Below, in pieces: positions 1 to 42,813 of a stretch of DNA of 42,813 nt (positions are counted from its first letter, which is position 1; the number at the start of each line of letters is the position of its first letter). The stretch is from Thiotrichales bacterium (GTDB lineage Bacteria; Pseudomonadota; Gammaproteobacteria; Thiomicrospirales; Thiomicrospiraceae). The notes below the pieces were generated by a model. That model had not been told where the DNA came from and made no database searches. It saw nothing but the letters and a program-made list of their open reading frames with translations. The position numbers were made by a program, and so were the translations under genes. Location of the stretch: positions 1-42,813 of the forward strand of contig JAFGXP010000006.1 in assembly GCA_016936535.1 (NCBI GenBank), given 5' to 3'.

Positions 1-84
1 GCGACAAAAGAATACCACTGTTCAGCAGTTGGTTCTTCTCTCACCCTCTAACCATGAGTGGTGCACTTATTTTATGAATTTGCG
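1..84. repeat. Direct repeat copy 1: insertion-sequence-like end
   Basis: This stretch is repeated at 3540-3623 in the same orientation with only two differences (positions 20 and 61). The shared block ends at GAATTTGCG in both copies, and the flanks then diverge completely. It begins at the window edge, so the copy probably extends further left. Read on the minus strand it starts with the AAAATAAGTGCA type of end that I associate with IS30-family elements, which is an inference. It stops 8 bp short of the rfbB stop codon. Confidence 0.75.
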
Positions 85-91
85 TTACCGT

Positions 92-1309
92 TTAAACTTT
101 TACGCCAAGACGCTCTCGCTGATACGAACCGTCTTGCACGTTTTTGCACCACGCTTGATTATCCAAATACCATTGCACGGTTTTGCGGATACCCGATTCA
201 AAGGTTTCTTGTGGTTTCCAACCCAATTCACGTTCTATTTTGCTGGCATCAATCGCATAGCGCATGTCATGCCCAGGACGGTCTTGCACATATTTAATGA
301 GTGCTACATAGCTATCGGCGTTGCCGGGTTCGCAAGAGTAGGTGTCGATATTTGGATTATTTTCGCTTGGCGCAAGTTCTTCTAAAATCGCGCAGATAGT
401 TTTGACTACGTCGATATTCTGTTTTTCATTATGCCCGCCGATATTGTAGGTTTCGCCCACTGCACCTTTCGTTGCCACCACGACTAGAGCACGGGCATGG
501 TCTTCAACATATAACCAATCACGGATTTGGTTGCCTTTGCCGTAAACAGGTAATGACTTACCTTCCAGTGCATTCAAAATCATCAGCGGAATCAGCTTTT
601 CTGGAAAGTGATAAGGGCCGTAGTTATTGGAGCAGTTGGTTACTAGCGTTGGCATGCCGTAAGTGCGTTGCCAGGCACGAACAAGATGATCCGCCCCGGC
701 TTTTGAAGCACTGTAGGGTGAACTTGGTGCATAGGCGGTTGCTTCGGTAAAAAGCGGAAGCGGTTGATTGGAGATTGCCGCGTCGCTTTCGCTCCTCGCA
801 ATGACACCTTCTTTTTCGGTCATCGCGAGCGAAGCGTGGCGATCCATTTCGTCTGGATGCGGCAGATCACCATAAACCTCATCGGTAGAAATATGATGAA
901 AACGGAAATTGGCTTTTTTCTCACCATCAAGTTGTGACCAGTAAGCACGCGCTTGTTCCAGTAAGGTGTAAGTGCCAACAATATTGGTTTGGATAAATTC
1001 GCCCGGCCCGTCAATTGAGCGATCCACATGGGATTCTGCTGCCAAATGCATGACAATATTCGGTTGATGTTGATTAAAAACACGTTTAAGCCCTTCGGGA
1101 TCGCAAATATCGACTTGTTCAAACGCATATCTTGGATTATCACTAACCGATTTCAACGATTCAAGATTACCTGCATAGGTCAACTTATCCACATTAACCA
1201 CTGAATGCTCGGTGTCGTTAATTAAATGCCGAACCACGGCTGAACCAATAAACCCGGCACCGCCTGTTACTAAGATTTTAGATGTTGAATTTTTGATATT
1301 TGATGTCAT
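92..1309 (-). CDS. rfbB: dTDP-glucose 4,6-dehydratase (RmlB/RfbB) with an in-frame repeat insertion
   Basis: Second step of dTDP-L-rhamnose synthesis: converts dTDP-glucose to dTDP-4-keto-6-deoxyglucose with bound NAD. The extended SDR fold is clear: Rossmann motif GGAGFIG at residues 16-22, the TDE motif at 142-144, YSASK at 199-203, and the C-terminal block [11 protein letters not shown]. At 405 residues it is longer than the usual 350-360. Most of the excess is about 29 residues (154-182) between HPD and LPLFTE, where E. coli RmlB has about 6. That stretch is encoded by an inverted-repeat element (773-844). The N-terminus ([10 protein letters not shown]) also looks repeat-derived. It is the last gene of the rfbC-4HB-rfbD-rfbB run, 130 bp after rfbD, and may have its own promoter. 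Whether the insertion is tolerated cannot be seen from sequence, but the frame and all catalytic residues are intact. Confidence 0.95.
773..844. repeat. Inverted-repeat element inserted inside rfbB
   Basis: The arms 773-805 and 819-844 are imperfectly complementary (GATTGCC...GCAATGAC against GTCATCGCGAG...GGCGATC) around a short loop at 806-818. Each arm resembles the dispersed GTCATTGCGAGCGAAGCAATC-type repeat found in many bacterial genomes. Two copies face each other here and would form a hairpin. The element adds codons in frame with rfbB and encodes residues [12 protein letters not shown] and [12 protein letters not shown]. This is comparable in kind to the Rickettsia palindromic elements that insert into genes, although the sequence is not the same. 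Confidence 0.8.
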
Positions 1310-1387
1310 GTATTTCGTCTTTGTAAATAGGTTTGTTTTATCTTTTGATCAATTCTAAATAATTCTGTTCTTGCCCGAAATCTGGAG

Positions 1388-1407
1388 ATTCTGACTTTCG
1401 TCAGAAT
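1388..1407. repeat. 20-bp perfect hairpin, dRS3-like dispersed repeat
   Basis: The sequence ATTCTGACTTTCGTCAGAAT is an 8-bp perfect stem with a 4-nt loop in the rfbD-rfbB gap. On the minus strand it reads GTCATTCTGACGAAAGTCAGAATCT. That matches the layout of the widespread ATTCCNGCGAAAGCNGGAAT repeats (the Neisseria dRS3 type). It has no T-run, so it is not a standard terminator. It could stabilise or process the mRNA between the two genes. Confidence 0.6.
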
Positions 1408-1439
1408 GACGTGGTGTGGTTTTATATTCCGTGTTTGAC

Positions 1440-2381
1440 TCATTCATTCGAAGCGAGCGGTAACTGCGTTAAACAATCCATTAGAGAGTCTCGCCAATAA
1501 GGGATTTCCAACCCAAATTCTTGTTTAATTTTGGCTTTATTCATCAAGCTGAAGTGCGGGCGCTTTGCCGGTGTTGGGTAGTCTTTGGTTTCGATTGGGT
1601 TGACTTGGCAAGCCGTACCGCTCAACTCAAAAATGGCAATCGCAAAGTCATACCAAGAGCAAACGCCTTCGTTGCTGTAATGATAAATATTCGATGTTGG
1701 ATGCTGGACTGATGCGGTTTCATTCAACATGAAACGTTCGTCATCTAACAGCGTCAAAATGCATTTTGCTAGGTCTGTGGCATAAGTTGGGCTACCGACT
1801 TGGTCGAAAATCACATTCAGATTATCTCTTTCGGCACCCAGTCGCAGCATGGTTTTAACAAAGTTATTGCCGAACTCCGAATAGACCCAGCTGGTGCGGA
1901 TAATCGCACCTTTTGGCTCAATCGCCTGCATAGCCTGTTCGCCTTTGAGCTTGGTCAGTCCATAAACCCCTTGCGGACCGACTGCATCGCTTTCCACATA
2001 AGGTTTAAAACCTTGGCCGTCAAACACATAATCGGTACTGATGTGAATCAAAGCACTGTCTTGTTGCTTGGCGATTTCCGCCAGTTTTTTGACCGCAAGA
2101 TGATTGATCTGATCGGCTAATTCCGCTTCGGATTCCGCCTTATCCACCGCGGTATAAGCCGCGCAGTTAACGATGCCATCGAAACGCTTATCCTGAAAAT
2201 AGGCTTCGATTGAAGATGAATCTGCAAGATCGAGTTCATCACGCCCAACAAAGGTAAAACAATGTTGAATGTTTGATGTTGAATGTTGAGTGACCAGTTT
2301 ATAGAGCGACTGGCCCAACTGACCGTTTTTTCCGGTGACCAGAATAGATTTTTGATTTTGAATGTTTGATGTTAGATTCAT
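1440..2381 (-). CDS. rfbD: dTDP-4-dehydrorhamnose reductase (RmlD/RfbD)
   Basis: Last step of dTDP-L-rhamnose synthesis: NAD(P)H-dependent reduction of the 4-keto group. The motifs are VTGKNGQLGQSL (Rossmann, residues 15-26), NCAAYTAVDKAE (72-83), STDYVFDG (115-122) and YGLTKLKGE, which holds the catalytic Tyr and Lys. It has 313 residues against about 299 in E. coli. The extra length is in three short, related stretches: TSNIQN (4-9), QHSTSNIQH (32-40) and VQHPTSNIYH (225-234). All three are encoded by TTGAATGTT-type repeat DNA. The ATG overlaps the stop of the preceding four-helix-bundle gene (ATGA, 2378-2381), so translation is probably coupled. The start lies within one of the repeats, so the original N-terminus could have been slightly different. 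Confidence 0.95.
   Translation of the reverse strand: MNLTSNIQNQKSILVTGKNGQLGQSLYKLVTQHSTSNIQHCFTFVGRDELDLADSSSIEAYFQDKRFDGIVNCAAYTAVDKAESEAELADQINHLAVKKLAEIAKQQDSALIHISTDYVFDGQGFKPYVESDAVGPQGVYGLTKLKGEQAMQAIEPKGAIIRTSWVYSEFGNNFVKTMLRLGAERDNLNVIFDQVGSPTYATDLAKCILTLLDDERFMLNETASVQHPTSNIYHYSNEGVCSWYDFAIAIFELSGTACQVNPIETKDYPTPAKRPHFSLMNKAKIKQEFGLEIPYWRDSLMDCLTQLPLASNE
2261..2290. repeat. Short TTGAATG-type tandem repeat inside rfbD
   Basis: On the plus strand this is a run of AATGTTGAATG / TTTGATG units about 7 bases long. Related runs occur at 1280-1306 (rfbB start), 1686-1713 (rfbD), 2351-2380 (rfbD start) and, in the opposite orientation, 2777-2804 (rfbC 3' end). I see none in the core-genome genes of the window. 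The runs encode TSNIQ / STSNIQH-like peptides in frame. Confidence 0.65.
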
Positions 2382-2746
2382 AATGTCTTTTGACTTGTTT
2401 TTACAATACTTGTTAACAACTTCTGTAGGCTATCTATTTCAGTGAATAATGCCTGTGTTTTAGCACTGTTACGATCTATATACTCACTATCCGACAACAA
2501 ATTTAACCAATAGCCGGTTTCTCTTGCCTCTTTACTTGCAATTGACATTTTCGCAATGAAGTCTTTTTTACTAATTGCCGCTTGGGCTTCATTCACGTTA
2601 GCACCAATTGAAGTACCCGAACGAAGAAGTTGTTTTGACAAAACATATTCTTTCTTTTCTGTTGTTAAATACTGATTCAATTTAACGACATGCAAAGCAA
2701 ACTGATAGCTCAATACTAAAACCGCATTATCGGCTTGCAACTTCAC
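2378..2746 (-). CDS. Four-helix-bundle protein (23S rRNA intervening-sequence / S23 family)
   Basis: A 122-residue, all-helical protein. The block LLRSGTSIGANVNEAQ followed by KKDFIAKMSIASKEARETGYWLNLL is the hallmark of the four-helix-bundle family (TIGR02436 / S23). Members were first noted as ORFs in 23S rRNA intervening sequences, but most are free-standing genes of unknown function. Here it sits between rfbC (2-bp gap) and rfbD (4-bp overlap), inside the rhamnose operon. The start is GTG at 2746, preceded by GAGGG about 7 bases upstream, which favours it. Nothing links it enzymatically to rhamnose synthesis. It may be a hitch-hiking or mobile gene. Confidence 0.9.
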   Translation of the reverse strand: MKLQADNAVLVLSYQFALHVVKLNQYLTTEKKEYVLSKQLLRSGTSIGANVNEAQAAISKKDFIAKMSIASKEARETGYWLNLLSDSEYIDRNSAKTQALFTEIDSLQKLLTSIVKTSQKTL

Positions 2747-2748
2747 GC

Positions 2749-3336
2749 TTACCCTCGGTACAAATTTTTCTGGTAATCAAACATCGAACATTCAATATCC
2801 AGCATCTCTAGCGTTGGTTGCTTTTGATCTTTTTCCGAGAGCTTAAGAAACTCTTTCGGCAGCTGCCAATCAATATTTAAACTCGGGTCGTCAAAGGCTA
2901 ATCCGCGATCATTTTCCGGCGAATAATAATTATCGACTTTATAAGAAAAAATGGCGGTATCGCTTAAAACCACAAAGCCGTGCGCAAAGCCTCTTGGCAC
3001 AAACAACTGGTGTTTATTTTCGGCACTGAGTTCGGCGGTTACGTATTGGCCAAACGTCGGACTGCCCTTGCGGATATCCACCGCAACATCCAGCACTTTG
3101 CCTTCGATGACACGCACCAGTTTCGATTGCGCCGCCGGCGGCAGCTGAAAATGCAATCCGCGCAGCACGCCTTTGGTCGATTTCGACTCATTATCTTGGC
3201 AAAAATTGACTTTATAGCCGATGGCTTGCTCAAAGCGTTCACGATGAAAAGTTTCGACAAAATAACCGCGTTCGTCGCCAAACACTTTGGGTTTACACAA
3301 AAATACTTCCGGGATGTGCTGCTTTATATACTCCAC
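2749..3336 (-). CDS. rfbC: dTDP-4-dehydrorhamnose 3,5-epimerase (RmlC/RfbC)
   Basis: Third enzyme of dTDP-L-rhamnose synthesis, epimerising C3 and C5 of the 4-keto sugar. The cupin signature is present: FGDERGYFVETF (19-30), VLRGLHFQ with the catalytic His62, VRVIEGKVLDVAVDIRKGSPTFG, FVPRGFAHGF (112-121), and NYYSPE with the conserved Tyr pair (137-138). The length of 195 residues is slightly above the usual 180-185. The C-terminal tail (MLDIECSMFDYQ) is encoded by a TTGAATG-type repeat in reverse orientation. The GTG start at 3336 has GAGGG 6 bases upstream. It is the first gene of the minus-strand rfb run, so its promoter should lie in 3337-3540, which also holds the palindrome and the IS remnant. 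Confidence 0.95.
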   Translation of the reverse strand: MEYIKQHIPEVFLCKPKVFGDERGYFVETFHRERFEQAIGYKVNFCQDNESKSTKGVLRGLHFQLPPAAQSKLVRVIEGKVLDVAVDIRKGSPTFGQYVTAELSAENKHQLFVPRGFAHGFVVLSDTAIFSYKVDNYYSPENDRGLAFDDPSLNIDWQLPKEFLKLSEKDQKQPTLEMLDIECSMFDYQKNLYRG

Positions 3337-3388
3337 GAAATTCCCTCTTACCTTTATTTTTTAAAACTGCCTTATGCCTTGGGATATT

Positions 3389-3420
3389 CGTAACCGTCCG
3401 GTGATCACCGGACGGTTACG
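3389..3420. repeat. Perfect 32-bp palindrome upstream of rfbC
   Basis: The two arms of CGTAACCGTCCGGTGA and its exact complement meet at TGATCA with no loop. No U-run follows on either strand, so a terminator is unlikely. It lies 53 bp upstream of the rfbC start, between the gene and the IS remnant. It could be a protein-binding site, a REP-type element or a recombination site. No second copy is visible in this window. Confidence 0.85.
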
Positions 3421-3423
3421 AAA

Positions 3424-3623
3424 AAGGTGAATACTTTCTTGCTCATCCTGCGCTTACCCGAACCATGTTTTCGCACTAAAGCTTGCTGTTGTCCTTCAAT
3501 CAACTGCTGATAACTTATGGTTGTACTCTTTCTTGTTCGGCGACAAAAGAATACCACTATTCAGCAGTTGGTTCTTCTCTCACCCTCTAACCATGAGTGC
3601 TGCACTTATTTTATGAATTTGCG
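3424..3623 (-). mobile_element. Degenerate insertion-sequence end (IS30-like), includes direct repeat copy 2
   Basis: The outer 84 bp (3540-3623) is the second copy of the repeat at 1-84. Inside it, the minus strand can be read as KSTTISYQQLIEGQQQ, which resembles the start of IS30-family transposases. The reading frame has no ATG in the expected place and soon stops resembling a transposase, so only a dead fragment remains. The element was cut off at about 3424, next to the 32-bp palindrome. The family assignment is an inference from this short peptide and the end sequence. Confidence 0.5.
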
Positions 3624-4052
3624 CTCATTTTGAAGCACCATCCGGTTGATCGCGGTCGAAAAGATTATGCAAAATGCATTATGCGGTTGGCGCAAAAGTT
3701 TGGAATTTCCGATAGGGTGCTGATTTTTTACGATGTTTTTCTTCCAAGTTGTTTGAAGAACGCCAAAGGCACCATAACCATTAATAGCACAGTTGGCTTA
3801 TCATCGGTTCTGCACGGTACGCCAACCATTACCCTTGGAAGGGCCGTTTATGATATGCCTGGCTTAACGAATCATGCCGTGCCGCTACAAGAATTTTGGC
3901 ATCATCAGATAGCTACTGATAATGAACTATTTCAGAAGTATCGTTGTTACCTAATTCATCACACGCAACTGAACGGCAGCTTTTACGGGGACTTGCCGCA
4001 ATTCGATTTCTCGGAAGAGATGGCTGGCCTTGACAATTTCCCGTCTCAATAA
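3624..4052 (+). pseudogene. Truncated capsular polysaccharide synthesis/export gene (KpsS/KpsC-like), C-terminal fragment
   Basis: About 142 residues remain of a protein that is normally around 400 or more. The fragment has HHPVDRGRKDY and, further on, INSTVGLSSVLHGTPTITLGRAVYDMPGLT. These are conserved in the Capsule_synth family (KpsS/LipB and KpsC), which adds the Kdo linker and prepares capsule polysaccharide for export. The similarity begins right after the IS-like repeat ends at 3623. An open frame continues upstream to an ATG at 3597 inside the repeat, but those first residues come from the repeat, not from the gene. The 5' part is missing and is not elsewhere in the window, so the gene is almost certainly dead. 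The cause was probably IS insertion followed by recombination. Confidence 0.8.
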
Positions 4053-4342
4053 AACCACTATTCGCTCTTATTAACAGGCCTTAGGTCTTCAAAATCCTTC
4101 ATCAATCGGTTTATTTTTTTAGTTTTGGTGAAGGGCAGTCAGAATGGGGTGTTTCCCTCTCAATAAGTCTTGATACAGGCATTAAGTGATTGTAGGAAGC
4201 GCAATAGGTAAAACAGATGGGTGAATTTTTTTCACTCTTTTTTTGTATAGGGTTATGCGATATCTTGTTGCTGTCGAAACAACTTAGGCTCTGATAACAG
4301 AGGCTAAAGTAAAAATACAGTTTTAAAAACAAGGAGATAGCT
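4053..4342. other. Intergenic stretch, 290 bp
   Basis: AT-rich spacer between the capsule remnant and the small HTH gene. I see no coding potential that I believe, no RNA gene and no clear terminator. The sequence around 4265-4285 (TTGTTGCTGTCGAAACAAC) is a weak inverted repeat that might be an operator for the downstream HTH gene. That is speculative. Confidence 0.4.
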
Positions 4343-4603
4343 ATGTTATTTAATCAAAGAGTAAAGGCTTACATTGAAGCGAAAGGGATTATCAAGCATC
4401 GTGTTGCTGAGGTGGCTGAAATTACGCCGAGTGCATTTTTTCGTTTCTTGAATGGCACCAGTTCGATGAAGTCGTCAAATATTGAGAAGCTGCAAGAGGT
4501 TTGGCCAGAGATGATTGCTTATGGTTTAAATATTGACCCATCGGTTGCAAAAAGTGCCTCAACGTTAAACGGCGAAGCGAAACATGTCTATGCTAACGAT
4601 TGA
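4343..4603 (+). CDS. Small Cro/CI-type helix-turn-helix protein
   Basis: An 86-residue soluble protein. Residues 17-50 (KHRVAEVAEITPSAFFRFLNGTSSMKSSNIEKL) fit the XRE/HTH_3 pattern of two helices, a turn, and a recognition helix ending in FLNG, followed by a leucine-containing helix. The C-terminal 30 residues have no recognisable domain. The AAGGAG ribosome-binding site 7 bases before the ATG is excellent. It stands alone, with a terminator just downstream. It is probably a DNA-binding regulator, perhaps autoregulatory or left over from a mobile element, but the target is unknown. Confidence 0.75.
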   Translation: MLFNQRVKAYIEAKGIIKHRVAEVAEITPSAFFRFLNGTSSMKSSNIEKLQEVWPEMIAYGLNIDPSVAKSASTLNGEAKHVYAND

Positions 4604-4633
4604 ATAGTCACTTAGCAGGCTTGGTAAAAAGGC

Positions 4634-4672
4634 AAATGGCACGTTGATTTATTTCATCGTGCCATTTTTTTT
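4634..4672. terminator. Bidirectional intrinsic terminator
   Basis: A perfect 10-bp stem (AAATGGCACG 4634-4643 with CGTGCCATTT 4658-4667) is followed by a T-run on the plus strand. On the minus strand there are A-tract-encoded Ts a few bases beyond the stem. It serves the HTH gene on the left and the convergent cyclase gene on the right. Confidence 0.85.
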
Positions 4673-4681
4673 GAGGAAGGG

Positions 4682-6070
4682 TTATGTAAAACAAACGCGA
4701 TTTCGGCCGGTTTCTTTGGCTGTGTACAAGGCTTGGTCAGCGCGTTCGAACCAGTTTTCAGGTTTGTCGTCAAGCCGGAGTTCGGATACCCCGAGACTGA
4801 TTGTGAGTGGGTATTGACCGGAAAACTCGGTTTGTGAAATGTGTTCTCGAATCTTTTCTGCTACAGCGACCGCCTTGTCTAGACCGGTTCTGGGTAAAAG
4901 GATGGCAAATTCTTCGCCTCCCCAGCGACAGATCGTATCAGAGGCCCGTAAAATCTGACTGAGTTCGGCATATAGCTCTTTTAAGATTTGATCACCAAAG
5001 TTGTGACCATAGGTGTCATTGACATGTTTAAAGTGGTCAATGTCACAAATAATCAAACTGAAAGGATCGCGGTAGCGCTGAAATTCCAAAACCGACTTAT
5101 GAATAAATTGATCAAACACTCGTCGATTCAGTGCTCCAGTGAGTTGATCGTGATTGGCATGCAGCTTTAACAGTTGCTGGGCGGTAATGTCTTCACACAG
5201 CGCCATATAGCCAACTTTCTCAAATTGGGCATTGAACTCTTCACGAATGGTTACTTGCATCCAAAATTGCGCGCCACTGCGACGGCGGCCATGCAATTCG
5301 CCACTCCAAATCTTGTTTTTGATAATGTGATGCAAGCTAAAGTGACTTAGATCGGCATTGAGCAAATCCAGTTGATCTAAGGTTTTACCAATCAATGCCA
5401 TGCGCCGATAGCCGGTGATTTCCATAAAAGCGCTGTTGGCTTGCAAAATCCGCCCACTCAAATCCAGCGAGAGGATGGGAACTTTTTGGTCTATGAGCTC
5501 GCGGTTAAAAGCGAGCTGCTGATGTTTGTATTTGAGTTTGAGCTGATCTACAAAGAATTGTTGTTTTAAATACGCTAATAAGATCGTGCTTAAGGTGATG
5601 CCAAGGATTAGGTTCGCTACCATGGAAGTCGGCAAGACAGTTGTGCCAAAAAAACTGAGCAGCCAAATCAGAAGTAGCGGAGCCACTAGAGCTAAGCTCC
5701 AAAAAAACATCGGTTTTGGCGGATTGAAAAACACAATAAAAACGGGAAGACAAAGAAACCATAGAAAAGCAAAATGCTGAGCGGGTAGGCTTAATAAACT
5801 CAGCAGATAGAGCAGGTACATGCCGCCAAGCCACAAATGAGAGCTTATGTGAGTTCCCGCACTACGCAGTGTTAAGTGACCGCTATAGAGGATTAGACCC
5901 AAGCTCAACAAACCGACTAAAACCGGTAAAAAAGCCAACTCAACGAGCTGCCACACCAGCACAATAGAAAGGGCGGGCAGACTTATCAGCAGCACAAAGC
6001 GCAAAAGCACTAAGGAGACTTGTTGCTGATAGTGGTTGTGGTTTTCGGTCCAATAAATAAGAGAGTGCAT
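4682..6070 (-). CDS. Membrane-bound PAS-GGDEF diguanylate cyclase (paralogue 1)
   Basis: Makes cyclic di-GMP from two GTP. The N-terminal 180 or so residues hold about six hydrophobic helices forming a membrane sensor. A PAS domain follows (SLDLSGRILQANSAFMEITGYRR...), with a PAC-like segment (GYMALCEDIT). The C-terminal GGDEF domain begins at DQLTGALNRR. The active-site loop is RWGGEEF, and the product-inhibition I-site RxxD (RASD) lies five residues before it. I chose the ATG at 6070 because its distance to the YQQQ segment matches the paralogue at 6940. An in-frame TTG at 6124 is the alternative, and neither has a good ribosome-binding site. Its paralogue lies on the other side of ssrA in the opposite direction. 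The signal sensed is unknown. Confidence 0.88.
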   Translation of the reverse strand: MHSLIYWTENHNHYQQQVSLVLLRFVLLISLPALSIVLVWQLVELAFLPVLVGLLSLGLILYSGHLTLRSAGTHISSHLWLGGMYLLYLLSLLSLPAQHFAFLWFLCLPVFIVFFNPPKPMFFWSLALVAPLLLIWLLSFFGTTVLPTSMVANLILGITLSTILLAYLKQQFFVDQLKLKYKHQQLAFNRELIDQKVPILSLDLSGRILQANSAFMEITGYRRMALIGKTLDQLDLLNADLSHFSLHHIIKNKIWSGELHGRRRSGAQFWMQVTIREEFNAQFEKVGYMALCEDITAQQLLKLHANHDQLTGALNRRVFDQFIHKSVLEFQRYRDPFSLIICDIDHFKHVNDTYGHNFGDQILKELYAELSQILRASDTICRWGGEEFAILLPRTGLDKAVAVAEKIREHISQTEFSGQYPLTISLGVSELRLDDKPENWFERADQALYTAKETGRNRVCFT

Positions 6071-6246
6071 TGTTTTTTTCAAGACGGTTGACCCCAACGC
6101 AGAGCGTAATGGATAAGTTTTCAATGAAAATTATTGTATCCACAAAATCTCAGGATGACAGAAAAGATTTGTCAGGTTTAGAGGGCGAAACTTACTTGAC
6201 CACGACAGTTGAATCTAAAAGCTTTGATTAAAGAGGGGACACAAAT

Positions 6247-6277
6247 AAAAAAACCACCGAACGGTGGTTTTAAAAAA
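6247..6277 (-). terminator. ssrA terminator
   Basis: The stem AAAACCACC / GGTGGTTTT has a 4-nt loop, starts 8 bases after the tmRNA 3' end, and is followed on the minus strand by seven Ts. The plus strand also carries a short T-run, so it could act both ways. Confidence 0.85.
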
Positions 6278-6278
6278 T

Positions 6279-6633
6279 TGGTGGAGCTGGGGGGAGTCGA
6301 ACCCCCGTCCGCAAAGCCGCCATCTAAAAATCTACATGCTTATTTGGTCTATTAATTTAACTTGAATGCTGCCCGGCCAGCAGGGATCACATCAAGCGAG
6401 TTTGTCAGTTTAGTGATGCCTACCCAAACCCGTAAACAACACGATCCTTTGTAAGTCGATACAGACTAGGGGCCAAAGGCAACGGGCCCAGTCTGCACTA
6501 GCGGGATTAAGCCGCTAGAGCGTAGTTATCGTCGTTTGCAACTATAACAAGTTTGAACTCGGATTTACGTGCACAGTTCACGCACGACATGCATCTTAAA
6601 CTTTGAACTCCCCGTCGAAACCAGTACAGCCCC
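6279..6633 (-). ncRNA. ssrA: tmRNA (transfer-messenger RNA)
   Basis: Rescues stalled ribosomes together with SmpB. The 5' end GGGGCUGUACUGG is followed by the conserved GUUUCGACGGGG. The 3' end carries the T-arm GGGGGUUCGACUCCCCC and a CCA that is encoded in the DNA. The 5' GGGGCU pairs with AGCUCC near the 3' end to give the acceptor stem. The tag is at 6507-6539 and reads ANDDNYALAA followed by UAA, close to the E. coli ANDENYALAA. The length of 355 nt is normal for a one-piece tmRNA. A TATAAT -10 box lies at 6662-6667, about 29 bp upstream of the mature 5' end, which implies 5' trimming by RNase P. Confidence 0.97.
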
Positions 6634-6939
6634 AGATTGGAAGTGCTAAATTTAGGTGCGGATTATAACCGAATTTGCAAAATGTTTTTGAAGTTATCAA
6701 GAGAATTTCAACCGATGCTATCGCCGCAAAGTGATGCAATCAAACGGGCAGGAGCGGATCGTGATGGTTTGTATTTTGGTATTCCTGTTAGCCGCGATGA
6801 ACTAAGGGATGAGCGGTGAAAGAGTTAGACATTTTGCGGTGCTTACACTATCGTTATGCCTTACCTCAAAGGTGGGGAAGAAGGCTGTTGAACAGTTTTC
6901 GTATTATTGAGATTCATGCGGTAAAAGGTTAGGTGGAAA
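6634..6939. other. Divergent intergenic region between ssrA and the second cyclase gene
   Basis: The ssrA promoter lies here on the minus strand: the -10 TATAAT at 6662-6667 is perfect, but no strong -35 is visible at the usual spacing. The remainder up to 6939 should hold the promoter of the cyclase gene, but I cannot point to one. A 60-codon open frame at 6637-6819 overlaps the promoter and has no ribosome-binding site, so I do not count it as a gene. Confidence 0.55.
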
Positions 6940-8367
6940 ATGCTTGCAGATATAACGAGCGGGCGGGTTAAGTTACAAAATGAATTAAGTTATCAGCAGC
7001 AACTTGCCACTAAGGTGCGAGTGCGAGCACTCTGGTTCAGTTGGCTGGCTTTGTTGCTTTTTGCCTTGGTCATGTTGTTAAAGGAAGAGATATTTTCGGC
7101 AACGATTTTGGCGCTGGCTTGGCTTGGCTTGAGCGTGACCGCTGTTTTTGAACAAAAAAAGAGGGCTGCCCTAGCGGCGTTTGGATTGACTTCAGCCCTG
7201 TTTTTTTTATACCTAGCCACTTTATTAAATTCCAGTTTTGTTTTGTCTGCAGTCTCTTACTGGGTGCTTGTTTTCGTTATTTTAATTGTGTTCATTCACC
7301 GTTTTTCGGTAGGGCTTGTTTGGTTGGGTGTGCTGAGTTTGCCTTTTGCTTTAGCTTGGCAATGGAGTGGTTTTGCATGGTCGCAATCCATTTTGGGTCA
7401 CACCAATCTTTTGTTCGCGGTAGGGTTAAGTACAATTTTATTGTATGGTCTAAAAGAGTTCTTTATCCGCGCTGAAGCGCATGTTCATCTTGTCAATCGT
7501 GAATTAGAGTACCAGCAAAAAATTGTCGATCACAGTGTACCGATGCTTAAAATCGACTTACAAGGCAAGATTACTTGTGTCAGTTTGGCGATGGCAAAAA
7601 TTCTTGGACGTGGCGTCAATCAACTCAGTGGTGTCGCTTTTTCGGATTTGAAGTTGGTTTCATTAAGTACCGATCCACAAATTTGGCAAGAGGAACGTCA
7701 CGGCTGGAATGGTATTCTCTATTCCGAGGCAGGAAGCAAAAGCGCGTGGTTAGATGCGTTAATCCGTCCAGAATTTGATGCGTTTGCAAATAAAGTGGGT
7801 TACTCAATGATTGCCGAAAACGTGACGCGTCAGCAATCGTTAGAGAATCAAGCCAGTCACGATCAATTGACTGGGGCTTTGAATCGCCGCGTATTTGATG
7901 AGTTTATTTATCAGTCTATTGAAGCCTTTAACCGCCATCAGTCGCCAGTTTGTTTGGTTTTGTGCGATTTAGATCACTTTAAACAAGTGAATGATACCTA
8001 TGGACATTTGACGGGTGATAATGTTTTAAAGGCTTTTTATACGTTATTACATAATAGTTTGCGGCAGACGGACAGTTTGGCTCGTTGGGGTGGGGAGGAG
8101 TTTGCGATTTTATTGCCTATGACCGAGCAAGAGACGGCTTATAAAGTGGTCGAAAAGATTCGCGAGAAAGTCCAACAGCATCTTTGGCCCAAGGGCATTC
8201 AGCTTACGGCGAGCTTTGGGCTTTGTCAGCTGCACGCAGGCTGTGATGCAAAAAACTGGTTCGAGGCAGTGGATAAAGCGCTTTATCAAGCGAAGCAAAC
8301 GGGAAGGAATCGGGTTTGTGTCTGTACAGAAGGCGATATTCAAGAGGCGCTGCAGGAAAGTGTCTGA
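6940..8367 (+). CDS. Membrane-bound PAS-GGDEF diguanylate cyclase (paralogue 2)
   Basis: Same layout as the protein at 4682-6070: about six N-terminal membrane helices (residues 30-175), a PAS domain starting near VPMLKIDLQGKIT, a PAC-like segment (GYSMIAENVT), and a GGDEF domain from DQLTGALNRR. The catalytic loop is RWGGEEF and the I-site is RQTD five residues upstream, so it should be active and product-inhibited. It has 475 residues. The ATG is preceded by a purine-rich AGGTGG. The two cyclases share the YQQQ segment before the first membrane helix and the NREL linker before PAS, so they come from a local duplication now separated by ssrA. The membrane sensor parts have diverged far more than the catalytic parts, which suggests different signals. 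Confidence 0.9.
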   Translation: MLADITSGRVKLQNELSYQQQLATKVRVRALWFSWLALLLFALVMLLKEEIFSATILALAWLGLSVTAVFEQKKRAALAAFGLTSALFFLYLATLLNSSFVLSAVSYWVLVFVILIVFIHRFSVGLVWLGVLSLPFALAWQWSGFAWSQSILGHTNLLFAVGLSTILLYGLKEFFIRAEAHVHLVNRELEYQQKIVDHSVPMLKIDLQGKITCVSLAMAKILGRGVNQLSGVAFSDLKLVSLSTDPQIWQEERHGWNGILYSEAGSKSAWLDALIRPEFDAFANKVGYSMIAENVTRQQSLENQASHDQLTGALNRRVFDEFIYQSIEAFNRHQSPVCLVLCDLDHFKQVNDTYGHLTGDNVLKAFYTLLHNSLRQTDSLARWGGEEFAILLPMTEQETAYKVVEKIREKVQQHLWPKGIQLTASFGLCQLHAGCDAKNWFEAVDKALYQAKQTGRNRVCVCTEGDIQEALQESV

Positions 8368-8580
8368 GAGAGCGCTGTAATCAGTGTTTGAACAGTGTTT
8401 GTAGAAGCTGCAGTGAAATACCGTAAAATTGCCAATCTATTTGCCGAATGTATGCACAGCGTAAGCATTTAACTTTCGGTCTGCCGAGTATGGCTTTGGC
8501 AATCCATGGTCAAATCGGCACGGCCAAGCCAAAGCAATCATATTGAAGTGTTGACAACCCAGCTGCCGTTTTGCGGTTGT
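8368..8580. other. Convergent intergenic spacer, 213 bp
   Basis: Lies between the cyclase gene and smpB, which point at each other. A 7-bp complementary pair (GCTTTGG at 8493, CCAAAGC at 8529) with a long loop is the only dyad I find. No T-run follows it. I see no clear terminator for either gene. Confidence 0.4.
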
Positions 8581-9060
8581 TTAGCGTGTTAGCTTCATAA
8601 TGCGTTGCTTATCTCGATTCCATTCGCGTTCTTTTTCCGTGGCGCGTTTGTCATGCAATTTCTTTCCTTTGGCCAATCCCATACTGAGTTTGATTTTTCC
8701 TTTGGACCAGTGCAAATTCAGAGGGACTAAGGTATAGCCTTTTTGCTCAACTTGACCAATCAAACGGTCAATTTCTCGACGGTGCATCAAGAGTTTACGC
8801 AGGCGTAATGGATCGTGGACGCTATGGGTTGAAGCGGTAATTAAGGGAGTAATTAAGCCGCCAAATAGCCAAGCCTCATTATTTTTCAATAAAATATAGC
8901 TTTCGCTGATTTGTGCTTTGCCTTGACGCAGACTTTTTACTTCCCATCCTTCCAACGCCAAACCAGCTTCGAATTCTTGTTCAATAAAATAGTCAAAACG
9001 CGCTTTTTTATTTTGCGCGATCACCTTTGATGGGGTGTTATGGGAGTTGTTCTTGGCCAT
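8581..9060 (-). CDS. smpB: SsrA-binding protein
   Basis: Binds the tRNA-like domain of tmRNA and delivers it to stalled ribosomes. Family blocks are present: [29 protein letters not shown], then [34 protein letters not shown] and the C-terminal basic tail [22 protein letters not shown], which in other species enters the mRNA channel. The length of 159 residues is typical. The ATG has AGGTTAG just upstream. Its partner ssrA lies 2 kb to the left on the same strand, with the second cyclase gene (opposite strand) between them. Confidence 0.97.
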
Positions 9061-9147
9061 AGCTAACCTGTGATTCTTATAAAGGGTTTTGGCTTTTAAG
9101 CGCCAATCGTTGGGGCCCTAAAAATCAGCTGATTATACACGCTGAAT

Positions 9148-9182
9148 GGCCAAAGTGCCGTTTTGTTGATTGGCCTTTTTTT
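9148..9182 (+). terminator. Possible plus-strand terminator in a minus-strand region
   Basis: The stem GGCCAA / TTGGCC with a 16-nt loop is followed by seven Ts on the plus strand. Both neighbouring genes are on the minus strand, so it would stop only antisense or read-through transcription, for example from the cyclase gene through smpB. The stem is short, so this is a weak call. Confidence 0.35.
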
Positions 9183-9936
9183 AAGGGTCTTCCCGCAACT
9201 GGCGCTTTTGCAAGCAAAAATCAAGTACCGCTTTGGGGGCGAAGGCCGCCAATCGAGCGGCATCTAATTCAAAATGATGCGTCTGATTATTCGGCATGTT
9301 TAGAGTAAATTCTAAGGGCTGCTTGGATACTAGAGCTTGATTAAATCGCTGAAACAGTTCTTTGCTTAAGGCGTTGTTGTAAGAGCTGGTGAAATGCGGA
9401 ATCTCGGTAAAAATCATTGAACTGTGCCAGCTTAAGTTCACTTGGTCTTTATGCATTTTTTGAAAGTCAGCTGGAAGGGGGAGCCAATTGGGCGGCTGCT
9501 TAATTTGACCACCGACAGAAACTGAGTAGCTTGTTTGCGTTTGTCCTAGCTTTAGGTTGAGACGGCGTTTTTGATCATAAATATAACCATGCTGCGCGAA
9601 TTTTTTTGAATCATTATGCAGCTTTCCAGATTCCATCAAATCGCTCTGAGGCGCGATAAAAGCCACGTTGAAATTGGTGTAATAAGGGTCGCAACGCAGC
9701 ATAAAAGCTTTTTGCGTGCGGTAATTTTTTGGTGCATAAACCAGTTGAGCACTCAAGATTTGGTCGCTGAAATCATCTGCTTCGTAATTTAAATGCCATG
9801 CGTCTTGCGGCCCATCACGGTGTTCGATCAGCTGATTTTTACTGGCTTGAACGGGAGTGCTCAGTAGCATGACACCGAACAGGCTAAGCATCGACCATTG
9901 ATGAGTGGCTTGGAAAGAGGGTTTTGAGTCAGACAT
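9181..9936 (-). CDS. Exported protein of unknown function
   Basis: I do not recognise this family. The protein has 251 residues from the chosen start. An N-terminal hydrophobic stretch (MLSLFGVMLLSTPVQA) followed by SKNQ looks like a Sec signal peptide with cleavage after VQA. The mature part is soluble, mostly beta-like, with two cysteines far apart (the CDPYYTNFNVAF region and DFCLQK near the end) and no repeats or enzyme motif. I chose the ATG at 9936 because GGGAG lies about 6 bases upstream. The ATG at 9954 would add MLRETR and has no ribosome-binding site. It sits between smpB and ratA, a junction where E. coli has nothing. It may be lineage-specific. Confidence 0.7.
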   Translation of the reverse strand: MSDSKPSFQATHQWSMLSLFGVMLLSTPVQASKNQLIEHRDGPQDAWHLNYEADDFSDQILSAQLVYAPKNYRTQKAFMLRCDPYYTNFNVAFIAPQSDLMESGKLHNDSKKFAQHGYIYDQKRRLNLKLGQTQTSYSVSVGGQIKQPPNWLPLPADFQKMHKDQVNLSWHSSMIFTEIPHFTSSYNNALSKELFQRFNQALVSKQPLEFTLNMPNNQTHHFELDAARLAAFAPKAVLDFCLQKRQLREDP

Positions 9937-10086
9937 TCTGGTCTCCCTAAGCATGTGAACAAAAAGTGGAGCGGAGCGCTCAGAAAAGAGTTTGTTATAA
10001 TAACGCCCGTTTCCTAGGGGCGATCGGTTTCATGATCGACGTTCTAGCGATGATTATGGTGCAAAATTCGAGAAAATGCTTCGATT

Positions 10087-10536
10087 ATGAAAAAAATTAG
10101 CCGTAGCGCTTTGCTGCCTTATTCGGCTCAGCAAATGTATGATTTGGTCAATGATGTGGCTTCTTATCCTCAGTTTTTGCCATGGTGTGGTGATGCAAAG
10201 GTCTTAGCAGCGAGTGAGTCTTCAATGCGAGCTTCGATTCTGATTGCGAAAGCGGGGATTAAGCAACACTTTACGACGCAGAATCACTTGGTGGCAGGGC
10301 GACGCATCGAAATGCAACTGGTGGAAGGCCCTTTTGCGCAGTTAAAAGGCGAGTGGTCATTTAAGGTTTTGGATGAAAGCGCCTGTAAGGTTCAGTTTGA
10401 AGTTGAGTTTGAGATGCGCAGTGGTTTGTTGAATTTGGCTTTGGGTCCGATTTTTGAACAGATCGCCAGCACGCTCGTGGATTCTTTTTGTGAGCGTGCC
10501 AAACAGGTGTATCCATCGCCATTTTCTTCTCAATAA
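10087..10536 (+). CDS. ratA: RatA / Coq10-like START-domain protein
   Basis: A 149-residue SRPBCC (polyketide cyclase / START) protein. Motifs are the N-terminal SALLPYSAQQMYDLVNDVASYPQFLPWC and the C-terminal FEMRSGLLNLALGPIFEQIASTLVDSFCERA. The family is related to Coq10, a ubiquinone-binding protein. The E. coli member was described as a ribosome-associating toxin (RatA), a role that is not settled. The start overlaps the stop of a tiny upstream frame (ATG at 10077, stop TGA at 10089, overlapping the ratA ATG), which could couple translation. rnfH follows after 22 bp and the pair is conserved in gammaproteobacteria. Confidence 0.92.
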   Translation: MKKISRSALLPYSAQQMYDLVNDVASYPQFLPWCGDAKVLAASESSMRASILIAKAGIKQHFTTQNHLVAGRRIEMQLVEGPFAQLKGEWSFKVLDESACKVQFEVEFEMRSGLLNLALGPIFEQIASTLVDSFCERAKQVYPSPFSSQ

Positions 10537-10558
10537 TGAAAATTGCGTGAGGTTGTTT

Positions 10559-10837
10559 ATGCGGATTGAAGTCGCTTATGCACTTGAGAAAGAACAGTTT
10601 TTGTTTTCTCAGGAGGTGGCTGAGGGGTGTCGTGTTGATCAAGCGCTTGCAGACTCGGCGCTGCTGAAGCGCTTCCCCAATTTAGATTGTTCCTATCTGG
10701 GGATTTTTGGCAAAAGGGTTGAGCCCGATCAGATTCTACAAGAAGGGGATCGGATTGAGGTTTATCGACCCTTAAAAGCCGATCCAAGAGAACGTCGGCG
10801 CGAGAAGGTGTCGCAGGAGCGAGAAGCGGAACAATAG
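10559..10837 (+). CDS. rnfH: RnfH family ubiquitin-like protein (RatB)
   Basis: A 92-residue beta-grasp protein. The motifs are IEVAYALEKEQFLFSQEVAEGCRVDQAL, then FPNLD, the core VGIFGK-type segment YLGIFGKRVEPDQILQEGDRIEVYRPL, and a basic tail RERRREK. The family is found downstream of ratA, and in some organisms near the Rnf electron-transport genes. Its molecular role is unclear. I chose the ATG at 10559, with GAGG about 7 bases upstream. An open frame continues further upstream into ratA but has no family similarity. It is convergent with bamE, only 12 bp away, with no clear terminator between them. Confidence 0.92.
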   Translation: MRIEVAYALEKEQFLFSQEVAEGCRVDQALADSALLKRFPNLDCSYLGIFGKRVEPDQILQEGDRIEVYRPLKADPRERRREKVSQEREAEQ

Positions 10838-10849
10838 GGTTAAATGCGG

Positions 10850-11260
10850 TTAAAAAAGACCGAAAAACCCACCTTTGCTTTTCAATTCAACTTGGCGTTG
10901 CTTGATTTCAAATTGCGTTAAGAAGCCTTGTTCATCAAAGTTCATGACCAGATGTTTTGGGCTATCGACATTGGCGTTAGGATCGCTAGTAAAGAACAAA
11001 TATTCCCAGTGATTTGGATTAAAGGCGTTGGCACCCATCGGAGGGCCAAACAGCTTACGAATTTGCGTTTGATGCAGCCCTTCTTGAATCAGTTGCAGCG
11101 ATTCGTCGGTAATGACATTGCCTTGGGTCAGTGGAGCTTGGTAGGGCTTAAAGACTGAGCAACCAGAAAGCGGGGCCAACCAAAGCCATGCCATGCCAAC
11201 AAGCAGTACCGTTTTGAGTGGGGCGACAAAATGACGTGGTCGTTGTTCTTTGCAGTACAT
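10850..11260 (-). CDS. bamE: Outer membrane assembly lipoprotein BamE (SmpA/OmlA)
   Basis: Small lipoprotein of the BAM complex, which inserts beta-barrel proteins in the outer membrane. The signal peptide ends in the lipobox LSGC with the lipidated Cys at residue 34. The mature protein has the family pattern QGNVITDESLQLIQEGLHQTQIRKLFGPPMG and NHWEYLFF. It has 136 residues. It is divergent from fur (236 bp apart), as omlA and fur are in Pseudomonas. Confidence 0.93.
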   Translation of the reverse strand: MYCKEQRPRHFVAPLKTVLLVGMAWLWLAPLSGCSVFKPYQAPLTQGNVITDESLQLIQEGLHQTQIRKLFGPPMGANAFNPNHWEYLFFTSDPNANVDSPKHLVMNFDEQGFLTQFEIKQRQVELKSKGGFFGLF

Positions 11261-11496
11261 AGGTAATTCTCAAGATTACTTAAGTAGGGCGCAAACCGCT
11301 TTAAAAGCGGCAGATGCGGTGCTTACTTAGGGGTGAGGGTTTTTTCGTCCTAAAGACTTCACAGTTCGGGTATTATACATAGATTATTGAGTTTTCAATC
11401 TTGCAAAGCGGATTTAATCCTATTGAATTCGCTTTAAAATTGAGGTTAATTTCCCGCTCACCGCGGGAACTATTCGCAAAAACAGAAGAGGTTTCG
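11261..11496. promoter_or_regulatory. Divergent bamE-fur promoter region
   Basis: Contains the 5' regions of both genes. A TATTAT / TATACAT cluster around 11370-11380 could be the fur -10 on the plus strand. I do not see a convincing Fur box. An in-frame TTG at 11401 could extend Fur by 32 residues, but these have no family similarity. Confidence 0.45.
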
Positions 11497-11931
11497 ATGA
11501 GCGGAGCGGAATTAAAAAAAGTGGGCTTAAAAGTCACTTTGCCTAGACTGAAGATTTTGGAAATCTTGGAGAGCGCAGGGGAAGATCACCATCTTTCCGC
11601 TGAAGACGTTTTTAAAATTCTCTTAGAGCAAGGGGAAGAGGTTGGACTGGCCACGGTTTATCGTGTGTTGACTCAGTTTGAACAGGCTGGAATTGTTCGT
11701 CGCTTGAACTTTGAAAATAACGTCTCGATTTTTGAATTAGATACCGGTGATAATCATGATCACATTGTCTGTTTAAAGACAGGGCGGGTTCGTGAGTTTG
11801 TTGATCCATTGATTGACCAACGCATCAAGGAAATTTCAAAAGAGTTGGGCTATGAGTTGTCTGCACACAACCTAGTCATTTATGGTGCTTACAAAGAAGA
11901 GCTCGATCATAAGGTTAAAACCGAACTCTAA
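11497..11931 (+). CDS. fur: Ferric uptake regulator Fur
   Basis: Iron-dependent repressor of iron-acquisition genes. It has 144 residues from the ATG at 11497, which has GAGG about 6 bases upstream. Blocks: LKKVGLKVTLPRLKILEIL, HHLSAEDVFKILLE, GLATVYRVLTQFEQAGIV (recognition helix), the metal region DNHDHIVCLKTGRVREF and the dimerisation region with AHNLVIYG. There is only one cysteine; the CxxC of E. coli Fur is absent, as in Pseudomonas Fur. The usual HHDH motif reads NHDH, so the position matching His86 of P. aeruginosa Fur is Asn. That residue is a metal ligand in the family, so metal binding here may differ. Confidence 0.95.
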   Translation: MSGAELKKVGLKVTLPRLKILEILESAGEDHHLSAEDVFKILLEQGEEVGLATVYRVLTQFEQAGIVRRLNFENNVSIFELDTGDNHDHIVCLKTGRVREFVDPLIDQRIKEISKELGYELSAHNLVIYGAYKEELDHKVKTEL

Positions 11932-11989
11932 ACCGAAGCGTTGGCAATGGTTGGTGATGCGGTAAGCTGCTCCCTTTGAGATTTAAGAC

Positions 11990-12022
11990 AAGGCAAATAC
12001 CGTTTGGTGTTTGCCTTTTTTG
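11990..12022 (+). terminator. fur terminator
   Basis: The 12-bp stem AAGGCAAATACC / GGTGTTTGCCTT (one G-U pair, loop GTTT) is followed by a T-run. It lies 58 bp after the fur stop codon, and recN converges from the right. Confidence 0.88.
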
Positions 12023-12066
12023 TATCAGGTCGAGGAGGGGTTACGCAATCGACCCAAAAGCGTTTG

Positions 12067-13746
12067 TTACCGAGATAATTGCTGCTTTTGTTGTGCTTGT
12101 TGTAACAATTCGGCAGCCATTTTTTCGGTTTGTTCGGTGATTGTAACGCCGCCAAGCATTCGTGCCAGCTCTTGAATTCTTTGGTGAGTGTCCAGGCAAG
12201 AAACTTCAGTTCGGGTTTGTTCATCCACGACACGTTTGGCAATTTTAAAATGATGATCACCATGTGCGGCAACTTGAGCCAAGTGAGTGATTGAAAGCAA
12301 TTGTTTGCTGCGACCCAGTTGTTGCATTTTTTCGCCAACTACTTCGGCCACGCCACCGCCAATCCCGACATCAACCTCATCAAATATCAGAGTAGGTAGC
12401 TCGGTCACTTCCGCAGTAGCAACCTGAATGGCCAAGCTAATGCGTGAAAGCTCGCCACCCGAAGCCACCTTAGCTAAGGCTTGTAAGGGCTGACCTTTGT
12501 TGGCGGAGACATGAAATTCGATTGAATCCAGCCCCTGAGCACTTGGCGTTTTGGCGGGATGAATGATCACTTCAAATTGCCCGTGCGCCATGCCAAGTTC
12601 GCGCATGCCCAGACTGATGCGTTGACTGAGTTCTTTGGCAGCCTGTTTGCGTTGTTGATGCAGTTGCTGTGCATACTGATAAAAGGTCGCTTCTTGTTGC
12701 TCAATGGCTTGTTGTAGATGGTCAATTGAGTGAGCCTTGTCTTGTAATCGACTGAGCTCTTGTTCAATTTGCTGTTGTTTTTGACATAAGGTTTCCGGTT
12801 GCAACTGGTATTTTTTGGCTACGGCAAACAGCTGATTTAGTCGTTCTTCAACGCTTTGTAATTGAAGCGGGTCAATTTCGACACGATCTGCTAGGGATTG
12901 GATGTCAGAAGCCGCTTCTTGAATTTCTATCAAGGCGCTTTGCAATTGCGCCAGGGGCCCAGCAAATAGCGGACTAAAATCGACAATGCTTTCGAGTTGC
13001 ATCAAGGCTCGATTGAGTTGATCGGTTACGCCATGTTCTTCTTCTAAAAATTGATAGGCTGACACGCCACTCTGTTTGATTTCACTGGCATGTGACAGTT
13101 GGCTCTGTTGCTGCTCTAAATCGGCAAATTCACCAACTTTGGGCTGGAGTTCGGCAAACTCTTGTTGCTGGAAACGCAAGAGCTCTAGGCGGCTTTGCCG
13201 ATCTTGCTGCTGCTTTTCCTGTTCGTGCAGTTGCTTTTGCAAAGCGCGCCATTGTTGGTAGTGATGATAAGTGCGTTGGCGCAATTCGGCGTGACTGGCA
13301 AACGCATCCAGGAGTTCGAGTTGTTGCAGCGGGTTGAGCAGAGATTGGTGTTCATGTTGGCCGTGAATATCAATCAGGCGGCTGCTCAAGGCTTTGAGTT
13401 GACCGACCGCAACCGGAATGCCATTGATATAGGCTTTAGAGCGGCCTTCAACCGAGAGAGTTCGTCGCAGTAAGCAATGGTTTTGATCATCCAATTCATT
13501 TTCCACTAACCACTGTTTCAGGCTGGGTCGTTTTTCGATATCAAAAGCGGCGGTAACATCTGCGCGTTCGGCACCGTGGCGTACGAGCGTGCTGTCAGCA
13601 CGCTCGCCCAAAGCGAGTCCGAGGGCATCTAATAAAATGGACTTCCCTGCGCCAGTCTCGCCAGTAAGCGTACTAAAACCGTGGCGAAAGTTGAGGGTTA
13701 GTTGTTCAATTAAAGCGAGGTTCTGGATTGATAACTCATACAGCAT
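12067..13746 (-). CDS. recN: DNA repair protein RecN
   Basis: SMC-like ATPase that acts at double-strand breaks. From the ATG at 13746 it has 559 residues (E. coli 553). Walker A is GETGAGKS near the N-terminus. A glutamine-rich coiled coil fills the middle (about residues 150-360). The ABC signature KVASGGELSRISLAI and Walker B TLIFDEVDVGIGGG are in the C-terminal third. The start MLYELSIQNLALIEQL matches the family. A TTG 48 bp upstream is open but unlikely. In E. coli the same neighbourhood holds nadK and bamE. No clear LexA box was found in the 180 bp before the gene. Confidence 0.95.
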   Translation of the reverse strand: MLYELSIQNLALIEQLTLNFRHGFSTLTGETGAGKSILLDALGLALGERADSTLVRHGAERADVTAAFDIEKRPSLKQWLVENELDDQNHCLLRRTLSVEGRSKAYINGIPVAVGQLKALSSRLIDIHGQHEHQSLLNPLQQLELLDAFASHAELRQRTYHHYQQWRALQKQLHEQEKQQQDRQSRLELLRFQQQEFAELQPKVGEFADLEQQQSQLSHASEIKQSGVSAYQFLEEEHGVTDQLNRALMQLESIVDFSPLFAGPLAQLQSALIEIQEAASDIQSLADRVEIDPLQLQSVEERLNQLFAVAKKYQLQPETLCQKQQQIEQELSRLQDKAHSIDHLQQAIEQQEATFYQYAQQLHQQRKQAAKELSQRISLGMRELGMAHGQFEVIIHPAKTPSAQGLDSIEFHVSANKGQPLQALAKVASGGELSRISLAIQVATAEVTELPTLIFDEVDVGIGGGVAEVVGEKMQQLGRSKQLLSITHLAQVAAHGDHHFKIAKRVVDEQTRTEVSCLDTHQRIQELARMLGGVTITEQTEKMAAELLQQAQQKQQLSR

Positions 13747-13928
13747 CTGCGAATTCAACTTAAAAAGAGGGTTAAGGTTTTTGCCCAGTATCAAGGCGGG
13801 TTCTGTTTCGATTTTTGAGTCTTATAGCTTAGGAGAATGCGAGTTTTGTCGTGCGCTATTTAGACGCATTCTACCTTCCTTAGCTTACTTGAATTCGGTT
13901 ACTGCTTCCAAATGAAATTTTAGATCGA

Positions 13929-14804
13929 CTACAACTTATCGCCCCAGCGCAACTTGGCGCGTAGCAATTTAAAGTGATCATGCTCGTTGGGATGAATCAT
14001 CTTAATCAAATTTTTATGTCGGGTGATGGTGGTGACATGCCCTAAGCGAATGTGGTGGGTGAGTTGGCCATCACAAATAATATGCGCCATACCATTGCAG
14101 TTTTTGTGAGGGTAAATGCGCACCACACTGGTTCCGGGAATGACATAAGGTCGGGTACTCATCGTGTGTGGGTTAATTGAGACCAAGCTTAAAACATCTA
14201 GCCGTGGATCGAGTATCGGGCCTCCGGCCGAGAGTGCATAGGCTGTGGAGCCGGTTGGCGTGGAAATAATCATTCCATCCGAGCGTTGGGTGTTTAAAAA
14301 TCGCCCGTCAACTTCGGTTTCAAACTCAATCATTCTTGGCGAATCGGTTTTGTGTATCACGACGTCATTTAAAGCCAATTGGTCGAACTCCAGCTGCTCG
14401 TCTTTGCTGATTTTCACGCGAATCAGGTTGCGTTCTTCAAATTTGCAGTGGCCCAGCATAACTTCATCCAAGATATCGGTCATATTGCGCGGCGAAATAT
14501 CGGTTAAAAAACCAAGTCGTCCCAAATTAATCCCGAGAATGGGCACGCCGTAATCCACGACCGATCGAGCGACATCCAGAAAAGTCCCATCTCCGCCAAC
14601 CACAATGGCAATTTCAATTTGTGTGACCAGTTCTTGGCGCTCAACAATGGCGACGCCATAGCGTTGATGAGGGAAGTCGGCGCAGGACGCGGCATCCAAT
14701 AGCACCGTTTTTTGCTGATTAAGCAGATGTTGCAACAGTCGATCAATCGTATCCCAGCAGGCGATACCATTGTATTTGCCAAATATGCCGATGCGCTCAA
14801 ACAT
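13929..14804 (-). CDS. nadK: NAD kinase
   Basis: Phosphorylates NAD to NADP. The 291-residue protein shows the ATP-NAD kinase signature GGDGT at residues 70-74, GINLGRLGFLTD (91-102), NDVVIHK, SDGMIISTPTGSTAYALSAGGPI, and the C-terminal HPNEHDHFKLLRAKLRWG. It is divergent from hrcA and read towards recN. The recN-nadK-grpE neighbourhood is conserved in gammaproteobacteria. Its promoter must lie within 14805-14991, close to the hrcA promoter and CIRCE on the other strand, so HrcA could also affect it. Confidence 0.97.
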   Translation of the reverse strand: MFERIGIFGKYNGIACWDTIDRLLQHLLNQQKTVLLDAASCADFPHQRYGVAIVERQELVTQIEIAIVVGGDGTFLDVARSVVDYGVPILGINLGRLGFLTDISPRNMTDILDEVMLGHCKFEERNLIRVKISKDEQLEFDQLALNDVVIHKTDSPRMIEFETEVDGRFLNTQRSDGMIISTPTGSTAYALSAGGPILDPRLDVLSLVSINPHTMSTRPYVIPGTSVVRIYPHKNCNGMAHIICDGQLTHHIRLGHVTTITRHKNLIKMIHPNEHDHFKLLRAKLRWGDKL

Positions 14805-14831
14805 GATTTTTTTCCTAAACGTCCTAAAGGC

Positions 14832-14859
14832 TTGAATAAGAGGGCGATAAAACTATAAT
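14832..14859 (+). promoter_or_regulatory. hrcA promoter (sigma-70 type)
   Basis: TTGAAT at 14832-14837, a 16-nt spacer, and a perfect TATAAT at 14854-14859. The CIRCE operator begins on the next base, covering the likely transcription start. Confidence 0.85.
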
Positions 14860-14886
14860 TTAGCACTCGAGGACAGTGACTGCTAT
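14860..14886 (+). promoter_or_regulatory. CIRCE operator (HrcA-binding site)
   Basis: TTAGCACTC-N9-GACTGCTAT. The left arm is a perfect match to the CIRCE consensus TTAGCACTC-N9-GAGTGCTAA. The right arm matches 7 of 9 positions and the spacer is exactly 9. It lies directly downstream of the -10 box of the hrcA promoter and 105 bp before the hrcA ATG, so HrcA binding would block its own transcription. Confidence 0.9.
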
Positions 14887-14991
14887 TTCGGGCTTTTCAA
14901 CTTGAATCGCGCTAATGACAGGGTGTCCGCGGAAGTGTGCTTCCTGACGCCGGTTTTAAAGGCCTTTAAAAGACAAAACAGCGGGTAAATT

Positions 14992-16017
14992 ATGTTAAGT
15001 GACCGTTACCAGATGTTGTTTAAAAACCTGATGGGATTATACCTGAGCGACGGCAAACCGGTAGGGTCGAGCACACTCAGTAAATTACCTGAAGTGTCAT
15101 TGAGTTCGGCCACAGTCCGTAATGTATTAGCCGATTTAGAACAAATGGGGCTGCTGCACTCTCCACATACGTCGGCAGGACGCGTGCCGACTGATTTGGG
15201 CTATCGTTTTTTTGTGGACAGTCTTTTGACTTTTCAGCTGCCGACACTTGGACATGAGCACGCGATTCGCCAGCAGCTCTCCACCGATTTAAATCAAGAC
15301 CGTCTCTTACAAGAGACCGCGAAGCTGCTGTCTGGGATGACAGGAATGGCCAGTGTGGTGATGTTGCCATCCAAAGCTCAAGAGACCTTGCAGCAAGTCG
15401 ATTTTCTTATGCTTTCACCTAAGCGGGTTTTGATGGTTTTGGTTTTTAGCGATCAGGATGTTCAGAACCGAGTCGTGGAGCTGGAACAATCGATTTCGGC
15501 CGATCAGTTACATGCCTTAGCCAATTTTTTGAATGCCGAGTGCTTGGGGTTAAGTTTACGTCATGCCCGGGCTAAATTGATGGCGACCTTAGCGCGCGTA
15601 GAGCAGGAGCATCAAACGGCCGAATTGGCGTTGCTGCAATCGGCGGATGCCTTACTGAGCCAACAAGCCAGTGAGCGGCGGCCGTTAATGGTGGCGGGAA
15701 AAACGAAGTTAATTGATTATGAAGAGTTTGCGGATTCGCAAAAGCTGCGTCAACTCTACCATGCTTTGCAGGACGAACAGGCGCTCCTCGAGCTTTTTGA
15801 TAAGACCCTTCAAGCGCCGGGTTTAAAAGTGTTTATTGGCAGTGAATTTGGTGATGATGTTTACCAGAGTTGCAGTTTGGTGGCTCGGCCTTACACCATG
15901 GAAGGGGAAGTGCTCGGTGTCTTGGGGGTGATCGGTCCCAGTCGAATGAATTATCAAAAAGTGGTCCCGCAGGTCGATTTGACAGGGAAAATTTTGAGCT
16001 CACTCTTGAAAAAATAG
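14992..16017 (+). CDS. hrcA: Heat-inducible transcription repressor HrcA
   Basis: Binds CIRCE and represses chaperone genes; activity depends on GroE in known cases. The N-terminal winged helix reads LYLSDGKPVGSSTLSKL, SSATVRNVLADLEQMGLLHSPHTSAGRVPTDLGYRFFVD. The C-terminal GAF-like half ends with VLGVIGPSRMNYQKVVPQVD. It has 341 residues, typical of the family. It is first in hrcA-grpE-dnaK-dnaJ. Pseudomonas and E. coli lack HrcA, so this lineage has kept it. The ribosome-binding site is weak, which would limit repressor synthesis. Confidence 0.96.
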   Translation: MLSDRYQMLFKNLMGLYLSDGKPVGSSTLSKLPEVSLSSATVRNVLADLEQMGLLHSPHTSAGRVPTDLGYRFFVDSLLTFQLPTLGHEHAIRQQLSTDLNQDRLLQETAKLLSGMTGMASVVMLPSKAQETLQQVDFLMLSPKRVLMVLVFSDQDVQNRVVELEQSISADQLHALANFLNAECLGLSLRHARAKLMATLARVEQEHQTAELALLQSADALLSQQASERRPLMVAGKTKLIDYEEFADSQKLRQLYHALQDEQALLELFDKTLQAPGLKVFIGSEFGDDVYQSCSLVARPYTMEGEVLGVLGVIGPSRMNYQKVVPQVDLTGKILSSLLKK

Positions 16018-16124
16018 TTTACGCCCTTATCACAAACGCCAGTCGTGCCAGAAGGGCAGCGCCAATCGCTTCGCGGATGCGCGCCAATAAATTCAAATTT
16101 TATGACTGAAAAAAGGAATCTACA

Positions 16125-16712
16125 GTGACGCAATCGAACTCGAACCAGACAGAACACCCTAAACACCAAGCTGATGCGGGAGTGGAAACAGCTCAAGATG
16201 CTATGCAACAAAGTGAGGCCGAGCTTGAGCAAGCTCAGCAAACCATCGAACAAGATATTCAATCCTTGTTAATTGAGGCACAAAACGAAGCGGCCAAGCA
16301 CCGTGACATGGCGCTACGTTTACAGGCGGATATGGAAAACCTGCGCCGTCGTACGCGGTTAGATGTCGAGAACGCCCACAAGTATGCGTTGGAAAAGTTC
16401 GTTGCAGCGCTATTGCCGGCAATGGATTCGATGGAGATGGGCATTGTGGCTTCTGCTAAAGAAGAAGCGACCAAAGAAAGTATTCGCGAGGGTGTGGAGA
16501 TGACCTTCAAGCAATTATTGGATGTTTTGGCCGATTTTCAGGTAGAGCGTATTGATCCCCTTGGTGAAAAATTTAACCCGCAAGAGCAAGAGGCTTTAAC
16601 TATGGTGCCTTCACCGGCACATGAGTCGCAAACCGTAATGGATGTGATTCAGAAAGGGTACAAGTTGAATGAGCGCTTGGTGCGACCAGCGCGTGTGGTT
16701 GTTGCGCAATAG
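16125..16712 (+). CDS. grpE: Nucleotide exchange factor GrpE
   Basis: Releases ADP from DnaK. A 195-residue protein with an acidic, glutamine-rich coiled-coil N-terminus (about residues 1-60), then ALRLQADMENLRRRTRLDVENAHKYALEKF and a C-terminal beta domain with FNPQEQEALTMVPS and LNERLVRPARVVVAQ. The GTG start at 16125 has AAAGGAAT about 6 bases upstream. It is 107 bp after hrcA in the same direction. Confidence 0.95.
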   Translation: MTQSNSNQTEHPKHQADAGVETAQDAMQQSEAELEQAQQTIEQDIQSLLIEAQNEAAKHRDMALRLQADMENLRRRTRLDVENAHKYALEKFVAALLPAMDSMEMGIVASAKEEATKESIREGVEMTFKQLLDVLADFQVERIDPLGEKFNPQEQEALTMVPSPAHESQTVMDVIQKGYKLNERLVRPARVVVAQ

Positions 16713-16745
16713 GCGCAATAAAAAGAAAAAAAGCGTGTTGGATGG

Positions 16746-16774
16746 CTTGAAAGCAAAAAAACCAGCCCTATAAA
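16746..16774 (+). promoter_or_regulatory. Sigma-32 (RpoH)-type heat-shock promoter before dnaK
   Basis: CTTGAAA at 16746-16752, a 13-nt spacer, and CCCTATAAA at 16766-16774. This is close to the RpoH consensus CTTGAAA-N11..15-CCCCATNTA. It is 114 bp before the dnaK ATG, in the grpE-dnaK gap. Confidence 0.8.
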
Positions 16775-16888
16775 CACTTCAAATTGAAACCGTAAGCTTT
16801 AAAAGTCGGTTTTTGGATTTAACCTTAACGGATCAGACTCTGGAAAGCGCACGGCACTTTCCCTTAAAAGAATTGGAGAAATGACAAA

Positions 16889-18805
16889 ATGGCAAAAATT
16901 ATTGGTATTGACCTAGGTACAACAAACTCTTGTGTTTCAGTCATGGAAGGCAAAGAGGTCAAAGTAATTCCAAACGCAGAAGGCGCTCGCACCACGCCTT
17001 CGATTGTGGCTTATACACAAGATGGTGAAATTTTGGTGGGGGATCCTGCAAAGCGTCAAGCGGTTACCAATCCTGAAAACACCTTGTTTGCGATCAAGCG
17101 TCTGATTGGTCGTCGTGCCGATGATAAGGTGGTTGCCAAAGACAAAGACATGGTTTCTTACAACATTGTCGCTGCTGACAATGGCGATGCGTGGGTTGAG
17201 GTAAATGGCAAAAAGCTATCACCGCAAGAAGTTTCCGCACGCACTCTGATGAAAATGAAGAAAACCGCCGAAGATTATCTTGGCCATGAAGTGACCGAGG
17301 CGGTGATTACTGTTCCGGCTTATTTTAATGATGCGCAGCGTCAAGCAACCAAAGATGCCGGTAAGATTGCCGGGTTGGAAGTTAAGCGTATTATCAACGA
17401 GCCTACCGCGGCTGCCCTGGCTTATGGGATGGATAAGGTAAAAAAAGACAGCAAAATTGCGGTCTATGACTTAGGTGGCGGAACCTTCGATATCTCGATT
17501 ATTGAAGTGGCGGATTTGGATGGTGAAAAGCAAATTGAGGTGCTTTCAACCAATGGTGATACCTTCCTTGGTGGGGAAGACTTTGATAATACGATTGTTG
17601 AGTACATTACCTCTGAGTTTAAAAAAGAACAGGGCGTTGATCTGAAAAAAGACAAGCTGGCACTTCAGCGTGTGCGCGAAGCAGCTGAAAAAGCCAAAAT
17701 TGAATTGTCCTCACGTGAACAGACCGACATCAATTTGCCTTACATTACCGCCGATGCAACTGGGCCTAAGCACTTGAATATGAAAATTACGCGTGCCAAA
17801 TTTGAAGCCCTTATTGAAGATTTGGTGCAGCGCTCGATTGAACCTTGCCGTATTGCGTTGAAAGACGCCGGCCTTAATGCTTCTGAAATTGATGATGTGA
17901 TTTTGGTTGGGGGTTCTACTCGCGTTCCAATGGTTCAAGCTAAGGTGAAGGCCTTCTTCGGTAAAGAGCCACGTCGTGATGTGAATCCAGATGAAGCGGT
18001 GGCGATGGGTGCGGCGATTCAAGGTGGGGTGCTTTCTGGTGAGGTAAATGACGTTCTGTTATTGGATGTCACGCCGCTCTCCTTGGGCATTGAAACCATG
18101 GGTGGTGTTATGACCAAGTTAATTGAGAAAAACACCACCATCCCAACCCGCAAGTCACAAGTGTTTTCTACGGCGGAAGATAATCAATCGGCTGTGACGA
18201 TTCATGTGTTGCAAGGTGAACGTGAAATGGCCTCCGGCAATAAATCGTTGGGTCAATTTAATTTGGATGAAATTCCTTCAGCCCCACGTGGAACGCCCCA
18301 AATTGAGGTGACTTTCGATATTGATGCCAATGGTATCTTGAATGTTTCGGCAAAAGACAAAAACACCGGTAAAGAGCAGCACATCACGATTCAAGCCTCT
18401 TCTGGTTTGTCTGAAGCTGAAATTGAAAAGATGATTAAAGATGCCGAAGCGCACGCTGCAGAAGACCACAAAATGAAAGAGTTGGTTGAGACGCGTAACC
18501 AAGCGGACGCCGTGGTGCATAGCACGCGTAAAATGATGAAAGATGCCGAGGCGAATTTAACCGATGCTGAAAAAGAGCCGGTTGAGTCTGCCATTAAAGC
18601 GGTTGAAGAGTCCATTAAAGGCGATGACAAGGCAGCGATTGAAGCGGCCATGCAAAAGCTGATGGAAGCCAGTCAGGCGATTGCTCAAAAGGCGCAAGCT
18701 GGAGGGCAATCGGGTACCCAGGATGCGAAACAACAAGGTTCAAGCAAAGCCGATGATGATGACATCGTCGATGCCGAGTTTGAAGAGGTTAACGATAAGA
18801 AATAA
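16889..18805 (+). CDS. dnaK: Chaperone DnaK (Hsp70)
   Basis: ATP-dependent folding chaperone working with DnaJ and GrpE. The 638-residue protein starts [16 protein letters not shown] (phosphate-1 loop). It has [13 protein letters not shown] (phosphate-2), [13 protein letters not shown], the linker [19 protein letters not shown] before the substrate-binding domain, and the C-terminal end [13 protein letters not shown] that co-chaperones recognise. GGAGAAA precedes the ATG. Besides read-through from hrcA-grpE it has its own sigma-32-like promoter. Confidence 0.98.
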
Positions 18806-18828
18806 GCACTAAGGTGTGAGCCTTTGCT

Positions 18829-18898
18829 AGCACGAAGCGAATCCTTTTCTTGACAAGAGTCGTATGTGGCTCTGAAGAGATTCCATCCGCTTCGTGCT
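18829..18898 (+). other. Long stem-loop between dnaK and dnaJ
   Basis: A perfect 11-bp stem (AGCACGAAGCG with CGCTTCGTGCT) encloses further complementary pieces (GAATC/GATTC, AGAG/CTCT), giving a roughly 70-nt hairpin followed by TTTGTGTTT. It could be a partial terminator or an RNA-stability element that lowers DnaJ relative to DnaK. A tandem 14-bp repeat (AATATCGACCTTTT twice, 18909-18936) lies just after it. Confidence 0.6.
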
Positions 18899-19066
18899 TT
18901 TGTGTTTAAATATCGACCTTTTAATATCGACCTTTTCCGGTTAGGCGTTATCAGCCGGTTAAGGGTTAACCGTTAGCAATTTCGAGTTAATAATCCAAAA
19001 ACGATTGCATCGCAAAAGGTTCAGTCGGTTTTTGATTCTTCACTGCAACAGAAAAGTACCCCGCAT

Positions 19067-21027
<1,961 letters not shown>

Positions 21028-21053
21028 GTCAATACGACAAAGTAGGGGGCGTT

Positions 21054-21791
21054 GTGAGGCAGTCCATTCAACCGAATTCCGCTTGGTTATTGCCTTTCCT
21101 TCCAACCGCTTTCTTGTTTCTAAGTTTTCAGTTGCTCTCGAGCTGTGCCTCGATTTCTGAGCAGCCAATCCCCGATACGTCAAAGCGTAGCGCGAGCGTT
21201 GAACGGATGACCTCTCCTGCAGCGGTCTCCACCCCAGCTGCTCGTCGCGAGCCTTTACGGCCGCAAAAATCCGATGATTTATCGCCTAAATTGGCTAAAG
21301 ATGGGTCTCGTGCACAATTCAGTGAGCAGGCTCAGCGGCAATTAGATCAGCTGGTGTCTCACTATTCGACTACTCCTGCTGAGCAGCAAGCGCGCGCTTC
21401 ACCCTTACAAGGTATTCAAACTTCTCGTCCAACCCGTTTAATGCAGCATTTTACTGAATGGGAACGCACCCCTTATCGCCTTGGTGGACGCAGTAAACGC
21501 GGTGTGGATTGTTCGGCCTTTGTTCAGATTGCATTTCATCAGACGTTTGAGTTTGATTTACCACGCACAACGGCAGAGCAGATGCGAGTCGGTAAAAAAG
21601 TCTCGCGCTCGCAGTTGCAAGTGGGGGATATGGTGTTTTTTAAAACCGGTAGTCGAACCTATCACAACGGCATTTACATTGGGAATTTGCAGTTTATGCA
21701 CGCTTCGACCAGCAAAGGGGTGGTGATTTCCGAGTTAACCGAAACCTATTGGGATAAACGCTTTTACACGGCTCGACGCGTTTTAGATTGA
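21054..21791 (+). CDS. NlpC/P60-family lipoprotein peptidoglycan endopeptidase
   Basis: Probably cleaves peptidoglycan stem peptides in the periplasm. The GTG start at 21054 has GGGGG just upstream. The signal peptide ends in LLSSC, so Cys31 would be lipidated. A low-complexity linker follows (about 32-120). The NlpC/P60 domain has the catalytic Cys153 (RGVDCSAF), His204 (YHNGIYIG) and His216 (FMHAST). The layout resembles E. coli Spr/MepS and NlpC. It is inserted between dapB and carA, which are neighbours in Pseudomonas, and it is 26 bp after dapB, so it is probably co-transcribed. Confidence 0.9.
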   Translation: MRQSIQPNSAWLLPFLPTAFLFLSFQLLSSCASISEQPIPDTSKRSASVERMTSPAAVSTPAARREPLRPQKSDDLSPKLAKDGSRAQFSEQAQRQLDQLVSHYSTTPAEQQARASPLQGIQTSRPTRLMQHFTEWERTPYRLGGRSKRGVDCSAFVQIAFHQTFEFDLPRTTAEQMRVGKKVSRSQLQVGDMVFFKTGSRTYHNGIYIGNLQFMHASTSKGVVISELTETYWDKRFYTARRVLD

Positions 21792-22012
21792 TTTTCTTTC
21801 GTTGGGCTTGGGTTTGGTCAATTTTTTTATTGAAACTGGATTTGCGAAATCGGTGTGTATGATGCGTAACATGTCGCTATAAGCACAGGACATTAGGGTG
21901 CTCGCCTTCTTAGAGCAGGTAAATTAGACATTTTCAGAATCGCTCTGCACGATTCCAAGCCCTGCATTGGTCGCTTTGGTAATTTAACACCTTGATTGAA
22001 CGGGTTTTCTTA

Positions 22013-22041
22013 TAGACAGCTTTGTGCAAATACAGTAAAAT
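22013..22041 (+). promoter_or_regulatory. Candidate promoter of the carA leader
   Basis: TAGACA at 22013-22018, a 17-nt spacer and TAAAAT at 22036-22041. This is the best sigma-70-type match in the 470-bp gap before carA. Confidence 0.6.
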
Positions 22042-22056
22042 CCGCATAAATTTTAA

Positions 22057-22172
22057 ATGACTAAAATTTGGCCTGCGGGCATTTGATGAGGGTGTTTAAC
22101 GTAGATGGCATTTAGTCATAGCAGTATTTAGAAACGGAGTGAGTTCTCGAGGGAACTGGCTCCGTTTTTTTA
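22057..22172 (+). ncRNA. Structured leader with intrinsic terminator upstream of carA (attenuator or small RNA)
   Basis: Starting about 15 bases after the candidate -10 box, ATGACTAAA (22057-22065) is exactly complementary to TTTAGTCAT (22111-22119). Between them lies a GCC-TGC-GGGC mini-hairpin. A strong terminator follows: stem AAACGGAG / CTCCGTTT (22132-22167) with a second inner stem AGTTC/GAACT, then seven Ts. This gives an RNA of about 125 nt ending 90 bp before carA. It may be an attenuator for carAB (pyrimidine/arginine control) or an independent small RNA. I do not recognise a known riboswitch class in it. Confidence 0.6.
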
Positions 22173-22262
22173 TATACAGGCTCAAGACTTTTTAATGCAC
22201 TCGGGACACTCGGTTTTGGCCCACAGGTTTTAGTCGCACTGTAATTTCGGATGGACAGATTG

Positions 22263-23396
22263 ATGAAACAGGCTTTGCTCGCGTTAGAAGACGGTACCCT
22301 TTTTTGGGGGCGTTCGTTAGGAGTGGACGGGGAAACGGTTGGCGAGGTCGTGTTTAACACTTCCCTGACCGGTTACCAAGAAATTTTGACCGACCCTTCT
22401 TATTACAAACAAATTGTGACGCTCACTTACCCTCATATCGGGAATGTTGGGGTAAATACCGAAGACGATGAGTCTGCGCGCATTATGGCTCAAGGCTTGA
22501 TTGTGAAGGATTGCCCACCTTTAATGAGCAACTTTCGCGCACAGAAAACACTGCCGCAATATTTACAAGAGCAATCAGTCGTTGCCATTGCAGATATTGA
22601 TACGCGGAAATTGACGCGATTATTGCGCAATAAAGGCGCACAGTCTGGCGTGATTGTGGCGGGTGATCAAATTGATGCAGACGCCGCCATTGAAAAAGCC
22701 AAGGCTTTTAGCGGTTTAAAAGGCTTGGATTTGGCTAAAGAAGTCACGACGGATCAGCCCTATGTTTGGACCGAAGGTACTTGGCAGTTGGGTCTAGGTC
22801 ATCCCGATCGCAGTGCACAGCAACAGTATCATGTGGTGGCCTTTGATTATGGCATTAAGCGAAATATCATGCGAATGCTGGCGGAACGAGGCTGTAAATT
22901 GACGGTGGTGCCGGCACAAACTTCTGCTCAAGAGGTGTTGGCGATGAATCCGGATGGGGTTTTCCTTTCCAATGGTCCGGGCGACCCAGCGCCATGCGAT
23001 TACGCCATTACCGCCATTCAACAAATTCTGGAAACAGACATTCCTGTTTTCGGTATCTGTTTAGGTCATCAGTTGTTGGCGCTGGCTTCCGGCGCACAAA
23101 CAACCAAAATGAAATTTGGTCACCATGGCGGCAACCATCCTGTGCAAGATTTGCGTACCGGTAAAGTGATGATTACCGCTCAGAACCATGGTTTTGCGGT
23201 TGAAGAGAGTGGCTTGCCCGCCAACCTTGTTGCAACGCACAAATCCCTGTTTGATGGCACCTTGCAAGGCATTGCTCGTACCGATAAGCGCGCATTCAGT
23301 TTTCAGGGGCATCCCGAAGCCAGTCCCGGGCCACACGATGTGGCACCTTTGTTTGACCAATTTATTGCCGATATGCAAGCGACTAAAAACGCTTAA
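22263..23396 (+). CDS. carA: Carbamoyl-phosphate synthase small subunit
   Basis: Glutamine amidotransferase subunit that supplies ammonia to CarB for carbamoyl phosphate (arginine and pyrimidines). From the ATG at 22263 it has 377 residues starting [16 protein letters not shown], which aligns with E. coli MIKSALLVLEDGT. An ATG 12 bp upstream (22251) is possible. Motifs: [49 protein letters not shown] with the nucleophile Cys, and [11 protein letters not shown] with the catalytic His and Glu. carB follows after 23 bp. Confidence 0.97.
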
Positions 23397-23419
23397 CCCT
23401 GAAAAATAGGAACGTTTTC

Positions 23420-26400
23420 ATGCCAAAAAGAAGTGATATTAAAAGCATTATGATCATTGGCGCTGGGCCTATTATTATCGGTCAAGCGTGCGAATTCGAT
23501 TATTCAGGCGTGCAAGCCTGTAAAGCTTTAAAGGAAGAGGGTTACCGGGTGATTCTGGTCAACTCCAATCCAGCGACCATCATGACTGACCCAGAGTTAG
23601 CCGATGCGACCTACATTGAACCCATTGAATGGCGGACGGTGGAATCGATTATTGCCAAAGAGCGTCCAGATGCGATTTTGCCAACGATGGGCGGACAAAC
23701 GGCGCTGAACTGTGCCTTGGATCTGCACGATAAAGGCATTCTTGCCAAATACAATGTTGAGCTTATTGGCGCTAATGCTGATGCAATTGATAAGGCCGAA
23801 AACCGTGATCGCTTCCGTCAGGCGATGATTAAAATTGGTTTGGATATGCCGGTGTCCGATGTGGCACACAATATGGAAGAAGCATGGGCGATTCAAGAGA
23901 AGGTTGGTTTCCCAACCATTATTCGCCCGTCCTTCACGCTTGGTGGTTCTGGCGGCGGTATTGCGTACAACAAAACTGAATTTGAGCAGATTTGTAAGTT
24001 TGGCTTGGATTTGTCGCCAACGAAAGAATTACTGATTGAAGAGTCGATTATTGGCTGGAAAGAGTATGAGATGGAAGTCGTGCGAGATCGTAAAGACAAT
24101 GCGATTATCATCTGCTCGATCGAAAACTTCGATCCAATGGGCGTGCATACTGGTGATTCGATAACCGTTGCTCCAGCACAAACATTAACCGATAAAGAAT
24201 ACCAAATCATGCGTAATGCCTCCTTAGCGGTGCTGCGTGAAATTGGAGTTGAAACCGGCGGTTCTAACGTTCAGTTTGCGATTAATCCAGAAAACGGACG
24301 CATGATCATTATCGAAATGAATCCGCGTGTTTCGCGCTCTTCAGCCTTGGCGTCCAAAGCGACCGGTTTTCCGATTGCCAAGGTTGCGACCAAGCTGGCC
24401 GTGGGATATACCCTAGATGAGTTGCAAAACGACATTACGAATGGTGCGACCCCCGCTTCTTTTGAGCCGACCATCGACTATGTGGTTACTAAGATTCCGC
24501 GCTTTACGTTTGAAAAGTTTCCGCAAGCGGAAAAACGTCTGTCAACGCAAATGAAATCGGTCGGAGAAGTGATGGCCTTAGGGCGTAACTTTCAAGAATC
24601 GTTGCATAAAGCGATGCGTGGATTGGAAACCGATAAAAACGGATTTGATGAAATTCTGGATTTGGCCACGCTGGATGCGCGCGAAGTGAAAGACATTTTG
24701 CGTCAGGAACTGCGTAATCCAGGGCCGGAACGTCTCTGGTATTTGGCGGATGCGTTTCGAGCAGGGTGGAGCTTACAAGAAGTTTTTGAAACCTGTCAGA
24801 TTGACCCTTGGTTCCTTGCGCAAATTGAAGAGTTGATTAGTATGGAAGATCAACTCAAGCAGCGCGGTTTGGATGCCTTGAATGAAGCGACCTTACGTCA
24901 GTTTAAACGCAAAGGGTTTTCGGATAATCGTTTGGCAACCTTGTTGAAAACCGATGCTGCCTTTATTCGTAAGTTCCGTCACACCTTAAATGTCCGTCCG
25001 GTCTTTAAGCGTGTGGATACCTGTGCGGCTGAATTTGAAACTTCTACGGCTTATATGTACTCAACCTACGATGATGAGTGTGAAGCTCAACCTTCAAACC
25101 GTGAAAAAATCATGGTACTGGGCGGTGGGCCAAACCGGATCGGACAGGGAATTGAGTTTGATTACTGCTGTGTACACGCGGTCATGGCCATGCGTGAAGA
25201 TGGTTACGAGACCATTATGGTGAACTGTAACCCAGAAACAGTTTCCACCGATTACGACACCTCAGATCGTCTGTATTTTGAGCCGCTTACCCTGGAAGAT
25301 GTGTTGGAGATCGTTGAGGTTGAAAAACCTAAAGGGGTGATTGTTCAATACGGTGGGCAAACGCCTTTGAAATTGGCCGAAGATTTAGAAGAAGCCGGCG
25401 TGCCGATTATCGGGACCTCACCGGAATCTATTGATCTTGCCGAAGACCGTGAACGCTTCCAAAAAATTCTTAAAGAACTGGATCTGTTGCAGCCGCCAAA
25501 CCGTACCGCTTTGTCAGTAGAACAAGCGGTGGTCTTGGCCAATGAGATTGGTTATCCCTTAGTGGTTCGTCCTTCTTATGTATTGGGTGGACGCGGTATG
25601 GAGATTGTCTATACCGAAAACGATTTACGTCGTTACATGACCGAAGCAGTCAAGGTCTCCAATGCGTCGCCTGTCCTTTTAGATCGGTTCTTGGATGATG
25701 CGGTTGAGTTGGATGTGGATGCGGTTTGCGATGGTGAGCGCGTGGTGATTGGCGGGATTATGGAACACATTGAGCAAGCGGGGATTCACTCTGGTGACTC
25801 AGCGTGTTCAATTCCACCCTATAGCATTTCAAAAGACATTCAGGATCGAATCCGCCAACAGGTTGAAAAAATGGCCTTGGCATTAGGCGTAGTGGGGTTG
25901 ATGAACACCCAGTTCGCGGTCAAAGGCGATGATATTTACGTCTTAGAAGTGAATCCTCGTGCATCACGGACGGTGCCATTTGTTTCCAAAGCGATTGGCA
26001 AGCCTTTGGCGAAAATTGCTGCGCGCTGTATGGTTGGTCAAAAGTTAGCTGCGCAAGGCTTTACCCAAGAAATTACACCGGTGCACTATTCTGTCAAAGA
26101 AGCGGTTTTCCCATTTATTAAGTTTCTTGGGGTGGATCCGATTCTGGGGCCTGAAATGAAATCGACTGGGGAAGTCATGGGAATTGGCAGCAGCTTTGCC
26201 GAGGCCTATGCAAAAGCACAGCTTGCGGCAGGCACTGAATTGCCCTTGACTGGCACGGCTTTCTTAAGTGTGCGTAAAGCCGACCGTGCGCGTGCAGTGG
26301 ATTTGGCCAAGCAGCTGATTGCTCGTGGTTTCAAAATCATTGCCACTCGGGGTACGGCGGCGTCCTTACTTGAAGCAGGGATTGAGTGTCAAATTGTTAA

Positions 26401-26641
26401 CAAGGTCACGGAAGGTCGGCCAAATGTGGTTGATTCGATCGTCAATGAAGAGGTAGATTTAATTGTGAATACCTCGGATGGCTCCGTAAGCATTCAAGAC
26501 TCCTCAAGCATTCGCCGCGAAGCTTTGATGCATAAAACGTGCTATACCACCACCATCGCGGGTGCTTTTGCGACGGTGGCGGCGATGAGTTATGTGGACC
26601 GCCAGTCGGTTACTCCGTTACAGGCCATTCATCCGGGCTAA
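23420..26641 (+). CDS. carB: Carbamoyl-phosphate synthase large subunit
   Basis: Makes carbamoyl phosphate from bicarbonate, ammonia and two ATP. The 1073-residue protein has the two homologous halves: the first starts [22 protein letters not shown], and the second near residue 560 starts [22 protein letters not shown]. Both carry ATP-grasp motifs ([12 protein letters not shown] and [33 protein letters not shown] and [18 protein letters not shown]). The C-terminal MGS-like allosteric domain (from about 940) starts near [19 protein letters not shown] and has ATRGTAASL. It is complete and adjacent to carA. Confidence 0.98.
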
Positions 26642-26694
26642 TTTCAGTCCCGTTTTTGAGAGGATTTTGCACGCTGTGTGAGGTTCCTCTCGTG

Positions 26695-26727
26695 CGCCAA
26701 AGCAGTTTTGCTTTGGCGTTTGTGTTT
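26695..26727 (+). terminator. Hairpin in the carB-greA gap
   Basis: A perfect 9-bp stem CGCCAAAGC / GCTTTGGCG (26695-26718) with a 6-nt loop, followed by TTTGTGTTT. The interrupted T-run suggests a partial terminator, which would let some transcription reach greA. Confidence 0.65.
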
Positions 26728-26770
26728 AGGGCCAAGCTAAAAACCCAAATCGCCGGAATAAGGAGAGAAG

Positions 26771-27247
26771 ATGAATAAGCATCCGATGACGAAAGAGGGC
26801 GCAGATGCGCTGCAAGAAGAGTTAAATCGCTTAAAGAAAATTGAACGCCCGAGGATTACCGAAGCCATTGCCGAAGCTCGCGAACACGGAGATTTAAAAG
26901 AGAATGCCGAATACCATGCGGCACGTGAGCAGCAAGGTTTGGTCGAGGCGCGAATTAAGCAAATTGAAAGCATCCTATCGCATGTACAAATTATTGATGT
27001 GACCAAACTGGCTGCCAATGGCAAAGTGGTGTTTGGTGCCACCGTCACGCTGGTCAATTTAGACACGGAAGAAGAAGTCACTTATCGTATTGTCGGTAAT
27101 GAAGAGGCGGATTTGAAACACAATAAAGTTTCGGTGGGCTCCCCGATTGCCCGAGCGCTGATTGGCAAGGAAGAAGGGGATGAGATTCGAGTCCAAGCGC
27201 CCAGTGGGGCGATTGAGTATGAAATTGTTCAGGTGCAGTATCTCTAA
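26771..27247 (+). CDS. greA: Transcription elongation factor GreA
   Basis: Rescues backtracked RNA polymerase by stimulating transcript cleavage. The 158-residue protein has the N-terminal coiled coil ([49 protein letters not shown]), with the acidic tip residues in the loop, and the C-terminal FKBP-like domain with [20 protein letters not shown]. The ATG is preceded by AAGGAGAG. carAB-greA order matches Pseudomonas. Confidence 0.98.
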
Positions 27248-27358
27248 TCAGGGCTTTTTGTTAATGAATAAGTATCAAAATATACGTTAATCGACGTATT
27301 TTGTCTTTATAAATAAAGTTTATAAGCATTTCATTATTTTCTAACATCATGCGGGTTG

Positions 27359-27386
27359 CAATTTTGTCTTAAAACCGTCAAAATTG
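27359..27386. promoter_or_regulatory. Inverted repeat upstream of the small exported protein gene
   Basis: CAATTTTG and CAAAATTG are exact complements separated by 12 bp, centred about 60 bp before the ATG at 27433. It could be an operator or a weak hairpin. There is no other evidence. Confidence 0.35.
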
Positions 27387-27432
27387 GGACGTTTACGCGA
27401 AGAACAATTAACACCTCGGAGTTTACTTTAAG

Positions 27433-27786
27433 ATGAAAAATATGACTTTAAAAGCATTATTCATCTCTGCAGCCTTGGCGGTTTCTGCCAATGCGCAAGC
27501 AGAAGATGTCTATGCACAATGTCTTGCTGACGCGGAAATGTTGATTGCCGCTGCGAAAAAAGAAGGTAGTACTGTGGCCAAAGGCCTTGAGCAGAAAACC
27601 ACCGTTGAGCAATGTTACGCAGAAGTTGACAAAATTGAAGCCAAATATGGCGACAAAACTCGCGCATTGAATCCTTACTCTGTGATGACTTCAGATGATC
27701 GTCTGAAGTGGGCGAAAATCATGGATGCGATTGATGCGAAGAAATTTTCTGGTACACGCTTCCTAATGGCCGCTTACTACCGTTAA
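27433..27786 (+). CDS. Small exported protein of unknown function
   Basis: A 117-residue protein. The first 24 residues (MKNMTLKALFISAALAVSANAQA) form a Sec signal peptide with likely cleavage at AQA-ED. The mature part is about 94 residues, helical and charged, with two cysteines (in YAQCLADAE and VEQCYAEV) that could form a disulfide holding a helical hairpin. No catalytic motif or known domain is visible. It is free-standing: a dyad lies upstream and its own terminator follows. I do not recognise the family. Confidence 0.8.
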   Translation: MKNMTLKALFISAALAVSANAQAEDVYAQCLADAEMLIAAAKKEGSTVAKGLEQKTTVEQCYAEVDKIEAKYGDKTRALNPYSVMTSDDRLKWAKIMDAIDAKKFSGTRFLMAAYYR

Positions 27787-27827
27787 GTTTTAAGTCCGTT
27801 CTTACGGAAAAATACAGTTATTGCGCT

Positions 27828-27857
27828 AAAAGCCGGTCTTCGAACCGGCTTTTTGTT
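27828..27857 (+). terminator. Terminator after the small exported protein gene
   Basis: The 9-bp stem AAAGCCGGT / ACCGGCTTT has a 7-nt loop and is followed by TTTTTG-type Ts (to 27858). Confidence 0.9.
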
Positions 27858-27970
27858 TTAGGCTATGCCGTCTCTTTTTGGGCGGGATCCATTTTTATTT
27901 GGTGAGCCTCGCCGACAAGGACGACACCTTAAACTTCATGGAACTTATGCGGAGGCTCAAGGAAAATACA

Positions 27971-28834
27971 ATGGCAGACTCTCTTTTTACTCGGGTTTTG
28001 GCTTGCTTACAACAAACCGACCTGGATCGAAAATTACGCCAATTTGATCAACTGTTGGTGGAGTGGAGTGAGGGCCGGCTGAGTTTGACGCCTTCATCAG
28101 AAATAGTGCGCATTCCTGAGCCAGGACGCCCGCCAAAGCCAGAGTTGGTTGCACCCAAGCATCTTCCTCGACGCGGTTTAGGGTCACCCGAAGGGCATGC
28201 GGCCTTGATGCATTCCATTGCTCATATTGAGTTCAATGCGGTGAATTTGGCTTTAGATGCAATCTATCGTTTTCAGCAGATGCCGCACCGCTACTATCAC
28301 GATTGGTTAGGCGTTGCGGCTGAGGAGTCCTATCATTTCCAAATGGTGCGCGAGCATCTTGCTCATTTGGGTTATGAATATGGCGATTTTCCGGCGCATG
28401 ACGGTTTATGGATGACAACCTTTGAAACCGATCATGATCCCTTGATTAGGATGGCCTTGGTACCCAGAACCCTCGAAGCGCGGGGGCTGGATGTCACCCC
28501 GGCGATGATTCAAAAATTGCGTGCTTTGGGCGACAAGCGAGGGGTGGAAATTTTAAAGGTTTTGTTGCGGGATGAAATTGGTCATGTTGAGGTCGGCAGC
28601 CGTTGGTTCCGTGCGCTTTGTGTTGAACGAGGACTGAATCCCTTTGAAACCTTCCAGAAGATTCTTGCGGATTATTTTCATGGTGATTTACGGGGTCCTT
28701 TTAATTATGAGGCTCGACGTCAAGCCGGCTTCTGTGAGCAGGAGATTGCATGGTTAGCTGAGCAGGATGGGGCGGTTCACGTATCTGTTGCCGACGATGG
28801 TGATAAAGGGAGCAAAAATGCGTCTCGGCATTGA
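27971..28834 (+). CDS. DUF455 family ferritin-like protein
   Basis: A 287-residue, mostly helical protein of the DUF455 ferritin-like family, function unknown. The family blocks are clear: PEPGRPPKPELVAPKHLPRRGLGSPEG, IAHIEFNAVNLALDAIYRF, AAEESYHFQMVREHL, GDFPAHDGLW, ALVPRTLEARGLDVTPAMI and LRDEIGHVEVGSRWF. The E, EExxH, E and ExxH residues are spaced as in carboxylate-bridged diiron proteins. I chose the ATG at 27971 with AAGGAAA upstream. Earlier in-frame ATGs (27878, 27938) lack ribosome-binding sites. Its 3' end overlaps the kinase gene by 17 bp, so the two are translationally coupled. Confidence 0.88.
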   Translation: MADSLFTRVLACLQQTDLDRKLRQFDQLLVEWSEGRLSLTPSSEIVRIPEPGRPPKPELVAPKHLPRRGLGSPEGHAALMHSIAHIEFNAVNLALDAIYRFQQMPHRYYHDWLGVAAEESYHFQMVREHLAHLGYEYGDFPAHDGLWMTTFETDHDPLIRMALVPRTLEARGLDVTPAMIQKLRALGDKRGVEILKVLLRDEIGHVEVGSRWFRALCVERGLNPFETFQKILADYFHGDLRGPFNYEARRQAGFCEQEIAWLAEQDGAVHVSVADDGDKGSKNASRH

Positions 28835-29717
28835 TCTAGGGGGGAGCAAAATTGAAATCATTGCGTTGGATGAACAAGGACAAGAACAGTTTCGTCAGAG
28901 AACCGCAACGCCTAAAGGCGACTATGCGGCAACGTTGGATGCGATCAGTGGCCTCGTTGATGACTGTGAGCAAGCGCTCGGGGTAAAGGGCAGTCTGGGA
29001 ATCGGTATTCCCGGCGCACAGTCGATGCGCAGCGGCTTGATCAAAAACGCCAATTCAACTTGGCTGATTGGGCAAGACCTTCAAGGCGATTTGCAAAATC
29101 GTTTGGCGCGTTCTGTTCGTCTAGCCAATGATGCCAACTGTTTTGCATTGTCCGAAGCGATGGATGGCAGCGCGCAGGGCGCCAAGGTGGTGTTTGGGGT
29201 GATTATCGGTACTGGCTGCGGCGGTGGCTTGGTGGTAAATGGCCTAGTGGTTCAAGGGCGTAATGCCATTGCCGGTGAATGGGGGCATAATCCTTTGCCT
29301 TGGTACACCGATGAAGACAAGCGTTTATCCTGTTACTGTGGTCAGATTGGTTGTTTAGAAACGTTTGTCTCTGGCAGCGGTTTAGAGCGCCATTATCAAC
29401 AGCGTCACGGCGAGAATTTAAGCGCGCAACAACTGGCAATATTGGCTGAGCAGGGAGAGCCCCGCGCCGAAAATTTGATGAATGACTATGTGGTTTGGCT
29501 GGCAAAGGGGTTAGCCTCGGTGATTAATTTGCTTGATCCTGAGGTGATTGTCTTAGGCGGCGGCTTATCTAATGTAGCGCATCTGTATCAAGCCGTACCG
29601 GCGATTTGGGATCAATGGATTTTCAGTAATGAGCCCACCCTAACCCGTTTAGTGCCCCCAATGCATGGCGATTCTAGCGGTGTACGCGGCGCGGCCTGGC
29701 TTAACGATTTAACTTAG
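28818..29717 (+). CDS. mak: ROK-family fructokinase / sugar kinase (Mak-like)
   Basis: Phosphorylates a hexose, most likely fructose, with ATP. The 299-residue protein starts MRLGIDLGGSKIEIIALDEQG. It has NANSTWLIGQ, RLANDANCFALSEA with the catalytic Asp, FGVIIGTGCGGGL, GEWGHNPLPWY, the ROK zinc motif CYCGQIGCLETF, and the ending HGDSSGVRGAAWL. These match E. coli Mak almost block for block. The ATG at 28818 has GGGAG upstream. Substrate specificity in ROK kinases is hard to tell from sequence, so fructose is an inference. Its start lies inside the end of the DUF455 gene, an unusual partner. Confidence 0.88.
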   Translation: MRLGIDLGGSKIEIIALDEQGQEQFRQRTATPKGDYAATLDAISGLVDDCEQALGVKGSLGIGIPGAQSMRSGLIKNANSTWLIGQDLQGDLQNRLARSVRLANDANCFALSEAMDGSAQGAKVVFGVIIGTGCGGGLVVNGLVVQGRNAIAGEWGHNPLPWYTDEDKRLSCYCGQIGCLETFVSGSGLERHYQQRHGENLSAQQLAILAEQGEPRAENLMNDYVVWLAKGLASVINLLDPEVIVLGGGLSNVAHLYQAVPAIWDQWIFSNEPTLTRLVPPMHGDSSGVRGAAWLNDLT

Positions 29718-29737
29718 AAGATGAGAAGAGGTATGTC

Positions 29738-30082
29738 ATGAATGTGATTGAAACGGCAGATGCTTTAGCGCAAGCCAAGCAGCAACACGAGGCCTTATTG
29801 CTTCTGTTTGGTGGCAGTGAGTGTCATGTTTGCTCGGTGATTAAGCCGCAGCTGATTGAAAAAGTGGGTCTGCGCTACCCCAAAATGCAACTGGCTTATA
29901 TTGATTGCCACCGTTGCACCGAAGTCTGTGCACAGCAGCAGATTTTTTCGTTACCGGTGGTGCAGGTTTATTTTACCGGCCAGAAATTTATTGAAGTAGG
30001 ACGCAGTTTTAGTCTGCAGAAATTGCTTGACGATATGGATCGTCCCTATCAAATGTTATTTGAAACCGAAGGTGAGGATTAG
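29738..30082 (+). CDS. Thioredoxin-fold protein
   Basis: A 114-residue cytoplasmic protein without a signal peptide. The CHVC motif (in GGSECHVCSVIKP, around residues 30-33) takes the place of the thioredoxin CGPC, and SLPVVQVYF carries the cis-proline. A second cysteine cluster, DCHRCTEVC, follows at about residues 56-64 and is not standard for thioredoxin, so it may bind metal or make a second redox pair. It is 20 bp after mak, which suggests one operon DUF455-mak-thioredoxin-like. The partner is unknown. Confidence 0.8.
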   Translation: MNVIETADALAQAKQQHEALLLLFGGSECHVCSVIKPQLIEKVGLRYPKMQLAYIDCHRCTEVCAQQQIFSLPVVQVYFTGQKFIEVGRSFSLQKLLDDMDRPYQMLFETEGED

Positions 30083-30098
30083 TCTGTTTGTAAAATGC

Positions 30099-30959
30099 CT
30101 ATCGTTTGCCATCCCCGCCGGCTTTGCGTAGCAAGCGATCGAGCCAACGGCTTGGTAGTAGCCGTTTGAGCAGGGCAAAGATTTTCGTTGGCACCGTGAC
30201 ACGGTAACGAATTCTCGCACGTTTGGCCTGAAGACCATGTAACAGTGCTTGATAAACCGCTTCTGGGCCAAGTGTGAAGGGCGCGCTGGGACCAACCGTT
30301 TCTAAACGATTGGTCATGGCTTGATACTGGGCTTTATGGGCACTGTGCATAGGATCAATCCAGTGTTGAAACTGAGCAAAAGCATTTTTGCGAAAATCCG
30401 AAAGAATCGGCCCTGGTTCAATCAGACTGATTTGAATTGCATCATCAGCTACTTCTAAACGGAGGGTATCGGCAAAGCCTTCCAGCGCATATTTACTGGC
30501 GTTGTAAGCCCCTCGGTAAGGCATGGCCGCAAATCCTAAAATCGAACTATTATAAAAAATACGTCCTCGGCCTTGTTGGCGCATGATGGGAATCACACAA
30601 TTCGTGAGCTCTTGTGTGCCAAACACATTTGTTTCAAATTGATAACGCATGGCTTCGCGGCTTAAATCTTCCACTGCTCCCGGTAAACCAAATGCCCCAT
30701 TGTTAAACAGGGCATCGAGTTTGCCACCACTGAGTTGCAACACCTGCTCTAAACCCGAACGAATCGAATCGGTAGAGGCCAAGTCGATTTGCACGGCCTG
30801 TAATCCCTCGGCTTGCAGGCGATGAACGTCGTCGAGATTGCGGGCTGAGGCGATTACCTGATAGCCTGCGCGCTGTAATTGATGGGCACAATAGTAGCCA
30901 ATACCGCTGGAACAGCCCGTGATCAGAATGGAACTGGGTGGGAGAAGTCGAGAAGTCAT
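30099..30959 (-). CDS. Short-chain dehydrogenase/reductase
   Basis: NAD(P)-dependent oxidoreductase of the classical SDR family, 286 residues. TGCSSGIG near the N-terminus is the cofactor loop, NNGAFG takes the place of NNAG, and YNASKYALEG holds the catalytic Tyr and Lys, with SSI as the Ser motif. The C-terminal tail (about 190-286) is basic and may touch the membrane. Substrate unknown. It converges with the thioredoxin-like gene with only 16 bp between the stops. Confidence 0.88.
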   Translation of the reverse strand: MTSRLLPPSSILITGCSSGIGYYCAHQLQRAGYQVIASARNLDDVHRLQAEGLQAVQIDLASTDSIRSGLEQVLQLSGGKLDALFNNGAFGLPGAVEDLSREAMRYQFETNVFGTQELTNCVIPIMRQQGRGRIFYNSSILGFAAMPYRGAYNASKYALEGFADTLRLEVADDAIQISLIEPGPILSDFRKNAFAQFQHWIDPMHSAHKAQYQAMTNRLETVGPSAPFTLGPEAVYQALLHGLQAKRARIRYRVTVPTKIFALLKRLLPSRWLDRLLRKAGGDGKR

Positions 30960-31002
30960 AGTCGCTCAGAGTGGGTAAGGTTCAGGATAGGAAGTGCGTT
31001 CG

Positions 31003-31054
31003 AGGTAAAAAAGGGACGCGGTCAAGGCCAGAGAACAGCCTCTGCTTGGCCGCG
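31003..31054 (-). terminator. trxA terminator
   Basis: A strong stem: CGCGGTCAAG and CAGAG pair with CTCTG and CTTGGCCGCG (31017-31054), with a 2-nt bulge. On the minus strand it is followed by TCCCTTTTTT. It lies just after the end of trxA. Confidence 0.8.
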
Positions 31055-31061
31055 CAGTCAG

Positions 31062-31430
31062 TTATTGCTGCTGTTGAGCGGCAGCCACATCCTTATGAAC
31101 TTGGACCATGTCCAAAGCTCGAAGCTGCTTAATCCCTTCTTCAAGCGCATTGGCTGGAATGGCTCCCGGATTTGAAAAGACCACTACTTTTTCGCGCATA
31201 AACACCAAGGTAGGAATTGAGCGCACCTGAAACATCGCAGCCAATTGTTCTTCTTCTTCAACATTGACTTTGCAGAAGCGAATATCGGGATGTTGCGCAG
31301 CCACTTCAGAAAAAATAGGGGCAAATTGTTTGCACGGACCGCACCATTCTGCCCAGAAATCAAAAATAACAATGTCATTCTGGCTGATGGTGTCTTCAAA
31401 TTGTGCAGCTTGTAAATCGATTACGGCCAT
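31062..31430 (-). CDS. trxA: Thioredoxin
   Basis: Protein-disulfide reductase. The 122-residue protein has the canonical WAEWCGPCKQF active site, an IPTLVFM cis-proline segment and a slightly longer C-terminal tail ending in AAAQQQQ. I chose the ATG at 31430 (AAGGA about 9 bases upstream). An ATG 9 bp further out (31439) sits on top of the ribosome-binding site. It is a stand-alone thioredoxin gene with its own terminator. Confidence 0.93.
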   Translation of the reverse strand: MAVIDLQAAQFEDTISQNDIVIFDFWAEWCGPCKQFAPIFSEVAAQHPDIRFCKVNVEEEEQLAAMFQVRSIPTLVFMREKVVVFSNPGAIPANALEEGIKQLRALDMVQVHKDVAAAQQQQ

Positions 31431-31450
31431 AAGGGTCATCCTTTCTTGTC

Positions 31451-31488
31451 AAAAAAACAGCCCCATTGTAACAACATGAACAGGGCTG
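31451..31488 (-). terminator. fumC terminator
   Basis: The stem CAGCCC / GGGCTG (31458-31463 and 31483-31488) has a 19-nt loop and is followed on the minus strand by seven Ts. It lies 32 bp beyond the fumC stop codon. Confidence 0.8.
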
Positions 31489-31520
31489 CGCGTGCTGAAA
31501 TTGCAGGATTTTACTGGCGT

Positions 31521-32921
31521 CTAGCCCAGGCTTGGGTTGCCACCTTGTGTGAGAAGGGCGGGATTAAGATGGCGTTTTAAGGTCTCTCGATCTAAATCGG
31601 TCATCTCCAACGCTACTTCTAATACGGGACGGTTTGAGGCATAAGCTTCTTTTGCGATTGCGGCTCCTTTTTCGTAACCCACAACCGTATTTAAGGCCGT
31701 GACCAGAATGGGGTTGATCTCCAAAGCTTGAAGAATTGCTTGGTGATTCACGCGAAAGCCTTTGATTGCCAAATCCGCCAGCTGTGTGCTGGCACTGGCC
31801 GCAATCTGCAAACTTTGCAGTAGATTCAATGCAATCATCGGCAGCATCACATTCAATTGGAAATTTCCGGATTGCGCGCCAATGGTAATGGCAGTGTGAT
31901 TGCCGATAATTTGAGCGGCAACCATGGTCACCGCTTCTGGAATAACGGGATTGACCTTACCGGGCATGATTGAACTACCAGGCTGCAAAGCAGGCAGTTG
32001 GATTTCGGCTAAGCCGGCCAGTGGACCAGAATTCATCCAGCGCAAATCATTGGCAATTTTCATTAAGCTGGCCGCCAAAACATTTAACTGGCCGCTTAGT
32101 TCTAAAGCGGTATCTTGTGAGCTCAGACCAATAAATAAATTCGGCATGGGTTCAAAATGCAGCGCGGTAATGGTGGCTAAATTGGCGCACACCAAGGGTC
32201 CAAATTGCGGATCGGCATTGACCCCTGTTCCCACCGCTGTCCCACCTTGAGGCAAGCGTTGAATGCGTTTTTGCGTCTCTTGAAGACGTTCAATATTATC
32301 TGCAATTTGCGCCCGCCAAGCGCCCAGTTCCTGACTAAGACGAATGGGCATCGCATCCATTAGATGGGTACGGCCAGTTTTGACTACATCGGTAAGCTCT
32401 TGCTCTCGCTCTTGCAGCGTGTCGCAAAGGTGACGCAAGGCGGGAAGCAAGGACTCTTCCAGTGCAATGGCGGCCGCGACGTGAATGGCGGTGGGAATCA
32501 CATCGTTTGAACTCTGGCTCATGTTTAAATCATCGTTTGGATGAACGAGCGTTCCAGTGAGTTGGTGTGCGAGGGTTGCCAAGACTTCATTGGCATTCAT
32601 ATTGGTACTGGTACCGGAGCCTGTTTGAAACACGTCAATTGGAAACTGGTCATAGTGCGCTCCCTGAATAATCGTATTGGCAGCAGTTTGAATGGCTTCG
32701 GCTTTTGCATCGCTTAAAAGCCCCAACTCTTTATTGGCTTCGGCACAGGCAAATTTTACGTAGCAAAGCGCCTTAATGAAACTGTGTGGCATGGGAATGC
32801 CGCTGATGGGAAAGTTATGGATGGCTCTTTGGGTTTGTGCACCATATAAAGCGTTGTGCGGGACTTCTAAGGTCCCCATACTGTCTTGCACTTGGCGGGT
32901 TTTTGGATTGGTTGTGTTCAT
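31521..32921 (-). CDS. fumC: Class II fumarate hydratase (fumarase C)
   Basis: Hydrates fumarate to malate in the citric acid cycle; iron-independent. Superfamily blocks: QTGSGTSTNMNANEV, NMSQSSNDVIPTAIH, KTGRTHLMDAMPIRLSQE and the signature GSSIMPGKVNP. The sequence from ATG 32921 has 466 residues; an ATG 9 bp upstream (32930) is equally open and the ribosome-binding site decides weakly for the inner one (GGAAG). The wording of the motifs is nearer to the actinobacterial/variant FumC type than to E. coli FumC, but aspartase and argininosuccinate lyase are less likely. It is followed by trxA with a terminator between. Confidence 0.88.
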   Translation of the reverse strand: MNTTNPKTRQVQDSMGTLEVPHNALYGAQTQRAIHNFPISGIPMPHSFIKALCYVKFACAEANKELGLLSDAKAEAIQTAANTIIQGAHYDQFPIDVFQTGSGTSTNMNANEVLATLAHQLTGTLVHPNDDLNMSQSSNDVIPTAIHVAAAIALEESLLPALRHLCDTLQEREQELTDVVKTGRTHLMDAMPIRLSQELGAWRAQIADNIERLQETQKRIQRLPQGGTAVGTGVNADPQFGPLVCANLATITALHFEPMPNLFIGLSSQDTALELSGQLNVLAASLMKIANDLRWMNSGPLAGLAEIQLPALQPGSSIMPGKVNPVIPEAVTMVAAQIIGNHTAITIGAQSGNFQLNVMLPMIALNLLQSLQIAASASTQLADLAIKGFRVNHQAILQALEINPILVTALNTVVGYEKGAAIAKEAYASNRPVLEVALEMTDLDRETLKRHLNPALLTQGGNPSLG

Positions 32922-33145
32922 CTCTTCCATCTTTTTACGACTGGGGCCAGGGACAGTAACGAGGTATTGACCTGACAGGGTTAAAATAATCTGGATATTT
33001 TACGCACAACCTCAACAAAAGTTAAATTTAGGCGCACGGAAATGCTGTCAAGTGAAAACAGATGAAAAAGCCTTGAGGATTTGGTGAGTCTCAGGAATAA
33101 TGCAAGCAAAATTTCTATTCGCTTTGTGTTTACCGTCGCGACAAC

Positions 33146-33159
33146 GCTTTGTACAAAGC
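33146..33159. promoter_or_regulatory. 14-bp perfect palindrome before the response-regulator gene
   Basis: GCTTTGTACAAAGC lies 27 bp before the ATG at 33187, within or next to the likely promoter. It has the size and symmetry of an operator bound by a dimer, perhaps the regulator itself. No second copy was seen in the window. Confidence 0.45.
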
Positions 33160-33186
33160 CTAACCTAATACCAAAGAGAAACTAAG

Positions 33187-33834
33187 ATGTCCGAAAAAAT
33201 TCGTATTCTCCTTGCCGAAGACCATTCATTGGTTCGTGCAGGTTTTAAATCGATTCTCGAATCCAATGAGGACTTTGCTGTAGTCGGTGAGGCGCAAGAC
33301 GGCTTAGAGTGTTTGGAACTGGTTCGGACGCTACAACCGAAAGTGCTGCTATTGGACCTTTCGATGCCCAAACTCAGTGGCATGAATGTGATTGATCATT
33401 TAAAAAAACGCTATCCAGAGACCAAAATTCTGGTGCTTACGGCAGCGGAAAGCTTGAGCGTTTGGCGAGATGTGTTAGATTTAGGGGTCTCGGGCCTCGC
33501 AATGAAATCCATCTCGCCTAAAGAGTTGGCCACTGGGATTCGCACAGTCGTCAGCGGTAGCGCTTTTATTCACTCTGAAATTCAGCCAACCTTAGAAGCG
33601 GCAGAAGGGCTCAAGAACCGTCGTCTTTCGGTACGCGAAAAACAGGTTGTAAAACTGGTTGCCGAAGGCCATAAAACCAAGGACATTGCCGATATTTTAG
33701 AAATTTCTGACCGTACTGTTTCAAAACATCGCGAAAACTTAATGGCCAAGCTTGGCATGGAATCCACTGCTGAGTTGACGAAATACGCCAATGAATCCGG
33801 ACTGACCCGCGTTGGTTTGAAAGAGATTGAATAG
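33187..33834 (+). CDS. NarL/FixJ-type response regulator (orphan)
   Basis: A 215-residue two-component transcription regulator. The receiver domain has the acidic pair ED (residues 11-12), the phospho-acceptor Asp in LLLDLSMP and the conserved Thr (LVLTAAES) and Lys (AMKSISP). The output is a LuxR-type HTH: LSVREKQVVKLVAEGHKTKDIADILEISDRTVSKHRENLMAKLG. No sensor kinase is adjacent; fumC is divergent and prfB follows. The partner kinase and target genes are unknown. The ribosome-binding site is poor. Confidence 0.92.
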   Translation: MSEKIRILLAEDHSLVRAGFKSILESNEDFAVVGEAQDGLECLELVRTLQPKVLLLDLSMPKLSGMNVIDHLKKRYPETKILVLTAAESLSVWRDVLDLGVSGLAMKSISPKELATGIRTVVSGSAFIHSEIQPTLEAAEGLKNRRLSVREKQVVKLVAEGHKTKDIADILEISDRTVSKHRENLMAKLGMESTAELTKYANESGLTRVGLKEIE

Positions 33835-33860
33835 CGCAGATTCCCTTGCCAGTTTAAGTC

Positions 33861-33890
33861 AAACGCCCGCTTAAGGGCGTTTGTTGTTTT
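33861..33890 (+). terminator. Terminator after the response-regulator gene
   Basis: The 8-bp stem AAACGCCC / GGGCGTTT has a 6-nt loop and is followed by TTGTTTTT-type Ts. Confidence 0.85.
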
Positions 33891-34011
33891 TGGCGTTGCC
33901 ATTTGTCTGCCTACAGAGGCGTCTGGTTGTCGTTGACAAAAGCTGGTATTATTCCGCCAATTTTTTTGATATTTGACGTGGATGATGGCTGCGTCTGAAT
34001 AGGAATCGAAC

Positions 34012-35107
34012 ATGGAACTAAACCCAATTTATAACCGCCTGCAAGATTACCAAGCCCGTACTTCGGTGCTTAGGGGGTATCTTTGACATAGACGCCAAGA
34101 GTGAGCGTCTGGAAGAAGTCAGTCGAGAGTTAGAAGACCCCTCGATTTGGAATAATCCAGAGAGCGCACAAAGCTTAGGCAAAGAGAAAGCTCAGCTTGA
34201 CCATCTGGTCGGAACAATTCGCGAGTTGGAAGAAGGTTGCACCAACGCTTTAGAGCTCTTGGAGTTGGCCGAAATGGAAGTCGATCAAGAAATGGTTGAT
34301 GAGGTGGTCAATGAATGCGATCGGCTTGGTCAACTGATTGATCAGCTTGAATTTCAGCGGATGTTCAGTGGTGAAATGGATGCGAATAACGCCTATCTTG
34401 AAATTCAGTCGGGTTCCGGTGGTACTGAGGCGCAGGATTGGGCGAACATTTTGCTGCGGATGTATTTGCGTTGGGCCGATAGCCATGGTTTTAAAGCCGA
34501 GATTGTGGAAATTACCGATGGGGATGTGGCAGGCATCAAAGGCGCCACCGTCCATGTTCAAGGCGATTATGCGTATGGCTGGCTGAGAACCGAAACCGGG
34601 GTGCATCGTCTGGTACGCAAATCGCCTTTTGACTCCTCCAATCGTCGTCACACTTCGTTTGCATCGGTCTTTATTTCGCCAGAAATTGACGACAGTTTTG
34701 AAATTGAAATCAATCCTGCTGATCTGCGTATTGATGTGTATCGCGCGTCTGGTGCAGGCGGGCAGCACGTAAACCGTACCGAATCGGCTGTACGAATTAC
34801 GCATTTACCGACCAATACCGTTACCCAATGTCAGAATGGGCGTTCTCAGCATCAGAACAAGGCTGAAGCGATGAAACAGCTTCGAGCCAAACTTTATGAG
34901 CTGGAAATGCAGAGTCGGAATGCCGAAAAACAAGCGTTGGAAGATTCCAAATCGGACATTGGCTGGGGCAGCCAGATTCGCTCCTATGTCCTCGATTCGG
35001 GTCGAATTAAAGATTTACGGACTGGTGTTGAAACCGGAAACACCACTGCGGTATTGGATGGGGCCTTGGATCAATTTATTGAAGCGAGCCTGAAAGCCGG
35101 TATTTGA
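34012..35107 (+). CDS. prfB: Peptide chain release factor 2, with programmed +1 frameshift
   Basis: Releases peptides at UGA and UAA. Translation starts at ATG 34012 (AGGAA upstream) and runs 24 codons to CTT followed by in-frame TGA at 34084-34086. Ribosomes slip +1 there and continue in the frame starting GAC at 34085. The slip site has the standard parts: an internal Shine-Dalgarno-like AGGGGG, then TAT CTT TGA C. The full product is 364 residues (E. coli 365). The SPF anticodon motif is in KSPFDSS and the catalytic GGQ in GAGGQHVN. This is autoregulation by RF2 level: less RF2 means more frameshifting. lysS follows 148 bp later, as in E. coli. Confidence 0.97.
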
Positions 35108-35255
35108 ACAATCCAATGGCCGTGCCTGCTGGGTCTTTTTTCCTCGGTCTCTAGCGATTTCAAGGCAAAAGTCTTAGAATAATTAACCATTTTTTTCTTG
35201 TGCAGACGGCCATTTTAGGCGGTCTGCAACCATCTTAAGTTGAGTGAGTGAACCC

Positions 35256-36770
35256 ATGTCTGAAAACCAAACCCCCGCGCCAGAAGGGCTGGATGAAAAC
35301 AAAATTATTGCCGAAAGACGTGCCAAGTTAACGGCCTTGCGCGAAGCCGGCCATGTTTATCCAAACCATTTTCGCCGCGAACATGATGCCGCGGATTTGG
35401 CGGCTCGTTATGGTGAGATGGAAAAAGAAACACTCGCTGCCATGGAACCGGTAAAAGTAAAAGTGGCAGGACGCATGATGTTGCGTCGAATCATGGGCAA
35501 AGCCAGTTTTGCCACCCTGCAAGATCATTCTGGTCGTATTCAGGTTTATGTCACGCGCGATGATTTGCCGGAAGGTTTTTACAACGATCAATTCAAAAAA
35601 TGGGATTTGGGTGACATTGTTGGCGCCGAAGGTACCTTATTTAAAACCAATACCGGTGAGCTTTCGGTGCATGTCACCCACCTTGAACTGATTACCAAAT
35701 CCATTCGTCCGCTACCGGATAAGTTTCATGGTTTACAAGATCAGGAAGTCCGTTACCGTCAACGTTATATTGACTTGATTGTGAATCCGGAAAGTCGCGA
35801 AACCTTTATGCTACGCTCCAAAATTGTTCAGCACGTACGGAATTTCTTGCTCAGCAAGAATTTTATGGAAGTTGAAACCCCGATGATGCACGTGATTCCA
35901 GGCGGCGCTTCTGCAAAGCCATTTGCCACGCATCATAATGCACTGGATATGCCACTGTACCTGCGCATTGCCCCAGAGCTGTATCTAAAACGCTTGGTGG
36001 TTGGCGGCTTTGAGCGGGTGTTTGAAATCAACCGCTCCTTCCGTAACGAAGGTTTGTCAACACGTCACAACCCAGAATTTACCATGGTTGAATTCTATGC
36101 TGCCTATACCGACTATCATCAGTTGATGGATTACACCGAAGAGCTGCTGCGCGAATTGGCGTTAATGACGGTCGGTTCGACCACGGTTCCTTACCAAGGG
36201 CAAAGTTTTGATTTTGGTAAGCCTTTTGCGCGTCTGTCAATGAAAGATGCCATTCTTGAGTATAACCCCGGCATTCGTCGCGAACAGTTGGACGATTTTG
36301 AAGCCGCCAAAGCGTTGGCGCAATCTATGCACATCAAAGTTGCAGACGGCTGTGGTTTAGGAAAAATTATTACCGAAATCTTTGAAGAGACCGTTGAACA
36401 TCGTTTGCTCGACCCAACTTTTATTATCGAATACCCCGCTGAAGTTTCGCCTTTGGCGCGTCGCAATGATCAAGACCCATTTATTACCGATCGCTTTGAG
36501 TTGTTTATTGGCGGTCGTGAACTGGCTAACGGATTTAATGAGCTTAACGACGCTGAAGATCAAGCGGAGCGTTTCAAAGCTCAGGTCGCGGCCAAGGATG
36601 CCGGTGATGATGAGGCCATGCATTACGATGATGACTACATTACTGCTTTAGAACATGGCATGCCACCAACGGCAGGAGAGGGGATTGGTATTGACCGCTT
36701 GGTAATGCTTTTCACGAACTCAGCCTCAATTCGCGATGTTCTTTTGTTTCCGCACATGCGTCAAATGTAG
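35256..36770 (+). CDS. lysS: Lysyl-tRNA synthetase (class II)
   Basis: Charges tRNA-Lys. From ATG 35256 it has 504 residues. An N-terminal OB fold ([33 protein letters not shown]) is followed by the class II catalytic core: motif 1 ([18 protein letters not shown]), motif 2 ([26 protein letters not shown]) and motif 3 ([13 protein letters not shown]). A GTG 12 bp upstream is possible but ATG fits the family (MSE...). It is downstream of prfB as in E. coli. Confidence 0.97.
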
Positions 36771-36823
36771 GTCTGAATATTCGGATGGCTTGATATCAGA
36801 GGGTCCGATAAAATCCGTTGCTT

Positions 36824-36850
36824 AAAAAACCCGCATTGCGGGTTTTTTTA
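36824..36850 (+). terminator. lysS terminator
   Basis: An 11-bp stem AAAAAACCCGC / GCGGGTTTTTT with a 3-nt loop, followed by a further T. It is also usable on the minus strand, so it may serve both converging genes. Confidence 0.92.
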
Positions 36851-36885
36851 TGGCATTAACCTAACCAAAAGCGGTTTAAAAGGCC

Positions 36886-37977
36886 TTAGGCCTCATCGGT
36901 AATGGAGTAGGGTAAAGGCTCGATGGTTGCCAATTTGCCGTTTTCGGTTTTAAGCGGGCCCTCAGCGGCATCGAGCGATTTCAAGGTGCCGATGGCATTA
37001 CACAGTGTGCCGCTGTAGATGTCGGCTTGGCTTTGAATAATGGTTAATTTGTGCGTTTTTTCTTGTGAATCGAGCAAAGAAAGGGTGTCGCCGGGATGAA
37101 GGGGCACGAACTCTTCTAGACGAATCCGCAACATTCGTTTGGTGATTTTGCCGCGATAATGCATACGGGCAATCACTTCTTGACCGGGGAAGCAGCCTTT
37201 TTTAAAGCTAATCGCATCAAACTTGTCTAAATTAAGAAACTGCGCAGTAAATTGCCCGCTGGTCACGCTGTTTACTTCGGGAACCGCCGCGGCGATATTG
37301 AGCAGTTGCCAATCGTAACTATTGGTAACATCGCAGCTCACGCGCAGGGTTTTCCAAGCGGCAATCATTTGCGATGTGGGCGCAAAAAGACGGTAGCTAT
37401 GATAAGGACCAGGAACCTTGATAATCAATAAGTCCGGGCTCTCTTCGGTGTTGGCTTGCGCCACTTCATAGAGTCCCTTTACTTTCGTATCGAGCCGGCG
37501 TTGAATCTCCAAATCGGCAAACTCGCCGGCATAGCCAACTTGAATCCACTGCTCTGATACCGATTCAATCGTGACCGCAGAACGCAATACATACATTTTG
37601 AGTCGTTTTTGAATGACCTCACGCAGCGAGCCGTCAAAGCTCAAATAGTAGGCGTCTTGATGTTTGAAAACCAAGAAGATGGCGAGCACATTGCCCTGTG
37701 GATCGCAATAAGCGGAAAGCTGTGCTTGCTGGTCGTTGACGAGTTTTAGGTCTGCACTCAGTTGAGCTTGTAAAAAACTCTGGGCATCTGCACCGGAGAC
37801 TTTCAATAAGGCTTGATGACTGAGGCTGGTAATGACTGGTCCATTTTTGACCAGGTAATGTTCAAGGTCTGGGTGGCCAAAGGTCTGAATTTTGCCAAAT
37901 TCGTCAAACTGGGCATTTTGGCTTTGCAAAAACGCGAGCCAATCGGCAGGGGCATCAGGGGTCGCCATGGGTTGCAT
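36886..37977 (-). CDS. ygfZ: Folate-binding iron-sulfur cluster repair protein YgfZ (GcvT-like)
   Basis: Helps repair or assemble certain iron-sulfur enzymes, using a folate. The 363-residue protein carries the family signature KKGCFPGQEVIARMHYRGKITKR (conserved Cys in KGCFPGQE) in a GcvT-like fold. I chose the ATG at 37977 with AAAGGA about 7 bases upstream. An open frame to 38067 gives 30 extra residues without family similarity. It converges with lysS across the terminator. Confidence 0.93.
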   Translation of the reverse strand: MQPMATPDAPADWLAFLQSQNAQFDEFGKIQTFGHPDLEHYLVKNGPVITSLSHQALLKVSGADAQSFLQAQLSADLKLVNDQQAQLSAYCDPQGNVLAIFLVFKHQDAYYLSFDGSLREVIQKRLKMYVLRSAVTIESVSEQWIQVGYAGEFADLEIQRRLDTKVKGLYEVAQANTEESPDLLIIKVPGPYHSYRLFAPTSQMIAAWKTLRVSCDVTNSYDWQLLNIAAAVPEVNSVTSGQFTAQFLNLDKFDAISFKKGCFPGQEVIARMHYRGKITKRMLRIRLEEFVPLHPGDTLSLLDSQEKTHKLTIIQSQADIYSGTLCNAIGTLKSLDAAEGPLKTENGKLATIEPLPYSITDEA

Positions 37978-38229
37978 AAGAAATCCTTTAAAAGTATCTG
38001 TTTTTGAGTGGCGCTCATCATAACCGAATGCGCCCATTTTCTTTAGGGGCGTTTGTCCAAAATTCAAGGGTAAGGGGTCGCCAAATGCAGAATACCGAGT
38101 TAAATAAATTGTTTTTTGATAAGTCGTTTTGCATCAAACACAGCCGTCTTGTGTTCTGTGCCTTTTTAACAGGCGCTTTGCAGTAAAATCGAGAAAATTT
38201 TGCTTTCTAATCAATGAAATGGAGATGGG

Positions 38230-38694
38230 ATGAGTCAGCAGCAAGAGTTTTTAACCTTTCGGCTGGGCAGTGAATATTACGCAGTCGATATTTTACGCGT
38301 TCAAGAGATTCGTGGTTGGCAAGCGCCGAGTCCTTTGCCGAATGTCCCTTTTTTTGTCAAGGGGGCGATTGATCTGCGCGGTTTGGTGGTGCCGATTGTT
38401 GATTTGCGAGAACGCTTTGCTTTAAATGCCGACTATCGATCAACAACAGTTGTGATTGTGGTTCATGTCTTAACCCCGGAAGGTGAGCGGGTGATTGGCT
38501 TGGTGGTTGATGAGGTCAGTGATGTGCAATGTTTTGATTTGGACGCTTTGCAGGCAGCGCCGGATATTTCCGAAGGCGTTCATTCTTCTTTCATTCTGGG
38601 CTTGGCGACCACCCAGCAAAATGCACAAGCCAAAATGGTGATTATTTTGGCCTTGGATCGCTTGATTAATGAGGGCGTGATGCAGGCGCTTTAA
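38230..38694 (+). CDS. cheW: Chemotaxis coupling protein CheW (orphan)
   Basis: Links chemoreceptors to CheA. The 154-residue protein has two CheW-type SH3-like subdomains: FLTFRLGSEYYAVDILRVQEIR, the core PNVPFFVKGAIDLRGLVVPIVDLRERF, then VIGLVVDEVSDVQ and the C-terminal FILGLATT...KMVIILALDRLI. GGAGATGGG lies before the ATG. No cheA, cheR, receptor or other motility gene is in the window, so it works with a system located elsewhere. It converges with nadB (41 bp between stops). Confidence 0.93.
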   Translation: MSQQQEFLTFRLGSEYYAVDILRVQEIRGWQAPSPLPNVPFFVKGAIDLRGLVVPIVDLRERFALNADYRSTTVVIVVHVLTPEGERVIGLVVDEVSDVQCFDLDALQAAPDISEGVHSSFILGLATTQQNAQAKMVIILALDRLINEGVMQAL

Positions 38695-38735
38695 ATGGCT
38701 TGTGCATCGGTTTTTGTGTTGAGTGTTTTATTTTT

Positions 38736-40388
38736 TTATCTTGGGTGAGTCTTCACTTTACGCGAAATTGGCGGCTTTTTACTCGGCTTTAAAATGGTTG
38801 AGCGCGCCTGTTTGGCAGTTTGCGGATAGTCAAGATTGTAGTGAAGACCACGACTTTCTTTTCGTTTTTGAGCGCATAACACCATGAGTTCGGCGACCAT
38901 CGTTAAGTTACGCAATTCGAGCAGGTCGCTGCTCAGGGTGTGCTGATGGTAATATTCGTTGATTTCGTTTTGTAGCGTACGAATCCGTTTTAGCGCACGT
39001 TTGAGACGACGGTTGGTACGGACAATACCGACGTAGTCCCACATAACGCGTCTTACTTCATCCCAATCGTGACTGACCATGATCTTTTCTTTGGGGTCTG
39101 TGATGCCGCTGGTGTCCCAAGGCTTGGCCTCAAAAGTGTGCTCCGCCAACGCACTGAATGATTTTTCAATACTTTGATGCGCTAATTTGGCAAACACCAA
39201 GCCTTCGGCCAAGGAGTTGCTTGCTAGCCGATTTGCGCCATGCAATCCGGTGCAGGCGGTTTCTCCAATTGCATAGAGTCCTTCTAAATCGGTTTTTCCT
39301 TCTAAGTTGGTGATCACGCCACCGCAGGTGTAATGGGCCGCCGGCACAACGGGAATACACTCTTTTGTCATGTCAATGCCCACTTTTTTACAGCGTTCAT
39401 AAATGGTCGGAAAGTGCTGTTTAATAAATTTGGCTGGCTTGTGCGAAATATCAAGATAAACGCAGTCAATACCGTGTTTTTTCATCTCTTGGTCGATGGC
39501 GCGCGCCACAATATCACGCGGAGCTAAATCGGCGCGCGGATCGTAATCGCGCATAAAAGGCGTGCCGTTTGGTAAGCGTAAAATACCGCCTTCTCCGCGC
39601 ACGGCTTCGGTAATCAAAAAGGAACGATCTTTGGGATGATAAAGACAGGTAGGGTGGAACTGATTAAATTCGAGGTTCGCAACCCGGCAACCCGCACGCC
39701 AGGCCATCGCAATTCCATCCCCAGTCGAGGTATCTGGATTACTGGTGTAAAGGTAGGCTTTAGAAGCACCACCGGTTGCTAAAACGGTAAAAGAAGCGGT
39801 TAAGGCATAGACTTGATTTTCGGTTTTATTCAAGACATAAGCACCCATGCAACGGTTGCGTTTGCGATTTAGAATTAAGTCAATCGACATGTGCTCAGGC
39901 AGCAGTTCAATGTTTGGATGTTGTTGTACTTGGTTTATTAAGGCTTGTGCAACCGATAGGCCAGTATGATCGGCAACATGGATCACTCGACGATGGCTAT
40001 GCCCACCTTCTTTGGTTAAATGATAGGGGAAGTTTTGGGCATTAGCGCCTTCTGTCGTGAAGTTGACGCCAAATTGTACCAGCTGCAAAATCTCTTCGGC
40101 GGCATGGGTTGCCACTACGGCCACGGCTTTTTCGTCGCATAAACCGGCACCGGCCACTTCGGTGTCCCGAATGTGCGCGTCAATGCTGTCAAAAGGGTCC
40201 AATACGGCAGCGATGCCGCCTTGGGCGTAGCTGGTGCTGCCTTCGTGAACCGCCGATTTGGCCAGAACGAGCACGCGATGGTTTTGGGCTAACTTGAGGG
40301 CAATCGAAAGTCCGGCAATGCCACTGCCAATAACCAAGACGTCGGTTGTTTTGGTGTAGGGATGCAGCAAGGTCGTTGTCGATGTCAT
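38736..40388 (-). CDS. nadB: L-aspartate oxidase
   Basis: FAD enzyme making iminoaspartate, first step of NAD synthesis. The 550-residue protein has the FAD loop VIGSGIAGLSIALKL, STSYAQGGIAAVLDPFDS, HRRVIHVADHTG, the active-site segment FNQFHPTCLYHP and ITEAVRGEGGILR, and the C-terminal GIVRTNRRLKRALKRI. In E. coli and Pseudomonas nadB is divergent from the rpoE-rseABC(-mucD) operon. Here it is divergent from rseC, 148 bp away. Confidence 0.97.
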   Translation of the reverse strand: MTSTTTLLHPYTKTTDVLVIGSGIAGLSIALKLAQNHRVLVLAKSAVHEGSTSYAQGGIAAVLDPFDSIDAHIRDTEVAGAGLCDEKAVAVVATHAAEEILQLVQFGVNFTTEGANAQNFPYHLTKEGGHSHRRVIHVADHTGLSVAQALINQVQQHPNIELLPEHMSIDLILNRKRNRCMGAYVLNKTENQVYALTASFTVLATGGASKAYLYTSNPDTSTGDGIAMAWRAGCRVANLEFNQFHPTCLYHPKDRSFLITEAVRGEGGILRLPNGTPFMRDYDPRADLAPRDIVARAIDQEMKKHGIDCVYLDISHKPAKFIKQHFPTIYERCKKVGIDMTKECIPVVPAAHYTCGGVITNLEGKTDLEGLYAIGETACTGLHGANRLASNSLAEGLVFAKLAHQSIEKSFSALAEHTFEAKPWDTSGITDPKEKIMVSHDWDEVRRVMWDYVGIVRTNRRLKRALKRIRTLQNEINEYYHQHTLSSDLLELRNLTMVAELMVLCAQKRKESRGLHYNLDYPQTAKQARSTILKPSKKPPISRKVKTHPR

Positions 40389-40536
40389 AGTGGTCTCGTC
40401 AGGAGTGCGGAAAGATTGGGCTTATTCTAGGGATCGTGCAGGTAAACGCAAGTAACGTGATGGAGTAAAGGGGCTTGAAAATCGGTAAGAAGCCCTCTAC
40501 ATTGCCAATAGGCTTAACGAAAAGGAATCCATCGCT

Positions 40537-41064
40537 GTGAAATCAAACGACCCTCCGCCCTCAAGGGTACCGGTTCAGCCCCCCCCGCCTTTAGCGCAAA
40601 AACCGCAAGTGATTGAGCGCGCGGAGGTGATTGGCGTAGAAGGGGATAGGGTATGGGTGCAGTTGGTGGCCAAAGGCTGTCAAGGCTGTGGGCAGAGTGG
40701 CAGTTGCGGGACCTCCGCTTTGGCCAATCTGTTTGCACGTCCGCAACAAAAAGCCCTGTGCATACCAAATCGACTCGGTGCCAAGCTCGGTGATCAGGTG
40801 GATTTGTCTCTGGATGAGTCACGATTGGTCAAATATTCTGCTTTAGCCTATGGCTTACCATTAATTTTGTTTTTTGGCGGTGCCTTACTGTTGCAATGGT
40901 TGGCACAAGCCAGCGCTGCTGCGGGTTGGCACGCAGTTAACCCTGAAACTTTTGCCGTGTTGGGCGCTTTTTCAGGGTTAATTTTAGGGTGGTGGCTAAG
41001 TCGGTTTTGGTTAGCGCCGGTTACGCCGCAAATCTGCGCAGTGTTTCCATTGCAAACTCGGTAA
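40537..41064 (+). CDS. rseC: RseC / MucC-like sigma-E regulator
   Basis: Inner-membrane protein of the RseC/MucC family, linked to sigma-E control and, in other species, to reduction of SoxR. The 175-residue protein has a proline-rich N-terminus (PPPSRVP...QPPPP), the cysteine motif CQGCGQSGSCG (CxxCxxxxxC), and two membrane helices (about residues 100-120 and 138-158). GTG start at 40537, with AAGGAA about 9 bases upstream. The gene usually follows rpoE-rseA-rseB; those are absent here. mucD follows after 90 bp. Confidence 0.9.
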   Translation: MKSNDPPPSRVPVQPPPPLAQKPQVIERAEVIGVEGDRVWVQLVAKGCQGCGQSGSCGTSALANLFARPQQKALCIPNRLGAKLGDQVDLSLDESRLVKYSALAYGLPLILFFGGALLLQWLAQASAAAGWHAVNPETFAVLGAFSGLILGWWLSRFWLAPVTPQICAVFPLQTR

Positions 41065-41154
41065 ATCAAAGAAAATGCCATTTCTTCTGGTAAAAGCGGT
41101 GGTGTTTTCAGTGTGAACAGACTCAGTGTCTGACTTTTAAAAAAGGATAACAAC

Positions 41155-42594
41155 ATGAAGCAAATTCTGTTTTTGCCCAAACCGTTTGGATTTTCCGTGC
41201 TGCTTGCGTTGGTGTTTTTACTCCAAACAAGTTTTGCCTTTGCCAATCCAGCAAAATACGGCCTACCCGATTTCTCCCAACTTGCAGAAGACAATAACCA
41301 AGTTGTGGTCAATATCTCCAGTATCAAAAATGTCAAAACGGCCAATGCACAAGCGCAGATTCCACCGCAATTTCGAGGTATGCCGGAGGAGCTACTTCGC
41401 CATTTCTTTGGCATTCCGCCTGAAAGACTCAAGCCAGAAGGGGATGAATCTACCCGTAAGCAACCTTTGTCCTTGGGTTCTGGGTTTATTGTCAGTGCCG
41501 ATGGCTACATTCTGACCAATCATCACGTGATTGAAGGGGCCGATGAAATCCTAGTCAGAATGCGAAATCGTAAAGAGTTTAAGGCAGAACTGATTGGCAG
41601 TGATGCGCGTACGGATGTGGCTTTATTAAAAGTCAACGCCGATGGTTTGCCGTTCGCGAAAATCGGTACCAGTAAAAGCTTGCGCGTCGGTCAGTGGGTT
41701 TTGGCGATTGGTGAGCCTTTCGGTTTGGATTATACCGTGACCCATGGGATTGTCTCGGCCTTAGGGCGCGCATTGCCGGAAGATACCTATGTTCCGTTTA
41801 TCCAAACTGACGTGGCGATTAACCCAGGGAATTCTGGTGGGCCCTTGTTCAACTTAGACGGTGAAGTGGTGGGGATTAATTCGCAAATCTACTCCAGCAG
41901 CGGTGGGTCGGTCGGTTTATCTTTTTCAATTCCGATTGACGTAGCGATGAATGTTTATGAGCAGCTCAAAGCCAGCGGTAAGGTAGTTCGTGGTTTCTTG
42001 GGGGTGCAAATCCAAGAGGTGACCAGTGATCTTTCTGAATCTTTCGGTCTCGAAAAACCGTCAGGGGCTCTAGTTGGCCAGGTGTATGACAATACGCCCG
42101 CTAAGGAGTATGGAATCGAAGCCGGCGACATTATTTTAGAGTTTGATGGTCGCAGCATTGAAAAATCGTCAGACTTGCCGCCGATTGTTGGGATTACGCC
42201 AATCGATAAAAAGGTCAAAGTGAAATTGATGCGTCAAGGCAAAATCAAGGTCTTGGAGTTGCGGTTAACCTCTTTGGAAAACTCGGAACAGCTTGCTTCT
42301 GGTAACAAACAGATTAAGAGTAATCGTCTTGGTGCAACGGTTGAGGCTTTAAGCAGTGACGAGTTAAAAGAGCTGAGCTTGCCTTATGGTGTGCGAGTGG
42401 TAGAAGTTAATAAAGGTCCCGCAGAGCAAGCCGGTGTCCGCAATGGCGATATTCTGGTCACCATTGATTTTAAGGCGATTCAGAGCGTCAAAGAGCTCAA
42501 CCAATTGCTGCAAGCGCTGCCAAAAAGTCGCTCCTTACCGATGCGCGTGATTCGTAATGGTCGTTCCCTGTTTTTACCCTTGGTCTTGGATTGA
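41155..42594 (+). CDS. mucD: Periplasmic serine protease DegP/MucD family
   Basis: Periplasmic protease/chaperone of the HtrA family. The signal peptide is the first 30 residues (cleavage near AFA-NP). The trypsin-like domain has His in TNHHVIEG, Asp in DARTDVALLKV and Ser in NPGNSGGPLFN. Two PDZ domains follow (GFLGVQIQEV... and LGATVEALSSDELKELSLPYGVRVVEV...). The full length of 479 residues agrees with MucD. AAGGATA before the ATG at 41155. In Pseudomonas mucD ends the algU-mucABCD operon; here it follows rseC. Confidence 0.95.
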   Translation: MKQILFLPKPFGFSVLLALVFLLQTSFAFANPAKYGLPDFSQLAEDNNQVVVNISSIKNVKTANAQAQIPPQFRGMPEELLRHFFGIPPERLKPEGDESTRKQPLSLGSGFIVSADGYILTNHHVIEGADEILVRMRNRKEFKAELIGSDARTDVALLKVNADGLPFAKIGTSKSLRVGQWVLAIGEPFGLDYTVTHGIVSALGRALPEDTYVPFIQTDVAINPGNSGGPLFNLDGEVVGINSQIYSSSGGSVGLSFSIPIDVAMNVYEQLKASGKVVRGFLGVQIQEVTSDLSESFGLEKPSGALVGQVYDNTPAKEYGIEAGDIILEFDGRSIEKSSDLPPIVGITPIDKKVKVKLMRQGKIKVLELRLTSLENSEQLASGNKQIKSNRLGATVEALSSDELKELSLPYGVRVVEVNKGPAEQAGVRNGDILVTIDFKAIQSVKELNQLLQALPKSRSLPMRVIRNGRSLFLPLVLD

Positions 42595-42813
42595 GGAATT
42601 TTTAACAGACCTGCCGAAATTGGCGTAAAATACCGCTCAACTTTTGAGAAGCTACCCCGCTAAACCCCTTGTCCGTTTAATATTTATGACAAGGGAGCAA
42701 AAAGGGGGCTTACTTAGATGCCTTAGTTTGTCGCTTGCCGCGTTTGCGGGCAATCTGGTGCAGCAAAGTCGGTCATGCAGAGGGGCGAAATCCGCCCCTT
42801 TTTTGTTCATTAC
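42595..42813 (+). other. Structured intergenic stretch ending in a strong terminator
   Basis: After mucD come a hairpin CCCTTGTC/GACAAGGG (42666-42673 with 42688-42695), a second TTGCC...GGCAA dyad around 42735-42752, and at 42781-42799 an intrinsic terminator AGGGGCG / CGCCCCT followed by TTTTTG. It could be the 3' UTR of mucD or a separate small RNA. The window ends at 42813, so the right context is missing. Confidence 0.5.
42781..42805 (+). terminator. Strong intrinsic terminator
   Basis: The 7-bp GC-rich stem AGGGGCG / CGCCCCT with loop AAATC is followed by six Ts. It ends mucD or a small RNA gene in 42595-42780. Confidence 0.9.

Follow-up and report, generated by a model that had tools for sequence, protein, structure and literature searches.

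Sigma-E is a central envelope stress system of Gammaproteobacteria, and the locus described here raises the question of what holds the remainder of its operon in place once the sigma factor is no longer there. The window, i.e., the whole stretch of 42,813 nt that was analysed, corresponds to contig C19 of a Thiomicrorhabdus-like draft genome (Thiotrichales bacterium, order Thiomicrospirales; 2.12 Mb in 49 contigs, 97.5% complete). Near its end, nadB faces rseC directly and mucD follows, in this arrangement:

38736-40388, reverse strand: nadB, L-aspartate oxidase, the divergent neighbour (NCBIfam PRK09077, 859 bits; TIGR00551, 633 bits)
40389-40536: intergenic region of 148 bp, the site of rpoE, rseA and rseB in the class loci sampled elsewhere
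40537-41064, forward strand: rseC (RseC/MucC family), 175 aa (Pfam PF04246 RseC_MucC, 82.3 bits against a gathering score of 24.4)
41155-42594, forward strand: mucD, DegP/HtrA-like periplasmic serine protease (Do family) with PDZ domains (TIGR02037, 481 bits against a cut-off of 416; PF13365 and PDZ)
42779-42801, forward strand: terminator-like hairpin 3′ of mucD, close to the window end (one of 5 sites of this kind detected, against 3.1 expected from shuffles)

The arrangement of nadB, the 148 bp gap, rseC and mucD is exactly that of the preliminary description, made from the sequence alone. The ORF scan of the window found no ORF of at least 80 aa contained in the gap; a minus-strand ORF within rseC extends 23 bases into it. 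Among the best 80 matches listed, the closest named relatives of NadB were four Thiomicrorhabdus records with 72-75% identity, and other groups reached at most 62%. The RseC protein scored 37.7 with the narrower NCBIfam model of E. coli-type RseC, below its cut-off of 184; it carries the cysteine motif CX2CX5C (CQGCGQSGSC at residue 48) and has two hydrophobic segments by eye, one according to a simple hydropathy count. MucD contains TNHHV, TDVALL and GNSGG, which we take to be the His, Asp and Ser motifs of the trypsin-like domain.

The same arrangement was found throughout the order. Besides the source, we fetched and compared 32 RseC loci of the order, and nadB was directly divergent from rseC in 30 of them, mucD lay behind rseC in all 32 (one, L066, is cut by a contig end inside mucD) and lepA followed mucD in 30, being not seen in L065 and L066; the layout occurs in all 7 genera. 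Where nadB was in reach, the gap between nadB and rseC measured 55-406 bp in 28 loci, window included, and came out negative in three others as a result of taking the longest, and hence over-long, ORFs. Two loci deviated. In L063 (genome G014) genes resembling those for RlmB and RNase R, recognised by eye from the translation (L063 6174-9425), lie beside rseC and replace nadB, so that the divergent pair is broken there, and in L069 (G054) an insert of 1.7 kb separates nadB from rseC (gap 1,665 bp). A 327 aa ORF in the latter region (L069 6530-7513) matches the YhgA-like putative transposase family weakly and below its cut-off. An alignment of the whole gap between the source genome and three close relatives showed little conservation besides short motifs. 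An assembly error or an incomplete genome, for which the 49-contig draft state could be adduced, is practically ruled out by the identical layout in many assemblies, including the single-contig genomes G061, G052 and G053.

Had the sigma-E core moved or had it been lost? Both options had been raised at the outset, together with the suggestion to search the genome for the three genes. We ran profile searches at family cut-offs on 62 order genomes, the source included, which represent 7 genera of a single family. RpoE over cut-off, RseB and RseA_N over cut-off were each found in 0 of the 62 genomes, apart from one weak RseA_N match in G026. In contrast, RseC exceeded its cut-off in 61 of 62, the sole miss (G036) being an 82% complete genome, and in all 50 genomes with at least 90% completeness and at most 5% contamination. 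The models for RpoE, RseA_N and RseB work, because the E. coli control was detected in these searches, as in that for RseC, and RpoE exceeded its cut-off in 146 of 204 genomes of the class. In the source genome itself, the search yielded no RpoE over cut-off and no match to RseB or RseA_N. There was only one RseC match and hence no second rseC; the finding that would have made the present copy a secondary duplicate, rpoE-rseA-rseB beside another rseC, is thus absent from this genome.

The RpoE model did pick up other ECF sigma factors, and these are what a relocated core would have to be sought among. The source genome has two such genes, with weak matches of 47.8 and 23.9 bits against the cut-off of 236, and 47 of the 62 order genomes gave a weak ECF match; 15 gave none at E ≤ 0.001. 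No ECF passed the RpoE cut-off, the best reaching 101 bits (G029), and RseB was absent from all 62. We rejected the two ECFs of the source genome as RpoE orthologs: besides their low RpoE scores, they have other partners (an RskA_C anti-sigma factor on contig C34, a protein with no Pfam match on C38) and score best with other ECF families, although below those families' own cut-offs. A relocation of the sigma-E core within the genome is therefore very improbable. One of the two pairs (L055 4410-6442, on C38) shares a setting with a pair in G026 (L075 4059-6535): in both, the ECF sigma gene and the gene for its anti-sigma-like partner have neighbours whose products are DsrE/DsrF-like and look exported. 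Two of three such proteins tested (L055, L075) matched DsrE over cut-off, and the C-terminal half of the anti-sigma-like partner resembles DsrE/DsrF-like proteins by eye. Possibly, this is a sulfur-sensing ECF system.

Could RpoE, RseA and RseB be present, but in forms too divergent to be recognised by the models? RseA is a short protein of variable sequence, and the weak RseA_N match in G026 (21.5 bits) does lie beside an ECF gene. We rejected this match as a hidden RseA, as it scores better as a zf-HC2 anti-sigma factor (26 against 20 bits) and lies near the DsrE-like genes. Against divergence stands that, at the thresholds given below, RseB was detected in 126 and RpoE in 155 of the 204 class genomes, and that the ancestral position leaves no space for the three genes. 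We regard this explanation as hardly more credible than relocation. Taken together, the sigma-E core of the order looks lost rather than moved, judging from the genome sequences, and of the two options it is the loss that stood.

The loss is older than the source genome, as it is order-wide in our sample. Ten loci from outside the order (L235-L244) show what may have preceded it: nadB, rpoE, rseB and mucD were each detected in all 10, rseA in 9, and rseC and lepA in 8, with nadB divergent from rpoE-rseA-rseB-rseC-mucD-lepA, and the loci of Pseudomonas, Kangiellaceae and others are concordant. Because these canonical loci were chosen via RseB (L235-L244 picked from genomes with RseB, L095-L124 found by it), they display the layout and not its frequency. 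Most likely, rpoE, rseA and rseB dropped out in the common ancestor of the order, since the class loci sampled elsewhere keep the three genes between nadB and rseC-mucD; the comparison with relatives that had been proposed would thus place the event in that ancestor. We found no report of sigma-E loss in this group in the open-access PMC literature searched.

Reduced loci were also observed outside the order. L207, L211 and L220 keep rpoE and rseA, with rseB undetected, and in L206 and L223 nadB lies beside rseC without rpoE (gaps of about 500 bp and about 90 bp, respectively). In the genome of L223, G252, neither RpoE (threshold 1e-40) nor RseB was detected, and G145, which bears the same genus code, has both. 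In G252 mucD was also undetected, and nadB faces rseC followed by lepA-lepB. In a LepA tree, the 11 order loci used formed one clade (97/100) together with the long-branched outsider L227, and L206, L219 and L223 were placed outside it, the position of L219 being unsure on its long branch; four rows without a full LepA (the window, L211, L236 and L241) were excluded. The sigma-E-less label requires 4 changes on this tree, at least 2 of them forced by well supported branches, which indicates that losses like that of the order occurred in other lineages too.

If the sigma factor is gone, why does rseC stay? In E. coli, RseC is described as a member of the Rsx SoxR-reducing system whose CX2CX5C motif can hold an Fe-S cluster (PMC11729352; also PMC12174285), and in C. 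ljungdahlii RseC is reported to be required for autotrophy and rnf expression (PMC9124969). We searched 204 genomes of the class, each at least 90% complete, for RseB and RseC (E 0.001), RnfC (1e-30) and RpoE (1e-40). Both RseC and RnfC were found in 112 genomes, RseC only in 9, RnfC only in 13 and neither in 70 (odds ratio 67). Among the RnfC-bearing genomes, RseC was present in 97 of 107 with RpoE versus 15 of 18 without it (p 0.40), and the RpoE-less genomes with RseC all had RnfC (15 of 15, 3 of them from this order), while 31 of 34 genomes without RseC and RpoE also lacked RnfC. At curated cut-offs for both proteins the four counts became 111, 8, 9 and 76, with three of the five sub-cut-off RnfC genomes identified from E-values, and in the RpoE-less genomes RseC and RnfC then coincided in 49 of 49 (15 both, 34 neither). 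The pattern persisted when each family was represented by a single genome (n = 141), the only subset corrected for relatedness, with counts of 77, 6, 9 and 49. Hence, in this class sample rseC tracks rnfC and, among genomes with rnfC, does not track rpoE. The link is not absolute, because rnfC is missing from 9 of the 121 genomes with rseC, and rseC from 13 of the 125 with rnfC, 4 of these 13 lying below the rnfC cut-off. RseC also retains some, weaker, connection with the sigma-E operon, since the 9 genomes with RseC among the 79 without RnfC all have RpoE (p 0.01).

Within the order, RnfC was found in 61 of 62 genomes, the one miss (G016) being 85% complete, and the source genome encodes a complete rnfABCDGE followed by nth (L254 4441-10221, contig C40; RnfC 491 bits). 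Of 33 RseC sequences from the order, 29, that of the source included, have an intact CX2CX5C motif and 4 an altered one. Because none of the 62 genomes had SoxR over its cut-off of 117 bits, the 4 weak matches scoring 58-70, a SoxR-reducing role of RseC is unlikely in the order and a role with Rnf is the better guess. In other genomes of the class, rseC lies immediately 5′ of rnfABCDGE in L217, and in L209 and L230-L234 a gene with a weak RsxB match (24-32 bits) is found no more than about 1 kb from a second, or separate, copy of rseC. The retention of RseC is probably explained by Rnf. It had been argued that, after a loss, rseC and mucD would have to work outside the sigma-E pathway; the surprise attached to this fades for RseC, for which it is the expected case given E. 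coli Rsx, C. ljungdahlii Rnf and the co-occurrence in the class.

With sigma-E lost, transcription of rseC-mucD cannot come from it. A residual sigma-E promoter before rseC was considered and rejected: with the consensus assumed to be GAACTT-N-TCTGA, the best site in the window has 4 mismatches of 11. As the counts before rseC in the order (2-4 mismatches, 26 values) and before 19 canonical rpoE genes (1-4) overlap, this crude measure discriminates poorly. The gap does contain a candidate promoter of another type, for which two heat-shock genes of the window served as internal yardsticks:

40474-40501, forward strand: sigma-32-like promoter match CTTGAAA-N12-CCCTCTACA upstream of rseC (13.1 bits; 1 of 100 shuffles as high)
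16005-16033, forward strand: sigma-32-like site upstream of grpE (16.8 bits; GrpE by Pfam)
16746-16774, forward strand: sigma-32-like site 5′ of dnaK (21.8 bits, the highest score among 310 upstreams; HSP70 by Pfam)

The published sigma-32 consensus is given as CTTGAAA-13/15 bp-CCCCAT (PMC3168786; similar in PMC545781), and our weight matrix was built from 15 Shewanella sites in a table of the former paper. We ran it on 310 gene upstreams from the window and the fetched stretches of the source genome. The dnaK site ranked 1st, grpE 2nd and rseC 4th, with the 99th percentile at 13.1 bits, and the third-ranked match, at the RnfC gene inside its operon, is probably due to chance. Other heat-shock genes scored 11.4 (hrcA; HrcA by Pfam), -2.5 (dnaJ, inside the operon) and 3.2 bits (a ClpB-like gene). 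On both strands of the whole window, six distinct places exceeded 12.5 bits. Three of them precede dnaK, grpE and rseC, the longest ygfZ ORF has one at its 5′ end, and the remaining two lie elsewhere. The hrcA-grpE-dnaK-dnaJ cluster occupies 14992-20215, and an HrcA gene and sigma-32-like sites co-occur there. Likewise as an observation of its own, the 14.7-bit site at ygfZ (38040-38068, reverse strand) overlaps the 5′ end of the longest ORF, whose true start may be further in, and ygfZ reached at least 13 bits in 5 of 22 loci, as if it were a heat-shock gene there too.

In the order, we scored 47 genomes, namely those with fetched sequence among the 61 RseC-bearing ones, six of them with a default of 250 bp as nadB was out of reach (G009 had no scorable stretch). 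Upstream of rseC, 18 reached 13 bits and 29 remained below, and in 26 of the 47 at most 5 of 100 dinucleotide shuffles scored as high. The value of 13 bits was not reached in g2 (0 of 3), g4 (0 of 1) and g5 (0 of 3), and part of g3 was also low. Across 33 loci, at least 13 bits were found for rseC in 12 of 33 and for other genes in 11 of 285 cases, with a p value (1e-7) that is too small because the rows are related. For nadB, the opposite reading of the same gap, the count was 0 of 32; mucD itself reached 13 bits in 2 of 33 loci (22.4 and 20.0 bits) and lepA in 2 of 30, both resembling terminator hairpins. None of rpoE, rseC and mucD scored above 6.9 bits in 24 loci retaining rpoE. Nor was a sigma-32-like site found at rseC in the other sigma-E-less loci L206, L223, L219, L205 and L208, and L221 scored 11.4. 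A search for rpoH gave no match in the fetched loci, which says little as they cover about 21% of the source genome. In P. aeruginosa, the main text of an RpoH regulon paper mentions neither mucD nor rseC (PMC9866376). From these motif matches it may be, tentatively and with slightly less than even confidence, that after the loss of sigma-E the order brought its envelope protease and the gene for its Rnf partner under the control of the cytoplasmic heat-shock sigma factor.

Two other readings of the control of rseC-mucD have to be weighed. Another ECF/anti-sigma pair or a two-component system, rather than sigma-32, might govern envelope stress and these two genes. ECF pairs are indeed present in the source genome, and there is a precedent in Acinetobacter, which is also without RpoE and for which BfmRS is named as one participant and the involvement of further systems is considered likely (PMC12153292). 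That 15 of 62 order genomes gave no ECF match with the RpoE model (E ≤ 0.001) speaks against such a pair, as weak evidence either way, and we consider a replacement regulator of this kind rather unlikely. A stronger competitor is a constitutive sigma-70 promoter, the resemblance to sigma-32 sites being incidental since TTGAA is common to both. The site in the window also reads as a sigma-70-like TTGAAA-N17-TACATT (40475-40503), one of 3 such sites in the stretch with 2.1 expected by chance, and several relatives have CTTGAAT-N14-type sites ending in GTAGCATATT that score just 8.2 bits in the sigma-32 model. The enrichment of sigma-32 matches at rseC over the other genes of the same, albeit related, loci speaks against this reading, and so do the absence of such matches for nadB on the other strand of the gap and the fact that the two top scores of the model belong to dnaK and grpE. 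To constitutive expression from sigma-70 we would give roughly one chance in three.

All parts of the locus belong to known families, and their arrangement is that of a known sigma-E locus minus its core. With the Pseudomonas algU-mucA-mucB-mucC-mucD locus it shares the divergent nadB, rseC (mucC), mucD and, in most loci of the order, the subsequent lepA-lepB in the same orientation, whereas algU, mucA and mucB (rpoE, rseA, rseB) are missing here and undetected in the sampled order. The E. coli rpoE-rseABC operon and Rsx system (RsxABCDGE, RseC, ApbE) has in common with it an RseC with CX2CX5C and a complete rsx/rnfABCDGE-nth operon elsewhere in the genome, but the order is without the sigma-E operon and SoxR is not over cut-off. 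In C. ljungdahlii, as described in PMC9124969, RseC likewise lies outside a sigma-E operon and goes along with Rnf and autotrophic growth; in that organism rseC is a neighbour of rnf and autotrophy is abolished when rseC is deleted, whereas in the order it sits at the ancestral sigma-E site. Acinetobacter, reported to be without RpoE (PMC12153292), is another gammaproteobacterial lineage of this kind and a separate one.

The explanation that we favour, with good though not full confidence, joins the ancestral loss of the sigma-E core, the keeping of rseC for Rnf and of mucD as a general protease, and a sigma-32-type promoter in part of the order. The ancestor of the order would have had nadB divergent from rpoE-rseA-rseB-rseC-mucD-lepA-lepB and would then have lost rpoE, rseA and rseB; the absence and the layout are observed, and the direction follows from the comparison of loci. 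The rseC gene would have been retained for a selected role with the Rnf/Rsx electron-transfer complex, with which it is associated in the genomes, and not with sigma-E, its product probably tuning or assembling Rnf through an Fe-S-type cysteine motif at the membrane. The mucD product presumably persists as a general periplasmic protease and chaperone, to judge from its family, and, at least in part of the order, rseC-mucD are probably transcribed from a sigma-32-type promoter within the shortened gap.

An order without detected sigma-E that has kept the rest of the locus reveals which parts of it are separable. It bears on why rseC sits in the sigma-E operon at all, as the presence of rseC goes with Rnf more closely than with the sigma factor, and it offers, with a putative heat-shock promoter before a periplasmic protease, a case of stress-regulon rewiring that can be tested in laboratory strains of environmental origin. 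If this is true, heat-shock control would span both cell compartments in these sulfur-oxidising autotrophs, and the order would be a natural experiment on how a widespread envelope stress system becomes dispensable.
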